A stretch of DNA of 64,000 nucleotides from Beijerinckiaceae bacterium (GTDB lineage Bacteria > Pseudomonadota > Alphaproteobacteria > Rhizobiales > Beijerinckiaceae): positions 1 through 64,000 of the forward strand of contig JAUXWZ010000085.1 of assembly GCA_030684835.1 (NCBI GenBank), written 5' to 3'. Each line of letters begins with the position of its first letter. Positions within the stretch are counted from its first letter, which is position 1. Made by a program: the position numbers and the translations under genes. The notes under the pieces were generated by a model. It was not told the DNA's origin. It saw only the letters and a list, made by a program, of their open reading frames with translations, and ran no database searches. Positions 1 through 64,000 of this stretch are shown one piece after another.

Positions 1-1230
1 GATAAACTTTTCGGCGGTCAGATCTGGCCGGCCGAGATACCCCATCGCGACGCCGGGGCCGCCGATGAGAAGCTCGCCCTCCTGCCCCGGCGCCAGCAAA
101 TCAAGCGACTCGCTGGCGACGTAGCAGGTGTAATTGGGAATCGGCTGACCAATGGTGACGGGCTCGCCGACGCGCACTTCGGCAATCGTCGCGACGACGG
201 TGGCTTCGGTGGGACCATAGGAATTGAAGATGCGTCGGTCCGGCTTGCACCAGCGCGCGGCGATGGATGGCGGGCAGGCTTCGCCGCCCAGAATGATGAC
301 GCGCAAAGTCGCGATATCGCGCGGGAGCATCGACAGGAGCGTCGGCACCGTGTCGAGCACCGTGACGCCAGCCTGCTCCATCACTTCGGGAAGCTTGTCC
401 GCTTCGCCCATCGTCTCGGGCGTGGCGACGAAGAGACGCGCGCCAACAAGATACGGCACCCAGATTTCTTCCATCGACAAATCGAAAGCGACGGAGGCGC
501 CCTGGAAGACAACGTCGCTGGCGACGAGGCCATAAATCTCATTTGCGGAGCGCAGGTAATGACAGATGTTACGGCCGGTGATGACGATGCCCTTGGGCTT
601 ACCCGTCGAGCCGGACGTATAGATCATGTAGGCGGGATGATCGGGCGTGCAGCCAAGCGCGCGCGCGTCCACGCCGCTGAAGTCGCTAGGGTCGACGAGC
701 GGCTGCGGCAGAACAGTTTCGCAGGGCATGACGCCAGCGGCCTTGGCGGCGTGGTTATCGTCGGTGAGCAGAACGACGGCTTCGCAATCGCGCAAGCATT
801 CGGCGACGCGTTCGGCCGGCGCATCGGAATCGAAGGGCAGCCACGCGGCGCCCGTTTTTGCAATGGCGATCTGCGCGATCAACAGCTCTGTGCCGCGCGC
901 CATCCAGAGGCCCACGACCTTGCCGGGCGCAGCGCCCTTGCGGCGCAGGCCGCGCGCGACCGAAAGCGCGCGGGCGTCGACGTCCGCATAGGTGAGACGC
1001 AGCCCACCGGACACCATGCAGACAGAAGTTGCGTGCTCGCGCACGCTCGCGGCGAAAATCTCGCCCAGCAATTCGTCGCGCAGCAAGTGCGGCATGCGCG
1101 GCCCGCGCAACACGGCGTGCTGCGGAAAAGCCGGCGCGCCCTTGTCTTCCCGATGCTCGTCCAGAGCCATGTCCTGAATATCCGTCATGCCGTCATGCCC
1201 GCCGAACTGCGTATCGGAAAAGACGCGCAT
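1..1230 (-). CDS. Amino-acid adenylation domain protein (NRPS-like, possibly Pls/PosA family), truncated by window start
   Basis: My reverse-strand translation from ATG at 1230 stays open to base 1: MRVFSDTQFGGHDG...GEIFAASVREHATSVCMVSGG...HPAYMIYTSGSTGKPKGIVIT...VAFDLSMEEIWVPYLVGARLFVA...NSYGPTEATVVATI; A-domain core motifs. Absent from the ORF track because its stop lies outside the window. Confidence 0.85.
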   Translation of the reverse strand, partial: MRVFSDTQFGGHDGMTDIQDMALDEHREDKGAPAFPQHAVLRGPRMPHLLRDELLGEIFAASVREHATSVCMVSGGLRLTYADVDARALSVARGLRRKGAAPGKVVGLWMARGTELLIAQIAIAKTGAAWLPFDSDAPAERVAECLRDCEAVVLLTDDNHAAKAAGVMPCETVLPQPLVDPSDFSGVDARALGCTPDHPAYMIYTSGSTGKPKGIVITGRNICHYLRSANEIYGLVASDVVFQGASVAFDLSMEEIWVPYLVGARLFVATPETMGEADKLPEVMEQAGVTVLDTVPTLLSMLPRDIATLRVIILGGEACPPSIAARWCKPDRRIFNSYGPTEATVVATIAEVRVGEPVTIGQPIPNYTCYVASESLDLLAPGQEGELLIGGPGVAMGYLGRPDLTAEKFI

Positions 1231-1421
1231 TGATGCGCTCCCCGCTTCCGCACGGCCAAATCCGCGCGGTCTCCCCCCGGCTGCAGTTCTGACGAGCGCC
1301 CCTCAGCGAAACCGGCAGCTTTGGCGCCGGCGCACGTCGTTACCACAACACAGCCTCACAGTCTCGTGAACTGCCGCGACTGAACGGCGGATGAACGTAC
1401 GTAATGGCCCGTCCCTACGGC

Positions 1422-2027
1422 TCAAATCCAGCTCATTTTGCCGTTAAGGAAAACGAGCACCCGGCCCTGCCAGATGTCGGCAAGCGCCGCCTGTTGCTCG
1501 GGCATTCCGCCCAGCATGGCCATAAGCGCGCGCGCGACCCCACCGTGGGAAACCACGACTGCGTCACGGTCGAGGTCGGCGATCCAGGGACGCAGCCTCT
1601 CCGCCAGCATGGCGTAGGATTCACCCTTGGGCGGCGTGAAACGCCATTTGTCGCCTTCCCGCCAGGACGCAGCCTCCGGCGCACGGGCCTTCACCTCCGG
1701 CCAGGTCAAACCCTCCCATTCGCCGAAGGTCAGCTCCACAAGCCGGTCGTCGAGCGCGTAATCGTGGATGGGCAATTTCATGGCGGCGAGCGCGATTTCC
1801 ATCGTCTCACGGGCGCGGCTCATCGGAGAGCACAAAAACTGAAGATTGGGCGCGCTCAGGCCCGCGGGGCCAAGGATGCGCGCGACCGTGCGGCCGGCCT
1901 TTTCGGCCTGATAGCGGCCCTTGGCGTTGAGCGGAATATCCTGCCTGCCCTGAAGGCGGCCCTCGGCGTTCCAGTCGGTCTCGCCGTGGCGCAGGAAAAC
2001 GAGACGATGGCGCAGCATGACGCGCAA
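1422..2027 (-). CDS. Histidine phosphatase family protein (phosphoglycerate mutase-like)
   Basis: RHGETDWNAEGRLQGRQDIPLN motif and distal VVSHGGVARALM. Confidence 0.9.
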   Translation of the reverse strand: MRVMLRHRLVFLRHGETDWNAEGRLQGRQDIPLNAKGRYQAEKAGRTVARILGPAGLSAPNLQFLCSPMSRARETMEIALAAMKLPIHDYALDDRLVELTFGEWEGLTWPEVKARAPEAASWREGDKWRFTPPKGESYAMLAERLRPWIADLDRDAVVVSHGGVARALMAMLGGMPEQQAALADIWQGRVLVFLNGKMSWI

Positions 2028-2049
2028 AACCTCCGGGCGGGTGGCGCGC

Positions 2050-2898
2050 CTAATCCTTGACGACGGAAATATCAGGCGCCGCCGGGTTCTTCATGCCCAC
2101 GACGTGGTAGCCCGCGTCAACATGGAGAATTTCGCCCGTGATTCCGCGCGACATCGGCGACAGCAGAAACGCTGCTGTTTCGCCAACTTCTTCAATCGTC
2201 ACGGTGCGGCGCAGGGGCGAATTGTACTCGTTCCACTTGAGGATGTAGCGGAAATCGCCAATACCGGAGGCTGCGAGCGTCTTGATCGGCCCGGCGGAGA
2301 TCGCGTTCACCCGGATGGCTTTTTCACCCAGATCAGCGGCGAGATACCGCACGCTGGCCTCAAGCGCCGCCTTGGCGACGCCCATGACGTTGTAATGCGG
2401 CATCCACTTCTCGGCGCCGTAATACGTCAATGTCAGCATCGAGCCGCCGTCGGTCATCAGCTTCTCCGCGCGCTGCGCGATGGCCGTGAACGAATAACAG
2501 GAGATCAGCAGCGACTTGGTAAAGTTGCCTTCGCTGGTGTCGAGGTAGCGGCCGGTCAGTTCGTCCTTGTCGGAGAAGGCAATGCAATGAACGACGAAGT
2601 CGAGCTTGCCCCAGGCCTTTTCAATCTCGGCGAAAACGGCGTCCATGGTTGCCGGATCGGTGACGTCGCAATGGCCCGCGACAAACGCGCCAAGGCTCTC
2701 GGCCAGCGGACGCACGCGCTTCGCCAGCGCATCGCCCTGGAAGGTGAACGCGAGTTCGGCGCCCGCGTCATGCGCCGCCTTGGCGATGCCCCAGGCAATC
2801 GAACGGTTATTGGCGACGCCCAGAATGAGCCCGCGCTTTCCCGACAGAATGCCCGCTCCCGCCGCGCTTGTTGTCGCGTCTGCCATTAGCCGATCCAA
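2050..2898 (-). CDS. fabI: Enoyl-[acyl-carrier-protein] reductase (NADH)
   Basis: SDR fold with GVANNRSIAWGIA, YYGAEKWMPHYNVMGVAKAALEASVRYLAADLG and RVNAISAGPIKTLAASGI. Confidence 0.95.
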   Translation of the reverse strand: MDRLMADATTSAAGAGILSGKRGLILGVANNRSIAWGIAKAAHDAGAELAFTFQGDALAKRVRPLAESLGAFVAGHCDVTDPATMDAVFAEIEKAWGKLDFVVHCIAFSDKDELTGRYLDTSEGNFTKSLLISCYSFTAIAQRAEKLMTDGGSMLTLTYYGAEKWMPHYNVMGVAKAALEASVRYLAADLGEKAIRVNAISAGPIKTLAASGIGDFRYILKWNEYNSPLRRTVTIEEVGETAAFLLSPMSRGITGEILHVDAGYHVVGMKNPAAPDISVVKD

Positions 2899-3064
2899 CC
2901 CCTCAGAAAGCTCTCTCGCGACCCTGTCGCGGTTTCCGGCTTAAGGGGTGCGCAGAAACAAGGCAAGGGACTGCGACTTAACTTGACGTTTGGAACACAG
3001 ACGCCCTCAACCGCATTTATTCTTCTGGCAAACGAATTTCGTCTCGTCCGAAGGAAAAAAAACG

Positions 3065-3571
3065 ATGTCGGCGAGTGCGTTACTGCAACAAGACCACGGG
3101 GAGTTCGTCACCTCCCTCACAAATTTTGCCGAAGCCCTATTCGGTCCGCCGACCGTCGGCGGGCAGGAAACAGCGTATCCACGGGGAAAAGCCGTCGCCG
3201 ACGCGATTAGTGCTGCGAGTGCTTCACAAGAGGTCGGGCAGGCGCGAATTTTGGCTTATCGGGCGATAGTGGGGCGCTTTCTTCGAGCAAGTGTCGACTC
3301 ATTGCCCCCCATGGCGTCCGAGCGGCAGGACCACCTTGCATTAACCGACGCCGATCTCACGATTGTGGCCTTTCATCAGCTTGCGCCCTTCGAAAAAGCA
3401 TCTTTGCTTCTAGTTGTAGTCGAGAACTTTTCTTATGCCGACGCCGCGACGGTGATGGACCTGGAGGTCGGCTCTCTCATTGACGCGCTAGCCCGGGGAC
3501 GTGAAGCCTTTGCGGCGCGCCTTGCGTGCTCGAAATTTGGCGGACGCTCGCATCTGCGGATCGTGGGGTGA
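3065..3571 (+). CDS. Sigma factor region 4-like protein (divergent ECF-type)
   Basis: C-terminal half LTIVAFHQLAPFEKASLLLVVVENFSYADAATVMDLEVGSLIDALARGREAFAARL resembles sigma region 4; no clear region 2. Start chosen at ATG 3065. Confidence 0.6.
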   Translation: MSASALLQQDHGEFVTSLTNFAEALFGPPTVGGQETAYPRGKAVADAISAASASQEVGQARILAYRAIVGRFLRASVDSLPPMASERQDHLALTDADLTIVAFHQLAPFEKASLLLVVVENFSYADAATVMDLEVGSLIDALARGREAFAARLACSKFGGRSHLRIVG

Positions 3572-3576
3572 CACAA

Positions 3577-3921
3577 ATGGCCTTAGAAGTTCGCAACAGC
3601 GATTTGTGCGCTTACGTTGATCAAGAATGCGACGATGACGAAAAGCAGCGTATTGTTGCGGCTCTCGCCGCCTCTCCGCAATTGACCGACCGGCTATCCC
3701 TTTGGCGGCGTAACGATGCAGCCCTGCGTCTGGCGCTGGCGGGTTTGGAAAACTCCGCGCCGCTGCAGATAGCAGAAATGGAAGCAACCGGAACGCGCTG
3801 GCGCGCAGGACGTCCTGGCACAGCGCCCTCCGGGCTCAAGGTCGCGGCGCTCGCCGCCCTCGCAGGGGGGAGCGGGTTCGCAGCCCTCGCATTCGTGACG
3901 TTCGTTCTGACCGCTCGTTGA
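3577..3921 (+). CDS. Putative anti-sigma factor with C-terminal transmembrane helix
   Basis: MALEVRNSDLCAYVDQECDDDEKQRIVAALAASPQLTDRLSLWRRNDAALR resembles an anti-sigma N-terminus; hydrophobic C-terminal segment; begins 5 bp after the sigma-like gene. Confidence 0.65.
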   Translation: MALEVRNSDLCAYVDQECDDDEKQRIVAALAASPQLTDRLSLWRRNDAALRLALAGLENSAPLQIAEMEATGTRWRAGRPGTAPSGLKVAALAALAGGSGFAALAFVTFVLTAR

Positions 3922-3940
3922 GTCGTCGGGTAGCGGTCCT

Positions 3941-3953
3941 TTACGAATCGTAA
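3941..3953. promoter_or_regulatory. Perfect inverted repeat TTACGA-A-TCGTAA, candidate operator
   Basis: 6+1+6 bp palindrome about 70 bp upstream of the 4024 start codon. Confidence 0.35.
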
Positions 3954-4023
3954 GATTTGTGGCGGATCTGCTTGTGCACGCTAAGCTTTGGCCTTATTAG
4001 GCCGATCTCAATTAAGGATTTCG

Positions 4024-4647
4024 ATGCGCCGTCCAGTTAGGCCATTCACTGTCGAACGCAAACGAGGCGCCCGCCCGGCGCCCGTTGCCGACACCCCATT
4101 GCTCGAAACGCCGACGCCGATGGCGATGCCAGAGCCGGCGCGGCAGTGGGCGCCGGAGCCAACGCGATGGGCCGCGGCGGAAGCGTTGTTTTCAATCCCC
4201 CCCGCGGACGCGCCGGAACCCGTTTTCGCAGAGCCGACAAACCTCGGGCGAATTTTGCCCAGTCTCGACGAGCCCGCCGCCCCTGCTTACGAGTTTGAAG
4301 CCGCACCCAAGCGGCGCGGTCGAAAACTTGGCTCACGCAACAAGACGTCGCGGGCGACGCGCGAAGGCCACGGACCCAAAACGCTCCAAACCGTCATGCG
4401 CAACGTCTTCGAATTCTGGGTGCGCGACGAGGAGGCCGAAGCGCGGGCGCCGGAAGCCGAGGCGGCGCAAATCAGTGCGGGGCACGACGTAAAAGCGGCG
4501 CATATGCCATCCCCTTCCGCCCCGGAGTTTTTCTCGGCGGGCGCAGTCCTCACGCGGGGAGCCTTGAACCGGCGCGGTCGTCTCGTGCGCGGGGATTTAC
4601 CGCGCGCACTCCGATGGCAGGCGCGCCTTCCGCGCTTCGCTCGCTGA
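4024..4647 (+). CDS. Hypothetical protein with AT-hook-like basic motif
   Basis: ATG at 4024 preceded by AAGGA; contains PKRRGRKLGSRNKTSRATREGHGPKTLQTVMRNVFEFWVRDEEAEAR. Confidence 0.6.
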   Translation: MRRPVRPFTVERKRGARPAPVADTPLLETPTPMAMPEPARQWAPEPTRWAAAEALFSIPPADAPEPVFAEPTNLGRILPSLDEPAAPAYEFEAAPKRRGRKLGSRNKTSRATREGHGPKTLQTVMRNVFEFWVRDEEAEARAPEAEAAQISAGHDVKAAHMPSPSAPEFFSAGAVLTRGALNRRGRLVRGDLPRALRWQARLPRFAR

Positions 4648-4651
4648 AGGG

Positions 4652-5836
4652 CTAAAGCAACTCCACTGTCAGCGGGTTGTAGGAATAGAGCCACGCGTTG
4701 CGCTCCTCGCCTTCGTCACGATTGGCGAACGCAGCGCGTATCGCTTCCTGAGATCCCAGATGAAACAGCGTGCGGTTAGCCGTTGACTGACGCACGATGC
4801 GCGCCGTGCGGTCGATGCGATTGCGCTGATAAATCTGCAAGCCTTCCGCGATATCATCGGTTATGGCGAGCGCGCGTGTCAGCACCGCGCCGTCCTCAAT
4901 CGCCATTACCGCGCCCTGCGCCAGATAAGGCAGCGTCGGATGCGCGGAATCGCCAAGCAGCGTGACGCGCCGGGTTGACCAATTCATCGTCGGTTCACGC
5001 CGATGCAACGACCAGCGGTAACATTCGTCCTTATTGGCGCAATCGATGATGGTCTGAATAATTGGATGCCAGCCGGCATAATCGGCTTTAAGCCTCTCCC
5101 ACGGGTATTTCTGCGTCCACGATTCTTCCGATACTTCGTCGGTTTCGACGAGCCCGACGAAATTGAGAAGCGAGCCCGAGCGCAGGTAATAGCAAACCAC
5201 GTGGCCACCTGGCCCCATGAACACTGACATCACCTGCGGGAGAATATCCTTCGGTAAATTCTCGATCGGCACGACGATGCGCCACGCGCCATCGCCGGTG
5301 TAAACGGCGGGCGCGGCGCCAAGCATCTGCGCGCGCACGGCAGACTTGAGGCCATCCGATCCAATAAGCAGATCGCCGGTGGCCGACGTTCCATCATCAA
5401 AGTGCAATTCGACGGAGTTTTCACTTTCCACATAACCGCGCACGCGCTTGTTCAGGCGGATGACGTCGGGACGAAGTTCGCGCGCCTTGTCGACCAGGAT
5501 TTGATGAAAGTCGGCGCGATGCATCTGCGTGTAAGGCGCGCCATTCTTGCGCTCGTGCTCTTCCGCGAGCGAAAACTGCTGGATGACTTCGCCTGTGTCG
5601 TGCAAGCGAAACACGTAGGCGCCGGGACGCACGCCTACGGCGTCTATGGCGGGCCCAAGGCCCAGATCGCGCAGCACGTGCTGGGCGTTCGCGCTGATCT
5701 GGATGCCAGCGCCGATCTCGCCCAATTGCGCGGCCTGTTCGTAAATTTCGACGTCGTGGCCGGCCTTCATCAGGCAGCACGCGGCGGCAAGGCCGCCTAA
5801 TCCCGCGCCAGCGACGATGATCTTTCGTTTTTTCAT
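4652..5836 (-). CDS. FAD-dependent monooxygenase (salicylate / 3-hydroxybenzoate hydroxylase-like)
   Basis: GAGLGGLAAACCLMKAGHDVEIYEQ Rossmann motif and GDSAHPTLPYLAQGAVMAIEDGAVL. Confidence 0.85.
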   Translation of the reverse strand: MKKRKIIVAGAGLGGLAAACCLMKAGHDVEIYEQAAQLGEIGAGIQISANAQHVLRDLGLGPAIDAVGVRPGAYVFRLHDTGEVIQQFSLAEEHERKNGAPYTQMHRADFHQILVDKARELRPDVIRLNKRVRGYVESENSVELHFDDGTSATGDLLIGSDGLKSAVRAQMLGAAPAVYTGDGAWRIVVPIENLPKDILPQVMSVFMGPGGHVVCYYLRSGSLLNFVGLVETDEVSEESWTQKYPWERLKADYAGWHPIIQTIIDCANKDECYRWSLHRREPTMNWSTRRVTLLGDSAHPTLPYLAQGAVMAIEDGAVLTRALAITDDIAEGLQIYQRNRIDRTARIVRQSTANRTLFHLGSQEAIRAAFANRDEGEERNAWLYSYNPLTVELL

Positions 5837-5948
5837 GGCGTGTGCCTATGCCCCCCGGCGCGAACGGCGCCAACATTGCGACGTTCTAGCGCGTGAGGGC
5901 GGCCGGGCATAGACCACGACAGACGCAGCCACGTGTCACGTGCCCTCG

Positions 5949-6905
5949 TTACATGCCCTTGCGCGGGTTGTAGGGTTTCTCGACCTTCAACTTGCGCATC
6001 AGCTCCTCGAAGTCGGAATCGAGTGGTTCGGGCATCGCGGCCCGCAACGTGACGAGCAGATCGCCAGCTGGTTTGTCGCCCGTTTTGGGCAGCCCCTTGC
6101 CGCGCAAGCGCAGGGTCTTGCCGGCGCAATTGGCGGGAACGTTCATTTCCACCGCGCCATCAAGGGTGGGCACTTCCACCGCCCCGCCGAGCGCCGCCTC
6201 GTATAGCGTCACGGGCAGGTCCATACGCAGATCGCGACCGTCGATCCGATAGGTGGGATGAGGCGCAATGTTGATCGTGAGGATGACGTCGCCCGGTCCG
6301 CCGCCCAGTGGCGACGGCTGCCCCTGCCCGCGCAGTCTGATCTGCTTGCCGGATTCGATCCCGGCCGGAATATTGACGTCCAGCATCCGGCCCGTGGGCA
6401 GCGCCACGCGGATCTCGCCGCCTTTGACGGCTTTTTGAAGCGGAACTGTCACGCTGGCGGCCGTGTCGTCGCCCTTTTGGGCGCCTTGCGGGCCGCCGCC
6501 TCGCCCACGGCCCATGCCAAAGAGGTCGGAAAAGATATCGCTGGGGTCGAAGCCGCCCGGATTGCGACGGCCTGCCTGAGCGCCGCCGTCATACTCGTAG
6601 TGCTGCCAACCGCCGCCAGCGCCCGGCCCGGCGCCCGCGCCTGCTCCGCCCCGCCCAAATCCTTCAAAGCCGGTATAGCGTGGCTTGCCCTCGGCATCGA
6701 TTTCGCCACGGTCGAATTTCGCCCGCTTTTCGACGTCGCCCACGATCTCATAGGCCTGATTGGCCTCGGAAAACTTTTCCTTGGCCTTCGGGTCCGATGT
6801 GTTCTGGTCGGGGTGATGTTTCTTGGCGAGCCTGCGATAGGCCTTTTTGATCTCGTCCGCCGTTGCGGATTTCGACACGCCTAGAATGGTGTAAGGGTCG
6901 CGCAT
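5949..6905 (-). CDS. DnaJ-like co-chaperone with J domain and DnaJ C-terminal domain (CbpA-like)
   Basis: MRDPYTILGVSKSATADEIKKAYRRLAKKHHPDQN J domain with HPD; G/F-rich linker; DnaJ C-terminal domain. Confidence 0.9.
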   Translation of the reverse strand: MRDPYTILGVSKSATADEIKKAYRRLAKKHHPDQNTSDPKAKEKFSEANQAYEIVGDVEKRAKFDRGEIDAEGKPRYTGFEGFGRGGAGAGAGPGAGGGWQHYEYDGGAQAGRRNPGGFDPSDIFSDLFGMGRGRGGGPQGAQKGDDTAASVTVPLQKAVKGGEIRVALPTGRMLDVNIPAGIESGKQIRLRGQGQPSPLGGGPGDVILTINIAPHPTYRIDGRDLRMDLPVTLYEAALGGAVEVPTLDGAVEMNVPANCAGKTLRLRGKGLPKTGDKPAGDLLVTLRAAMPEPLDSDFEELMRKLKVEKPYNPRKGM

Positions 6906-7037
6906 GTGTTTATGAGCCCAGTCGGTCGGCCGCCCCTCAGGCGCGGCCGCATTTGTCTCGGCTCACATTTGGGGATGGCCGCTCCGCAATGCAACGGATT
7001 TAAGCGCAACCTTTACCGAAGCTCCAACCGAGACAAT

Positions 7038-7091
7038 TATCATCAGGCTGTTTTGCATCATCAGCCTCGATTGCATCATCAGCCCGTTTTG
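7038..7091. repeat. Three tandem 18-bp units (consensus CATCATCAGSCYGWTTTG)
   Basis: tatcatcaggctgttttg / catcatcagcctcgattg / catcatcagcccgttttg, back to back. Confidence 0.75.
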
Positions 7092-7612
7092 CCGCCTGTC
7101 CAGGGGGAAACTTCGCCAAGCGTCCAGTCGCCATCCTTGCTGCGGCATGCAGAGCCCTGAAGTGAACGCTGCGGCAGCGAGCCCCCAACGGAAGTGAGAA
7201 ATGAACGGCAAATTCGGTCATCCACAGGCTTTGCAGCCCCCACCGGAGTGAAGGCGCCCCTGGCGCCCGATTTCGGATTGTCCCAGGCGACCGCCTCGCC
7301 GTTGCCTTGCGGATCAAGAGCCAGGCCAAGCGCGCCCTTGGCGCGGCGCCAGTCTTCGGCGTCCATCGAGGGCGACAGCGGGTTGGCCGGCGTGATTGAG
7401 CCGGTCACATCTTGCCGCGCCCCGACGAAGGACGGCAGCGGGATCGCCGAGCAAGAGCAAAGCGCCATTGCGAGCAGGATTATGAGCGAGCCGGATGCGC
7501 CGCGACTCCAGGTGTCATGCCGGGGGGGCGCGACACGGTAGCGGTTGGAGGCTATATTACCGTTCGCGGGGGTTACGCTATTGTACAAGATATACGACCC
7601 GTGGAATTGCAA
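7079..7612 (-). CDS. Putative surface-antigen-like lipoprotein (RT0821/Lpp0805-like); start uncertain
   Basis: [21 protein letters not shown] signal with lipobox; C-terminal [33 protein letters not shown]. True start is probably inside the ORF. Confidence 0.6.
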
Positions 7613-7632
7613 TCACAGCCGGGATCAAACCA

Positions 7633-8247
7633 TTGAACGAGTTAACGCTACGTGACTTCACGGACGCATCAGAGCCTTTCGCGCTGTTCAAGGCATGGTT
7701 TGCGGAAGCCTGCGAAAAGGAAATCAATGATCCGTCCGCGATGGCGCTTTCAACCGTAGATCCGGACGGAATGCCCAACATTCGCATGGTGTTGATGAAA
7801 GATTGGGACGAGCGCGGCTTCGTCTTTTACACCAACCGCGAAAGCGCCAAGGGGCGCGAGCTTGACGCGAGTTTCAAGGCGGCGGCAAATTTTCACTGGA
7901 AGTCGCTGCGGCGGCAGTTTCGCGTGCGCGGGCCCGTCGAACAGGTGACGGACGCAGAGTCGGACGCCTATTTCGCCTCGCGGCCCCGCGATGCGCGCAT
8001 CGGCGCCTGGGCGAGCCAGCAATCGCGGCCCGTGGAGTCACGGTTTGCGTTTGAAAAGGCGATTGCGGGCTACGCGCTGAAGTATCCCATCGGTGACGTG
8101 CCCCGGCCGCCCCACTGGATCGGCTATCGCATCAAGCCAGTGGAAATGGAATTCTGGCACGACCGGCCGTACCGTCTGCACGACCGGGTCGTTTTCCGCC
8201 GCGAGACGCCAGAGGCGTCGTGGGCGAAACAGAGATTGTTCCCGTAG
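7633..8247 (+). CDS. pdxH: Pyridoxamine 5'-phosphate oxidase
   Basis: [84 protein letters not shown]. Likely TTG start at 7633. Confidence 0.92.
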
Positions 8248-8249
8248 AA

Positions 8250-8744
8250 CTAACCCGCCGACTTGACCCGCACGATGATGTCAGCGCCCAGAATTTCCAT
8301 TCCTTCAGGCGCGACCGGCAGCTTGAGCACAGCCACCATATCGTCGGGCACGTCGAGCAATTCGTCGCGGTCCTCGACATAAAAGTGGCAATGAGGTCCG
8401 GTGTTTGTGTCGTACCAAATCCGCGAGCCGTAGACCGCAATCTCGCGCAGAAGAGCCGCTTCCGAGAACTGCCGCAGCGTGTTGTAGACAGTCGCCAGCG
8501 ACAACGCGGTTTTGGCGCCGCGCGCTTCTTCATAAAGGGCTTCAGCGGTTACGTGACGGTCGCCCTTGCCAAACAAAAGCCAGCCGAGCGCCATGCGCTG
8601 ACGGGTCGGGCGAAGGCCTGCTGAGTGAAGGCGATCCCGAACATTGCGGAACGAACAACTGGCTTCCGGCGAACGCACCAGAGTTGCAGATGCAGGGCGA
8701 ACCGAACCAGGCCCCGTCTGGACTCCTGACGCCGCGATTGCCAT
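8250..8744 (-). CDS. irr: Fur-family transcriptional regulator, Irr type
   Basis: LRPTRQRMALGWLLFGKGDRHVTAEALYEEARGAKTALSLATVYNTLRQFSEAALLREIAVYGSRIWYDTNTGPHCHFYVED. Confidence 0.85.
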   Translation of the reverse strand: MAIAASGVQTGPGSVRPASATLVRSPEASCSFRNVRDRLHSAGLRPTRQRMALGWLLFGKGDRHVTAEALYEEARGAKTALSLATVYNTLRQFSEAALLREIAVYGSRIWYDTNTGPHCHFYVEDRDELLDVPDDMVAVLKLPVAPEGMEILGADIIVRVKSAG

Positions 8745-8767
8745 TCCGCTGTCTCCTGACTTCTAGT

Positions 8768-8782
8768 TGAGAAACATTCTCA
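8768..8782. promoter_or_regulatory. Irr-box (ICE)-like palindrome TGAGAA-ACA-TTCTCA
   Basis: Perfect 6-3-6 inverted repeat 24 bp upstream of the irr start codon; resembles the TTTAGAA-N3-TTCTAAA ICE pattern. Confidence 0.55.
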
Positions 8783-8932
8783 TCAATATATGTACTATCT
8801 CGCAGGAAAAATCAAGTTTCCTTGATATGGATCAATCAAATCGTTGACTCACGCTGATCATGACGTCTCGCATCGGCGCTTTTTGCCTGAAGCTGAGAGT
8901 GCTAGCGTGCCCTTGACCCTGGAAACATTTGC

Positions 8933-9373
8933 ATGAAACCCTCACGAGACTATCCTGATCGCCCGATCTTGTGCGCCAGCGCCGCCGTGTTCCGCGATGG
9001 ACGCGTGTTGCTGGGGTCGCGCCGCAACCCGCCCTACGATCAGGTATTCAGCCTGCCGGGCGGGCTTGTTGAAAGCGGCGAGACGCTTGAGGAGGCGGCA
9101 ATCCGGGAGGTCGAGGAGGAGACGGGCGTTCGTGGCGAAATCGTCTGCTTCAATGGCTGGCGCGAAATCATCCATCGCGACGAGGACAACCGTGTACACC
9201 GCCATTACGTGATCGCGTCCTTTGTGGCGCGCTGGGTGGCGGGAGAAGGCGCGCCCAGCGAAGAACTTGGCCGCGTCATGTGGGCAGACGACGAGGAGAT
9301 GCGCACGCTGCCGCTCACCAACGGGCTCGCCGAACTTCTGCAGCACGCCCGAGGCCTGCTCGGCTCCCCATGA
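8933..9373 (+). CDS. NUDIX hydrolase
   Basis: Nudix box GGLVESGETLEEAAIREVEEETGV. Confidence 0.92.
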   Translation: MKPSRDYPDRPILCASAAVFRDGRVLLGSRRNPPYDQVFSLPGGLVESGETLEEAAIREVEEETGVRGEIVCFNGWREIIHRDEDNRVHRHYVIASFVARWVAGEGAPSEELGRVMWADDEEMRTLPLTNGLAELLQHARGLLGSP

Positions 9374-9391
9374 GCGCGCGATGAGCATCCC

Positions 9392-9871
9392 ATGAGAATG
9401 CGCAAAGCTGCTGCGACACAACGCCTGAAGCTAACGGCGCGGGTTGCCTGCATGGCGCTTTGCCTTGCCGCATGGCCCGCCAACGGCGCTTTCGCGCAAA
9501 CGCGCACGGCGCCCCCGCAGGGCGCAAACGCCGCTCCGCCCCTGCCCACGCCGGAGCCGCTGGAATCGCCCCCGCCCTACGAGCGCCAATTGCTTCGCTT
9601 GGCCGAAATACTGGGCGCGCTGGCCTGGCTCACCGAATTATGCGGCGACCGCCCCGGCGATCAATGGCGCCAGCAAATGGCCACGCTTATGGAAGCTGAA
9701 GCGGCGACCACGCGGCGACGAGAACGCCTTGCAGGCTCGTATAACCGGGGCTTTCGCGGCTACAGCGCCATGCACCGACGCTGTACGCCCAGCGCACAGC
9801 TTGTGATCACCCGCTTTCTGGATGAAGGCGGGCGGATAGCGCGCGATGTAGCCAATCGCTTCAGTGGCTAA
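9392..9871 (+). CDS. TIGR02301-like exported protein of unknown function
   Basis: Signal peptide; YERQLLRLAEILGALAWLTELCG...WRQQMATLMEAE...FRGYSAMHRRCTPSAQLVITRFLDEG. Confidence 0.7.
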   Translation: MRMRKAAATQRLKLTARVACMALCLAAWPANGAFAQTRTAPPQGANAAPPLPTPEPLESPPPYERQLLRLAEILGALAWLTELCGDRPGDQWRQQMATLMEAEAATTRRRERLAGSYNRGFRGYSAMHRRCTPSAQLVITRFLDEGGRIARDVANRFSG

Positions 9872-9932
9872 CGCATTAACCTTCGCTAACGACTTTCCTC
9901 GCGAAGGGCTGGCGTTTTGATAGGTTGCAGGC

Positions 9933-10190
9933 ATGAAAGCTGAGGCGCCCATCTCCATCGACGAATACAACGCAGCCGAAGAACAGCGCGCTGCATCGAG
10001 CTTTGTCGCCGAGTCGTTCGCCGAGGGAATTCTGTCGGGCATCGAGCCGGCGAATCTCGCCCATGCAGCCATCACGGCCGCGCTTAACGAGCTGATCGCC
10101 TGGAACGGCGAGGAAGCCGTCGCCAAATACGCCGAAGACCTCGCCCGTCGCATCAGGCTTGGCGAATTCTACGCGCTGAACCGGCATTGA
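9933..10190 (+). CDS. Conserved small hypothetical protein
   Basis: 85-aa ORF MKAEAPISIDEYNAAEEQ... between coding genes with coding-like composition. Confidence 0.5.
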   Translation: MKAEAPISIDEYNAAEEQRAASSFVAESFAEGILSGIEPANLAHAAITAALNELIAWNGEEAVAKYAEDLARRIRLGEFYALNRH

Positions 10191-10264
10191 GCGGACGGGA
10201 GCTTCACCTTTAGCCTCGCTCGCTAGCGCATCGCGCAGCGTCCGGCTGCGACTGCTATAAGGCG

Positions 10265-10786
10265 ATGATGGCCAAACCACCTCAATCTACGCGTACGCAG
10301 CCGCGCGAAACGACCTCTGCGCCATCGCGCGATCTCGCCGCTTTGCCTGAGCGCGTGCGCGCCATGCGCGAACTTATTCTCGAAGCGGTCGAGTCCGGCG
10401 ACATCGAAGACCTGCGCCGCCCCATTGAGCGCAATGAAACGTTGCCAATCTTCGCCACGGGCGCCGAGAGGCCGCGCACGTTTGCCGACGTCGTGGGATT
10501 TTTGAAAGCGCAATCGTTTGACGCGCAAAGCCGCGAGACGCTTGCGATCATCGCGGCCATCTTCGATCAGGCATATGCAAAGATTACGCGCGGGCCTGTG
10601 GTGACATACGAATGGCCAGCGTTCGCCGCGCGCTCGATGGGCGAGGCTGGCGATGAAGAACGTCGCGAGATGTGGCGCTGTGTGCGCTTTGCGGATTTCG
10701 CATCATCAAGCGACAAGGCGCCCGCCATCGAGCGCATCGGCATCGGCGCCGATGGCACGTGGCATTATTTTGTCGCGAACAGTTAG
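10265..10786 (+). CDS. Hypothetical protein
   Basis: 173-aa ORF with a coherent amphipathic sequence; ends 2 bp before the convergent dihydroorotase gene. Confidence 0.6.
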   Translation: MMAKPPQSTRTQPRETTSAPSRDLAALPERVRAMRELILEAVESGDIEDLRRPIERNETLPIFATGAERPRTFADVVGFLKAQSFDAQSRETLAIIAAIFDQAYAKITRGPVVTYEWPAFAARSMGEAGDEERREMWRCVRFADFASSSDKAPAIERIGIGADGTWHYFVANS

Positions 10787-10788
10787 GC

Positions 10789-12114
10789 CTACAGCGCCTG
10801 CACAAAACGCACCGGCTCGCCCTGTGCTGGCGTGACTATTTCGCCCTGCCACATCACCTGATGGCCGCGCACGAATGTGCCTACCGGCCAGCCCGTCACC
10901 TGCTTGCCGTTGTAGGGCGTCCACCCCGCGCGTGAGGCGATCCACGCGTCGGTGATCGTCTCGCGACGCTTCATGTCGACGACCGTAAAATCACCATCGT
11001 AGCCCACCGCGATTCGGCCTTTACGCGCAATCTGGAAAATGCGCGCAGGCCCCGCGCTCGACAAATCGACGAACCGCTGGAGCGACAGACGACCCGCATT
11101 GACGTGATCGAGCATCACGGGCACGAGCGTTTGCACGCCTGTCATGCCGGATGGCGAGTCGGGGTAGGGCTTGGCCTTTTCTTCCAGCGTGTGCGGCGCG
11201 TGATCCGAACCAAGCACATCAACGATTCCCAACTGCACGCCGCGCCAGATCCCATCGCGGTGGCGCGCCTCACGCACAGGCGGATTCATCTGCAACTTCG
11301 TGCCGAGCGTCGCGTAGAGGCTTGAATCAAGCGTGAGGTGATGGGTCGTCGCTTCCGCAGTCGCAACATCCTTGTGATGGCTGAGAAACTCGATCTCCTC
11401 TTCCGTCGAGATATGCAGCACGTGGATCGCAGCGCCCTTCTCGCGCGCGATATGCACAAGGCGTTGCGTGCATTGAAGCGCCGTCGTCACATCGCGCCAG
11501 ACATGATGCGAATTGGGATCGCCCTTGACGCGCAGCGGCTTGCGCTCCTCCAGCCGGAACTCGTCTTCGGAGTGGAACGCGGCGCGGCGCGATGTCTTTT
11601 CGAGGATGGACGAAACGCCCGGATCGTCGGCGACCAGCAGTGAGCCCGTGGACGAGCCCATGAACACCTTGATGCCCGCTGATCCCGGCAGGCGCTCGAG
11701 TTCGGGCACGTCCTTCGCGTTCTCGTGCGTGCCGCCGACCCAGAACGCGAAATCGCAATGCATGCGATGTGTGCCCAGACGGACCTTTTCAGCCAGTGTT
11801 TCGGCGGTGGTCGTCAGCGGGTTCGTGTTCGGCATTTCGAAGACGGCGGTGACGCCGCCCAGCGCTGCGCTGCGCGACCCGGTTTCAAGGTCTTCCTTAT
11901 GGGTGAGACCGGGCTCACGAAAATGCACCTGACTGTCGATGACGCCGGGAAGCACATGAAGGCCCTTGCAATCGATCCGCTTGCCCGCGGACCAATGCGA
12001 GAGATCGCCGATTGCGACGATGATGCCGTTCGTCACCGCCACATCGCGAACGCCCTCGCCATCCTGATTGACGATTGTGCCGCCGGTGAGGATGAGATCG
12101 CAGGTCTGGGCCAT
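10789..12114 (-). CDS. Dihydroorotase / cyclic amidohydrolase (PyrC/AllB type)
   Basis: DLILTGGTIVNQDGEGVRDVAVTNGIIVAIGDL, PGVIDSQVHFREPGLTHKEDLETGSRSAALGGVTAVFEMPNTNP, SDHAPH. Start placed at internal MAQTCDL. Confidence 0.85.
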   Translation of the reverse strand: MAQTCDLILTGGTIVNQDGEGVRDVAVTNGIIVAIGDLSHWSAGKRIDCKGLHVLPGVIDSQVHFREPGLTHKEDLETGSRSAALGGVTAVFEMPNTNPLTTTAETLAEKVRLGTHRMHCDFAFWVGGTHENAKDVPELERLPGSAGIKVFMGSSTGSLLVADDPGVSSILEKTSRRAAFHSEDEFRLEERKPLRVKGDPNSHHVWRDVTTALQCTQRLVHIAREKGAAIHVLHISTEEEIEFLSHHKDVATAEATTHHLTLDSSLYATLGTKLQMNPPVREARHRDGIWRGVQLGIVDVLGSDHAPHTLEEKAKPYPDSPSGMTGVQTLVPVMLDHVNAGRLSLQRFVDLSSAGPARIFQIARKGRIAVGYDGDFTVVDMKRRETITDAWIASRAGWTPYNGKQVTGWPVGTFVRGHQVMWQGEIVTPAQGEPVRFVQAL

Positions 12115-12261
12115 TGAGAAGCCTTCCATGTTCGCATGTGGCGCTTGTATGCCGACGGCGGGGGCTTACCTGTATGCTGGACCGTGAGCAAGCAAAGACC
12201 TGCTGGCAAAACCTGCTGGCACTACGTGCGGACACGCGGGCAATCAGGATTGGCGGGCAAA

Positions 12262-13113
12262 ATGCCAGGTGCGCAAAGCGAAGCAAAGGTGGCTCTGCTG
12301 GGAGCGCGCGCGGTGCTGCGCATCAGCGGCGCCGACGCGCGCACGTGGCTGCAGGGCCTCGTCACAAACGACGTGGAGCATATTGCGGCGGGCGAGGCTC
12401 GTTTCGCCGCGTTCCTGACGCCGCAGGGCAAGATCATCGCGGACTTCTTCATCGTCCCGGATGGCGACGGGCTCCTTCTGGACTGCGCCGCAGATGCGGC
12501 GGCCGGGCTCGCGAAGCGGCTCACCATGTACAAGCTGCGGGCGCAGGTTGCGGTCAGCGACGTCAGCGGATCGCTTGCCGTAGCCGCCGGCTGGGGCGGG
12601 CCCGGACCGCTTGCGACACAAGGACGCATTTTTGACGATCCCCGCGATGCGCGTCTCGGCTGGCGAGTGATCGCGCCGCCGAGCGAGATCGAGAAGCTGG
12701 GCGAACCGGCGTCTGAAAGTGAGTGGCAGGCGCACCGGATCGCGTGCGGAACGCCGGAAGGCGGCGTTGATTTTGTCTGGGGCGACACGTTTCCGCACGA
12801 GGCGAACATGGATCGCCTGAACGGAATCGACTTCAAGAAAGGCTGCTATGTGGGCCAGGAAGTCGTCTCCCGCGTACAGCATCGCGGGCTGGCGCGAAAA
12901 AGAGTGTCGCAGGTCCGCATCACCGGCGCGGCGCCACCGCCGGGGACGGAAGTCTTTGCGGGCGACATTGCAATCGGCGTCATGGGCTCGTCGGCGGGCG
13001 GCGCGGGGCTCGCGCTCCTGCGGCTCGACAAGGCGGAGGACGCGCGCGCGGGTGGACGGGCGCTGACAGCGCAGGACGCCACACTCTCCGTGATTACACC
13101 ACCCGTGACTTGA
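12262..13113 (+). CDS. ygfZ: Folate-binding protein YgfZ/GcvT-like
   Basis: LRISGADARTWLQGLVTNDV and signature KKGCYVGQEVVSRVQHRG; ATG at 12262. Confidence 0.9.
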   Translation: MPGAQSEAKVALLGARAVLRISGADARTWLQGLVTNDVEHIAAGEARFAAFLTPQGKIIADFFIVPDGDGLLLDCAADAAAGLAKRLTMYKLRAQVAVSDVSGSLAVAAGWGGPGPLATQGRIFDDPRDARLGWRVIAPPSEIEKLGEPASESEWQAHRIACGTPEGGVDFVWGDTFPHEANMDRLNGIDFKKGCYVGQEVVSRVQHRGLARKRVSQVRITGAAPPPGTEVFAGDIAIGVMGSSAGGAGLALLRLDKAEDARAGGRALTAQDATLSVITPPVT

Positions 13114-13170
13114 CCTTACGCGGCGCTGACTAAATTGATAGGACAAGTCTCAACCGGCGGCGGATCGGAC

Positions 13171-13479
13171 ATGCTCGCGACTCAAGACCTTGAAGAAAAA
13201 GCGGAAGAGGTCGCCCAACTGATGGGCATCATCTCCAATGCGCGCCGCCTGCTCATCCTGTGCAAGCTCGCAGACGCTGGCGAGATGAACGTGTCCCGGC
13301 TCGTCGAAGAGGTGGGCCTCAGCCAGTCCGCGCTCTCCCAGCATCTCGCCATCATGCGCGCGTGCGGCCTTGTGACGACGCGCAAGGAAGGGCTGAACGT
13401 CCATTACCGGATTGCCGACCCGCGCGCGTATGAACTCATGCAGGCGCTGCAGAAAATCTACTGTCCGCCAGACGCATGA
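13171..13479 (+). CDS. ArsR/SmtB-family transcriptional regulator
   Basis: NARRLLILCKLADAGEMNVSRLVEEVGLSQSALSQHLAIMRACGLVTTRKEGLNVHYRIAD winged HTH; ATG at 13171. Confidence 0.88.
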   Translation: MLATQDLEEKAEEVAQLMGIISNARRLLILCKLADAGEMNVSRLVEEVGLSQSALSQHLAIMRACGLVTTRKEGLNVHYRIADPRAYELMQALQKIYCPPDA

Positions 13480-13489
13480 ACTTGGCGTC

Positions 13490-14863
13490 TCAGCCGGGCT
13501 CGCGCCGCGTCGGATCAAAGCGCTTCTGCAAACCACTCCAGCAATCAGCGTAGCTGTCATCGAGCGTGGGAAGCTCTGACGCCCATCTTGTCACGCGCTG
13601 GGGAAACCGCGTTTCAAACATAAACGCCATGGTGCCTGATTGCTTCACGGGCTTCAGGTCGGCATTGCTGGCGTGCTCGAACGAGGTGTCGTCCGGCCCG
13701 TGCGGGAGCATGGAATTATGCAGGCTCATGCCGCCGGGTCGGAAGCCCTCGGGCTTGGCGTCATAGACGCCATAGATGAGACCCATGAATTCCGACATGA
13801 TGTTTCGGTGATACCAGGGCGGGCGGAACGTGTTCTCCGCCACCATCCATCGATCTGGAAAGATCACGAAATCGATGTTCGCCGTGCCAGGCGTTTCCGA
13901 TGGCGCCGTCAACACCGTGAAGATGGACGGATCGGGATGATCGAACATCAATGCGCCCACCGGCGAAAACCGGCGCAGATCATATTTATAAGGCGCGTAA
14001 TTTCCATGCCAGGCGACGACATCGAGCGGCGATTGCGCAATCTGGCTGCAGAACAATTCCCCGCCCCATTTCGCAAACAGCATCGACGGCGCCTCACGAT
14101 CCTCGAAGTCCGCTACGGGGGTGAGAAAGTCGCGCGGATTTGCGAGGCAGTTTGCGCCGATGGGACCGCGATCGGGCAGCGTGAACGAGGCGCCGTAATT
14201 CTCACAGACATAGCCGCGCACCGGCCCACCCAGCAATTGCGCGCGAAAGATTACCCCGCGGGGGATAACGCAGATTTCACCCGGCGCCACATCAATGACG
14301 CCAAATTCCGTCGCGAGGCGTAATTGGTTTTCCTGCACGACGATCAGCATTTCGCCATCGCAGTTCATGAAATATTCGTCACGCATCGAGCCCGTGACGA
14401 AGAGATAATGCGCCGCCATACCCGTGCGCGTATCCGCATCGCCTGCCGTGGTGACTGTGCAGAGCCCGGTAATGAAACTGAGATCACTCTGGGGAACTGG
14501 AATCGGGCCCCAGCGCAACTGGCCGAGCGGCAATTGGCTCTCATCGCGTGCGAGGGGCGCGGTGCGCAACAGGCCTGCATCGACGCGCGTAAATCGCCCC
14601 GCATGCTTGACGCCCGGGTGAATGCGATAAAGCCACGAGCGCTGATTGGAGGCCTGCGGCATCGTGAAGGCGGTACCAGACAATTGCTCAGCGTAGAGGC
14701 CGTAATTGCACTTCTGCGGCGAGTTTCGTCCAACCGGCAGCGCGCCAGTCAACGCCTCGGTTTCAAACGAATTTCCAAAGCCGCTCATGTACGAAAGCGC
14801 GTCTGACATTGGTCCGCCTCCAGCCTCCCCACATCGCCCGGCCTTTAGCTGCGGACGCAGCAT
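13490..14863 (-). CDS. hmgA: Homogentisate 1,2-dioxygenase
   Basis: [78 protein letters not shown]. Confidence 0.96.
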
Positions 14864-14887
14864 GCATGGCGCATGGAGTGGGGCTGG

Positions 14888-16687
14888 TCAATCCGCGCTC
14901 TTGGCCGCCTTGCGCGCACGCGGAGCGCGCCGACGCGCGGGCGTCAGATCGAGGTCAATTGTGCAGACCAATCCGCCCGGCTCGTAACGCCGGTCAACGC
15001 GGGCGCCCGGCAAACCGCGCTCGATAAGCGTCGAGCCAAAACCGGACGATGTCGGCCGCTCAACGGGCGGGCCGCCGCTCTCGCGCCAAAGGATGGAAAG
15101 CTTGTCGCGTGGGCCCCGCGTATAGGTCCACGTGAGATCGACCTGCCCTGTGGGCGAAGACAGGGAGCCGTGCTTGGCCGCGTTGGTTCCCAACTCGTGC
15201 AGCGCGAGCGCGAGTGGAACGGCAAATTGTTGTGGGAGGCGCACGCGTGGACCGTCCATGTGCAGGCGCTTCTCCTGTCCGCCCAGATAATGCGCGAGCT
15301 GTTTTGCCAGGAGTTCGCCAAGGTCTGCGCCGCGCCAGTGCATCTCGCTCAAAAGATCATGCGCCGCGGCCATGGCCGATAGTCTGCCAGAGAGGGACGC
15401 GACAAATTCCTCCAGATTGCGCGCACGCGGCGCGGTCAAACGCACCAGTGACTGGATGACCGCAACGGAATTTTTCACACGGTGCAGCAGCTCGCGCGTC
15501 ATCAAGCGCTGGACGCGCGCCCATTCCCTTCTCTCGGAGATGTCGCGCACAAGGCTCAGCACCATGAGCTCACCGTCCATGGTCATGGAGACAGCGCTCA
15601 CCTCCACGGGGAACGTCGATCCGTCCCGCCGTTTATGAATGGTCTCGAACAACGTGCCCTCACCGACGCGTGCGAGGTCTTCACTCAGCGCGCCAACGGT
15701 TTCTGGCGAGCGCAGATCCGCGATGTTCATCTTGAGAAGCGTTTCGCGATCATGACCATATGCGAGCACGGCAGCTTTGTTCGTCTCGATGATGGCGCCG
15801 TCGCGCAAGCGCAGCACGAAAAGAATGTCGCGGGCGTGTTCGGCCAGAAGGCGGTAACGTTCCAGCGCACGCTGCGCGGACAAGCGCGGGCCAATATCGT
15901 GCGCAAGTGACGACACCGCCACCACACGGCCCAAAGCATCGCGCACGGGCGATGCGCTGATCGCGACGTCGACCAGGGCGCCGTCCTTGCGGCGGCGTCT
16001 GCTCTCCAGCCGCACGTGACCGCCGCTTGCAACGTCAGCTATTTTTCGCCTTGCTTCTTCGCGCTGGTCGACCGGCAAAATCAAATCGATTTTCTTGCCG
16101 AGCGCCTCTTTGGCCGAATAACCAAAGAGCCGTTCTGCGCCGGGGTTCCAGGACAGGATTGTGCCATCGAGCGCATACGACTTGATCGCTTCGCTTGATG
16201 ATTCCACCACGGCCGCCAGATGGGCGTTGGCAATCGTGGTTGAGAAACGATCCGTCATGTCCTGATTGACGCCGAATCGGCGCGCGGGGGCGCCTTGCGC
16301 ATCGTAAACGATCCGCAATCTTGTCGAGATCCAGCGAACCTCGCCGTTGCGGAGAATGCGGTACTGGAATTTTACGTTCGTCGCGCCGTCCGCCGTGGCG
16401 ACGCGCAAGGCGTTCTCCACCTGTCCACGGTCATCAGGATGAATGCGATTCATCCATGCCTTCTCGGACGATTCAAGCGCCGCGCGATCAAGGCCGAAAA
16501 TACGGCACATCGTGTCGCTGACGCGAGCCTTTCCGCTGCGCAGATCGCGGTCGAAACTGCCGATCTCGCCAAGCTCTTCCGCCATGCTCCAGAGCTCGCC
16601 AGAGACGGGGTCGGCATGGCTTACGCGCATAGGACCGCCCGCCCCCTCGAGCGGAGGTCTAACGGTTATTGCGGACTCATGGGGCAT
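14888..16687 (-). CDS. Multi-PAS sensor histidine kinase, HWE type
   Basis: Repeated PAS segments; RELLHRVKNSVAVIQSL; ALALHELGTNAAKHGSLS; ILWRESGGPPV (WxE). Confidence 0.88.
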   Translation of the reverse strand: MPHESAITVRPPLEGAGGPMRVSHADPVSGELWSMAEELGEIGSFDRDLRSGKARVSDTMCRIFGLDRAALESSEKAWMNRIHPDDRGQVENALRVATADGATNVKFQYRILRNGEVRWISTRLRIVYDAQGAPARRFGVNQDMTDRFSTTIANAHLAAVVESSSEAIKSYALDGTILSWNPGAERLFGYSAKEALGKKIDLILPVDQREEARRKIADVASGGHVRLESRRRRKDGALVDVAISASPVRDALGRVVAVSSLAHDIGPRLSAQRALERYRLLAEHARDILFVLRLRDGAIIETNKAAVLAYGHDRETLLKMNIADLRSPETVGALSEDLARVGEGTLFETIHKRRDGSTFPVEVSAVSMTMDGELMVLSLVRDISERREWARVQRLMTRELLHRVKNSVAVIQSLVRLTAPRARNLEEFVASLSGRLSAMAAAHDLLSEMHWRGADLGELLAKQLAHYLGGQEKRLHMDGPRVRLPQQFAVPLALALHELGTNAAKHGSLSSPTGQVDLTWTYTRGPRDKLSILWRESGGPPVERPTSSGFGSTLIERGLPGARVDRRYEPGGLVCTIDLDLTPARRRAPRARKAAKSAD

Positions 16688-16843
16688 GAGCGCCTTCTGC
16701 GAAATTGTTTATCGCCGCACGTGCGACAGCGCCCCCGCTGGCGGCAACTATACGCACGATCGCGGCCGGCACAAGACGCCAGCGAAGCCGCAACTCCCAA
16801 ACGCAACTGCGCTTCAGGCCACGCCAGCGCTTGGGTGGGCACA

Positions 16844-19006
16844 TCAGACAATGGCTCCGCTCGCATCGACGATAACGTCAACGCGTTGAAGGGCCTCGGG
16901 CCGGGAGCTTGCGCCGACAAAAATCTGAATAAGGCCGTCGTCGAGACGACTTTCCATATTTTCATCGAGGTAGGAAAAGTCATTGGCGCGCAAGGTGAAT
17001 TGCACCATCGCCGTTTCGCCCGCGCGTAGCGTGATACGCGCGAAATCTTTCAGTTCGAGCACAGGGCGCGTGACGCGCGCGACCGGATCGCGAATGAACA
17101 GAAAGATGGTTTCGATAGCTTCGCAATCGCCTGTGTTGGCGACGTCGACCGAGACGTTCACCACGCCCTCTCGCGACACGCGGGCGACATCCGTGCGTAA
17201 ATTGCTGCGCTCGAAACAAGCGTAGCCAATGCCCTCGCCAAAGCGCCACCGTGGGGCGTAGGGCGCGTCGAGAAAACTCGTGGACCACCCGTTGTTCGGA
17301 TCGTGGGGGCGCCCTGTCGGCCGCATGCCATAGAAGACCGGCATTTGGCCCAGCGTCGCCGGCCAGGAAACACACAGTTTGGCGGACGGACTGACAGCGC
17401 CGCTCAGCAGATCTGCGAGTGCGGGGCCTGTTTCCGAGCCTGCATGCCAGCAGATGAGAATGGCGGCCGCGCCGTCCACAAGCCAGTCTGGCAAAACGAG
17501 CGGACGGCTGACAGCGAGAACGAGCACGACAGGTTGTCCGCTCTCATAAACCAGGCGCGCAAGATCGAGCTGGCATTGCGGCAGTTCGGGCCGTGTGCGG
17601 CTGCAGGCTTCGCCCGTGGTGAAACGCTCCTCTCCCAGGCATAGAACAATCACGTTCGCATCGGCGGCCGCCAGCCTTGCTTCCTCCGCACCGCCATATA
17701 TCGCGCTCTTCAGGTCGCAACCCTGTGCATATACAATACGGGACGACGCGAAGCCCGCGCGCATGCCGGCAAGTATCGTAATTGAGTCTTCGGCGGCGCC
17801 GGCGGAGGCCCAGGCGCCGAGCTGATCGGCGGGCGCATCGCACATGGGGCCGATCAGCCCAACTCGGGCGGGATTGCGCAGCGGCAAAACCGCATCGTTC
17901 TTGACGAGCACCATCGACTTTTGCGCCGCCTCGCGCGCGAGCGCCCGACGCTTTACACGCCCGTTCGAAATGTCCCTGCCGATGCCGCGATAGGGATCGT
18001 CGAACAGGCCGAGCTGCTCTTTGAATGCAAGCACACGCACGAGCGCTTCGTGAATTTCGTCAAGGGTGACGTCGCCGCGCGCGAGCGCCTCCGGCAGGCC
18101 CTTGTTGTAAGCGTCGCCCATCATGTCGATATCGACGCCAGCCTTCAGCGCGAGGACGCCAGCTTCGCAAAGATCGGCGGCGACTCCGTGATTCACCAGT
18201 TCGGCGATGGCGTTGTAGTCACTGATGATGAGGCCTTCAAAGCCCCATTGCCCGCGCAAGACGTTGCGCAGCAGGCGTTTGTGCGCCGTCATCGCAACGC
18301 CGGCGACGTCCACGAACGCGGGCATGATTGCGGCCACACCCTCTTCCACCACAGCGCGAAACGGCGGCAGATAGATTTCTTCGATCGCGCGCTGAGAGAC
18401 ATCGACCTCGCCGTAGTCGCGGCCAGAGATGACGGCGCTATAAGCGCAGAAATGTTTCGCGCACCCGGCAATGCGCATAAACCCGTCGTCGCCGGGATTT
18501 TGATAGCCGCGCACGCGCGCACGGCCGTATTCAGCGTTCACTAGCGGGTCTTCACCCGCGCTTTCGACGATGCGGCCCCAGCGCGCGTCTCGCGACACAT
18601 CTAGCATCGGCGCAAAGGTCATGTGAATGCCGTCTGTCGCCGCTTCGATGGCGTTGTCGCGAGCGGTTTCTTCCCACAACGCGCGATCGAACGAACAGGC
18701 CTCGGCCAGCGGGACGGGATGGATGGATTTGTGGCCGTGCACCACGTCGAGGCCGAAGAACAGAGGTATGCCCAGCCGGGTCTCTTCCAGGGCCTTGCGC
18801 TGCGCCTCACGAATGAGATCCCGGCCCCACACATTGAGAAGACTGCCGACGCGGCCCTCCTCGATCATCGTGAAGGGATTATGGGGGCCCGGGGGGCCGG
18901 TTTCGATGAGGCCATCCGCAAGCATGGAAAGCTGACCCAGCTTTTCCTCAAGCGTCATGCGCTCCATGAGCGCGTGTATGCGCGCCGAAGGGCGACCCGT
19001 CCTCAT
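16844..19006 (-). CDS. Beta-glucosidase, glycoside hydrolase family 3 (BglX-like)
   Basis: RMTLEEKLGQLSML, GLDVVHGHKSIHPVPLAEACSFD, GFEGLIISDYNAIAEL, C-terminal fibronectin-like domain. Start taken at MRTGRPS. Confidence 0.9.
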   Translation of the reverse strand: MRTGRPSARIHALMERMTLEEKLGQLSMLADGLIETGPPGPHNPFTMIEEGRVGSLLNVWGRDLIREAQRKALEETRLGIPLFFGLDVVHGHKSIHPVPLAEACSFDRALWEETARDNAIEAATDGIHMTFAPMLDVSRDARWGRIVESAGEDPLVNAEYGRARVRGYQNPGDDGFMRIAGCAKHFCAYSAVISGRDYGEVDVSQRAIEEIYLPPFRAVVEEGVAAIMPAFVDVAGVAMTAHKRLLRNVLRGQWGFEGLIISDYNAIAELVNHGVAADLCEAGVLALKAGVDIDMMGDAYNKGLPEALARGDVTLDEIHEALVRVLAFKEQLGLFDDPYRGIGRDISNGRVKRRALAREAAQKSMVLVKNDAVLPLRNPARVGLIGPMCDAPADQLGAWASAGAAEDSITILAGMRAGFASSRIVYAQGCDLKSAIYGGAEEARLAAADANVIVLCLGEERFTTGEACSRTRPELPQCQLDLARLVYESGQPVVLVLAVSRPLVLPDWLVDGAAAILICWHAGSETGPALADLLSGAVSPSAKLCVSWPATLGQMPVFYGMRPTGRPHDPNNGWSTSFLDAPYAPRWRFGEGIGYACFERSNLRTDVARVSREGVVNVSVDVANTGDCEAIETIFLFIRDPVARVTRPVLELKDFARITLRAGETAMVQFTLRANDFSYLDENMESRLDDGLIQIFVGASSRPEALQRVDVIVDASGAIV

Positions 19007-19092
19007 GCCTTGCTCTCCCCGCTTGCGATACCAGCCCTCGCCGCGACCTTCTGCGGCGGAACAAGCGCGGGCGCAAGTCCGAGGTGGAGAGT

Positions 19093-19980
19093 TCAGCGCA
19101 AGAGGGTGGAGCGCACCCACCATCCCGGATGATCGCGACGGATCACTCGGGCGGCGCGGGCCGCGGCATGGCAGGTTTCAAAGAGGGCGAAACACGTGGC
19201 GCCGGAGCCCGACATGCGCGCCAGCTTGGCCCCGCGCGCGGCGCCAAGAACGGCGAGGACGTGGACGATCACAGGCGCCAGCACGCTTGCGGCGTCCTCC
19301 ATGTCGTTTCTGCCCTTGCGAACTTTGGGGACGAGGACATCAAACCGCTCGCTCGCTTCAATGACTGGATGGGCGCCCCAGATGGATCGCTCGCCCCGTT
19401 TGTAGCCGATCTGCGCGAAGACGTCGGGCGTGGATAACGCGACACCAGGATTGACCAGCACGGCAAAGATGGGCGGCAGCGCCAGCGGTGGTCCCACGAT
19501 CTCGCCGCGACCCGACATCATGCGCGCGCGCGGATCGAGGCACACGGGAACATCCGACCCGGTGTCGCGCGCCGCCGCGATGACGCGCGGATCGTCCATC
19601 GACACTTCGTTCAGCCGGGCGAGCAGGCGCAGCGCTGCAGCGGCGTCCGACGAGCCCCCGCCAATGCCCGCGGCAGCGGGCAATCGCTTGGTGAGATGGA
19701 ATGCGCCAACGCGCAAACCATCGACTTGTGCGGCGAGCGCGCGCGCAGCCTTGAGCACAGAATTGTCGTGGGCTGGGCCAGCGGCTGCCGCTTCGGGGCC
19801 ATCGACCTCAATCGACAAATCGTCGCCAGGTTGCAAGGTCAGGCGATCATGAACGCCCGCGAAGACGACGAGACTTTCAAGGTCGTGAAAACCGTCTTCG
19901 CGGCGCCCACAAACGTGGAGCGTGAGATTGACTTTCGCCGGCGCTCTTTCGTCGAGCGCCCCGGGCGCTGCCGCCTGCAT
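19093..19980 (-). CDS. ispE: 4-diphosphocytidyl-2-C-methyl-D-erythritol kinase
   Basis: [63 protein letters not shown]. Confidence 0.94.
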
Positions 19981-19983
19981 CCG

Positions 19984-21738
19984 TCAGCCGCCGCTGAGCG
20001 CCGGAACAACCTCGGCCGCAGGCTTTGGCGGCGCATCTTCGAGACCGGCCTCGATCTTGCGCAAGATCTTCGGCAAGTCCTCGGGTTCGGGGTTAAGGTC
20101 GCGGGCATGGTTCCACTGGAACCGCGCCTCAAGCTGGCGGCCTACTTTCCAGTAGGCGTCGCCCAAATGATCGTTGATGACTGGATCAGCGGGCTTCAAT
20201 TCGATGGCGCGTTCAAGTTCACGCACCGCGTCGTCGTATCTGCCAAGTTTGTAATAGGCCCAGCCAAGGGAGTCGACGATATATCCGTCCTCTTGGCGCA
20301 AATCGACCGCCTTGCGCAACATGCGGAAGGCTTCATCAAGATTGATGCCCTGATCGACCCATGAATAGCCGAGATAGTTCAGCACCAGCGGTTGATCGGG
20401 ATACAGTTCGAGCGCGCGCTTTAAGTCTGCTTCGGCTTGCGGCCACCGCTTGGAGCGTTCGTAGGACACGCCGCGAAAGTAATATGTCGTCCAATCAGCC
20501 CGGCCCGCCTTCTCGGAAAGCTCAAGCGCCTTGGAATAGGTTTCGGCGGCTTCAGCGAAGAGCTTGCGCGAACGTTGCAGATTGGCGAGCGCGAGCAACG
20601 CGTCGGGATCAGTCGTGTCGCGCGCGACAAGCCCTTCCAGATGCTTCTGGGCTTCGTCCTTGCGCTCCAGAGACTCGAGCACAAGCCCGATCTGAAGTTC
20701 CGCATTCGAGCGTAGCGGCGATTTCGCGGGGATAGACTCGTAAACTTCGATAGCCCGCTCGCCCTGCTTGATGCGCTCGTAGAGATCGCCAAGGCTGATA
20801 ATTGCGAGTCCGTGATTGGGCGCAAGATGGATCGCAAGACGCAGATAGATGATCGACGCCAGTTCGTCGCCCTGACGTGAGCCAGCGGCGCCAAGACCGT
20901 AGAGCACTTCGCCCGCGCCCTCGATGGCGTTTTCCACGAGCGGCGCCAGCGTTTGACCCTTTTCCAAACGCTGGATGGCGTCAGTGATGACCGGATGACG
21001 GGGCAGAGCCTTGTCGAATTCCCGCAGAACCTGCAACGCCTCCTTCGGGCGTCCCTGGCGCGATTCAAGCCGCGCAAACGCCTCTGCAAGACGCAGCGTG
21101 TTCTTGTCCGCCTGGAAAGCAGAACGTATGCGCTGGCTGGCTTCCCGCGGCCGGCGCAATTGCTCTGCGATGAGGCCGGCGTGGAAGTCGCGGAACAGGG
21201 CAAAACTGCGCTCGTTCAATCGGTCCGCAGCTTCAATCGCTTTTGTGGCGTCGTTGCTGCCGGCCCACGCCCAGGCTGTGAGAAGGATGGCGGTGATGTC
21301 GCCGCGCCGGGTGTTGCCGCCCTTGGCAAGGTGCGAGCGAGCGGTCGCAAACTGGCGCTGTTTCAGCGCACGAACGCCAAGCGACAGGTGCGCGAGGCCG
21401 TTCTTGGGGTCAGTGCGCACCAGCCGTTCGGCCAGCGCAAAAGTCTGCGCCATGTCCCCGTTCGACAACGAAGCAACGAACGCCCGCTCCAGGAGCACGG
21501 CGTTGCGCGGATCAGCCCGCAGCGCCTCCCGGAAGAAAACAGCAGCGCCGCGCGTGTCGCGCTGAGAGCCAGCCACGAGCGCCGACAGATAATTGCCCGC
21601 CTGTGTCGTGCCGATCTCCACCGGAGCCTGGGCGAAAGGGGCCTCGCGCGCCAACGCCGCGCCGGGCGCATAAAGGATGGTCGCAGAAAAACACGCCGAA
21701 ACACCGACGATCATCGCACGGCGAAGCCTTTTGACCAT
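19984..21738 (-). CDS. Tetratricopeptide repeat protein, exported
   Basis: Signal-like N-terminus from MVKRLRRAMIVGVSACFSATILYAPGAALA; many TPR-like repeats such as YYKLGRYDDAVRELERAIELKPADPVINDHLGDAYW. Confidence 0.85.
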   Translation of the reverse strand: MVKRLRRAMIVGVSACFSATILYAPGAALAREAPFAQAPVEIGTTQAGNYLSALVAGSQRDTRGAAVFFREALRADPRNAVLLERAFVASLSNGDMAQTFALAERLVRTDPKNGLAHLSLGVRALKQRQFATARSHLAKGGNTRRGDITAILLTAWAWAGSNDATKAIEAADRLNERSFALFRDFHAGLIAEQLRRPREASQRIRSAFQADKNTLRLAEAFARLESRQGRPKEALQVLREFDKALPRHPVITDAIQRLEKGQTLAPLVENAIEGAGEVLYGLGAAGSRQGDELASIIYLRLAIHLAPNHGLAIISLGDLYERIKQGERAIEVYESIPAKSPLRSNAELQIGLVLESLERKDEAQKHLEGLVARDTTDPDALLALANLQRSRKLFAEAAETYSKALELSEKAGRADWTTYYFRGVSYERSKRWPQAEADLKRALELYPDQPLVLNYLGYSWVDQGINLDEAFRMLRKAVDLRQEDGYIVDSLGWAYYKLGRYDDAVRELERAIELKPADPVINDHLGDAYWKVGRQLEARFQWNHARDLNPEPEDLPKILRKIEAGLEDAPPKPAAEVVPALSGG

Positions 21739-21980
21739 GGAATATTGCGACAGCTTGGTTGAAAACACGCGTTCTTCTCTCTCGATAGCCGTCTTATGGC
21801 CAGGCGCGCCAAAGCGAAGTGCGGCGTTAAGAATCCCTGAAGAACATGGCCTTTTTGCGCCGCGCAGGCAAGCGTTGCAGGGTGTGCGTTTCCTCGCCTT
21901 GACGCTTGCCACACCAGCGGCGCACAAGCCGTGCGAGCGGTCGAAGCACGCCGATTGATACTCAGGAGTCGCCAAGTCCA

Positions 21981-22967
21981 ATGTCCGCGCACGACCCCGC
22001 TCGCAGGATAACGCGTCGGATCACGGCTGGCCCGGCGGCTGCCGCCGAAGCAGCTTTGCTTTTGCGTGCGGGCGGTCTTGTCGCCTTCCCCACCGAGACG
22101 GTGTACGGGCTGGGCGCCGACGCAACCAGCGACGCCGCTGTCGCTTCGATTTATGCGGCCAAGGACAGACCAAGCTTCAATCCGCTGATTTCGCACGTGC
22201 CAGACGTGAGCGCTGCCGAGGCGCTGGCGCATCTCGATAGCGATGCGCAACGGCTGGCCGCCGCCTTCTGGCCCGGCCCTTTGACGATTGTCGCGACCGT
22301 CCGGAGCGATTGTCCCGTAAGCCTGCTGGCTCGCGCCGGCCTTGATAGCGTCGCCCTGCGCGTGCCTGATCATCCTGTGGCGCAGGCGATTCTTCGCGCT
22401 GCGGCAAAGCCGATCGCTGCGCCGTCCGCCAACCGGTCGGGCCGCGTCAGCCCGACAAATGCCGAGCACGTCGCTGGCGATCTTGATGGTCGCGTCGATC
22501 TCATCGTCGATGGCGGACCGTGCGCGGTGGGCGTGGAATCAACCATTGTTTCCTGCCTGTCAGACGGCCTACGAATCCTTCGGCCCGGAGGCGTTTCGCG
22601 CGAAGACATCGAGCGCGCGCTGGGTCGGCCCGTCGCGGCATCCGCTATTCAGGAAGGGGCAGCGCCGCTGGCGCCGGGAATGCTGGCGTCGCATTATGCG
22701 CCCCGGTCCGCTGTCCGGCTTGATGCAGTGGATGTGGCGGGCGACGAAGCGGCGCTCGATTTCGGCGGTCAGCTTTCCGGCGGGGTCGCACGGCTTGATC
22801 TGTCGGCGGCGCGTGATCTGAGTGAAGCGGCGGCGAACCTGTTCGGCTACATGCGGCGCCTTGACGCTGCCGGCGCACGCGCCATCGCCGTCGCGCCCAT
22901 CCCGGAGACCGGGCTAGGCGCGGCGATCAATGACCGGCTTGCGCGGGCCGCTGCGCCACGGGCGTAA
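21981..22967 (+). CDS. L-threonylcarbamoyladenylate synthase (Sua5/YrdC/YciO)
   Basis: GGLVAFPTETVYGLGADATSDAAVASIYAAKDRPSFNPLISHV; APSANRSGRVSPTNAEHV; C-terminal Sua5 domain; ATG at 21981. Confidence 0.93.
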   Translation: MSAHDPARRITRRITAGPAAAAEAALLLRAGGLVAFPTETVYGLGADATSDAAVASIYAAKDRPSFNPLISHVPDVSAAEALAHLDSDAQRLAAAFWPGPLTIVATVRSDCPVSLLARAGLDSVALRVPDHPVAQAILRAAAKPIAAPSANRSGRVSPTNAEHVAGDLDGRVDLIVDGGPCAVGVESTIVSCLSDGLRILRPGGVSREDIERALGRPVAASAIQEGAAPLAPGMLASHYAPRSAVRLDAVDVAGDEAALDFGGQLSGGVARLDLSAARDLSEAAANLFGYMRRLDAAGARAIAVAPIPETGLGAAINDRLARAAAPRA

Positions 22968-23972
22968 CCGGTTTGCCGGGGCGGGCAGGCAGCAGATAAT
23001 CGGCCGTGCGATAGATGGGTTCAAAAAGCGCGGCCACGGCATCGTGGGGTTCCGTCACCTCGTCGCCCAGGCCGAATTTGCTCACTTCGCGCTCACGCGC
23101 CGGCACGTAGAGCGTCCCAAACAGCCAATCCCAGATCGCAAGGCAGGCGCCCATGTTGCGGTTGTGATGTTTTGGATCGACCGAGTGATGCACCTGGTGG
23201 TGTGCGGGGCTCAGCAGAATGCGGCCCCAGACGCCGGTGAACGCGATCCACGCCTGCGAATGCTGCAGATGGACGAAGGTGTAAACAAAGAAAACGAGCA
23301 GAATGTAACGCCGGACATCGCGTAAACCTGCGCGCCGCCGCCCAGAAAATAGCGGCCAAGACCATCAGCTGCGCCGACGATGACGGCAAGCGTATTGATG
23401 AAAATCACCTGCTCGACGGGATGCACGCGCCACACTGTCAGAGGCGTCAACACCTCCGCCGTGTGGTGAATCTTGTGAAACTCCCATAGCAGCGGATAGG
23501 TGTGCGCGGCCCAGTGAAACAGCCAATAGGCGAATTCATAAGCAAGAAAGCTGGCGAGCGTGATGACAGCCACAGCCAGCACCGGATGAACGCTGGCCGG
23601 GCCTGCCTCGCCAAAGAGCGAGATCATGCCGCTCGTCACACGCTCCGCGATCCAGGGTTGCGAAAAATAAGCCCATCCCAGAACCGCCCCGAAGACCATC
23701 GTCTGCAGTACGAACAAGAGCGCATCGGCGCGGGTGGAGGGATGCAGCAAAAGACGAGCCGGAACGGCAAAGCGCCCAAGCCCGCGCAACGTGATCCTGC
23801 GTCCGCGCGAACGACGACGCCACGCATAGAACGCGATGCAGAAGAGGCCGGCGCTCAAAAGCGAGGTGAGCGAAAAGCTGGAACCGGGGGACAAAAATAC
23901 CTGCTTCAGCGCCTCAATGCGGCTCGTCAACGACGCTTCAAGCATAAACGCACACAAACCCAACCTGCCCAC
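22927..23972 (-). pseudogene. Sterol desaturase / fatty acid hydroxylase family protein, disrupted by an apparent frameshift near 23319
   Basis: N-terminal part 23211-23972 (FLAYEFAYWLFHWAAHTYPLLWEFHKIHHTAE) and C-terminal part in another frame (ILLVFFVYTFVHLQHSQAWIAFTGVWGRILLSPAHHQVHHSVDPKHHNRNMGACLAIWDWLFGTLYVP) together give a full His-box set. Confidence 0.8.
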
Positions 23973-24077
23973 CTTGCGGACGGGTTTACCTTAGCCGCAC
24001 GCTGTAAAGGATTCGTGTAGGCGATCGCGGCAATTTCACTGCACCCCACGACTGGCGACCAGTACTTGGCGTCTAGT

Positions 24078-24157
24078 GGTCTTCTTAGGGTTTTGGCTCC
24101 CAGGTTTTTGTCTAGGTTCTTGCTTCCTAGGTTTTTGTCTCCTGGGTTCTTGGTCCC
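24078..24157. repeat. Degenerate tandem array of about 12-15-bp units (GGTTYTTGTCTCCTA-like)
   Basis: ggtcttcttag/ggttttggctccca/ggtttttgtcta/ggttcttgcttccta/ggtttttgtctcctg/ggttcttggtcccgcc. Confidence 0.7.
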
Positions 24158-24402
24158 GCCGGTCGCATGCGCAGCTTGCGCGCCAGTTGCGCGGCGCGCG
24201 AAGTGTCGGACCTGTCCGGCGGACTGTCCGCCTCCACGAGATTGCGCAAGATCAGGCGCGCTGTGTGTTCATAAGTGTCGACTCCATTGGCGGTCGAGCA
24301 AAGCTCACGCGCCTTCGCCCCGCAAAACGGGCACGGATAATCGAGCGCCTCATGCAGGCGCATCACGCGGCGCGTTCGGCTTTCTTGCCTCGGTGATTTC
24401 AT
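24127..24402 (-). CDS. Small CxxC zinc-finger-like protein
   Basis: LHEALDYPCPFCGAKARELCSTANGVDTYEHTARLILRNLVEA (C-x2-C, C, H pattern); start taken at MKSPRQ. Confidence 0.55.
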   Translation of the reverse strand: MKSPRQESRTRRVMRLHEALDYPCPFCGAKARELCSTANGVDTYEHTARLILRNLVEADSPPDRSDTSRAAQLARKLRMRPAGPRTQETKT

Positions 24403-24653
24403 AAGGTGGCGCGCTCTAGTTTGGCTTGCGTATTCGCGAACAGACGCATGGGCGCAATGCGTGTCCGAATCTTCCCGCGTGAGGAAGGTCACGAACGTTC
24501 GCGTCAATCTGCGTTTTGCATGTCTGCGTTGAAGTCTAAGCAGGGGTTGGGCGCGCGCTCAACAGAAATGATCTGGAACTATTCTAGTCAAAACAAGCCG
24601 GCGTTTGTTGAAGTGTCGGCAGGACGCTCGCATTCTGCATTCTGGAGGCCCTG

Positions 24654-24923
24654 ATGAGCGCCCAGATCATGACTTTGCAACAATATCAGGCGCTCGCACT
24701 TAGCTTGCGGGACGTGCAAGTTATAGAAACTGACGGGCTGCTCATTACGCGCGGGTTGCTTCCCGAAAGCGGCTATGTGCTTGCCCTGCAACCCTTCGCC
24801 AGCACGAACGTGACGCTGATTCACGAAAGCAAATCTCCCGAGCGTTTGGCGAGCGTCGCCCCCTGGATGCGATCGTCTTGGATGCTCTGGTCCTGGCTGA
24901 GGCGGCTGTATCAGGCAGCATGA
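24654..24923 (+). CDS. Hypothetical protein, 89 aa
   Basis: ORF with GGAGG Shine-Dalgarno upstream of ATG 24654. Confidence 0.5.
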   Translation: MSAQIMTLQQYQALALSLRDVQVIETDGLLITRGLLPESGYVLALQPFASTNVTLIHESKSPERLASVAPWMRSSWMLWSWLRRLYQAA

Positions 24924-25035
24924 CCCCGCAGCGTGCCCCCAGAGCCTTGCGGCTGAAGCCTGTGGTATAAGGGAGACGGCGCGCCGCAGCCATGCAACCG
25001 CGGCGGTTCACGATTCCCGCGGGAGGCAACGCCAG

Positions 25036-25911
25036 ATGCCGACGTCGATTTCATGGGATGAGTTCAGACTCGTCAAAGCCATCGCCGACGCGAAGTCTCT
25101 CGTTGGCGCCGCAGATAAACTTGGCATCAACCATTCCACGGTTTTCCGGCGTCTGGGAGCGCTGGAAGGGGCCATCGGCGCACGGCTATTCGAGCGGTCC
25201 CGCACTGGTTATTCCCCCACGCCAGCGGGCGAAGAGATGATCGCCCTTGCCACCAAGATGGAGCAGGACGTTGTGGGCTTCGAGCGCGCAGTGGCTGGCC
25301 GCAGCACAAAGCCCGCGGGCGAATTGCGCCTCACGACAAATGACGCGTTCCTCATCTGGCTCATCGCACCGATGCTCGCCTCGTTCCGCAAGGCGTATCC
25401 CGACATCCGGCTCGATGTGGTTGTCGGTCACGAGAACCTCAATTTGTCCCAGCGCGATGCGGACGTGGCGCTGCGTGCGACGCTGGAGCCGCCAGAAACG
25501 CTGGTGGGGCGTAAGATCGCGCGTATTGGCTGGGCGGCGTATAGCCCGGCGGACTGGCGCGGGGCCGATCACGAGCGGCCATGGGTGGGCTTTGGCGAGG
25601 GGCCGGGCGTGGCGGGGCCGCGCCGTTGGTTTGAAGACAATGTCGCGCCCGAGGCCATCGTGTGCCGCATCGACAGCGTGGCGGGCGTCGCGAGCGCGGT
25701 GCAGGCGGGCATCGGCTCGGGTCTTCTGCCCTGCCTGATCGGCGAAAAACTTGCGGGCGTCGTTCGCGTAGGCGACAAACTGCCCTTCGGCGACGACATG
25801 TGGCTGCTGACGCATCCAGACCTGCGTCATTCAGCGCGCGTGCGCGCCTTCATGGAGCACGCCGCCGTGGAGCTGACAAAGCTGCGGCGGGAGATAGAAA
25901 ACGGCGCGTAA
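25036..25911 (+). CDS. LysR-family transcriptional regulator
   Basis: N-terminal HTH ISWDEFRLVKAIADAKSLVGAADKLGINHSTVFRRLGALEGAIGARLFERSRTGYSPTPAGEEM. Confidence 0.92.
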   Translation: MPTSISWDEFRLVKAIADAKSLVGAADKLGINHSTVFRRLGALEGAIGARLFERSRTGYSPTPAGEEMIALATKMEQDVVGFERAVAGRSTKPAGELRLTTNDAFLIWLIAPMLASFRKAYPDIRLDVVVGHENLNLSQRDADVALRATLEPPETLVGRKIARIGWAAYSPADWRGADHERPWVGFGEGPGVAGPRRWFEDNVAPEAIVCRIDSVAGVASAVQAGIGSGLLPCLIGEKLAGVVRVGDKLPFGDDMWLLTHPDLRHSARVRAFMEHAAVELTKLRREIENGA

Positions 25912-25932
25912 GTCGTCGCAGGGGGAGTGAAC

Positions 25933-26310
25933 ATGCCCAAACGCCAGAGCATTTATTCGGACGCATTCAGCCACGGCAATCCGATTCCGGCGGCCTGCCG
26001 CGTCGGCAATTTGCTGATGACGGGGATCATCAACGGCGCCAACAAAGGCGAGCCGCCGGGCGACCTGCGCGACCAGTGCCGCCTCATGTTCGAGCGCGTG
26101 CGCGCCATTATGAACGACGCGGGCGGCAGCACCGACAACATTGTCAAAGTGAACGTCGCATTCACCGACGTGACGCGGCGCGAGGAAATCACCGACCTTT
26201 GGGTCGACTTGTTTCCAGATCCAGCCAATCGGCCCGTGCGCCATTCCGTGCAGAGCGAGCTTGATCGAGGCAAGTTGATCCAGTGCGACATCATCGCGAT
26301 GATGGATTAA
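25933..26310 (+). CDS. RidA family protein (YjgF/YER057c/UK114)
   Basis: GNLLMTGIINGANKGEPPGDLRDQCRLMFERVRAIMNDAGGSTDNIVKVNVAFTDV; ATG at 25933. Confidence 0.85.
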   Translation: MPKRQSIYSDAFSHGNPIPAACRVGNLLMTGIINGANKGEPPGDLRDQCRLMFERVRAIMNDAGGSTDNIVKVNVAFTDVTRREEITDLWVDLFPDPANRPVRHSVQSELDRGKLIQCDIIAMMD

Positions 26311-26381
26311 GAAGCCGCACCCTTGCACACAATCCGCAACCACAGATAAAATGGCGCTACGCCGCAGAAGGAACATCCTGA

Positions 26382-26960
26382 ATGGACCGCAGACGTTTGC
26401 TCGCTTCGCTTGCCGCTTCCTTCGCCGCCGTGGCGACCGGTTCTGCGTTTGCGAACACAAACGCAGCAGCGCCCAGCCGCACGGCGAAGCCGAAGGCGAG
26501 GCGTAACGCTGTTGGCGGCTCCTGGCCGCGAACCGTTGCTGCGCCTGTGCAGCGCCCGGGGACGATCGTGGTCTCCATCAACAAGCGAATGCTCTATCTC
26601 ACCCGGGGCGACGGAACGGCGCTGGCGTGGCCTGTGGCCGTGGGCCGCTCGGGCATGTCGTGGAAGGGCGAAACGCGCATCGTAAGCAAGCATGTGCGGC
26701 CCGATTGGCAGGCTCCCTCCTCCATCCGCGGCGGTCGTGGCCCCGGCCCCATTATCCCCGGCGGCGCGCCCAACAACCCCATGGGCGAACGCGCGCTGGT
26801 GCTGGAAAAGCACGAGATCGCCATTCACGGCACCTCTCCCTCCATGCGCGGCTCAATCGGCAGCGCGTCGTCGGCGGGCTGCATCCGCATGCTGAATGAG
26901 CACGTGGTGGATCTCTACGAGCGCGTGCGCGTGGGCACGCCGGTCATCTCCATCGCCTGA
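26382..26960 (+). CDS. L,D-transpeptidase (YkuD), exported
   Basis: Signal peptide MDRRRLLASLAASFAAVATGSAFA; IAIHGTSPSMRGSIGSASSAGCIRMLNEHVVDLYERV (HGT...S.GC.R). Confidence 0.92.
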   Translation: MDRRRLLASLAASFAAVATGSAFANTNAAAPSRTAKPKARRNAVGGSWPRTVAAPVQRPGTIVVSINKRMLYLTRGDGTALAWPVAVGRSGMSWKGETRIVSKHVRPDWQAPSSIRGGRGPGPIIPGGAPNNPMGERALVLEKHEIAIHGTSPSMRGSIGSASSAGCIRMLNEHVVDLYERVRVGTPVISIA

Positions 26961-27010
26961 TTGGCGAAGCGCGCCTTGCGGCGGGCGGCGCGAAGCGCAA
27001 TATCTGGGCG

Positions 27011-27808
27011 ATGTGCGGACGTTTCGCGATCACCCTTCCGCCCGAAGCTGTGCGGGCTTTCTTCCAATACGTCGAGCGGCCGAATTTTCCGCCGCGCACG
27101 AATATTGCGCCGACGCAGCCCGTGCCAATCGTACGGCTGCAACGCGATCCCGACGGTGCAAAACGCAAACACTTCGCGCTGGTGCGCTGGAGCTTTCTGC
27201 CCGCGTTCGTGAAGAACCCGAAGGACTTTCCGCTCGTCATCAACGCGCGTTCGGAAACCGTCTTCGAGAAGGCGAGTTTCCGCAACGCGATGAAGCGCCG
27301 TCGCTGCATCTTCATCGCGGACGCGTTCTATGAATGGCGCCGCTTTCCCAAACCCGCGAAGGGAAAGGCGCCTCCCTCGCAACCGTTCCTCATCAAGCGG
27401 CGCGACGGCTGCCCGATGGCGCTTGCTGGCGTGTGGGAAACCTGGACCGGGCCAAACGGCGAAGAGGTGGATGGCGCATGCATTCTCACCACTGACGCAA
27501 ATGGCCTCATGGCCTCCATTCACGACCGAATGCCCGTGATCCTTGAACGCGAAGACTTTGACGCGTGGCTTGAATGCGACGAGAGCGACATGACACCCGC
27601 CGCGCGCTTGCTGAAGCCCGCCCACGACGATGTGCTAGAGGCCTGGCCCATCTCGACCGAAGTGAACAAGGTGGCCAACGATAACCCCGCCGTACAGACG
27701 CCGGTCGGTGAGGTGGTGTGCGCGGACAGAGTCACCGCGTCCGGGCAAGACCGATTAGCCGCGCCTGCTGCGCAAGAATCGCCACGGCAGCGCGATCTGT
27801 TCGGTTAG
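27011..27808 (+). CDS. SOS response-associated peptidase family protein (SRAP/YedK/HMCES)
   Basis: MCGRFAITLPPEAVRAFF, NIAPTQPVPIVR, INARSETVFEKASFRNAMKRRRCIFIADAFYEW; C-terminus PRQRDLFG. Confidence 0.94.
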   Translation: MCGRFAITLPPEAVRAFFQYVERPNFPPRTNIAPTQPVPIVRLQRDPDGAKRKHFALVRWSFLPAFVKNPKDFPLVINARSETVFEKASFRNAMKRRRCIFIADAFYEWRRFPKPAKGKAPPSQPFLIKRRDGCPMALAGVWETWTGPNGEEVDGACILTTDANGLMASIHDRMPVILEREDFDAWLECDESDMTPAARLLKPAHDDVLEAWPISTEVNKVANDNPAVQTPVGEVVCADRVTASGQDRLAAPAAQESPRQRDLFG

Positions 27809-28137
27809 GCGTTAATGCGCGAGCTAAACGTGTCGGCGATTGTCGCTTTGACGTTTGCCGAGATTAATACCAAGTAAAAGGTACGTATTCATTGCTCGTG
27901 GATGCTACTATAACAATAAATAAATGCATGACGAGCCTGATAGTTTGGGCTATTTCGATTTCCATATGTTAATATCATGTTTAGTTCGTCTATCGGTGAG
28001 CGCGGAACGCAGACCGACTTAGGAGGCGACGAAAGCACAGCCGCCGCGCTCGAGTTGCGCCTTTTTGCGCGACATCTGGCCGGCGCGTTGCTGCGTGCGG
28101 CAAAACGCCCCTTGAGCCCAGTATATGGAGCCCATTT

Positions 28138-29199
28138 ATGGCCGTTCGTGTGCTTGTTGTGACCGATGCATGGCTGCCGCAAATCAATGGCGTTGTTCGC
28201 TCCATCGAGGCACTGATCGCCAAGGCATCGACACAAGAAATGGAAATAAGTCTTATTTTTCCAGGGATGTTCCGAACCTTTCCCTTGCCGACCTATCCCG
28301 AAATTCGGCTCGCGTTTAAGTCCGCGAAATCTATTGCGCACATCATTCGGGAACGGGAACCCGACTGCATTCACATTGCAACAGAAGGACCACTGGGCTT
28401 TGCGGCTCAGCGGGCGTGCAAAAAGAATGGTTGGCGATTTTCCACCGCGTATCACACACGATTTCCTGAATATATTGCAGAGCGCAAATTGGCGCCTGCG
28501 AGTTTGATTTATCGTTTTTTGAATCGTTTTCATTCGGCCAGCGAGGCTGTTCTGGTCGCCACAAAGGCGTTGGAGACCGATCTTCGCGAACGCGGTTTCC
28601 AAAACCTCGTCCGCTGGACGCGCGGCGTTGACACCGCCCTCTTTCGACCTGCGACCAATCGGGTGCGGGACCGAGCCGCGCCGGTCTTCATTTATGTTGG
28701 CCGCATCTCCATTGAAAAAAACATAGAGCAATTCCTTCGGCTTGAGCTTCCAGGCAGGAAGGTGGTGGTCGGCGACGGACCTGACCGCAAGAGGTTGCAG
28801 AAAGCCTACCCATCCGCATGCTTCACCGGCGCCCTTGAGGGCGAAGCTCTGGCGGCAGCCTATGCTTCGGCAGACGTTTTTGTGTTTCCGAGCCGCACGG
28901 ACACCTTTGGCCTTGTGTTGCTGGAGGCGCTTGCGAGCGGGCTCCCGATAGCGGCCTTCCCGGTGATGGGTCCGCGGGATGTGATCGGCGATTCAGGGTG
29001 CGGCGTCATGAGCGAAGACTTGCGGGCGGCCGCCATCGCAGCGCTGGCAATTCCATCGCAGCTTTGCGTAGACCACGCCGCGCGGTTCAGCTGGGACGCC
29101 AGCGTGCGCCAATTCGCAGTGGCCGTCAGGCTAGGACATCCTGCCCTTGAAGATGCAATCTCCGCGAGCGCGCAGTGCGACAAGATTGCCGCAGAGTAA
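28138..29199 (+). CDS. Glycosyltransferase, GT4-like
   Basis: MAVRVLVVTDAWLPQINGVVRSIEAL; YVGRISIEKNIEQFLRL; DVFVFPSRTDTFGLVLLEALASGLPIAAFPVMGPRDVI. Confidence 0.88.
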   Translation: MAVRVLVVTDAWLPQINGVVRSIEALIAKASTQEMEISLIFPGMFRTFPLPTYPEIRLAFKSAKSIAHIIREREPDCIHIATEGPLGFAAQRACKKNGWRFSTAYHTRFPEYIAERKLAPASLIYRFLNRFHSASEAVLVATKALETDLRERGFQNLVRWTRGVDTALFRPATNRVRDRAAPVFIYVGRISIEKNIEQFLRLELPGRKVVVGDGPDRKRLQKAYPSACFTGALEGEALAAAYASADVFVFPSRTDTFGLVLLEALASGLPIAAFPVMGPRDVIGDSGCGVMSEDLRAAAIAALAIPSQLCVDHAARFSWDASVRQFAVAVRLGHPALEDAISASAQCDKIAAE

Positions 29200-29215
29200 T
29201 CGCGCGCGGCGCGCC

Positions 29216-30640
29216 CTAGATCACTTTCCCCGGATTCAAAATATTCTGCGGGTCCAGCGTCTTCTTGATCGCACGCATCACATCGAGCGCGACGGGATCT
29301 TTCACGCCGGGCAGGAGATCACGCTTCAGTGTGCCCACGCCATGCTCGGCGGAGATTGATCCATCAAGCTTCGTGACGATGGCGTGGACGACCTCGTTCA
29401 TCTGATACCACTGGTCAAGGAACGCCTGCTTGTCCATGCCTTCGGGCTGGCTGATATTGGCGTGAATGTTGCCGTCGCCCAGATGCCCGAACGGCACGGG
29501 CCGCGCGCCGGGCATGAATTTTTCGACCGCGACGTACATCTCTTCCAGAAACTGCGGCACCTTCGCCACGGGTACTGAGACGTCGTGCTTGATGGAGCCG
29601 CCTTCGTACTTCTGCAATTCCGACAGCAACTCGCGCAGGCGCCAGAATCCGGCGCGCTGATCGAGCGAGGCCGCGATGGCGGCGTCGTCGACAAGTTCGC
29701 CCTCCATGCCAGCTTCCAGAACCTTCATCAGCGTTTCGGGTTCGCCTTCCTCGTTCGAGCCGATTTCAAGCAGCACATACCAATCATGCTTGCCCTCCAG
29801 CGGATCGCGCACGCCGTCGCCGTGCTTCAGCACGATGTCGAGCCCGAAGCGCGAGAGGATTTCGAACGTCTTTACGTTCGTGCCTGCAATCGACTGCGCG
29901 AGATTGAGCAATCCCAGCGCGGCCTGCGGCGATTTCAATCCGATGAAAGCCGTCTCCAGCACTTTGGGTCGCGGATAGAGTTTCACGACCGCTGCGGTGA
30001 TGATCCCGAGCGTGCCTTCCGAGCCCATGAACAGGTGCTTGAGATCGTAGCCGGTGTTGTCCTTCTTGAGCTTCGACAGGTTCGACAGGACGCGCCCATC
30101 CGCCAGCACGATTTCGAGGCCTGACACGAGATCGCGCGCGTTGCCGTAAGCCAGCACCGCCGTGCCGCCCGCGTTGGTCGCAAGATTGCCGCCGATGGTG
30201 CAGGAGCCTTCCGACGCCAGCGATAGAGGAAACAACGCGCCGACCTTCTCGGCCTCTTCCTGCACGCGCAGAAGCGACAGGCCGGCCTCCACAGTCATTG
30301 TCATGGACGCCGGATCGATTTCGCGAATACGGTCCATGCGCTTGAGGGAGAGAAGGATCTCGTTCTGCCGTCCCTCCTGCCCCGGAATCTGCCCGCCCAC
30401 GAGGCCCGTGTTGCCGCCCTGCGGCACAACGGACGTGTTGGTCTGTGCGCAAAGTTTCAAAACGGCGGCGACCTCCTGCGTCGAGCCCGGACGCACGATG
30501 GCGCGCGCCTTGCCGTGGAACAGCTCACGCGGCTCGGCGAGGTAAAGCGCCGTGTCGTTGGGGTCCGTGAGCACGTTCTTGGCGCCCACGATGGCGGCGA
30601 GGCGGGTGAGGAGGGAGTCGGTGGACAGATCGTCTGGCAT
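29216..30640 (-). CDS. FAD-binding oxidoreductase (GlcD / D-2-hydroxyglutarate dehydrogenase-like)
   Basis: VVPQGGNTGLVGGQIP; GGNLATNAGGTAVLAYGNARDLVSGLEIVLADG; GDGNIHANISQP; SAEHGVGTLKRDLL. Confidence 0.9.
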   Translation of the reverse strand: MPDDLSTDSLLTRLAAIVGAKNVLTDPNDTALYLAEPRELFHGKARAIVRPGSTQEVAAVLKLCAQTNTSVVPQGGNTGLVGGQIPGQEGRQNEILLSLKRMDRIREIDPASMTMTVEAGLSLLRVQEEAEKVGALFPLSLASEGSCTIGGNLATNAGGTAVLAYGNARDLVSGLEIVLADGRVLSNLSKLKKDNTGYDLKHLFMGSEGTLGIITAAVVKLYPRPKVLETAFIGLKSPQAALGLLNLAQSIAGTNVKTFEILSRFGLDIVLKHGDGVRDPLEGKHDWYVLLEIGSNEEGEPETLMKVLEAGMEGELVDDAAIAASLDQRAGFWRLRELLSELQKYEGGSIKHDVSVPVAKVPQFLEEMYVAVEKFMPGARPVPFGHLGDGNIHANISQPEGMDKQAFLDQWYQMNEVVHAIVTKLDGSISAEHGVGTLKRDLLPGVKDPVALDVMRAIKKTLDPQNILNPGKVI

Positions 30641-30707
30641 GGCTGTTTCCGTTTGCTATCCGGACATTAGCGCGACTGCCGCGCGGGCGGCAACGCGTGG
30701 ATAAGGC

Positions 30708-32009
30708 TCACCCCAGCAATCGCCCCTTGCGCCGGCCCTTGGGCTTGGGACGGCGGAAGACCGCCACAAGCTCTACATGGGGCGAATGGCGGAATTGGTC
30801 CACCGGCGTCAGGGACTCAAGCGTATAGCCACCGTCGATCAGAATCCGCGCGTCGCGGGTGAAAGTTTGGGGATTGCACGACACGCCCACGACGACGGGC
30901 ACGACGCTTTTGGCGATTTCGCGCGCCTGCGCTTCGGCCCCCGCGCGGGGCGGATCGAACACGATTGCGTCAAAGGGCGCGAGTTCGACGGCCGCCATGG
31001 GTCGGCGGACGAGATCGCGCGCCTCGATGGATACGGGTTTCAGCGCCGGGGATGCGTGACCGGCGGCGCGCGCCAGCGCGGCGAGCGCGCCTTTTTCGGA
31101 CTCGACGGCATGAACCTGCGCGCGTTCTGCAAGGCGCAGCGCGAACGTGCCAACGCCCGCAAACAAGTCCGCCGCGCGGCGGATGTCGCCCGCGCCATCG
31201 GCCGCAAGGCGCGCCAGAACCTCTTCGCCTGCGCGCGTCGCCTGCAGAAATGCGCCCGGCGGCGGCGCGATGATGGCGGCGCCCATGGCGAGTTGCGGCG
31301 CGCGCCGTTCAATCACGATTGCGCCGTGGTTCGACAGGCGCGCGAGATCGAGCCGCTCGGCCTCGGCCACCAGCTTGCGCACATGGGGCGCGTCAAGTTC
31401 GCCGGTTCCGCGAAAGTCCACATCGAGGCCGGTGTCGGTCGCGGTGATCAGAATGTCGAGCGGTTTGTTGAGGCCCAAGAGCGCCAGCGCAAGCGCGTGC
31501 GCGGCGCGCGGCGCGGCCGCCATCTGCGGCGAGAGAATGGGGCACGCGTCGATGTCGACGATGTCGTGCGCGCGGGCGCGCATGAAACCCACTTCGATGG
31601 TCGGACGCGCCAGCGCATCGCGCTTCACGCGCGCATGGAACGTGGCGCGCCGGCGCCCTTCGCCATGCGCGTCAACAAGCTGGCCAACGTCAACGTCGAT
31701 CTTCGCATGGCCCAGCGCTTCAACGACAATGTTGCGTTTCCACGCGGCGTATTTTTCAACTGACAACGCCTGCACGGCGCATCCGCCGCAATCGCCGTAA
31801 TATTTGCAAAACGCGGCGATGCGATCAGCAGAGGGCGACACGACTTCGAGCAAGCGTCCCCGCTCGCCCTGCACTTCCACGCGCGCAACATCGCCCGGCA
31901 AAGCATAGGGAACGAACACCATTCCACGATCGCCGTGCGCGACGCCCTCGCCACGCTGGCCGAGGCGTTCAATCTCAAGCAACGTTCCTGTAACTGCACT
32001 ATCTGTCAT
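30708..32009 (-). CDS. Class I SAM-dependent 23S rRNA/tRNA uracil-C5 methyltransferase (TrmA/RlmD family)
   Basis: TRAM-like N-terminus; CKYYGDCGGCAVQAL; ADLFAGVGTFALRLAE; FDPPRAGAEAQ; VGVSCNPQTFTRDARIL. Confidence 0.9.
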   Translation of the reverse strand: MTDSAVTGTLLEIERLGQRGEGVAHGDRGMVFVPYALPGDVARVEVQGERGRLLEVVSPSADRIAAFCKYYGDCGGCAVQALSVEKYAAWKRNIVVEALGHAKIDVDVGQLVDAHGEGRRRATFHARVKRDALARPTIEVGFMRARAHDIVDIDACPILSPQMAAAPRAAHALALALLGLNKPLDILITATDTGLDVDFRGTGELDAPHVRKLVAEAERLDLARLSNHGAIVIERRAPQLAMGAAIIAPPPGAFLQATRAGEEVLARLAADGAGDIRRAADLFAGVGTFALRLAERAQVHAVESEKGALAALARAAGHASPALKPVSIEARDLVRRPMAAVELAPFDAIVFDPPRAGAEAQAREIAKSVVPVVVGVSCNPQTFTRDARILIDGGYTLESLTPVDQFRHSPHVELVAVFRRPKPKGRRKGRLLG

Positions 32010-32752
32010 AACGTCTCGCCGCGCTTGTGGGCGCACATGAGGAATTCTTTGTTGCCGTCGCCGCCTTCAATGGGCGACGGGCGCACGCCCTGAACGCGCC
32101 AGCCGAGTTGCTGCACCAGCGACACGATCTCGTCGCACACCCGCGCGTGGATCGCTTCGTCTCGCACGATGCCGCCCTTGCCGACATTGTCACGGCCTGC
32201 TTCGAATTGCGGCTTGATCAGAGCTGCCAGAATTGCGTCGGGCGCCGCCAATGGCAGCACCGCAGGCAGGATCAGTTTGAGTGAAATGAAACTCGCGTCG
32301 CAGACCACGATTGTGGGCGGCGCGGCGAACATGGAAGCTTCCAGGGTGCGGGCGTCCTGCCCCTCCAGGGAAATCACGCGCGGATCGGCGCGCAACGTCG
32401 CATGCAATTGATGGCGGCCGACATCGACCGCGTACACTGTCCCGGCGCCGCGCGCGAGCAGAACCTGCGTAAAGCCGCCCGTGGACGATCCCACATCAAG
32501 GCACAGCGCCCCGGCGGGATCGATGGCGAACGCATCAAGGGCGGCGGCAAGCTTGACCCCGGCGCGAGACACCCACGGATAAGGGGCTTGCGCCTCGATC
32601 GCCGCGTCCTGCGCGAACGTCTCCGACGGCTTTTTCACCACGCGCCCGGCCACCTGCACGAGGCCCGCTTCAATCGCCGCGCGCGCCCGCGCCCGGCTGT
32701 CGAAACGGCCGGTGGAGACAAGGAGTTGATCGATGCGCTGGCGCTCGGACAT
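32006..32752 (-). CDS. tlyA: TlyA family RNA methyltransferase (S4 + FtsJ-like)
   Basis: RIDQLLVSTGRFDSRARARAAIEAGLVQVAGRVVKKP; CLDVGSSTGGFTQVLLARGAGTVYAVDVG; KPQFEAGRDNVGKGGIV. Confidence 0.9.
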   Translation of the reverse strand: MSERQRIDQLLVSTGRFDSRARARAAIEAGLVQVAGRVVKKPSETFAQDAAIEAQAPYPWVSRAGVKLAAALDAFAIDPAGALCLDVGSSTGGFTQVLLARGAGTVYAVDVGRHQLHATLRADPRVISLEGQDARTLEASMFAAPPTIVVCDASFISLKLILPAVLPLAAPDAILAALIKPQFEAGRDNVGKGGIVRDEAIHARVCDEIVSLVQQLGWRVQGVRPSPIEGGDGNKEFLMCAHKRGETL

Positions 32753-32814
32753 CCGCGCCTTGTAGGGGATTTGCGACCGCCGCGATATGGGGCCCTCGTA
32801 GAGCCCGGCTCAGG

Positions 32815-33609
32815 TCATGCCGGCTCGACAATCCGCCGATACAGCCGCCACGTTGCGTGCCCCAGAACCGGCAGCGCCACAAACAAACCCAGAAAGAAGG
32901 GCGCGCTGGCCAGCACGACAATAATTACGATGGCGAAAGCCCAGCACAGCATCACCACCGGGCTTTTGACGACCGCCTGCACGCTCACGATCATCGCCGT
33001 AATGAAATCGACATCGCGGTCGAGCAGCAGCGGAAAAGACACCACCGTCAGGGAGAACACGAGGGTCGCCATCACCGCGCCAACCAGGTGGCCGACGGCA
33101 AGAAACGCCAGCCCCTCGCCCGTCGTAAACACCATATGGATAAACGCGCCAAAGCTCGCGAAGGACTGGAAGCCCAGAAACAGCGCCAGCAGCAGACGCA
33201 CCTGATACATCCAGACGATGAACGCGAAGATGGAGACAAACGCCATCCACGCGAACTCGCGCCCGCCCTGTGCGAAGATGACGCCCAAAACGACGCGCCA
33301 TTCCAGATTCTGACCGCACTCCAAACGCCGGCTGACTTCATAAAGACCGGCGGCGATAAACGGGCCGATGAGAACAAACCCCGCGGCCAGCGGATAGGCG
33401 AGATAGCCCATGCCAAATAACGCGACGGTTGAGACAACAAGCAGCCCGCCGAGCGCATAGACGCCGCCCAGGAACAGGCCATAGGCGGGCGCGCTCACAA
33501 AATCGCCCCACCCCTGCGCCAGCGCAATGCCGATATCTTCGAAGGTCGCCGCACGGACGACGGGAAACGCGGGCGGCGCGCTGCTGCCCGATTGTGCGAT
33601 GTCTCCCAT
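32815..33609 (-). CDS. DUF2189 domain-containing integral membrane protein
   Basis: MGDIAQSGSSAPPAFPVVRAATFEDIGIALAQGWGDFVSAPAYGLFLGGVYALGG and multiple hydrophobic segments; ATG complement at 33607-33609. Confidence 0.8.
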   Translation of the reverse strand: MGDIAQSGSSAPPAFPVVRAATFEDIGIALAQGWGDFVSAPAYGLFLGGVYALGGLLVVSTVALFGMGYLAYPLAAGFVLIGPFIAAGLYEVSRRLECGQNLEWRVVLGVIFAQGGREFAWMAFVSIFAFIVWMYQVRLLLALFLGFQSFASFGAFIHMVFTTGEGLAFLAVGHLVGAVMATLVFSLTVVSFPLLLDRDVDFITAMIVSVQAVVKSPVVMLCWAFAIVIIVVLASAPFFLGLFVALPVLGHATWRLYRRIVEPA

Positions 33610-33683
33610 GTGCGATCTCCCGCTTGATGAGTGGAGCTTCGCAATACCCTGCCAGCGCTGCATTCGCACGTATCTGACGCAGA

Positions 33684-34877
33684 TCAAACTATGCGGCGGC
33701 GCCGGGTCAGAAAAGGCGGCAGCGCGACCAACAGGCCAAGAACCGCGCTCAGGCTCGTGACGAGGACGATGGGCCACACCGTGCCGTCTGCGAAGAAGCC
33801 ATAGAGCTGCGCAAAGATGGCGCCGACGATGTTTTGCGTGAACACGCCAACGCCCGCAGCCGTGCCGGCGATGCGCGGGAAGGTCGCCATGGCGCCAGCC
33901 TGACCATAGGGCAGCGAAATGCCCTGCGCGAACGTGATGAGAAACCCCGGCGCGAAGATGGTGAGAGGCGTAATGAATCCAGCGATGAGGAGGCCGCAAA
34001 AAAGGCCCACCGAAAAAACGCCGATAATCGCGCCCAACAGCACCATGAACTCATTCGACGCCCGCCCGCCAACGCGGCTGGAGACAAAATTGCCTGCAAA
34101 GAAGCCGATTGGAAACAGCACGAACCAATAGCCAAATTCAGACGCGGGACGCCCCAGCGTCTCTTTCATGAGGAACGCGGCAGCGCTGGCGGCAACGAAA
34201 AAGGCGCCGGTGTTGAACCCCGTTTGCAAGACAAAACACGTGAAGCGCATGTTGGAGAACAGAGAGATGGAATCGCCGATGAAGCCTTTCGGGATAACGC
34301 CCGTTTGCGCCCTCGGCCTCGTTTCCCAGATGATGAACCACGCCCCGGCAAGGATTGCGGCGCCCACCAGAAGCGAGAAGCCGAACACGGCGCGCCACGA
34401 GAAATAGTCAATCAGCAGGCCGCCTGCGATGGGCGAAATCATCGGGCCCAGCGTGTAAAACATCGTCAGGTAAGCGATGGCGCGCACGAGCTTGTCAGGG
34501 CCATAGGCGTCGCGCGCTATGGTGCGCGCCAGTGCGCCGCCGACGCCAGCCCCGAAGGCCTGCAACAAACGGCCGAGGATCAGCGTGACGATGCCTTGCG
34601 CGAGTGCGCAGGCAAGACTGCCAAGAAGGAAGATAACGAGCCCGGACAAAAGCACCGGCCGGCGCCCGAACCGGTCCGACATAGCCCCCCAGAACAGCGT
34701 CGCGAACGCCATGGCGGCCAAACTCAGTGCAAAAGTCGCCTGCGCCAGCGCATCCGAAAGACCCAGAGACGCCTTAACCGCCGGGATCACCGGCAGATAG
34801 ATGTGGATCGCTAGCGGCCCGACGAGCGAAATCGAGGCGAGCGCCAGTGCAAAGGCAGGACCGGGCTGGCGAGACAT
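33684..34877 (-). CDS. MFS multidrug efflux transporter (Bcr/CflA family)
   Basis: 12-TM pattern; SDRFGRRPVLLSGLVIFLLGS; LGRLLQAFGAGVGGALARTIARDAY; MISPIAGGLLIDYFSWRAVF. Confidence 0.88.
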   Translation of the reverse strand: MSRQPGPAFALALASISLVGPLAIHIYLPVIPAVKASLGLSDALAQATFALSLAAMAFATLFWGAMSDRFGRRPVLLSGLVIFLLGSLACALAQGIVTLILGRLLQAFGAGVGGALARTIARDAYGPDKLVRAIAYLTMFYTLGPMISPIAGGLLIDYFSWRAVFGFSLLVGAAILAGAWFIIWETRPRAQTGVIPKGFIGDSISLFSNMRFTCFVLQTGFNTGAFFVAASAAAFLMKETLGRPASEFGYWFVLFPIGFFAGNFVSSRVGGRASNEFMVLLGAIIGVFSVGLFCGLLIAGFITPLTIFAPGFLITFAQGISLPYGQAGAMATFPRIAGTAAGVGVFTQNIVGAIFAQLYGFFADGTVWPIVLVTSLSAVLGLLVALPPFLTRRRRIV

Positions 34878-35069
34878 GGCGACCTTTGGGCATGGGATGA
34901 GGCGCGGCGCGCCTTCGCGTGTCTAGCAGACGGAGCAGACGCAGCAAGCGATGCAGGCGCCACTGTGAAACAATGCCGTGGCTTGATACATAAAGGATCA
35001 GAACTTTGATCAGAACTTGCGCCGCGCCGGCTTGGCGGCGTCGCAAGATGCGTTTCAGGAGCGCCCACG

Positions 35070-35984
35070 ATGAAATGGGAAGATTACCGCATGTCGGAAA
35101 ACGTCGACGACCGCCGAGGTGGCGGCGGGAGCGGCGGTGGCGGCGGCAGTGGTTTTGGCGTATCGGGCGGCGGCCTTGGCATCGGCACGATGGTGGTGCT
35201 CGGGCTTCTGGGGTGGGCGCTGGGCGTTGATCCGCGCGTTCTCATCGCGGGCGCAGAAATGGCGGGCGGCGGACGCGCGCCCTCAAGCGGCTACACCGAA
35301 CAGCAACGACCGCGCCAATCCACGCCGCCCTCGGACAATAGCGGACGCTTTGTTTCCGCCATGGTCGCCATGAATGAAGATGTATGGAAAGAAGTTCTGC
35401 CACAGCAAGCGGGCGTGCGCTGGAAGGCGCCGACACTCGTCATGTTCGACGGCGTAACAAACTCCGCCTGCGGCACAGCGCAATCTGCGATGGGGCCGTT
35501 CTATTGCCCCCGCGACCAAAGGATTTATCTCGACACCTCTTTCTTCCGCGACATGCAGCGCAAATTCGGTGGCGGCGGCGACTTCGCCTATGCGTATGTG
35601 ATCGCGCACGAGGTCGGCCACCACATCGAGAATTTGATGGGGATTTTGCCGCGCGTGCAGCAGGCGCAACAAGCGGCGGGCAACCGCGCGGAAGCCAATA
35701 ATTTATCCGTGCGCGTGGAATTGATGGCGGATTGTCTTGCGGGCGTCTGGGCGGCGCACGCCAACCAGAAATGGAAAATCCTGGAGCCGGGCGACGTCGA
35801 GAAGGCGATCCGCACCGCGCAGGCGATTGGCGACGACCGCCTGCAACAGGCTTCGGGCGGACGCGTCGTGCCCGACTCCTTCACGCACGGATCGGCGGCG
35901 CAGCGCACCGAATGGCTCAACCGTGGGCTGAAGAGCGGGCGTGTCGACACCTGCAACACGTTCGCCAACGCGCGGAGATCGTAA
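35070..35984 (+). CDS. Neutral zinc metallopeptidase (YpfJ/KPN_02809 family)
   Basis: MKWEDYRMSENVDDRRG; AYVIAHEVGHHIENLMGI (HExxH); VELMADCLAGVWAAH; DSFTHGSAAQRTEWLNRGLKSG. Confidence 0.92.
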   Translation: MKWEDYRMSENVDDRRGGGGSGGGGGSGFGVSGGGLGIGTMVVLGLLGWALGVDPRVLIAGAEMAGGGRAPSSGYTEQQRPRQSTPPSDNSGRFVSAMVAMNEDVWKEVLPQQAGVRWKAPTLVMFDGVTNSACGTAQSAMGPFYCPRDQRIYLDTSFFRDMQRKFGGGGDFAYAYVIAHEVGHHIENLMGILPRVQQAQQAAGNRAEANNLSVRVELMADCLAGVWAAHANQKWKILEPGDVEKAIRTAQAIGDDRLQQASGGRVVPDSFTHGSAAQRTEWLNRGLKSGRVDTCNTFANARRS

Positions 35985-36535
35985 TGCCTGGAATTGACGA
36001 GACGCGGTCGTTCGTGCCGCTCAACATCGCCGTGCTCACCGTCTCCGATACGCGCCAGCTCGCCGACGACCGATCCGGCGATACGCTGGTCGATCGCCTC
36101 GGCAAGGCCGGACACATACTCAGCGACCGCGCCATCGTGACGGACGATGTGGAAGAGATTCGCGCGCGGATTCGCGCGTGGATCGAGCGCGCCGATGTGG
36201 ACGTCATCATTACGACGGGCGGCACTGGCTTTACAGGGCGCGACGTGACGCCGGAGGCCATCGAGCCGCTGTTTGAAAAGCGCATGGAAGGCTTTTCGAG
36301 CGTGTTTCACACCATCTCGTTTCCCAAGATCGGCACGTCCACAATCCAGTCGCGCGCAACGGCGGGCGTTGCGGGGGCGACTTACATCTTTGTGCTGCCC
36401 GGATCACCCGGCGCCTGCAAGGACGCGTGGGACGGAATCCTCGCGCATCAGCTTGATTACCGCTATCGCCCCTGCAATTTCGTGGAGATCATGCCGCGGC
36501 TCGACGAGCACATGCGGCGCGGCGCCAAGGGCTGA
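35984..36535 (+). CDS. moaB: Molybdenum cofactor biosynthesis protein B
   Basis: NIAVLTVSDTRQLADDRSGDTLVDRL; IITTGGTGFTGRDVTPEAIEPLFEK; VLPGSPGACKDAWDGILAHQLDYR; TAATG overlap with upstream gene. Confidence 0.92.
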   Translation: MPGIDETRSFVPLNIAVLTVSDTRQLADDRSGDTLVDRLGKAGHILSDRAIVTDDVEEIRARIRAWIERADVDVIITTGGTGFTGRDVTPEAIEPLFEKRMEGFSSVFHTISFPKIGTSTIQSRATAGVAGATYIFVLPGSPGACKDAWDGILAHQLDYRYRPCNFVEIMPRLDEHMRRGAKG

Positions 36536-37048
36536 TCAGTCAGCGCCAATCGCGCGCGACTTGAAGACGATGGGCGAAGCCACAGCTTTAGCAAGCGCGG
36601 CGATGTTAGGCTTTGCGCCCGCCAGCGCCTGACGCGGCGCAACGACGCCGGAAGCGCGCGAGAAGCGTGGCATTATGCGCGTCAGCAGTGAGTTTGGGGC
36701 CTCGAGCAACAGGCCACATTGTTGCGCGCGATAAGCGGCGAAATCGGCTAATTCCCTGACGAAGCCGTGCTCGGGCACGCGGCCAGCGCGCAGAATGAAA
36801 ATGCGCGACTCTTTCAGGACCGCCAGACCCGCGCCGATGAGGTCGTCGCCTGACGCCTCGACGTATTCGCAACCTGCATGGTCCGCGATTCGCGACAGAT
36901 CATCGTTCCGGGATTGCGAAGCGAGCGCAACATCCCGCACGACGCCCTCGATCGCCGCCGGCACAAGGGCCGACAACGTCCGTACGATCGCCTCGCTGGA
37001 GGGCGCGCCATTGGAGCCGTGCTGAATGAGGACCAGAGCGGAAAACAT
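36536..37048 (-). CDS. Degenerate glycosyltransferase 2 / MobA-like fold protein of unknown function
   Basis: MFSALVLIQHGSNGAPSSEAIVRTLSALVPAAIEGVVRDVALASQSRNDDLSRIADHAGCEYVEASGDD resembles the GT2 N-terminal layout, but the usual D-x-S-x-D and DxD motifs are not evident. Confidence 0.5.
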   Translation of the reverse strand: MFSALVLIQHGSNGAPSSEAIVRTLSALVPAAIEGVVRDVALASQSRNDDLSRIADHAGCEYVEASGDDLIGAGLAVLKESRIFILRAGRVPEHGFVRELADFAAYRAQQCGLLLEAPNSLLTRIMPRFSRASGVVAPRQALAGAKPNIAALAKAVASPIVFKSRAIGAD

Positions 37049-37133
37049 GCGCGCTCTATAGCACGCTCGCTGCAACGCACACATACGGTTTTGAACAGAT
37101 CTGTCCACAGGCGTTCTTGACCGCGAGGTTAAT

Positions 37134-37148
37134 GTTCCTTATTTGTTC
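37134..37148. promoter_or_regulatory. Alphaproteobacterial LexA (SOS) box GTTC-CTTATTT-GTTC
   Basis: Exact match to GTTC-N7-GTTC, 37 bp upstream of ATG 37186. Confidence 0.65.
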
Positions 37149-37185
37149 TTTATTCACGGTTCGTACTTCTTTAACCGCGGGACGA

Positions 37186-38373
37186 ATGATGATCACGGGT
37201 GCAGTGAGGCCGAAACGGCAAGCGACCATAAAGGCTCCCGCGACCGCCAAGCCGAAAGCGGTCCCGAAAATTGCGCCCGTGGAGCTGGCGACGCTCAGGC
37301 TGCCGGATGCGCTGGCCGACCGGGCGCGCGGGCGAGGCGCCCGTTCGAACGAAAGCGGGCGATATGAGCGCGAGGCGCGCGAAATCGTCGACGACGGCTG
37401 GGACTCGCTGGCGGACCTGCCGCCGCTGCAAACACAGATCACCCACGAGCGGCCGCGAACAATCATCACCCGCAACGACTCGCCTGATATCTCGTTTGAC
37501 CGCTCCATCAATCCCTATCGCGGCTGCGAACATGGCTGCGTTTATTGTTTTGCGCGACCGAGCCACGCCTACATGGGACTGTCGCCGGGGCTGGATTTTG
37601 AAACGCGCCTGTTTGTGAAGGACGGGGCGGCGGATTTGCTGGAGCGCGAGCTTTCCGCGCAGGGCTATCAGCCCAGAACCATCGCAATCGGCACGAACAC
37701 CGACCCCTATCAGCCGATCGAGCGGCGCCATCGCGTGATGCGCTCTATTTTGGAGGTGTTGTCGCGCGCTAACCATCCCGTCGGGATTGTCACGAAGTCG
37801 GCGCTGGTGACGCGTGATCTCGATCTGCTGGCCCCGATGGCGGAGAAGGGCCTCGCCAAAGTCGCGCTTTCGATCACAAGCCTCGACCGCAAGCTGTCGC
37901 GTATCATGGAGCCGCGCGCCGCCCAGCCCGACAAACGGCTGGACGCCATTCGCCAGCTTTCAGAAGCCGGCGTGCCTACCAGCGTGATGGTCGCGCCGAT
38001 CATCCCGGCTCTCAACGACTCAGAGGTCGAGGCGATCTTGGCCGCCTCATATGCGGCTGGCGCGCGGGAGGCCGGCTACGTCATGCTTCGCCTGCCGCTG
38101 GAACTTGAAGACCTTTTCTCAGAATGGCTGCTCGCGCATTTTCCGCACCGCTACCGACATGTCATGTCGCTGGTGCGCAGTACGCGCGGCGGCAAGGCCT
38201 ACGATTCCACGTGGGGCAAGCGCATGGTGGGCGACGGCCCCTACGCGTGGATGACGGGCCGCCGTTTCGAGGTCGCCGCAACGCGGGCGGGCTTCAACAT
38301 CCAACGCCGCAAACTGCGCACAGACCTTTTCACGCGGCCGCAGCGCGCGGGAGAGCAACTGAAGCTTTTCTAA
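37186..38373 (+). CDS. PA0069-family radical SAM protein (SplB-like)
   Basis: SINPYRGCEHGCVYCFARPSHAYMGLSPGLDFETRLFVK (CxxxCxxC); IAIGTNTDPYQPIERRHRVMRSILEVL; C-terminus AGEQLKLF-stop. Confidence 0.92.
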   Translation: MMITGAVRPKRQATIKAPATAKPKAVPKIAPVELATLRLPDALADRARGRGARSNESGRYEREAREIVDDGWDSLADLPPLQTQITHERPRTIITRNDSPDISFDRSINPYRGCEHGCVYCFARPSHAYMGLSPGLDFETRLFVKDGAADLLERELSAQGYQPRTIAIGTNTDPYQPIERRHRVMRSILEVLSRANHPVGIVTKSALVTRDLDLLAPMAEKGLAKVALSITSLDRKLSRIMEPRAAQPDKRLDAIRQLSEAGVPTSVMVAPIIPALNDSEVEAILAASYAAGAREAGYVMLRLPLELEDLFSEWLLAHFPHRYRHVMSLVRSTRGGKAYDSTWGKRMVGDGPYAWMTGRRFEVAATRAGFNIQRRKLRTDLFTRPQRAGEQLKLF

Positions 38374-38413
38374 CGCCGTCGCGTTGAGAGGATGCACAGC
38401 GCAGGAGAGGCAA

Positions 38414-38848
38414 ATGTTCTATCCCGGTGTCTCGATTATCACTCTGAGCGTAAGTGATGTCGCTCGATCCCGCGCTTTCTACGAACGTGTAGGGTGGCGA
38501 TGCTCCGGGCAAGCCAGTTCGGACGAATGCGCCTTTTTCCAACTCAACGGCTTGGCTCTGGCGCTTTATGATCGCCGGATGTTTGATGCAGAGCGCGGCG
38601 CCGCGCCCTCGCGCAACGGAGGCGCGTCTCTCACCGCGCTCGCGCAGAATCATGCATCCTCCAGCTGCGTTGACGAAGCGCAGCGCGATTTCATTGAGGC
38701 GGGCGGTACAATCGTAAAGGCCGGCAACGCGACGCATTGGGGCGGCTACACTTCTATTGTCGCCGATCCGGATGGTCACCTGTGGGAATTGGCCTGGAAT
38801 CCCGCGTTTACACTGAAACCAGACGGGAAAATCGAATTGCCGCTCTGA
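38414..38848 (+). CDS. VOC family protein (glyoxalase/bleomycin-resistance-like)
   Basis: MFYPGVSIITLSVSDVARSRAFYERVGW; WGGYTSIVADPDGHLWELAWNP. Confidence 0.9.
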   Translation: MFYPGVSIITLSVSDVARSRAFYERVGWRCSGQASSDECAFFQLNGLALALYDRRMFDAERGAAPSRNGGASLTALAQNHASSSCVDEAQRDFIEAGGTIVKAGNATHWGGYTSIVADPDGHLWELAWNPAFTLKPDGKIELPL

Positions 38849-38865
38849 TGTGCGCTCAGACCGGC

Positions 38866-39369
38866 CTAGCCGCCTCCCGGCAGGCCAAGGCGTGTCATAA
38901 GATAGGCCAAAGTAACCAGCATCAACATGATTGCAACGCCGAGCAGTTTCGTGTTCAGCGAGGAGACGTCCTTGACCGGCGCCTTCTTCGCGCCGCCGGG
39001 AATGGCGGGCGAGTCCGGCCCGCGCCCGTCCAGCGTCGCTTGGGCAAGGTGGCGGAAGATGGCGAGGCGGCGCGGCGTCGACTCGCCCATCGTATAGGCG
39101 CTCAATTCCGCTTCGTTGGGCTCGCGGCCTTTCGTCTTTGAAAAGGCGACAAGGAAATCGTGCTTGTTCTGCTTGTATATGGAATAGGCGACAAGCCCCA
39201 CAACGTCGCTGTCTTCTGTCACAAGACTGCCGAACACAGTGTTGCGATCACCGGGCTTGTCGAGGCCGCGGTCAGTAATGGACGCCGGCGTCACCAGATC
39301 CGACGAGGCCGGCAGTTTCGGGCCGGACGGGGTTTTGGTCTCGCTTTTTGACACTTCAGTCACGCTCAT
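38866..39369 (-). CDS. Hypothetical protein with C-terminal transmembrane anchor
   Basis: VVGLVAYSIYKQNKHDFLVAFSKTKGREPNEAELSAYTMGESTPRRLAIFRHLA; hydrophobic C-terminus; start at MSVTEVSKSE. Confidence 0.7.
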   Translation of the reverse strand: MSVTEVSKSETKTPSGPKLPASSDLVTPASITDRGLDKPGDRNTVFGSLVTEDSDVVGLVAYSIYKQNKHDFLVAFSKTKGREPNEAELSAYTMGESTPRRLAIFRHLAQATLDGRGPDSPAIPGGAKKAPVKDVSSLNTKLLGVAIMLMLVTLAYLMTRLGLPGGG

Positions 39370-39512
39370 GTCAGCATTCCTGCATTGGCTCAGCCCCTGC
39401 TGTTGTACCGGCAGCGACCCCGGGCGCACAAGCGGCCCGAATCGGGTAGAAACGGAAATGTGCCGACCGACGCCCTGCGCGCCGTCAAGGTCCAGCAAGA
39501 TGGGACTTCTGT

Positions 39513-40160
39513 ATGCGCCCGACGTCGCCACCCGCCCATCCCCACTTCCGCCGAGAGCGCGCCCTTATTCGCGCCGGCGTCTGGCCGGTCGCTGGCGTCG
39601 ACGAGGCGGGACGTGGCCCCCTTGCCGGGCCGGTCGCCGCCGCCGCCGTAATTTTAGACCCAGAGAAATTGCCGAGGGGGCTCGCGGACTCGAAGGTTCT
39701 CAGCGCAGCAGAGCGGGACGATCTTTACGAAATCATCCTGTCGCGCGCGCTGGCGGTTGCGGTCGGTTTCTCGCCCGCTGGCGAGATCGACCGCATCAAC
39801 ATCCGGCAAGCCACATTGACGGCCATGTGCCGCGCGCTTCATGCCTTGCCCATCCGCGCGTCCCACGCGCTGGTGGACGGCAATGATCTTCCGCAAAAAT
39901 TTCATTGCCCGGGCGAAACGATCGTGCGGGGCGACGCCACATCAATGTCCATCGCAGCGGCCTCGATCATCGCAAAAGTCACACGTGACAGGCTGATGCA
40001 GCGCATGCACGCTGCCTATCCGCAATATGGTTTTTCCGCGCACATGGGATACGCGACGCGCGCCCATCGCGACGCCATCAGCACGCACGGCCAATGTGCG
40101 ATTCACCGGCTTTCGTTCGCGCCGTTCAAGCCCCTGCCCCTGTTCGAACAGGCGCCTTGA
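39513..40160 (+). CDS. rnhB: Ribonuclease HII
   Basis: VAGVDEAGRGPLAGPVAAAAVIL; LADSKVLSAAERD; SIAAASIIAKVTRDRLM. Confidence 0.95.
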   Translation: MRPTSPPAHPHFRRERALIRAGVWPVAGVDEAGRGPLAGPVAAAAVILDPEKLPRGLADSKVLSAAERDDLYEIILSRALAVAVGFSPAGEIDRINIRQATLTAMCRALHALPIRASHALVDGNDLPQKFHCPGETIVRGDATSMSIAAASIIAKVTRDRLMQRMHAAYPQYGFSAHMGYATRAHRDAISTHGQCAIHRLSFAPFKPLPLFEQAP

Positions 40161-40327
40161 GGCGAACGCCACGCTTTTTCGCGCGCGCAACCCGCCCTCT
40201 TTGCGGCAAATCCTAGCATTCCGGTTAACCAAGATGTTCTGAAAAGGGACACTCGAAAAGGCCGCTCCAACACCCCGTCTTTACCAAGCGCTGCGCATGG
40301 TTATCCGGTCAGTTGAGTAACCGGTAA

Positions 40328-41515
<1,188 letters not shown>

Positions 41516-41529
41516 CAGGCGCTTCTTGC

Positions 41530-43446
41530 TTACGCGATCATGCTCTGGGTTTCGTCGCCCCGGCCCAGCGCCTCGAGCGCTTTCGTGACGATTCCCTGCG
41601 CGTCCAGGCCTGCCTGCGCATACATGCGCTCGGGCTTGTCCTGATCGATAAAAACATCCGGCAAAATCATCGCGCGCAGTTTCAGGCCACCGCGATCAAG
41701 CGCGCCATCGTCGGTGAGCAATTGCATCACCTGCGAGCCGAAGCCGCCGATGGAGCCTTCCTCAATCGTAATCAGCACGTCGTGATTGGCGGCAAGCTCG
41801 CGCACGAGATCAGCGTCGATGGGTTTGGCGAAACGCGCGTCGGCTACCGTTGTCGAAAGTCCCCGCGCTGCAAGGTCTTCCGCCGCTTTCAGCGCTTCGG
41901 CCAGGCGGGTGCCGAGCGACAAAAGCGCGATCTGCGCGCCGCGCCGCAGCACGCGGCCCTTGCCGATGGGCAGGACTTGCCCGCGCTCGGGCATTTCGAC
42001 GCCCACACCGTCGCCACGCGGATAACGCAGCGCGATGGGGCCGGAATCGTGGGCGGCGGCAGTGGCCACCATATGCACGAGTTCCGCTTCATCGGCGGCG
42101 GCCATGATCGTCATGTTGGGCAGACAGCCAAGGTAAGCGACATCGAAGGCGCCGGCGTGCGTTGGCCCGTCAGCGCCGACGAGGCCCGCGCGATCTATGG
42201 CGAAGCGCACGGGCAGGTTCTGGATTGCGACGTCGTGGATGAGCTGATCGTAACCGCGTTGCAGGAAGGTCGAGTAGATTGCGCAGAATGGCTTGTACCC
42301 TTCGGTCGCAAGGCCCGCCGCAAAAGTGACCGCATGCTGTTCGGCAATGCCGACATCGAACGTGCGCTTGGGAAATGCCTGACCAAAAAGATCGAGCCCC
42401 GTGCCCGACGGCATGGCCGCCGTCACTGCGACAATCTTGTCGTCGCGGCGCGCCTCGGCAACGAGGCTTTCGGCAAACACGCGCGTGTAGGAAGGCGCGT
42501 TGGCCTTCGGCTTGGATTGCGCGCCGGTCACAACGTCGAATGTATTGACGCCATGATATTTGTCGGCGGACGCTTCTGCGGGCGGATAGCCCTTGCCCTT
42601 TTTCGTGACGACATGCAGCAGCACAGGGCCCTTGTGCTTGTCGCGCACGTTGCGCAGCACGGGCAAAAGATGGTCAAGATTGTGCCCGTCGATGGGCCCT
42701 ACGTAATAGAATCCCAGCTCTTCAAAGAGCGTCCCGCCGGTGAAGAAACCGCGCGCGAATTCTTCCGTGCGGCGGGCTTTCTCATAGAGCGTGCGCGGCA
42801 ACAGGGCGGCGAGCTGCTTTCCTGCCTCGCGCATCGTCTGATACGTGCGGCCCGTCACGAGCCGCGCAAGATAGGCCGACATTGCACCCGTCGGCGGCGC
42901 AATCGACATGTCGTTATCGTTGAGAATTACAATCATCCGCGAATGCAGATGGCCAGCGTTGTTCATCGCCTCATAAGCCATGCCCGCCGACATCGCTCCA
43001 TCGCCGATGACGGCGATGACATTGTTGTCGCCGCCGGACAGATCGCGCGCGACCGCCATGCCGAGGCCGGCTGAAATCGACGTCGAGGAATGAGCGGCGC
43101 CAAACGGGTCGTATTCGCTTTCGGCGCGTTTGGTGAAGCCCGACAGGCCTCCGGCCTGCCGCAGCGTGCGGATGCGGTCGCGTCGCCCGGTGAGAATTTT
43201 ATGTGGATAGGCCTGATGCCCCACGTCCCAGATGACGCGGTCGCGCGGCGTGTCGAAGACATAATGCAAGGCGACCGTAAGCTCGACCACGCCCAGTCCG
43301 GCGCCCAGGTGGCCGCCGGTTACGGAGACGGCGTCGATGGTTTCCAGCCGCAGTTCATCGGCCAGGCGGCGCAGATCGCTTACGGGCAGTTTGCGCAGGT
43401 CTTCGGGCGTCTTGACCCGGTCGAGGAGCGAATGAGGTTGGTTGTT
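41530..43446 (-). CDS. dxs: 1-deoxy-D-xylulose-5-phosphate synthase; start approximate
   Basis: [99 protein letters not shown]. Start set near [14 protein letters not shown]. Confidence 0.95.
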
Positions 43447-43570
43447 GATCAAGAGCTTTCCCAGAAACGGCCTGCAGCACGGATACGGCCACGCCGACCC
43501 AACCACATGTAGTGCGATGGCGCCATTACACCAGAATGGCGCTTCCCGCCAAACGCGCGGATTAAGAATC

Positions 43571-43586
43571 AGCCCCCCAAGGGGCT
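43571..43586. other. Small hairpin AGCCCC-CCAA-GGGGCT in the dxs/HdeD divergent intergenic region
   Basis: Perfect 6-bp stem with 4-nt loop. Confidence 0.4.
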
Positions 43587-43636
43587 ACCAAGCGCGCGCT
43601 AGGCGTGCTTTACCATCCATTCGTCCGTCCTGAAAA

Positions 43637-44248
43637 ATGAATGTCAGTCATCATATGAGCCAGCAGACTGAACCCCAAGCGCCCAAGATCAACCCGGAGA
43701 CAGTCGCGGCGCTAGAACGGCTCGTGCCGCGCTCGCGTCAGCTTTTGGTTACCGGCGTGACGCTCATCGTGCTCGGGACGGCGGCAATCACCATTCTCGC
43801 GGTTTCCAGTATCATTTCGCTCGTCCCGATCGGCCTCATTCTCCTTCTCGGGGCACTGTTAGAAATAGGGGTTGGCCATCACGCGCGGGCCGAGGACGGC
43901 CCGCTCACGCCCTGGCTCAAGTCCGGCATGCTGCTCGGTTTCGTCGGGCTCTGCACGGTAACGGCCCCGCTCCTTCACTCCATTCTGTTCACGATATTGA
44001 CCGGCATGGCCCTGATGGCGGCGGGTTGGGTGCGTCTGCGCGCGACCTCCTTCAGCCCCCTTCAAAAGAAGAGCGCCGTCGTGCCGGTGTCCGCCTCGCT
44101 TAGTATTCTGATCGGTGTCCTGCTGATCACGCGCTGGGCAGGCGACAACATCACCGCGACCGGCAATCTGCTGGCCCTTGAGCTTGTTGCGACCGGTTGG
44201 GGGCTTGTCGGCCTCAGCATGACCCTCAACAGATACCGCCGGAACTAA
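43637..44248 (+). CDS. HdeD/DUF308-like membrane protein
   Basis: Six predicted TM segments by hydrophobicity; LLVTGVTLIVLGTAAITILAVSSIISLVPIGLILLLGALLEI. Confidence 0.7.
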   Translation: MNVSHHMSQQTEPQAPKINPETVAALERLVPRSRQLLVTGVTLIVLGTAAITILAVSSIISLVPIGLILLLGALLEIGVGHHARAEDGPLTPWLKSGMLLGFVGLCTVTAPLLHSILFTILTGMALMAAGWVRLRATSFSPLQKKSAVVPVSASLSILIGVLLITRWAGDNITATGNLLALELVATGWGLVGLSMTLNRYRRN

Positions 44249-44255
44249 AGCTTTA

Positions 44256-44275
44256 CCGCAATTGCTGAATTGCGG
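44256..44275. terminator. Stem-loop CCGCAATT-GCTG-AATTGCGG, candidate terminator
   Basis: Perfect 8-bp stem with 4-nt loop just after the HdeD-like stop codon; weak T-tract. Confidence 0.4.
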
Positions 44276-44411
44276 GCTCTTAGCCGCGTGGGTAATTGAT
44301 TAACGCGGGGGCATTGTGGTCTTTGAAAGTTGACTCGGGCGGTTGACGCGCGAATGTCACTCCGCGTGGGCGGAGACGGCGTTCCACCCGCGAGCAAAAA
44401 GGCGAACTTTG

Positions 44412-47090
44412 ATGGCGAAATGGGTCTACAGCTTCGGTGACGGACAGGCCGAAGGCCGCGGCGAATTGCGCAACCTGCTGGGCGGCAAGGGCGCCAACCT
44501 CGCAGAAATGGCGAATCTTGGCCTGCCTGTTCCGCCCGGTTTCACCATCACGACCGAGGTCTGCACCTGGTTTTACGCCAACGGCAAGACCTACCCGGAC
44601 GAACTCGTCACGCAAATGAACGAAGCGCTGGCAAACGTCGGCAAGCTCGCCGGCCGCACGTTTGGCGATCTCGAAAATCCGCTTCTCGTCTCCGTGCGCT
44701 CGGGCGGCCGCGCTTCCATGCCCGGCATGATGGACACCGTGCTCAATCTGGGACTCAACGACAAGACCGTTGAAGCTGTGGCGAAAAGCTCTGGCGACGA
44801 GCGTTTTGCGTGGGATTCGTATCGCCGCTTCATCACCATGTATTCGAACGTGGTGCTCGATATCGCCCATCACAATTTCGAAGAGATCCTCGACGAGTTC
44901 AAGGACCGCAAGGGTTATGAACTCGACACCGATATGACGGCGAGCGACTGGAAACATGTCGTCGTGGATTACAAGAAGCGCGTTGAGGCCGCATCCGGCA
45001 AGCCCTTCCCGCAAGATGCGCACGATCAATTGTGGGGCGCGATTGGCGCCGTGTTTTCATCATGGATGAACCAGCGCGCGATCACCTATCGCCGCCTCAA
45101 CAACATCCCGGAAAGCTGGGGCACCGCCGTCAACGTGCAGGCGATGGTGTTTGGCAACATGGGCGAAACGTCGGCGACGGGCGTCGCCTTCACCCGCAAT
45201 CCCGCAACCGGCGAAAAGGAGCTCTACGGCGAGTTCCTCATCAACGCGCAGGGCGAAGACGTGGTGGCGGGCATCCGCACGCCGCAGAACATCACCGAAG
45301 TCGCGCGCATTGCAGCGGGCTCCGATAAGCCGTCGATGGAGACGGCTCTACCGGAATGCTACGCGGAATTTGTCCGCGTGTCGCAGCTACTGGAACAGCA
45401 TTATCGCGACATGCAGGATCTGGAGTTTACGGTCGAACGCGGCAAGCTTTGGATGCTGCAGACGCGAAACGGAAAACGGACGGCGAAGGCCGCCCTGCGC
45501 GTCGCCGTTGAAATGGCGAACGAGGGCCTGATCTCGACGGACGAGGCTATCCTCAAGGTCGATCCCGCCGCGCTCGACCAATTGCTGCATCCCACCATTG
45601 ATCCCAAGGCCGAGCGCAAGATTGTCGCGACGGGACTTCCCGCCTCGCCCGGCGCCGCACGCGGCGAGATCGTGTTCAATTCAGAAGACGCGGAGACCGC
45701 GAAAACCGCTGGCCGCAGCGTTATCCTCGTGCGCGTGGAAACGAGCCCCGAAGACATTCACGGCATGCACGCGGCCGAGGGCATCCTCACGACGCGCGGC
45801 GGCATGACCTCGCATGCGGCAGTCGTGGCCCGTGGCATGGGCAAGCCTTGCGTGTCGGGCGCAGGCCAATTGCGCATCGATTACAACGCCGGAACGATGA
45901 TCGCGATGGGCAAGCAGTTCCGCAAGGGTGACGTCATCACCATTGATGGGTCGACCGGCCAGGTTCTCGAAGGCGCGGTCGCGATGCTGCAGCCGGAACT
46001 CTCCGGCGAATTCGCAACACTGATGGTTTGGGCCGACAAGGCTCGCCGCATGAAAGTGCGCACGAACGCGGAGACGCCCGCAGACGCTCGCGCAGCGCGC
46101 GCTTTCGGCGCGGATGGCATTGGTCTTTGCCGCACCGAGCACATGTTCTTTAGCGACGAACGCATCGTCGCCGTGCGCGAAATGATCCTCGCCGATGACG
46201 AGAAAGGTCGCCGTCTCGCGCTGGCGAAACTTCTGCCCATGCAGCGCAAGGACTTTGCGGAATTGTTCGAGATCATGTCGGGCCTGCCCGTCACGATCCG
46301 CCTGCTTGATCCGCCGCTGCACGAATTCCTGCCGCACACGGAAGCGGAAATCGCGGAAGTCGCGCAGGCGATGGGCGCGAGCGCTGAAAAGTTGAAGCAG
46401 CGCGCCAGCGAGTTGCACGAATTCAACCCGATGCTCGGCTTCCGCGGCGTGCGCATCGCCATCGCGTATCCAGAGATCGCGGAAATGCAGGCGCGCGCTA
46501 TCTTCGAAGGCGCGGTCGAGGCAGGCCGCAAGACCGGTCAGCCGGTGATCGCGGAAATCATGGTGCCGCTCGTCATGGCGCGCGCAGAACTTGATCTGAT
46601 CAAGGCGCGTATCGATGCGATGGCGCAGGCCGTGATGCAAGAAACCGGCGTGACTGTGCCCTATCAGGTCGGCACGATGATCGAACTGCCGCGCGCCGCG
46701 CTGTTGGCCGGGCAGATTGCAGAGAGCGCCGAATTCTTCTCCTTCGGCACGAACGATCTCACGCAAACGGCGCTTGGCATTTCGCGCGACGACGCGGCCT
46801 CGTTCCTCGGCCCCTACACCGCGAAAGGCATTCTGGCGCACGATCCTTTCGTGACGCTCGATCAGGAAGGCGTGGGCGAACTTGTGAAGATCGCCGCCGA
46901 GCGCGGACGCAAGACGCGTCCCAACCTGAAGCTGGGAATCTGCGGCGAGCATGGCGGCGACCCGGCCTCGATCCACTTCTGCGAAGGCGCCGGGCTCGAT
47001 TACGTATCGTGTTCGCCCTTCCGCGTGCCGATCGCGCGACTGGCTGCGGCGCAGGCGGCGCTGGGCAAGCAGGCGTCGAGCACGGCTTGA
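44412..47090 (+). CDS. ppdK: Pyruvate, phosphate dikinase
   Basis: MAKWVYSFGDGQAEGRGELRNLLGGKGANLAEMANLGLPVPPGFTI; GGMTSHAAVVARGMGKPCVSGA; GICGEHGGDPASIHFCEGAGLDYVSCSPFRVPIARLAAAQAAL. Confidence 0.97.
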   Translation: MAKWVYSFGDGQAEGRGELRNLLGGKGANLAEMANLGLPVPPGFTITTEVCTWFYANGKTYPDELVTQMNEALANVGKLAGRTFGDLENPLLVSVRSGGRASMPGMMDTVLNLGLNDKTVEAVAKSSGDERFAWDSYRRFITMYSNVVLDIAHHNFEEILDEFKDRKGYELDTDMTASDWKHVVVDYKKRVEAASGKPFPQDAHDQLWGAIGAVFSSWMNQRAITYRRLNNIPESWGTAVNVQAMVFGNMGETSATGVAFTRNPATGEKELYGEFLINAQGEDVVAGIRTPQNITEVARIAAGSDKPSMETALPECYAEFVRVSQLLEQHYRDMQDLEFTVERGKLWMLQTRNGKRTAKAALRVAVEMANEGLISTDEAILKVDPAALDQLLHPTIDPKAERKIVATGLPASPGAARGEIVFNSEDAETAKTAGRSVILVRVETSPEDIHGMHAAEGILTTRGGMTSHAAVVARGMGKPCVSGAGQLRIDYNAGTMIAMGKQFRKGDVITIDGSTGQVLEGAVAMLQPELSGEFATLMVWADKARRMKVRTNAETPADARAARAFGADGIGLCRTEHMFFSDERIVAVREMILADDEKGRRLALAKLLPMQRKDFAELFEIMSGLPVTIRLLDPPLHEFLPHTEAEIAEVAQAMGASAEKLKQRASELHEFNPMLGFRGVRIAIAYPEIAEMQARAIFEGAVEAGRKTGQPVIAEIMVPLVMARAELDLIKARIDAMAQAVMQETGVTVPYQVGTMIELPRAALLAGQIAESAEFFSFGTNDLTQTALGISRDDAASFLGPYTAKGILAHDPFVTLDQEGVGELVKIAAERGRKTRPNLKLGICGEHGGDPASIHFCEGAGLDYVSCSPFRVPIARLAAAQAALGKQASSTA

Positions 47091-47099
47091 TCCGCGCCG

Positions 47100-47510
47100 A
47101 TGCATCACACGCTAGGCATAGCGACGCACGGTCCGGGCCTCGTTGAAATTACGAACGAGGTCGCGGACTGGCTTGCGCAGCACAGCGTGCAGCATGGATT
47201 GCTGACTCTCTTTTGCCGACACACATCAGCGTCCTTGCTCATTCAGGAAAACGCCGACCCATCAGTTCTGCGCGATTTGCAACGGTTTTTCGAACGCATC
47301 GCGCCACATGCAAAAGGCTTGTGGGAGCATGATGCCGAAGGCCCTGACGACATGCCCGCGCATGTGCGCGCTGCGTTGACGCAAACAAGCTTGTCCATCC
47401 CCATAATCAGCGGGCGCATGGCGCTGGGGACATGGCAGGGTGTTTACGTTTTCGAACATCGCGATCGCCCGCACCGTCGCGAAATCGTGCTGATGCTGAC
47501 CCGCGCATAA
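47100..47510 (+). CDS. YjbQ/UPF0047 family protein (secondary thiamine-phosphate synthase-like)
   Basis: GLLTLFCRHTSASLLIQENADPSVLRDLQRFFERI; WEHDAEGPDDMPAHVRAALTQTSLSIPI. Confidence 0.88.
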   Translation: MHHTLGIATHGPGLVEITNEVADWLAQHSVQHGLLTLFCRHTSASLLIQENADPSVLRDLQRFFERIAPHAKGLWEHDAEGPDDMPAHVRAALTQTSLSIPIISGRMALGTWQGVYVFEHRDRPHRREIVLMLTRA

Positions 47511-47638
47511 GCCACGCCTTCGCTGTCCCGTATTGGAACACGCGGTCACTGCCCCTGCGTAACGTCCCCTAAAGCATAAAGCGCGATCATCCTGACATGT
47601 TGCATTGGCGTGCGTGCGCGCGTTTGTTGTAGGGCGTC

Positions 47639-48874
47639 ATGGGTCATTCCCGCGTTGGTTGGATGTTTGGCGCTGTTGCGCCCTGGTGCCTGGGCGTTGG
47701 GCTGGCTGTATCCGTGCCTGCCGATGCGGGCGTCGATTCTGTTATTGGCGCCAGTTTTTCTCCCGACATCTTGACGCCGCGGCTGGACGCGCCGGACGAT
47801 CTCGTGCCCCCTGCGTCGGGCCGCATTCATCTGGCGTATGCTGGCGGTCAGATGCCGTTTCGCGAGGCGCGCCTCAGCATTGGCGAAACGCAAGATTTCG
47901 CTGAACGCCCGCCGGCCGAACACGAGCCGCGCCGCGATCTCAAGCCGAAAGCATCCAGTTTTCCCGAAGCCAACATCCAAGCGAAAGGCGACCCCTTTGT
48001 CGGCTTGCGGCCGACGTTTGACGCGCGCCTGCGGGCCAACGGCGTCGACGGCTTTCGGCAGGCCGCACTCACGTCCAGCGGGCGCTATCTCGCGTTCGAG
48101 GGGCTGCAGGAGCGCGGCGACCCGTTTCAACAGATGGACGCCGCGCAGAAGCTCACGCCAACCGCCTTGCCGGAAGGCGACACCGGCCGCTCCGCCCGGC
48201 CCGGCCGCACCGGCCAGTCCCCCCGTGTCCAGATTGCAGGCCTGCGCGCAGGCGGAACGCGCCGCAGCGCGGACGGCTCGACGCCACAAATCGGCCGCGC
48301 CATCGCCATGTCTTCGACTACGCCCGCGCCATTCGACGAGCGTCTGCAGGTCGTCTATGCGCCAGCCATTCTGGAGGCGATAGAAAAGGGCAAGCACGGC
48401 GACACTATCGCACGGCAAGGAGCCCAGGACCGGCCTGATTACGCATCGCTTGTGAATCCGTCGAACGGGGAGCGCGAGGAGCGCTGCCTTGCCGAAGCTA
48501 TTTATTTTGAAGCGCGCAGTGAACCTGCAGCCGGGCAAGCCGCCGTCGCGCAAGTCGTGCTCAACCGCGTGAGGAGCGGTCTCTATCCGGCGTCCATCTG
48601 CGGCGTCGTTTATCAAAACCGCCACCGCTACATGGGTTGCCAGTTTTCCTTCGCATGCGAGGGCAAGTCGCTGCGCATCACAGAACCCGAGCCGTGGAAA
48701 GTTGCAGCGCGCATCGCGAAAGAAGTGCTCGACGGCAAGACATTCCTCGCCGATATTGGCGGCTCCACCCACTACCACGCAAACTATGTGCGCCCGCGCT
48801 GGGCCAAGCGCCTGAAGAAGATGGACACGATTGGCAGTCACATCTTCTACAAGCTGAAGCCGGGACAAACGTGA
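47639..48874 (+). CDS. Cell wall hydrolase (SleB-like)
   Basis: CLAEAIYFEARSEPAAGQAAVAQVVLNRVRSGLYPASICGVVYQNRHRYMGCQFSFACEG. Confidence 0.9.
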   Translation: MGHSRVGWMFGAVAPWCLGVGLAVSVPADAGVDSVIGASFSPDILTPRLDAPDDLVPPASGRIHLAYAGGQMPFREARLSIGETQDFAERPPAEHEPRRDLKPKASSFPEANIQAKGDPFVGLRPTFDARLRANGVDGFRQAALTSSGRYLAFEGLQERGDPFQQMDAAQKLTPTALPEGDTGRSARPGRTGQSPRVQIAGLRAGGTRRSADGSTPQIGRAIAMSSTTPAPFDERLQVVYAPAILEAIEKGKHGDTIARQGAQDRPDYASLVNPSNGEREERCLAEAIYFEARSEPAAGQAAVAQVVLNRVRSGLYPASICGVVYQNRHRYMGCQFSFACEGKSLRITEPEPWKVAARIAKEVLDGKTFLADIGGSTHYHANYVRPRWAKRLKKMDTIGSHIFYKLKPGQT

Positions 48875-48901
48875 GCCCAACCGGCGCCAAAGCGCGTTAC
48901 G

Positions 48902-49882
48902 TCAGTCTTTTGACAAGCCCTTCAGCGGCGCGTTGAGACGAACGACCACGCCTTCTGGAAAATACGAAATGCTTGTGGCGCCGTTGACGTAACTTGTCAG
49001 CACGCGCTCGATCATCTTGGAGCCAAACCCTTTCTTTTTTGGCTCCTTGACCGGCGGGCCAAGTTTTTCTGCCCAAACCAGTTCAAGCGCGGCTTCATCA
49101 CCTGTGCGATCAAGTCGCCAACTCAGCTCGACGCGGCCGTCTTCATTCGACAGGGCGCCATACTTGGTCGCATTGGTCAGCAATTCATGCAGCGACATGG
49201 CGATTGCGATTGCGCTACGCGAGGACAAAGCAACATGCGGCCCGCTCACAATAATTCGACCCGGCGACTGACTGGCCGCTGTTTCCACCACGGCGGATAA
49301 ACTTGTGCGCTCATGCGTCTTCTGGATCAGAAGATCTTGCGCTTGCCCAAGAGCCGACAACCTCGCCATAAACGCGGGCTTGGCTGAAACCATGTCAACA
49401 TCATCGCGCAGCGTTTGGTTGGCGACTGCCTGAACCAGCGCAAGAATGTTTCTTATCCTGTGCGACAACTCATGGCGCAACAGCTCTTGCTGCTCTTCAA
49501 ATTCTTTCATCGCTGTCACGTCGCGTGACACGGAGAGAACACCCACCACTTCGCCGTTGGCGCCCAACACAGGCGAAACCTTGACATGCCAGTAGCGTGG
49601 ATTGCCTTTTGCAGTCTTGGCTGCAGCAGTGAAGCTGGACGACCGACCTTCGCGCGCTGACTCTATTGACGAGACAGCGCTTGCGTTACCCTGCCCTTGC
49701 CAAAAGTCGGGCCATGGGCACCCTTTATGCTCTTCAAAATTGTCCACTTCCATCACACGCTTGCCGCCCTCGCTCATGAATTGGAGCGTGCCATCGAGCC
49801 CGATGATTTTGATGCAATCATCCGACTCGCTCAGGATGGCTCGTATAAATCGAAGATCTTGATCCGGTGAAAATGAAAACAC
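48902..49882 (-). CDS. PAS sensor histidine kinase, HWE type
   Basis: PAS/PAC; RHELSHRIRNILALVQAVANQTLR; MSLHELLTNATKYGALS; LVWAEKLGPPV (WxE). Confidence 0.88.
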   Translation of the reverse strand: MFSFSPDQDLRFIRAILSESDDCIKIIGLDGTLQFMSEGGKRVMEVDNFEEHKGCPWPDFWQGQGNASAVSSIESAREGRSSSFTAAAKTAKGNPRYWHVKVSPVLGANGEVVGVLSVSRDVTAMKEFEEQQELLRHELSHRIRNILALVQAVANQTLRDDVDMVSAKPAFMARLSALGQAQDLLIQKTHERTSLSAVVETAASQSPGRIIVSGPHVALSSRSAIAIAMSLHELLTNATKYGALSNEDGRVELSWRLDRTGDEAALELVWAEKLGPPVKEPKKKGFGSKMIERVLTSYVNGATSISYFPEGVVVRLNAPLKGLSKD

Positions 49883-50130
49883 GGCAAATCCGCATGAGTG
49901 ACGAGCTAATGTTGGTTACTCTATCATCGAACAAGACGAAGAATAGCCCCTTTGGCGCCCTAAGCTTTGACGCGACTACAGCGCGACGCGCAGTATCTTT
50001 ACTGCCAAATCAGTTGAGTATTTGGGCAGGGCTGGCCGCCAGTTTTAAATATTCCGCAAGCCTCGTGTGAGGCGGTGATTTGGGCACCGCCTCAAGTTCG
50101 CAAATAGCGCCGTCAGGCGCACGCCTCGGC

Positions 50131-51162
50131 TTACTTTCCCGATGGCTTCAGAATTTCCTTCAACCGCGCAATGACAGGCGCTGGCGTCGCGTCAATGTCG
50201 GCCAGCAGCTTCTGCATATCCTCGCCATTTGTGGGCGATGGCGCCTCACCCATGAGCTTGGTGAACTCACCCTTGTAGCCGGGGTCGTTCATCGTGTCGG
50301 CAAACGCCTTGCGCATCTCTCGGGCGCGGTCGGCGGCGACGCCGGGGGGCGCGAGATAAGGCCGCGTGATGTTTTGTGGCGTGACGAGCACTCTCATCAA
50401 TTGCTTGCCGGCCTGATCGGGAATCAGATCAATGGCGAGCGGCACGTCCATCGCCTCGGGGTGCTTTTCGAGTGCAAGCTGCACGAGAAAATTGAGTTTC
50501 TTGTCGCGCACCCAGTCGGGCTTGGCGGACTTGAGACTGGACCAGCCCCAGCCGCAGCGGCCGTCTGTTTCGCCGCGCTCGATAGCGATGACGGTTTCCT
50601 GCGTGCCGACGTAGCCGCTGATAAGCCGGAACTTTGTCCCCAGCGTTGCATTCAGCGCCAGCGGGAAAATATCCGTCGATGATGCGGCGCCCGTGCCCGC
50701 CACTGTCGCCTCTCGCTCCATCGCGTCCTTGATCGTCTTGATGGGCGAGGCGTGCCACGTCGCGCAGAAGCTCGCGTCCTTCTCCAGAGCGCCGATCGCG
50801 GTAAAGTCGCTGATCTTGTAGTCGACATTGCGGGTCGAAATCAGCGGCTCGATGATCGGCCCCGTCGCAAAAGCGCCGATATACGTGGCGTCCTTTGGCG
50901 CGACCTGACGCAGATGTTCCAGCAGGCGCACGCCGCCCGCGCCCGGCATCAGTGCGACAATGACCTGCGGCTTGCCGGGGACGTGGGCGCTGAGAAAGCG
51001 CGAGACCATGCGCGCGCCAATGTCGATACCGCCGCCGGCGGTGCCGCCAACTGCAAGGGTAACCACCTTGCCCTTGAAGTATCCATCCTCCTGCGCGTGC
51101 GCTGCGCCGGACGCCATAATGGATACTGCGCCAAGAAGTATGGCGCGCAATGTTCCGGTCAT
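50131..51162 (-). CDS. Tripartite tricarboxylate transporter (Bug-like) substrate-binding protein
   Basis: Signal peptide MTGTLRAILLGAVSIMASGAAHA; KVVTLAVGGTAGGGIDIGARMVSRFLSAHVPGKPQVIVALMPGAGG. Confidence 0.75.
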   Translation of the reverse strand: MTGTLRAILLGAVSIMASGAAHAQEDGYFKGKVVTLAVGGTAGGGIDIGARMVSRFLSAHVPGKPQVIVALMPGAGGVRLLEHLRQVAPKDATYIGAFATGPIIEPLISTRNVDYKISDFTAIGALEKDASFCATWHASPIKTIKDAMEREATVAGTGAASSTDIFPLALNATLGTKFRLISGYVGTQETVIAIERGETDGRCGWGWSSLKSAKPDWVRDKKLNFLVQLALEKHPEAMDVPLAIDLIPDQAGKQLMRVLVTPQNITRPYLAPPGVAADRAREMRKAFADTMNDPGYKGEFTKLMGEAPSPTNGEDMQKLLADIDATPAPVIARLKEILKPSGK

Positions 51163-51266
51163 TTTTTCCCTCCCTTGTTTCTTGAAGACGTCTCCATCTT
51201 GCACAGGCGCGCCCCATCGCCAAGAGGCGCAGGGCGTTGCCAGATCAAGCGCCGGCGCCCAGCGGA

Positions 51267-52364
51267 TCAATCGCCGCGCGCGTGCGCCGCGACCTTCAAC
51301 ATGACGCTAGGCAGCGCTTCCATTTGCTCCAGCTTGTCCTCAGGGCGCCAGCGGCAGCCCTCCGGCGCGGCGGCGTCTGCAGCAACATCGGCGCGAAACA
51401 CGACAAGCGACAGCGCGAAATGGGTGAACACATGCTCCACCTCCCCCGCAAGCCTGCGCCACCGCGCCGCCAACGGCGCGGATTCGCGCGCCGTGTTCAT
51501 GTCGAAGTCCACGCTCCACACCGCGCCGGGGAACTCGCTCATGCCGCCCAGCAGGCCCTTGGGCGGCCGTGTGCGCACGAGGACGCAGTTATCCGCGCGC
51601 CGGGCGTAGAAAATGGCGCCGAAGCGACGCGGACGCTCCACCTTGGCCGCGCGCACGGGAAAACGTTCCTGATCGCCGCTGGCGCGCGCGCTGCACAGAT
51701 CCATCAGCGGGCAGATGGCGCAGGCGGGCTTTCTTGGCGTGCAGATCGTGGCGCCCAGATCCATCATCGCCTGGGCGAAATCGCCCGCACGCGCCCCCGG
51801 CGTCATCTCGTCGGCCCGCGCGCGGATGAGCGGCTTGGCTGCGGGCATCGCCTCGCTGATGGAGAACAGCCGCGCAACGACGCGCTCCACGTTTCCGTCC
51901 ACCACCACGGCGCGCTGGCCAAACGCAATCGCCGCGATGGCCGCTGATGTGTAGGGGCCGATGCCCGGCAGCGCGCGCAGGCCCGCCTCGTCGCCCGGAA
52001 AAACGCCGCCGAGATCGGCCGCGACCGCTTTCGCGCAGGCGTGCAGATTGCGGGCGCGGCTATAATAGCCAAGTCCCGCCCATTCTTTCATCACATCTTC
52101 GACGGGCGCCGCCGCCAGATCGGCGACAGTCGGCCAGACGTGCAGAAAGCGCAGATAATACGGCTTTACCGCCTGCACTGTCGTTTGCTGCAGCATGATT
52201 TCCGACAGCCAGACCGCATAAGGGTCGGCGCGTTCGCCCGGCTCGGCGCGCCATGGCAGCCTGCGCCGTGAGCGATCGTACCAGGCAAGCAGCAGCGGCG
52301 CCGCCTCCTTGCGCTTTGCGTCGCGCGAGGCGCGGGTTAGCATTGCGTCAGAGCGAGGCGACAT
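51267..52364 (-). CDS. mutY: A/G-specific adenine glycosylase
   Basis: RRRLPWRAEPGERADPYAVWLSEIMLQQTTVQAVKPYYLRFL; LPGIGPYTSAAIAAIAFGQRAVVVDGNVERVVARLF; C-x6-C-x2-C-x5-C cluster. Confidence 0.95.
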   Translation of the reverse strand: MSPRSDAMLTRASRDAKRKEAAPLLLAWYDRSRRRLPWRAEPGERADPYAVWLSEIMLQQTTVQAVKPYYLRFLHVWPTVADLAAAPVEDVMKEWAGLGYYSRARNLHACAKAVAADLGGVFPGDEAGLRALPGIGPYTSAAIAAIAFGQRAVVVDGNVERVVARLFSISEAMPAAKPLIRARADEMTPGARAGDFAQAMMDLGATICTPRKPACAICPLMDLCSARASGDQERFPVRAAKVERPRRFGAIFYARRADNCVLVRTRPPKGLLGGMSEFPGAVWSVDFDMNTARESAPLAARWRRLAGEVEHVFTHFALSLVVFRADVAADAAAPEGCRWRPEDKLEQMEALPSVMLKVAAHARGD

Positions 52365-52405
52365 CAGCGCCCGCGCAACGTGGCCTGAGGAAAAGGGCGA
52401 GCTTC

Positions 52406-53110
52406 ATGCACAACAGCTTTATACCCCCGGAAGTGGTCGAGCGCGTCATCAAGCGGCGCGGCCGCGAGCATATTCACGACGATCTGACGCCAAGCAAGAC
52501 GGCGCTTGTCGTGGTCGACATGCAGAACGCCTTTATGCCCGGCCCCCTCGCCCACAGCCCTTGCGAAATGGCGGAAAAGATCATCCCGCAGATCAACCGG
52601 CTTGCGCAGGCCGTGCGCGAAACGGGCGGGGTCGTCGTGTGGATCCAGACCGCCTGCACGAAGGGCGACATCATCGGCTGGTCCAACTCCATCAAGATCA
52701 CGCGGCCCGAGCGCGCCGCGATGCGCGCCAAGGCTCTGGCGCGCGGCTCCGATGGTTACGCGCTGCACCCGGATATGGACGCCAAGCCCGATGATCTCTT
52801 CATCGAAAAACATCGCTTCTCGGCGTTCATTCAGGGCTCGTCCGATCTGGATTCAGTGCTGCGCGATCTGGGCGTCGACACGGTGCTTGTCACCGGCACC
52901 GTGACGAACGTGTGCTGCGAATCGACGGCCCGCGACGCAATGATGCTCAATTACAAGGTTGTGATGGTGAGCGACTGCAACGCCGCCGACAACGACGAGG
53001 AGCATAACGCCAGCCTGCGCGCGATCTACCTCACGTTTGGCGACGTGATGGATTCGAACATGACCATCGACATTTTGAAGCGGCGGAGTAACGCGCGGGC
53101 TGCGGAGTAG
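52406..53110 (+). CDS. Isochorismatase family cysteine hydrolase
   Basis: TALVVVDMQNAFMPGP; VLVTGTVTNVCCESTARDAMMLNYKVVMVSDCNA; ATG at 52406. Confidence 0.92.
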   Translation: MHNSFIPPEVVERVIKRRGREHIHDDLTPSKTALVVVDMQNAFMPGPLAHSPCEMAEKIIPQINRLAQAVRETGGVVVWIQTACTKGDIIGWSNSIKITRPERAAMRAKALARGSDGYALHPDMDAKPDDLFIEKHRFSAFIQGSSDLDSVLRDLGVDTVLVTGTVTNVCCESTARDAMMLNYKVVMVSDCNAADNDEEHNASLRAIYLTFGDVMDSNMTIDILKRRSNARAAE

Positions 53111-53199
53111 CGGGGAAAAGACGATTGCGTTTGCCGGCCACAAGCGCAATCAGGTTTCCCACCCGTGCGCCAGCCGTCGCCGCGTGCTAACCTCTCGTC

Positions 53200-53712
53200 A
53201 TGTCCCTGCCCCCAAAGCGAAAGTCCTCGCGTCCGACGTCGCTTGCCGAACTCATCGGCAAGGCGCTCGATCCCGTGATCGCCAAACAGGGGTTTGGCGA
53301 GAGCGACGTCATTCTCCACTGGCGCGACATCGCCGGCGCCCGTCTGGCGGCCGTGAGCGATCCCATACGCCTGCAATGGCCGCCGCGCCCGCCGGGCCGT
53401 TCGCCCGAGGCGCCGCCGGATGCGGCAACGCTGGTCGTGCGAATCGAGGGCGCCTTTGCGCTGGAGCTGCAGCATCTGGCCCCCCTCGTCATCGAGCGGG
53501 TCAACGCCCGGCTGGGGTGGAAATGCGTAGGACGCATTAGCATGCGGCAGGGGCCGTCCCACCGCCTGCCCGTGCGGCCGGTGCGCCGTGCGCCAGACCC
53601 GCAGGCGGCGCGGGAGGCGCAGGAAGCCGTCGCATCAATCGAGGATGAAGGGCTGCGCGCCGCGCTAGCGCGGCTGGGCGCAGGGGCGCTGACAGCGACG
53701 CGCAAGCGCTGA
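53200..53712 (+). CDS. DUF721 / DciA-family protein
   Basis: LAELIGKALDPVIAKQGFGESDVILHWRDIAGARLAAVSDPIRLQWP; LELQHLAPLVIERVNARLG. Confidence 0.82.
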   Translation: MSLPPKRKSSRPTSLAELIGKALDPVIAKQGFGESDVILHWRDIAGARLAAVSDPIRLQWPPRPPGRSPEAPPDAATLVVRIEGAFALELQHLAPLVIERVNARLGWKCVGRISMRQGPSHRLPVRPVRRAPDPQAAREAQEAVASIEDEGLRAALARLGAGALTATRKR

Positions 53713-53872
53713 ATTTGTCCCTGGGGCGATGACATTCGCGCGAGGAGACGAGTTTCGCGAAGGCCCCGCTTGCCCGTGACCCTCGACTTGCCACAATGTG
53801 CGACTTATTCAGCCTCCTAGACTCAGCGCAGCCGGATTACTCCGGCCCAGTGCTCCAGAAACGGGACACGAT

Positions 53873-54526
53873 ATGACGACTTTTCCGACGACCCGCCGCC
53901 GTTTTCTCGAAATCGCAGGAACGTGCGCCGCGATCGCCTCCTTCCCCGGCCTCATCGCCCCGGCCTTTGCGCAAGCGGCAACGGTCTCGCGGGAGGCGCT
54001 TTTGAAGGAAGGTCCGCTGCCAGACCTTTGGATGGGCTCGAAGGACGCGCCGGTCACCATCGTCGAATATGCCTCGACCACCTGCTCCCATTGCGCCGCC
54101 TTCCACGGCGGCACTTTCAAGGAATTGAAGGACAAATACATCGACACCGGCAAGGTGCGTTTTGTGCTGCGCGAGTTCGCGCTGAACCCCGTGGACATGG
54201 CCGCCTACATGCTGGCGCGCTGCTCGGACGACCGTCGCGACGCAGTGGTTGGCCTGCTGTTCGCGCAGCAAAAGGTGTGGCTGACGGATAAGCCGCTCGG
54301 GGCCCTCAGCCAGATCCTTCGCCAGACCGGCATGTCGCAGGAGCGGTTCGAGACCTGCCTGAAGGACAAGGCGCTTTACGACAAGCTGGCGGAAGCCCGC
54401 GATCTGGCGGCCAAGGACTACGGCGTCAGCTCGACCCCGACGTTCTTTGTCAACGGGACGCGTCTTGTCGGCAACGTGACGCTTGCCGAAATGGAAAAGC
54501 TGATCCTGCCCGCCATCAAGACTTGA
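53873..54526 (+). CDS. DsbA family thioredoxin-fold protein, Tat-type signal
   Basis: TTRRRFLEIAGTCAAIASFPGLIAPAFA; APVTIVEYASTTCSHCAAFHGGTFKELKDKYIDTGKVRFVLREF (CSHC). Confidence 0.92.
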   Translation: MTTFPTTRRRFLEIAGTCAAIASFPGLIAPAFAQAATVSREALLKEGPLPDLWMGSKDAPVTIVEYASTTCSHCAAFHGGTFKELKDKYIDTGKVRFVLREFALNPVDMAAYMLARCSDDRRDAVVGLLFAQQKVWLTDKPLGALSQILRQTGMSQERFETCLKDKALYDKLAEARDLAAKDYGVSSTPTFFVNGTRLVGNVTLAEMEKLILPAIKT

Positions 54527-54750
54527 GCGGAGGCCCCAAAGCGGGCGTTTCACACAGGAAAATAGCCTCCACGGCTTGCGTCGCGCGGACGTTTGTGACG
54601 GCTTAGGAGCCTGCTTCCGGCAGGCTTGGCCAGCGTTACGGACAAGGTGCGGGCAAGCGAATCGCAGCGGTTCGGCGCGCACTTGCGCAGTCTGCCGCCC
54701 GTCGTTCCATGGACCCTTTGCGCGAGGGGTCCGCGTGGGGATGTAGTTAA

Positions 54751-57700
54751 ATGAAATTCAACCGGTTGAGGCTCGTCGGCTTCAAAAGCTTTTGCGAAGG
54801 GACCGATTTTCAAATCGAGCCGGGCCTGACCGGCGTCGTGGGCCCCAACGGTTGCGGCAAATCCAATCTCGTCGAAGCCATGCGCTGGGTGATGGGCGAG
54901 AACTCCTACAAATCCATGCGCGCCTCCGGCATGGACGACGTCATCTTCTCCGGCTCGGGCAATCGCCCCGGGCGCAACATGGCCGAAGTGGCGCTCGTTC
55001 TCGATAATTCCGACCGCACGGCGCCCGCCGCCTTCAACGACGCCGATCTTCTGGAGGTAAGCCGCCGTATCGAACGTGAGCAGGGCTCCGTCTATCGCGT
55101 CAACGGCAAGGAAGTGCGCGCGCGCGACATCCAGTTACTCTTCGCCGACGCCTCCACCGGCGCACGCTCGCCCGCCATGGTGCGGCAGGGCCAGATTGGC
55201 GAAATCATTTCCGCCAAGCCGCAGCAGCGCCGCCGTATTCTAGAAGAAGCCGCCGGCGTCGCGGGTCTTCATTCGCGCCGGCACGAGGCGGAATTGCGCC
55301 TCAAGGCTGCGGAAGACAATCTCAATCGTCTTGAAGACGTGATGAAACAGCTCGACTCGCAGGTCGACAGCCTGCGCCGTCAAGCCCGTCAGGCGGGACG
55401 CTACAAGAATCTCGCGTCCGACATTCGCAAGAACGAAGCGTTAGTGCTGCACATTTCGCATCGCGACATCGTGCGCCAGCTGGGCGAGGCCGAGCGCAAG
55501 CTGCAGGAGGACGAACGGGCGGTCGAGGACCGCACGAAAGGTCAGGCGGAAGCCGCACGCATGCAGGCCATCGCGGCCTATGAATTGCCGCCGCTACGCG
55601 ATGGCGAGGCCAAGGCTGGCGCGACGCTTCAACGGCTTGTGCTCGCACGCGAACAGCTGGAAGGCGAAGAGCAGCGCGCCAAGCAGCGCGAAGCCGAACT
55701 CGAACGCCGTCTCGCCCAACTGGATCGCGATCTTGCGCGCGAAAAGGCGATGATCGCGGACGCAGCCGGCGTGCTGGCGCGACTCGACGCGGAAAAGGCC
55801 GATCTCGACGCGGCCGCCGAAGAATCCGAAGAAAGCGACTGGGCCGCCAAGGAACGACTGGCTGATTCAGAAGGCCGCCTCGCCGAATGCGAGCAGGCGC
55901 TGGCGCTGGCGCAGGGCGCGCTGGCCGATCTGAACGCGCGGCGCGGCGCGCTGGAAAGCGGACTGGCGGCGGAAGACCAGCGGCTGCGCCGGTTCGAGGC
56001 CGATCTGGCAAACGTCATGCGTGAGCTGGACGCGCTGCGCGAACAATCTGGCTCCGACGACGACTTGATGGCCGCGGCCGAGCGGCTCGAAGACGCGCAG
56101 GCCGCGCTCGACATGGCGGAAGAATCCGCGATGGGCGCCGAGGAGGCGCATGCGCAGGCCCGCGAACGCGAAACTACCACGCGCACGCCCCACACCGAGG
56201 CCGAACGCAAGGCGCAGCGGCTCGAAACCGAAGTGCGTACGCTCTCCAAAATGCTCGCGACCGCAGAGAGCGACCTTTGGCCGCCAGTGGTCGAAGAGAT
56301 CGCCGTCGAGAAGGGCTATGAGGCTGCGCTCGGCGCGGCGCTGGGCGACGATCTCGACGCGTCCACCAACACATCCGCCCCCGCTCACTGGAGCCTGGCT
56401 GGTCCGCAGGCCGACGACCCCGCCCTGCCGCCCGGCGTCACGCCACTGGCGGAGATGGTGGCGGCGCCGCCCCAGCTGGCGCGCAGACTCGCGCAGATTG
56501 GCGTCGTCGTGCGCGGCGATGGCGCGAACTTCCAGAAATTACTCAAGCCCGGTCAGCGGCTCGTTTCGAAAGAGGGCGATCTCTGGCGTTGGGACGGGTT
56601 TACCGCCGCCGCCGAAGCGCCGACGCCCGCCGCACGCCGCCTTGTAGAAAAGAACCGGCTGGGCGATCTGACAATCGAAGCCGAAGTGGCGCGCGAAACC
56701 GCAGAGGCTCTGAAGCGCGAGAACGAAATTGCCGTCGCCAAAGTGCGCGAGGCGGAAACCGCTGAAACACAGGCCCGCGCGCATCTGCGCAACGCCCAGC
56801 GGGCGCTAACAGAGGCGCGCGACGCCTCCAGCGCCGCCGAGCGTAAACGCTCAGCCAACGCATCCCGCGTGTCGGCGCTTGAGGAGGCGGCAAGCCGCCT
56901 CACCGTGAGCCGCGATGAAGCCGCTCGCGCCCATGCGGAGGCCGATGAGGCGCTGCATACGCTCAGCGCCACGCAGGCGCTGCAAACAAAATTGGAGCGC
57001 GCCCGCGCGTCCGCCGCCCATGCCCGCGCGGAAGCGGGAGAAGCGCGCGCCGCCGTGCAAGGCCTTGCACGCGAAGCGCAGATCCGCGCCCAGCGCAGGC
57101 AGGCGATTGAGACCGAGCGCCAGTCGTGGGAACAACGTCAATCTGGTGCAACTCGCCAGATTGATGATTTCGAAGAGCGAATCGCGGAAGCGCGCGAAGA
57201 GCAGAGCGAACTCGCTGAGGCGCCCGAACTGTTCCTGCAGCGCCGCCGCGCGCTAATGGGTGAGATTGATCAGGCCGAGGAAGCGCGCAAGCTGGCGTCC
57301 GACAAACGCGCGGAAGCCGAGACGCGCCTTGCCGAATCCGATCGCGCCGCGCGCGGGGCGCTGGAATCCATGAGCGCGGTGCGCGAGGCGCGCGCCCGCT
57401 CCGAGCAACGGCTGGAAGGCCTGCGCCAGCGCCGCGAAGACCTTGAGCGCACCATCGCGGCCGACCTTGAATGCGAGCCGCACCAGCTTGCCGAACTCGC
57501 TGGCGTCTCCGCCAATGACGATAATCTTCCCGACGCCGACGTTATCGCGCGCAAACTTGAAGAACTGAAGCAGGATCGTGAGCGCCTGGGCGCCGTCAAC
57601 CTGCGCGCGGACGATGAGTTGACCGACGTCGAAACGCGCCGCGACGCGATGGCCGCCGAACAGCAGGACCTCACCGACGCCATTCGTAAACTGCGCACGG

Positions 57701-58215
57701 CGATCCAGAATCTCAACAAGGAAGGCCGTGAACGACTCGTCGCGGCGTTCGATGTGGTGAATGGCCATTTCAAAGAGCTGTTCACGACGCTGTTTGGCGG
57801 CGGCTCCGCCGAGTTGCAACTGGTGGAAAGCGACGATCCGCTGGAAGCGGGCCTCGAAATTCTCGCGCGCCCGCCCGGCAAGAAGCCGCAGACGATGACG
57901 CTGCTGTCAGGCGGCGAGCAGGCGCTGACCGCGATGTCGCTGATCTTCGCGGTGTTCCTCACCAATCCCTCGCCAATCTGCGTGCTCGACGAAGTGGACG
58001 CGCCCCTCGACGACGCCAACGTGGAGCGCTTCTGCGATCTGCTCGAAGAAATGCGCAAGCGTACCGACACGCGCTTCGTCACCATCACGCATAACCCGAT
58101 CACGATGGCCCGCATGGATCGCCTGTTCGGCGTGACGATGGCGGAACGCGGCGTGTCGCAGCTTGTGAGCGTCGATCTTGGTCAGGCTGAGCGCATGGTG
58201 GAAGCGGCGGAATAA
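54751..58215 (+). CDS. smc: Chromosome segregation protein SMC
   Basis: MKFNRLRLVGFKSFCEGTDFQIEPGLTGVVGPNGCGKSNLVEAMRWVMGE; coiled coils; LLSGGEQALTAMSLIFAVFLTNPSPICVLDEVDAPLDDANVERF. Confidence 0.97.
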   Translation: MKFNRLRLVGFKSFCEGTDFQIEPGLTGVVGPNGCGKSNLVEAMRWVMGENSYKSMRASGMDDVIFSGSGNRPGRNMAEVALVLDNSDRTAPAAFNDADLLEVSRRIEREQGSVYRVNGKEVRARDIQLLFADASTGARSPAMVRQGQIGEIISAKPQQRRRILEEAAGVAGLHSRRHEAELRLKAAEDNLNRLEDVMKQLDSQVDSLRRQARQAGRYKNLASDIRKNEALVLHISHRDIVRQLGEAERKLQEDERAVEDRTKGQAEAARMQAIAAYELPPLRDGEAKAGATLQRLVLAREQLEGEEQRAKQREAELERRLAQLDRDLAREKAMIADAAGVLARLDAEKADLDAAAEESEESDWAAKERLADSEGRLAECEQALALAQGALADLNARRGALESGLAAEDQRLRRFEADLANVMRELDALREQSGSDDDLMAAAERLEDAQAALDMAEESAMGAEEAHAQARERETTTRTPHTEAERKAQRLETEVRTLSKMLATAESDLWPPVVEEIAVEKGYEAALGAALGDDLDASTNTSAPAHWSLAGPQADDPALPPGVTPLAEMVAAPPQLARRLAQIGVVVRGDGANFQKLLKPGQRLVSKEGDLWRWDGFTAAAEAPTPAARRLVEKNRLGDLTIEAEVARETAEALKRENEIAVAKVREAETAETQARAHLRNAQRALTEARDASSAAERKRSANASRVSALEEAASRLTVSRDEAARAHAEADEALHTLSATQALQTKLERARASAAHARAEAGEARAAVQGLAREAQIRAQRRQAIETERQSWEQRQSGATRQIDDFEERIAEAREEQSELAEAPELFLQRRRALMGEIDQAEEARKLASDKRAEAETRLAESDRAARGALESMSAVREARARSEQRLEGLRQRREDLERTIAADLECEPHQLAELAGVSANDDNLPDADVIARKLEELKQDRERLGAVNLRADDELTDVETRRDAMAAEQQDLTDAIRKLRTAIQNLNKEGRERLVAAFDVVNGHFKELFTTLFGGGSAELQLVESDDPLEAGLEILARPPGKKPQTMTLLSGGEQALTAMSLIFAVFLTNPSPICVLDEVDAPLDDANVERFCDLLEEMRKRTDTRFVTITHNPITMARMDRLFGVTMAERGVSQLVSVDLGQAERMVEAAE

Positions 58216-58247
58216 GCTTAAAACACCGCTCCTGTCACAGACCTTCC

Positions 58248-58281
58248 GAAAGCCCGCCTGCTACCCGCTGGCGGGCTTTTC
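58248..58281 (+). terminator. Rho-independent-type terminator downstream of smc
   Basis: GAAAGCCCGCC-tgctacccgct-GGCGGGCTTTTC hairpin with T-run, about 33 bp after the smc stop. Confidence 0.75.
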
Positions 58282-58323
58282 GCTGCCGCAGCCGCATCGC
58301 CCGCCTTGCGTCGCTGGCAATAA

Positions 58324-58338
58324 TGTTATAATATTACA
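58324..58338. promoter_or_regulatory. Zur-box-like near-palindrome TGTTATAATATTACA
   Basis: AT-rich near-palindrome in GC-rich context; one mismatch to TGTTATAATATAACA-type Zur boxes; upstream of a COG0523 GTPase. Confidence 0.5.
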
Positions 58339-58390
58339 ATCATCGATCGGCTCCCATCCAGCCGAATGACCCAGGTCAAACGCGCTAGCT

Positions 58391-58450
58391 GGCGCACGTA
58401 CTTGTGGGCGCAGGCATTTGCGCGTGCGTGCTTGTAGGCGCGCGCGGTCG
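58391..58450. repeat. Imperfect 2 x 30-bp direct repeat in the leader upstream of the CobW-like gene
   Basis: ggcgcacgtacttgtgggcgcaggcatttg / cgcgtgcgtgcttgtaggcgcgcgcggtcg, with CTTGTRGGCG at exact 30-bp spacing. Confidence 0.45.
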
Positions 58451-58525
58451 GGACAAACCCAATAACGAGGCGCCCAAGTCAATTGGCGCCTTCCATTTTA
58501 ACGGATGCGACGCGAGGTTGGATTG

Positions 58526-59488
58526 ATGAGCGACAAGCTGCCTGTAACGGTTATCACCGGGTATCTGGGCGCGGGAAAGACGACCCTGCTCAACCGCATC
58601 CTAAGCGAGGCGCATGGACGCCGCTACGCAGTCATTGTGAACGAGTTCGGGCAGATTGGCATCGACAACGATCTCGTTGTGGGCGCCGACGAAGAAGTCT
58701 TCGAGATGAACAACGGCTGCATCTGCTGCACAGTGCGAGGCGATCTTATCCGCATCTTCGACGGGCTGATGCGTCGCCGAAACAAGTTCGACGGAATTAT
58801 CGTCGAGACAACAGGTCTTGCCGATCCGGCCCCTGTCGCGCAGACGTTTTTCATGGATGACGATGTCGCCAACGCCACGCGACTTGACTCCATCATCACT
58901 GTCGCCGACGCGAAATTCCTTCCCGGCCAGTTACGGGACGCGCAAGAGGCGGCGGAACAGATTGCGTTCGCCGACACGATCCTGCTCAACAAAACCGACC
59001 TCGTGTCAGCTACGGAACTTCGCGCGCTCGAAACCCGCATGCGCACGATCAATCCTTACGCAAAAATGCATTTCACGCAGAAGTGTGAGATCGATCTGGC
59101 TGACGTGCTCAACCGCAATGCGTTCGATCTCAACCACATTCTCGAGATAGAGCCGAACTTCCTGTCGGGCGAAGACGATCACGATCATGACGACGGCATT
59201 ACTTCGGTGTCGTTCGAGATCGAAGGCGACGTCAATCCAGAAAAGTTCATGCCGTGGATTCACGGCGTCGTGCAAAAGGACGGCGTCGACATCCTTCGCT
59301 CGAAGGGCATAATCGCCATGGCGAACGACCCCTTCCGTTTCGTCTATCAGGGCGTGCACATGCTGATGAGCGGGGACAAGCAGCGTGCGTGGCGCGAGGG
59401 CGAGAAGCGGGTGTCGCGTATCGTATTCATTGGCCGAAATTTGGATGAAGAAAAACTTCGCGTTGGGTTCCATAAATGCAAGGCGTGA
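58526..59488 (+). CDS. CobW/COG0523-family GTP-binding protein
   Basis: TVITGYLGAGKTTLLNRIL; NGCICCTVRGDLIRI (CxCC); LLNKTDLV; His/Asp-rich EDDHDHDDG; ATG at 58526. Confidence 0.93.
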   Translation: MSDKLPVTVITGYLGAGKTTLLNRILSEAHGRRYAVIVNEFGQIGIDNDLVVGADEEVFEMNNGCICCTVRGDLIRIFDGLMRRRNKFDGIIVETTGLADPAPVAQTFFMDDDVANATRLDSIITVADAKFLPGQLRDAQEAAEQIAFADTILLNKTDLVSATELRALETRMRTINPYAKMHFTQKCEIDLADVLNRNAFDLNHILEIEPNFLSGEDDHDHDDGITSVSFEIEGDVNPEKFMPWIHGVVQKDGVDILRSKGIIAMANDPFRFVYQGVHMLMSGDKQRAWREGEKRVSRIVFIGRNLDEEKLRVGFHKCKA

Positions 59489-60012
59489 GAGCTATCGTTA
59501 TCGCCGTCGGTGCGTTTGCAAGTATGAGCATGCAAGCGCGAGCGGAACACGAAACTGTCGCGGGTCCTTGGGGTGAACTGAAAGATCATGTCAGTCCTCT
59601 TGTCCTCAAGGATGAGGCTGCGCGGGACACACATTACAGAAGACACCTCATGCGCACGCTATCCGGTCACTTGCGCGCCATTGAAGCTGTCTTGCGGTAC
59701 GATGCGGATTACGCCGGCGCCCTCAAAGTTCACGCGCGTGGGATTAGCGATCTGTCGCATCTCGTTCCCGCACCCTTCGCGCAACCTAGTCCCGCAGACG
59801 CGGGGAGGCCGGGAGCCAAGCCTGCACTCTGGGCAAACGCCGATAAGTTTCAAGCTCACGCCGCCGGCTTCCAGAAGGCGGCCGCTGCGCTTGGCGATCT
59901 GCCTGCCCTAGAAGGCGCAAACATCGAGGCGTGGCGGGCTTCTTTCACGCTCGTGCGTCACGAGTGCCTGGCCTGCCATCAGCAATTCCGCACCTTTGCG
60001 CCTCAGCGCTGA
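59476..60012 (+). CDS. Cytochrome c'-like exported protein
   Basis: Signal peptide; helical body; C-terminal RHECLACHQQFRTF (CxxCH); overlaps the CobW-like stop by 13 bp. Confidence 0.8.
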   Translation: MQGVRAIVIAVGAFASMSMQARAEHETVAGPWGELKDHVSPLVLKDEAARDTHYRRHLMRTLSGHLRAIEAVLRYDADYAGALKVHARGISDLSHLVPAPFAQPSPADAGRPGAKPALWANADKFQAHAAGFQKAAAALGDLPALEGANIEAWRASFTLVRHECLACHQQFRTFAPQR

Positions 60013-60032
60013 GCACGTCGCATCCGATCAGA

Positions 60033-61265
60033 TCACGAAAACTTCTCGCGCTTCCACAGCGCGGGGAAAATCTTCACCCACGCCACCGAACAACCCACCG
60101 CCGCCACACCCCCGAACACAACAGTCGGGATGACGCCGATCAGCCGCGCGACGAAGCCCGACTCGAATTCACCCAGATGATTGGCCGATCCAGATGTGAC
60201 GGAATGAACCGCGACGACGCGGCCACGCATGTCATCGGGCGCCTCAACCAGGATGAGCGTCTGGCGAATGACGACGCTGATCATATCAACCGCGCCCATG
60301 ACGATGAGACACAGGATACCCAAAAAGAAATTGCCGGCGAGGCCGAAGATGATCGTCGCCACGCCATAGATCAGCACGGTGGCGATCATCGTGCGGCCGA
60401 CATGAAACTGGAATGTGAAATTGGCCAGCGCGAGTGCGGCGAGCACAGAGCCAACCGATGAGGCCGATCGCAGAATGCCCAGGCCCCATGGACCCGCATC
60501 GAAAATATCGCGTGCAAAGATTGGCAGCAGCGCTGTCACGCCCGCAAACATCACCGCGATCAGATCGAGTGTGATGGCGCCGAGGATGACGGGGTTGTGC
60601 CAGATGAATTTGTAACCGGCGACCAGCATTTCAAACGTCACGGGTGGTTTGCCGCCAGCCAGCAAGCGCGCAGCAATGAACGTGGCGAGCAGCGCCGACG
60701 CCGCCAGCCCCACAAACGCGACGAAGAACGGCACGAGCGTGCCGAAGGGAATGAGCAGGCCGCCAATGGAGGGGCCAATGATTGTCGCCGACTGGTTGAT
60801 CGTGTTGTTCCAAGCAGCCGCCGACGTGAATTGTTCTTTTGGCACGAGCGACATGACAAAGGCCTGTCCCGCAGGACCGGCAAAGGCGCGCGCGGCGGCG
60901 AAGACGGCGGTCGAAATATAAAGCGGCCAGGTCTGGTTCTCGTTGATGAAGCCGGAGGCGATCATCGCGATCATCACGATGGAGGTCGCCGCCATGACGA
61001 CGCTGCACACAATGATGATGGACCGCCGGTCGTAGCGGTCGGCGGCGGGGCCGGCGACCAGCGCCAACGGCACGGCGGGGCCGAAGGCGACAAGCCCAAT
61101 CAAGCCGAGTTTCAAGGGATCATGGGTTAGCTCGTAGATGAGCCACGCAATGGTGATGGTCTGAACGTGATGGCCGATCCCCCAGAGGAATCGCGACAAG
61201 CAATAAAGCGAGTAATCACGAATACGGAACACGGCGCGCCCGCCGCTCATCATGCCTTCAGCCAT
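60033..61265 (-). CDS. MFS transporter (EntS/enterobactin-exporter-like)
   Basis: RIRDYSLYCLSRFLWGIGHHVQTITIAWLIYELTHDPLKLGLIGL; AGPAADRYDRRSIII; VRQTLILVEAPDDMRGRVVAVHSV. Start taken at MAEGMMSGGRAVF. Confidence 0.85.
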   Translation of the reverse strand: MAEGMMSGGRAVFRIRDYSLYCLSRFLWGIGHHVQTITIAWLIYELTHDPLKLGLIGLVAFGPAVPLALVAGPAADRYDRRSIIIVCSVVMAATSIVMIAMIASGFINENQTWPLYISTAVFAAARAFAGPAGQAFVMSLVPKEQFTSAAAWNNTINQSATIIGPSIGGLLIPFGTLVPFFVAFVGLAASALLATFIAARLLAGGKPPVTFEMLVAGYKFIWHNPVILGAITLDLIAVMFAGVTALLPIFARDIFDAGPWGLGILRSASSVGSVLAALALANFTFQFHVGRTMIATVLIYGVATIIFGLAGNFFLGILCLIVMGAVDMISVVIRQTLILVEAPDDMRGRVVAVHSVTSGSANHLGEFESGFVARLIGVIPTVVFGGVAAVGCSVAWVKIFPALWKREKFS

Positions 61266-61421
61266 CGGTGATTGAGCCTCCTTATCTTCGTTTAACGCAA
61301 TGGCGCCGAGGTGCAAGGGCGCGGCGCCGCTCCGCCATTGCGGGCGATCTGATGCGGTGGCAGTCTGGCGTGACGGAGCGCCAATCAGAGCGCCCGCAAG
61401 GAAACGCAAAGGGGCGCACAC

Positions 61422-62396
61422 ATGACGCCGTTCAGACACATCACGTTCGCAGCCGCGATAGCATTGTGCGTTCCACTCGCGCCCGCCTGCGCGCAAACTT
61501 ACCCGAACCGGCCCATTCGCATCGTGCTGGGCTTCGCGGCGGGATCGGGCGCGGATATTCCCGCCCGTTTTTATGTTGAGGAGTTACGCAAGATTTCCGG
61601 TGGAGCGAACTTCTTCGTCGATAATAGGCCCGGCGCCTCGGGCAATTTGTCCATCGACGCGGGGGCAAAGGCCAAGCCGGACGGCTACACGGTGCTGCTG
61701 GCGTCCACCGCCACCACCGCAGGCAATACCGCGCTCTACAAAAATGTGCCGTTCAACGTGGAGAAGGATCTGATCCCCATCGCTGCACTGCACGAAAACG
61801 GCTTCGCGCTCACAGTTAATCCAGCGTCGCCAGCAAAGGACGTGGCGGGGCTCACGGCGCACCTCAAAGGTAAGGGCTTGAAGGCGACATATGGATGGGC
61901 GACGACAATCGCGCTCGCAAGCTCCGTCATCTACACCACAGGCGCGGGCGTTCAGATGACGTCCGTGCCCTACAAGATCACGCCGCAGGCGATTTCAGAT
62001 CTTGCGGCCGGCGATCTGGATTTTGCGTTTGCCGATGTTCCATTCGCAGTCGGCCAGGAAAAGGCCGGGCGGATTCGGCTTCTCGCAGTCACGACCGACA
62101 AGCGTGTTCCAAGCCTGCCGCACCTGCCCACGATGGACGAACTTGGTTACAAGACGTCTGGCACGACCGCGCTTTGGGCATTGTGGGCGCCAAGCGGCAC
62201 TCCGCAACCGATCATCGACACGCTTGGCGAATGGGCGAAGACGTTGAGCGAATCGCAGGCGGTGAAGGATTTTCTCTCGCCACAGGGCGCGACCCCTGTC
62301 ACCGGCGACACCGCCTTCATGCGCAAGAAGCTTGCTGACGCAATGGCTACGTGGCGCAAAGTCCAGCAGGATGGCAAGCTCGATCCGATTCAGTAA
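61422..62396 (+). CDS. Tripartite tricarboxylate transporter (Bug-family) substrate-binding protein
   Basis: Signal peptide; YPNRPIRIVLGFAAGSGADIPARFYVEELRKISGGANFFVDNRPGASGNLSIDAGAKAKPDGYTVLLAS. Confidence 0.92.
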   Translation: MTPFRHITFAAAIALCVPLAPACAQTYPNRPIRIVLGFAAGSGADIPARFYVEELRKISGGANFFVDNRPGASGNLSIDAGAKAKPDGYTVLLASTATTAGNTALYKNVPFNVEKDLIPIAALHENGFALTVNPASPAKDVAGLTAHLKGKGLKATYGWATTIALASSVIYTTGAGVQMTSVPYKITPQAISDLAAGDLDFAFADVPFAVGQEKAGRIRLLAVTTDKRVPSLPHLPTMDELGYKTSGTTALWALWAPSGTPQPIIDTLGEWAKTLSESQAVKDFLSPQGATPVTGDTAFMRKKLADAMATWRKVQQDGKLDPIQ

Positions 62397-62503
62397 ACGC
62401 GCAGCATTTTTGGAGAGGCGCGGCGAGTGCCGCGCCTCGTAGGCATTGTGATTCACCCACCCTTTTCCCGCTGGGAGAAGGGATGGCGCAGAGCCTTTGG
62501 CGC

Positions 62504-63493
62504 TTACTTTGCGAGGGCCTTATTGTACCAGGTCGCGTCATAATACTTGTCCGGCGAGCCCAACTTCTTCTGCGGCTGGCCATATTTTTCACGTAGCGCG
62601 ATGACGTTGCGAACGCCCTCGACGTTGATCGCGCCCTTGCGGTCGATCGCGGCCTGTCCGCTCGTCACGCCGTTGACGCTGGGCGCGGCCGCAGCTTCAG
62701 GAATCTTCGCGTTCGTGGCGAGGATCTTGACCGCTTCGGCCTTGTTCGCGGGATCATAAATCCAGTCGATGGCGGCGAGCATCGCGCGGATATAACGCAC
62801 GACGGTATCCTCGTTCGCCTTCGCCCATGGCCTGTTGGCGATCTGCACGTTCGCCTGATAAGGCCCCAGCTCCGACACGATTTCGCCAAGCATTGAAAAG
62901 CCTTCCGCCCGGGCCTGCGTTGTGAAGGGCTCGCTGATCATGGCGGCGGCCGCTTTCTTTTCGCGCAGCGCGGCAAGGCGTTCGCGCGTGCCGCCGAACG
63001 GCACCCACTTCGTATCGTTAACGCCGATGCCGTGCTTTTCGAGCACGTTACGCAACACAAAAGCAAAACCCGTCGAGGGCGAGTCGAGCGCTATGTCCTT
63101 GCCCTTCAATTCGGCAATGGAGTTGAACTCGGGCTGCGCGACAATGTTGAGCTCGGTCGAAGACAGACCCATAATCGTGATGAGGTCCGGCTCGCGGTCG
63201 ATTTTCGCCGTGCCCTGCCCTTCCATGTAGGCGATGAGGTTGTCGATGGCGGTTCCAGCGATGTTGAACTTGCCGGAAATCAGGTTCGACATCTGAAAGC
63301 CGGAATTGGGCGTTGGCGTTATATTGACGGTGACGCCTTCGCGCTCGAAGAAGCCCTTGTCCTTCGCGACATAAACCGGCAGCGCGCTGGTGCCGGCGAA
63401 CAGAATGACTTCAATGTTTCGCTGTTGCGCAAAGGCGGCGCTGGCGCCGGCAAGAGCAATAAGAACGCCTGCCGCAAGACTCTTTATTATCAT
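62504..63493 (-). CDS. ABC transporter substrate-binding protein (NMT1/SsuA-like)
   Basis: MIIKSLAAGVLIALAGASAAFAQQRNIEVILFAGTSALPVYVAKDKGFFEREGVTVNITPTPNSGFQMSNLISGKFNIAGTAIDNLIAYMEGQG. Confidence 0.88.
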   Translation of the reverse strand: MIIKSLAAGVLIALAGASAAFAQQRNIEVILFAGTSALPVYVAKDKGFFEREGVTVNITPTPNSGFQMSNLISGKFNIAGTAIDNLIAYMEGQGTAKIDREPDLITIMGLSSTELNIVAQPEFNSIAELKGKDIALDSPSTGFAFVLRNVLEKHGIGVNDTKWVPFGGTRERLAALREKKAAAAMISEPFTTQARAEGFSMLGEIVSELGPYQANVQIANRPWAKANEDTVVRYIRAMLAAIDWIYDPANKAEAVKILATNAKIPEAAAAPSVNGVTSGQAAIDRKGAINVEGVRNVIALREKYGQPQKKLGSPDKYYDATWYNKALAK

Positions 63494-63529
63494 GCTTCCC
63501 TCCCGATTAGGATGATCCGAGCCCGACAT

Positions 63530-64000
63530 TCAGTCCGGGCGCCAGATGATGTCGTCGGTGATCTCCGACGTTCTTTGCAGGCCGACATAGGCCATGGTGC
63601 GTTTCATTTCATTCTTGAGGATCGCCAGAGCCTTTTCGGCTCCGGGCTGGCCGCCCGCCGCTGTGCCATAAAGCGTCGCGCGGCCGGTGAGCACGGCCTT
63701 CGCGCCGAGCGCGAGACATTTCACGATGTCGCTGCCGCGGCGCACGCCCGAGTCGACGATCACGTCCGCCTTGTCGCCGACAGCCGCAACAATGCGGGGC
63801 AACGCATCAATGGTTGCAGGCGCGCTGTCCATGTTGCGCCCGCCGTGGTTCGAAACGACGACCGCGTCGGCGCCGTGCTCCACGGCAAGCTGCGCATCGT
63901 CCGGGCGCATAATTCCCTTGATGATGAGTTTGCCCGGCCACATGTCGCGCAGGCGATCAACGTCTTCCCACGACACTTTGTCAGCGCGCATCGCGGTGGA
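63530..64000 (-). CDS. FMN-dependent alpha-hydroxy-acid oxidizing protein, truncated by window end
   Basis: KLIIKGIMRPDDAQLAVEHGADAVVVSNHGGRNMDSAPATIDALPRIVAAVGDKADVIVDSGVRRGSDIVKCLALGAKAVLTGRATLYG; ORF open toward the right edge. Confidence 0.92.
   Translation of the reverse strand, partial: STAMRADKVSWEDVDRLRDMWPGKLIIKGIMRPDDAQLAVEHGADAVVVSNHGGRNMDSAPATIDALPRIVAAVGDKADVIVDSGVRRGSDIVKCLALGAKAVLTGRATLYGTAAGGQPGAEKALAILKNEMKRTMAYVGLQRTSEITDDIIWRPD

Follow-up and report, generated by a model that had tools for sequence, protein, structure and literature searches.

A PA0069-family radical-SAM gene with a LexA box and a conserved clamp-binding-type C-terminus: a predicted SOS-induced, DnaN-tethered enzyme distinct from spore photoproduct lyase

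The radical-SAM gene described here probably encodes an SOS-induced enzyme that is tethered to the clamp protein DnaN and whose most likely task is to reverse or modify a DNA lesion that blocks replication. We infer the DNA substrate only from regulation, clamp motif and fold, and judge a DNA lesion to be the fairly likely target; the reading as a whole is held slightly more firmly than this component, because it names DNA as the most likely and not as the certain substrate. In the mechanism that we infer, DNA damage would activate RecA and lead to cleavage of LexA, presumably bound in this strain at the box upstream of the start codon, and the radical-SAM gene would be derepressed. The enzyme would then bind a [4Fe-4S] cluster and SAM and generate a 5'-deoxyadenosyl radical, while its flexible tail, ending EQLKLF, would insert into the hydrophobic DnaN cleft and deliver the active site to DNA where forks have stalled or are restarting. 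Near the clamp, the radical would most likely reverse or modify a base lesion or a crosslink that blocks replication and is distinct from the spore photoproduct. The features on which this proposal is built have the following positions in the window (the whole stretch of DNA analysed, 64,000 nucleotides):

36536-37048, minus strand: divergent open reading frame starting MFSALVLIQHGSNG, with no Pfam match, 86 bp from the LexA box on its other side
37134-37148, plus strand: LexA box GTTCCTTATTTGTTC of the alphaproteobacterial GTTC-N7-GTTC type, 37 bp upstream of the ATG
37186-38373, plus strand: PA0069-family radical-SAM protein, 395 amino acids plus stop (NF033668, Pfam Radical_SAM)
37522-37548, plus strand: [4Fe-4S] cluster motif GCEHGCVYC (CxxxCxxC), residues 113-121, with Cys114, Cys118 and Cys121
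37693-37722, plus strand: segment TNTDPYQPIE, residues 170-179, at the place of (S)CYTDP in spore photoproduct lyases, with Thr170 instead of the catalytic Cys
38290-38355, plus strand: tail segment leading up to the C-terminal motif, residues 369-390, unstructured in the AF2 model
38356-38370, plus strand: C-terminal clamp-binding-type motif QLKLF, residues 391-395, conserved in the family
39513-40160, plus strand: rnhB (RNase HII), downstream of the radical-SAM gene

The open reading frame, with its ATG at 37186 and an alternative ATG at 37189, contained GCEHGCVYC and the last residues RAGEQLKLF-stop as claimed in the preliminary description. It matched the NF033668 profile (rSAM_PA0069) at 564.1 bits (cut-off 360), with positions 1-348 of 348 covered, and Pfam Radical_SAM at 68 bits. 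NF033668 is curated as a 'hypoth_equivalog' with no assigned function, and the window protein is a member that does not differ from it, with cluster, TDPYQ segment, C-terminal motif and LexA box common to both; the family description makes no mention of a clamp motif. No functional literature on PA0069 or Rv2578c was found among open-access publications, and a PDB sequence search with the protein and its profile gave weak matches only, with no solved family member. In the family alignment, a set of 128 aligned homologues from Pseudomonadota genomes, each of the three cluster cysteines was present in 128/128 members, and these cysteines were also present in SPL and Rv2578c relatives.

A fold search placed structures of spore photoproduct lyase (SP lyase, SPL) first (4fhg, 4fhc and 4k9r; E about 1e-7, TM 0.41-0.52). 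The initial characterization of the protein as SplB-like therefore stands at the level of fold and fails at that of mechanism, since the catalytic Cys is absent. Lower-ranked fold matches included SkfB, MiaB and LipA, and the substrates of most radical-SAM enzymes are proteins, RNA or small molecules. Both points would suit an SOS-induced, clamp-tethered enzyme with a substrate other than DNA, such as a protein (the clamp or a polymerase) or RNA at the fork. We regard such a substrate as rather unlikely, because the nearest solved fold is that of SP lyase, a DNA repair enzyme, and because this fold and the SOS control together favour DNA.

Conservation of the QLxLF end among family C-termini, the alignment check proposed at the outset, was borne out: in the full PA0069 alignment Q391 was present in 128/128 members and L394 in 126/128, so that the motif glutamine was as invariant as the cluster cysteines and the leucine nearly so. 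The pattern Q-x-x-[LMF]-[FLIWM] occurred within the last 16 residues of 122 of the 128 members (shuffled mean 3.7, maximum 10) and the strict motif pattern in 82 of them, versus 0.2 in shuffles. The 80 nearest relatives from the GTDB genome collection all had Q-x-x-L-[FLI] at the C-terminus or close to it. In 77 of them the last 16 residues included Q[LM]xL[FL]; the remaining three carried QMRLI, QYALL and, ahead of a tail, QLNLF (L003). No such C-terminal motif was present in 283 neighbouring open reading frames of at least 200 residues. Given this conservation and the background counts from shuffled sequences and neighbouring frames, the C-terminal motif is far beyond chance. Accepted clamp peptides include QLSLF, QMSLL and QLxLGL-type ends; about a quarter of the members had QGxLF, QQxLF or other variants at the second position, and the clamp affinity of all these variants is uncertain. 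The linker columns ahead of the motif were poorly conserved and the linker varied in length; an invariant terminal motif behind a variable linker is, on sequence grounds, the signature of a short linear motif.

Comparable ends were found more widely, the non-proteobacterial members being sampled from plasmid records only. Rv2578c-family proteins of Actinomycetota ended in QLTLL (Streptomyces), QLRLL (Nonomuraea), QEPLF (Arthrobacter) and QESLF (Tsukamurella), clostridial relatives in QLSFF, QLSFL and QLGF, a Gemmatirosa relative (Gemmatimonadota) in QLSLGI and an Aeromonas copy in QLRLF. The Rv2578c family (NF038135) shares with the window protein a homologous core, the TNTDPYQ segment and a clamp-type C-terminus, and several of its members have a Gram-positive SOS-type box; the window protein nevertheless scored 228 bits against the NF038135 cut-off of 430, and the C-terminal region differs. 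Radical SAM mobile pair protein B lacked the motif, as did the relatives in Runella and Paenibacillus, the copies on haloarchaeal plasmids and eight SPL-like proteins encoded in genomes of the window's own family. Since sister families that share the radical-SAM core lack it, we assign the motif to particular families and not to the core.

The AF2 model, only moderately confident overall (mean pLDDT 69.1), contained no secondary structure in residues 369-395; pLDDT was 82-88 for residues 371-390 and went down to 52 over the last five. Residues 371-390 may thus be largely packed on the enzyme, with the last five clearly loose in the model. The pLDDT of these residues would suit a QLxLF end that is a structural or dimerisation element, or a site for another partner, in a protein that is SOS-induced and not clamp-tethered. 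We consider this decidedly unlikely: the motif is terminal or precedes variable extensions, behind a linker of variable length; most of its variation stays within what the clamp cleft tolerates; it reappears in a separate family whose C-terminal region has diverged; and relatives built on the same radical-SAM core lack it.

Physical binding of DnaN by the C-terminal motif is thus a strong prediction, which we hold to be highly probable. The host DnaN (G000:C181:20947-22059; 371 aa) was clearly homologous to solved clamps and kept the segments TDGHRLA, FPDYxRV and YVLMPMR, which in E. coli DnaN form the lining of the peptide cleft; the same genome thus supplies a DnaN with intact pocket segments. 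Clamp clients such as Pol II, Pol IV, Pol V and MutS have a QLxLF-type peptide, and several of them are SOS-regulated. The window enzyme likewise has a short peptide of this type, whereas those clients are polymerases and mismatch-repair proteins and the candidate client here is a radical-SAM enzyme.

A true spore photoproduct lyase repairing 5-thyminyl-5,6-dihydrothymine, the reading given to 'splB' in SOS surveys, would account for SPL structures being the best fold matches and would agree with published surveys that call 'splB' a predicted photolyase (PMC3323433), yet we find it very improbable. SPL profiles scored the window protein far below their cut-offs (TIGR04070, 16 bits against 400; PF20903, 14.2 against 27), and the catalytic-Cys column of SP lyase (C140 in PDB entries) held T, I, A, S, V, G, M or P in the 128 PA0069 members and Cys in none of them. 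Cys occupied this column in three SPL-type proteins, and L265 and L266 had SCYTDP here. In three genomes of the same family (G028, G143 and G155) an SPL-type protein with this Cys was encoded in addition to a PA0069 protein. Unlike the PA0069 proteins, the SPL-type proteins of these three genomes had neither clamp motif nor LexA box. The host genome itself gave no SP lyase match at E<=1e-20. Thus, although the window protein shares with SplB (TIGR04070, PF20903; PDB 4FHC series) the radical-SAM fold, the CxxxCxxC motif and the TDP segment, spore photoproduct lyase was rejected as its identity on the profile scores and the missing catalytic Cys.

A second SPL-like group was also present in genomes of the same family (L268-L272); its members reached about 105-111 bits to TIGR04070, ended in VRYAF and had Glu where SP lyase has its catalytic Cys.

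The GTTC-N7-GTTC pattern is common on its own. It occurred at 2 sites in the window versus 1.6 expected and at 140 sites genome-wide versus 165 for the reversed control; with counts so near expectation and control, a single box is not informative by its pattern, and the weight comes from conservation across relatives. The upstream LexA box and SOS control, already claimed in the preliminary description, were upheld by this comparison, with a box upstream of the gene in 76 of 80 close relatives. GTTC-N7-GTTC preceded the gene in 71 of 79 alphaproteobacterial members (other spacings 0-2, reversed control 6) and CTGT-N8-ACAG in 32 of 48 other Pseudomonadota (other spacings 0-2), and the two types were never swapped between these groups. 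Two members without CTGT-N8-ACAG (L141 and L146) had TTAG-N6-TACTA upstream instead (TTAGCAATAATACTAA and TTAGTAATAATACTAA), presumably sites of the Xanthomonas LexA type. A perfect GAAC-N4-GTTC lay no more than 60 bp upstream of the match start in the Streptomyces and Nonomuraea copies, and the Arthrobacter copy had this site with a mismatch; some non-alphaproteobacterial members had no recognised LexA box. Because the boxes were those appropriate to each lineage (alphaproteobacterial, other Pseudomonadota, Xanthomonad and Gram-positive types), LexA control is predicted to be conserved, the gene staying under LexA-type sites while the type of site changes between lineages.

Within the host genome, GTTC-N7-GTTC was also found upstream of recA, lexA and an imuA-like gene, the last assigned from a weak RecA-profile match together with the box. 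ImuA co-occurrence was uninformative as a phylogenetic profile: nearly all genomes contained further RecA-like proteins that NF033429 matched as well, and none of its matches in alphaproteobacterial members exceeded the cut-off. For the radical-SAM gene, we predict SOS control in this strain as very likely. That C-terminal motif and box are both coincidental, as the frequency of the bare box pattern might suggest, has a practically negligible probability: chance origin was refuted by the conservation of both features in the family and beyond and by the background counts.

Consistently with this prediction, SOS regulation of SplB/COG1533 genes has been published several times. LexA control of 'splB' was predicted in alpha- and beta-Proteobacteria and read as photoreactivation (PMC3323433); SplB (COG1533) is listed in the SOS network of Bacteroidetes, with the statement that several species have it under SOS regulation (PMC8565304); a radical-SAM protein is reported in the core SOS regulon of Gram-positives and also in Balneolaeota (PMC7739468); the Streptomyces LexA regulon includes a radical-SAM gene (PMC9380542); and SplB-like genes adjoin ImuB-C (PMC3765255). 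The enzyme had been put forward as undescribed, which does not hold for its regulation and does hold for its clamp motif within the open-access literature, where no description of a bacterial clamp motif in this family turned up (a mention in a subscription journal is possible); the family-wide motif thus appears to be new. Archaeal SplB-like genes adjoin NreB, and their function has been asked about and crosslinks suggested (PMC4929162). They are likewise linked to the sliding-clamp (PCNA) pathway, in their case by gene neighbourhood, but there it is the adjacent NreB, and not the SplB-like protein, that carries the possible PIP motif; haloarchaeal plasmid-borne relatives had no obvious PIP end.

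On two haloarchaeal plasmids (L252 and L254), distant SplB-like radical-SAM genes adjoined tcmP (three-Cys-motif partner) genes, a pairing that differs from the PA0069 setting and in which the proteins had no clamp or PIP-like end.

'SplB-like' radical-SAM genes recur among the SOS genes of many phyla and have been labelled photolyases by default. The invariant candidate clamp-docking tail, absent from SP-lyase-type proteins, argues against this label and would place the enzyme at the replication fork, which is testable. We see roughly even chances that the PA0069 and Rv2578c proteins form an unrecognised multi-phylum class of clamp clients, SOS-induced and distinct in mechanism from SP lyase, that undo a replication-blocking lesion directly at the fork, perhaps a crosslink. 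If true, bacteria would possess a widespread, SOS-induced and fork-localised form of direct lesion reversal, parallel to the archaeal link of SplB-like genes with a PCNA-pathway protein.

The neighbourhood was as first reported, Pfam confirming moaB-like, rnhB and ccrM-like genes near the radical-SAM gene. In 71 of 80 relatives rnhB was downstream on the same strand (median 249 bp, often <300 bp), and its co-transcription with the radical-SAM gene is possible; in the window, a glyoxalase-like open reading frame and a minus-strand one lie between the two. RnhB C-termini, checked as a possible second clamp motif, were not conserved. A moaB-like gene preceded the radical-SAM gene in 42 of the 80 relatives, and a homologue of the divergent frame at 36536-37048, which might share the LexA operator, was divergently upstream in 37. 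Such order-level synteny is weak functional evidence.

Viral contigs contained two truncated copies only of the radical-SAM gene, and a phage collection only partial, distant radical-SAM relatives. Extra PA0069 matches, partial or containing stops, were found from a few to about 20 kb from the intact copy in three genomes (G090; G248, C1; G251, C8), which suggests duplication followed by decay.
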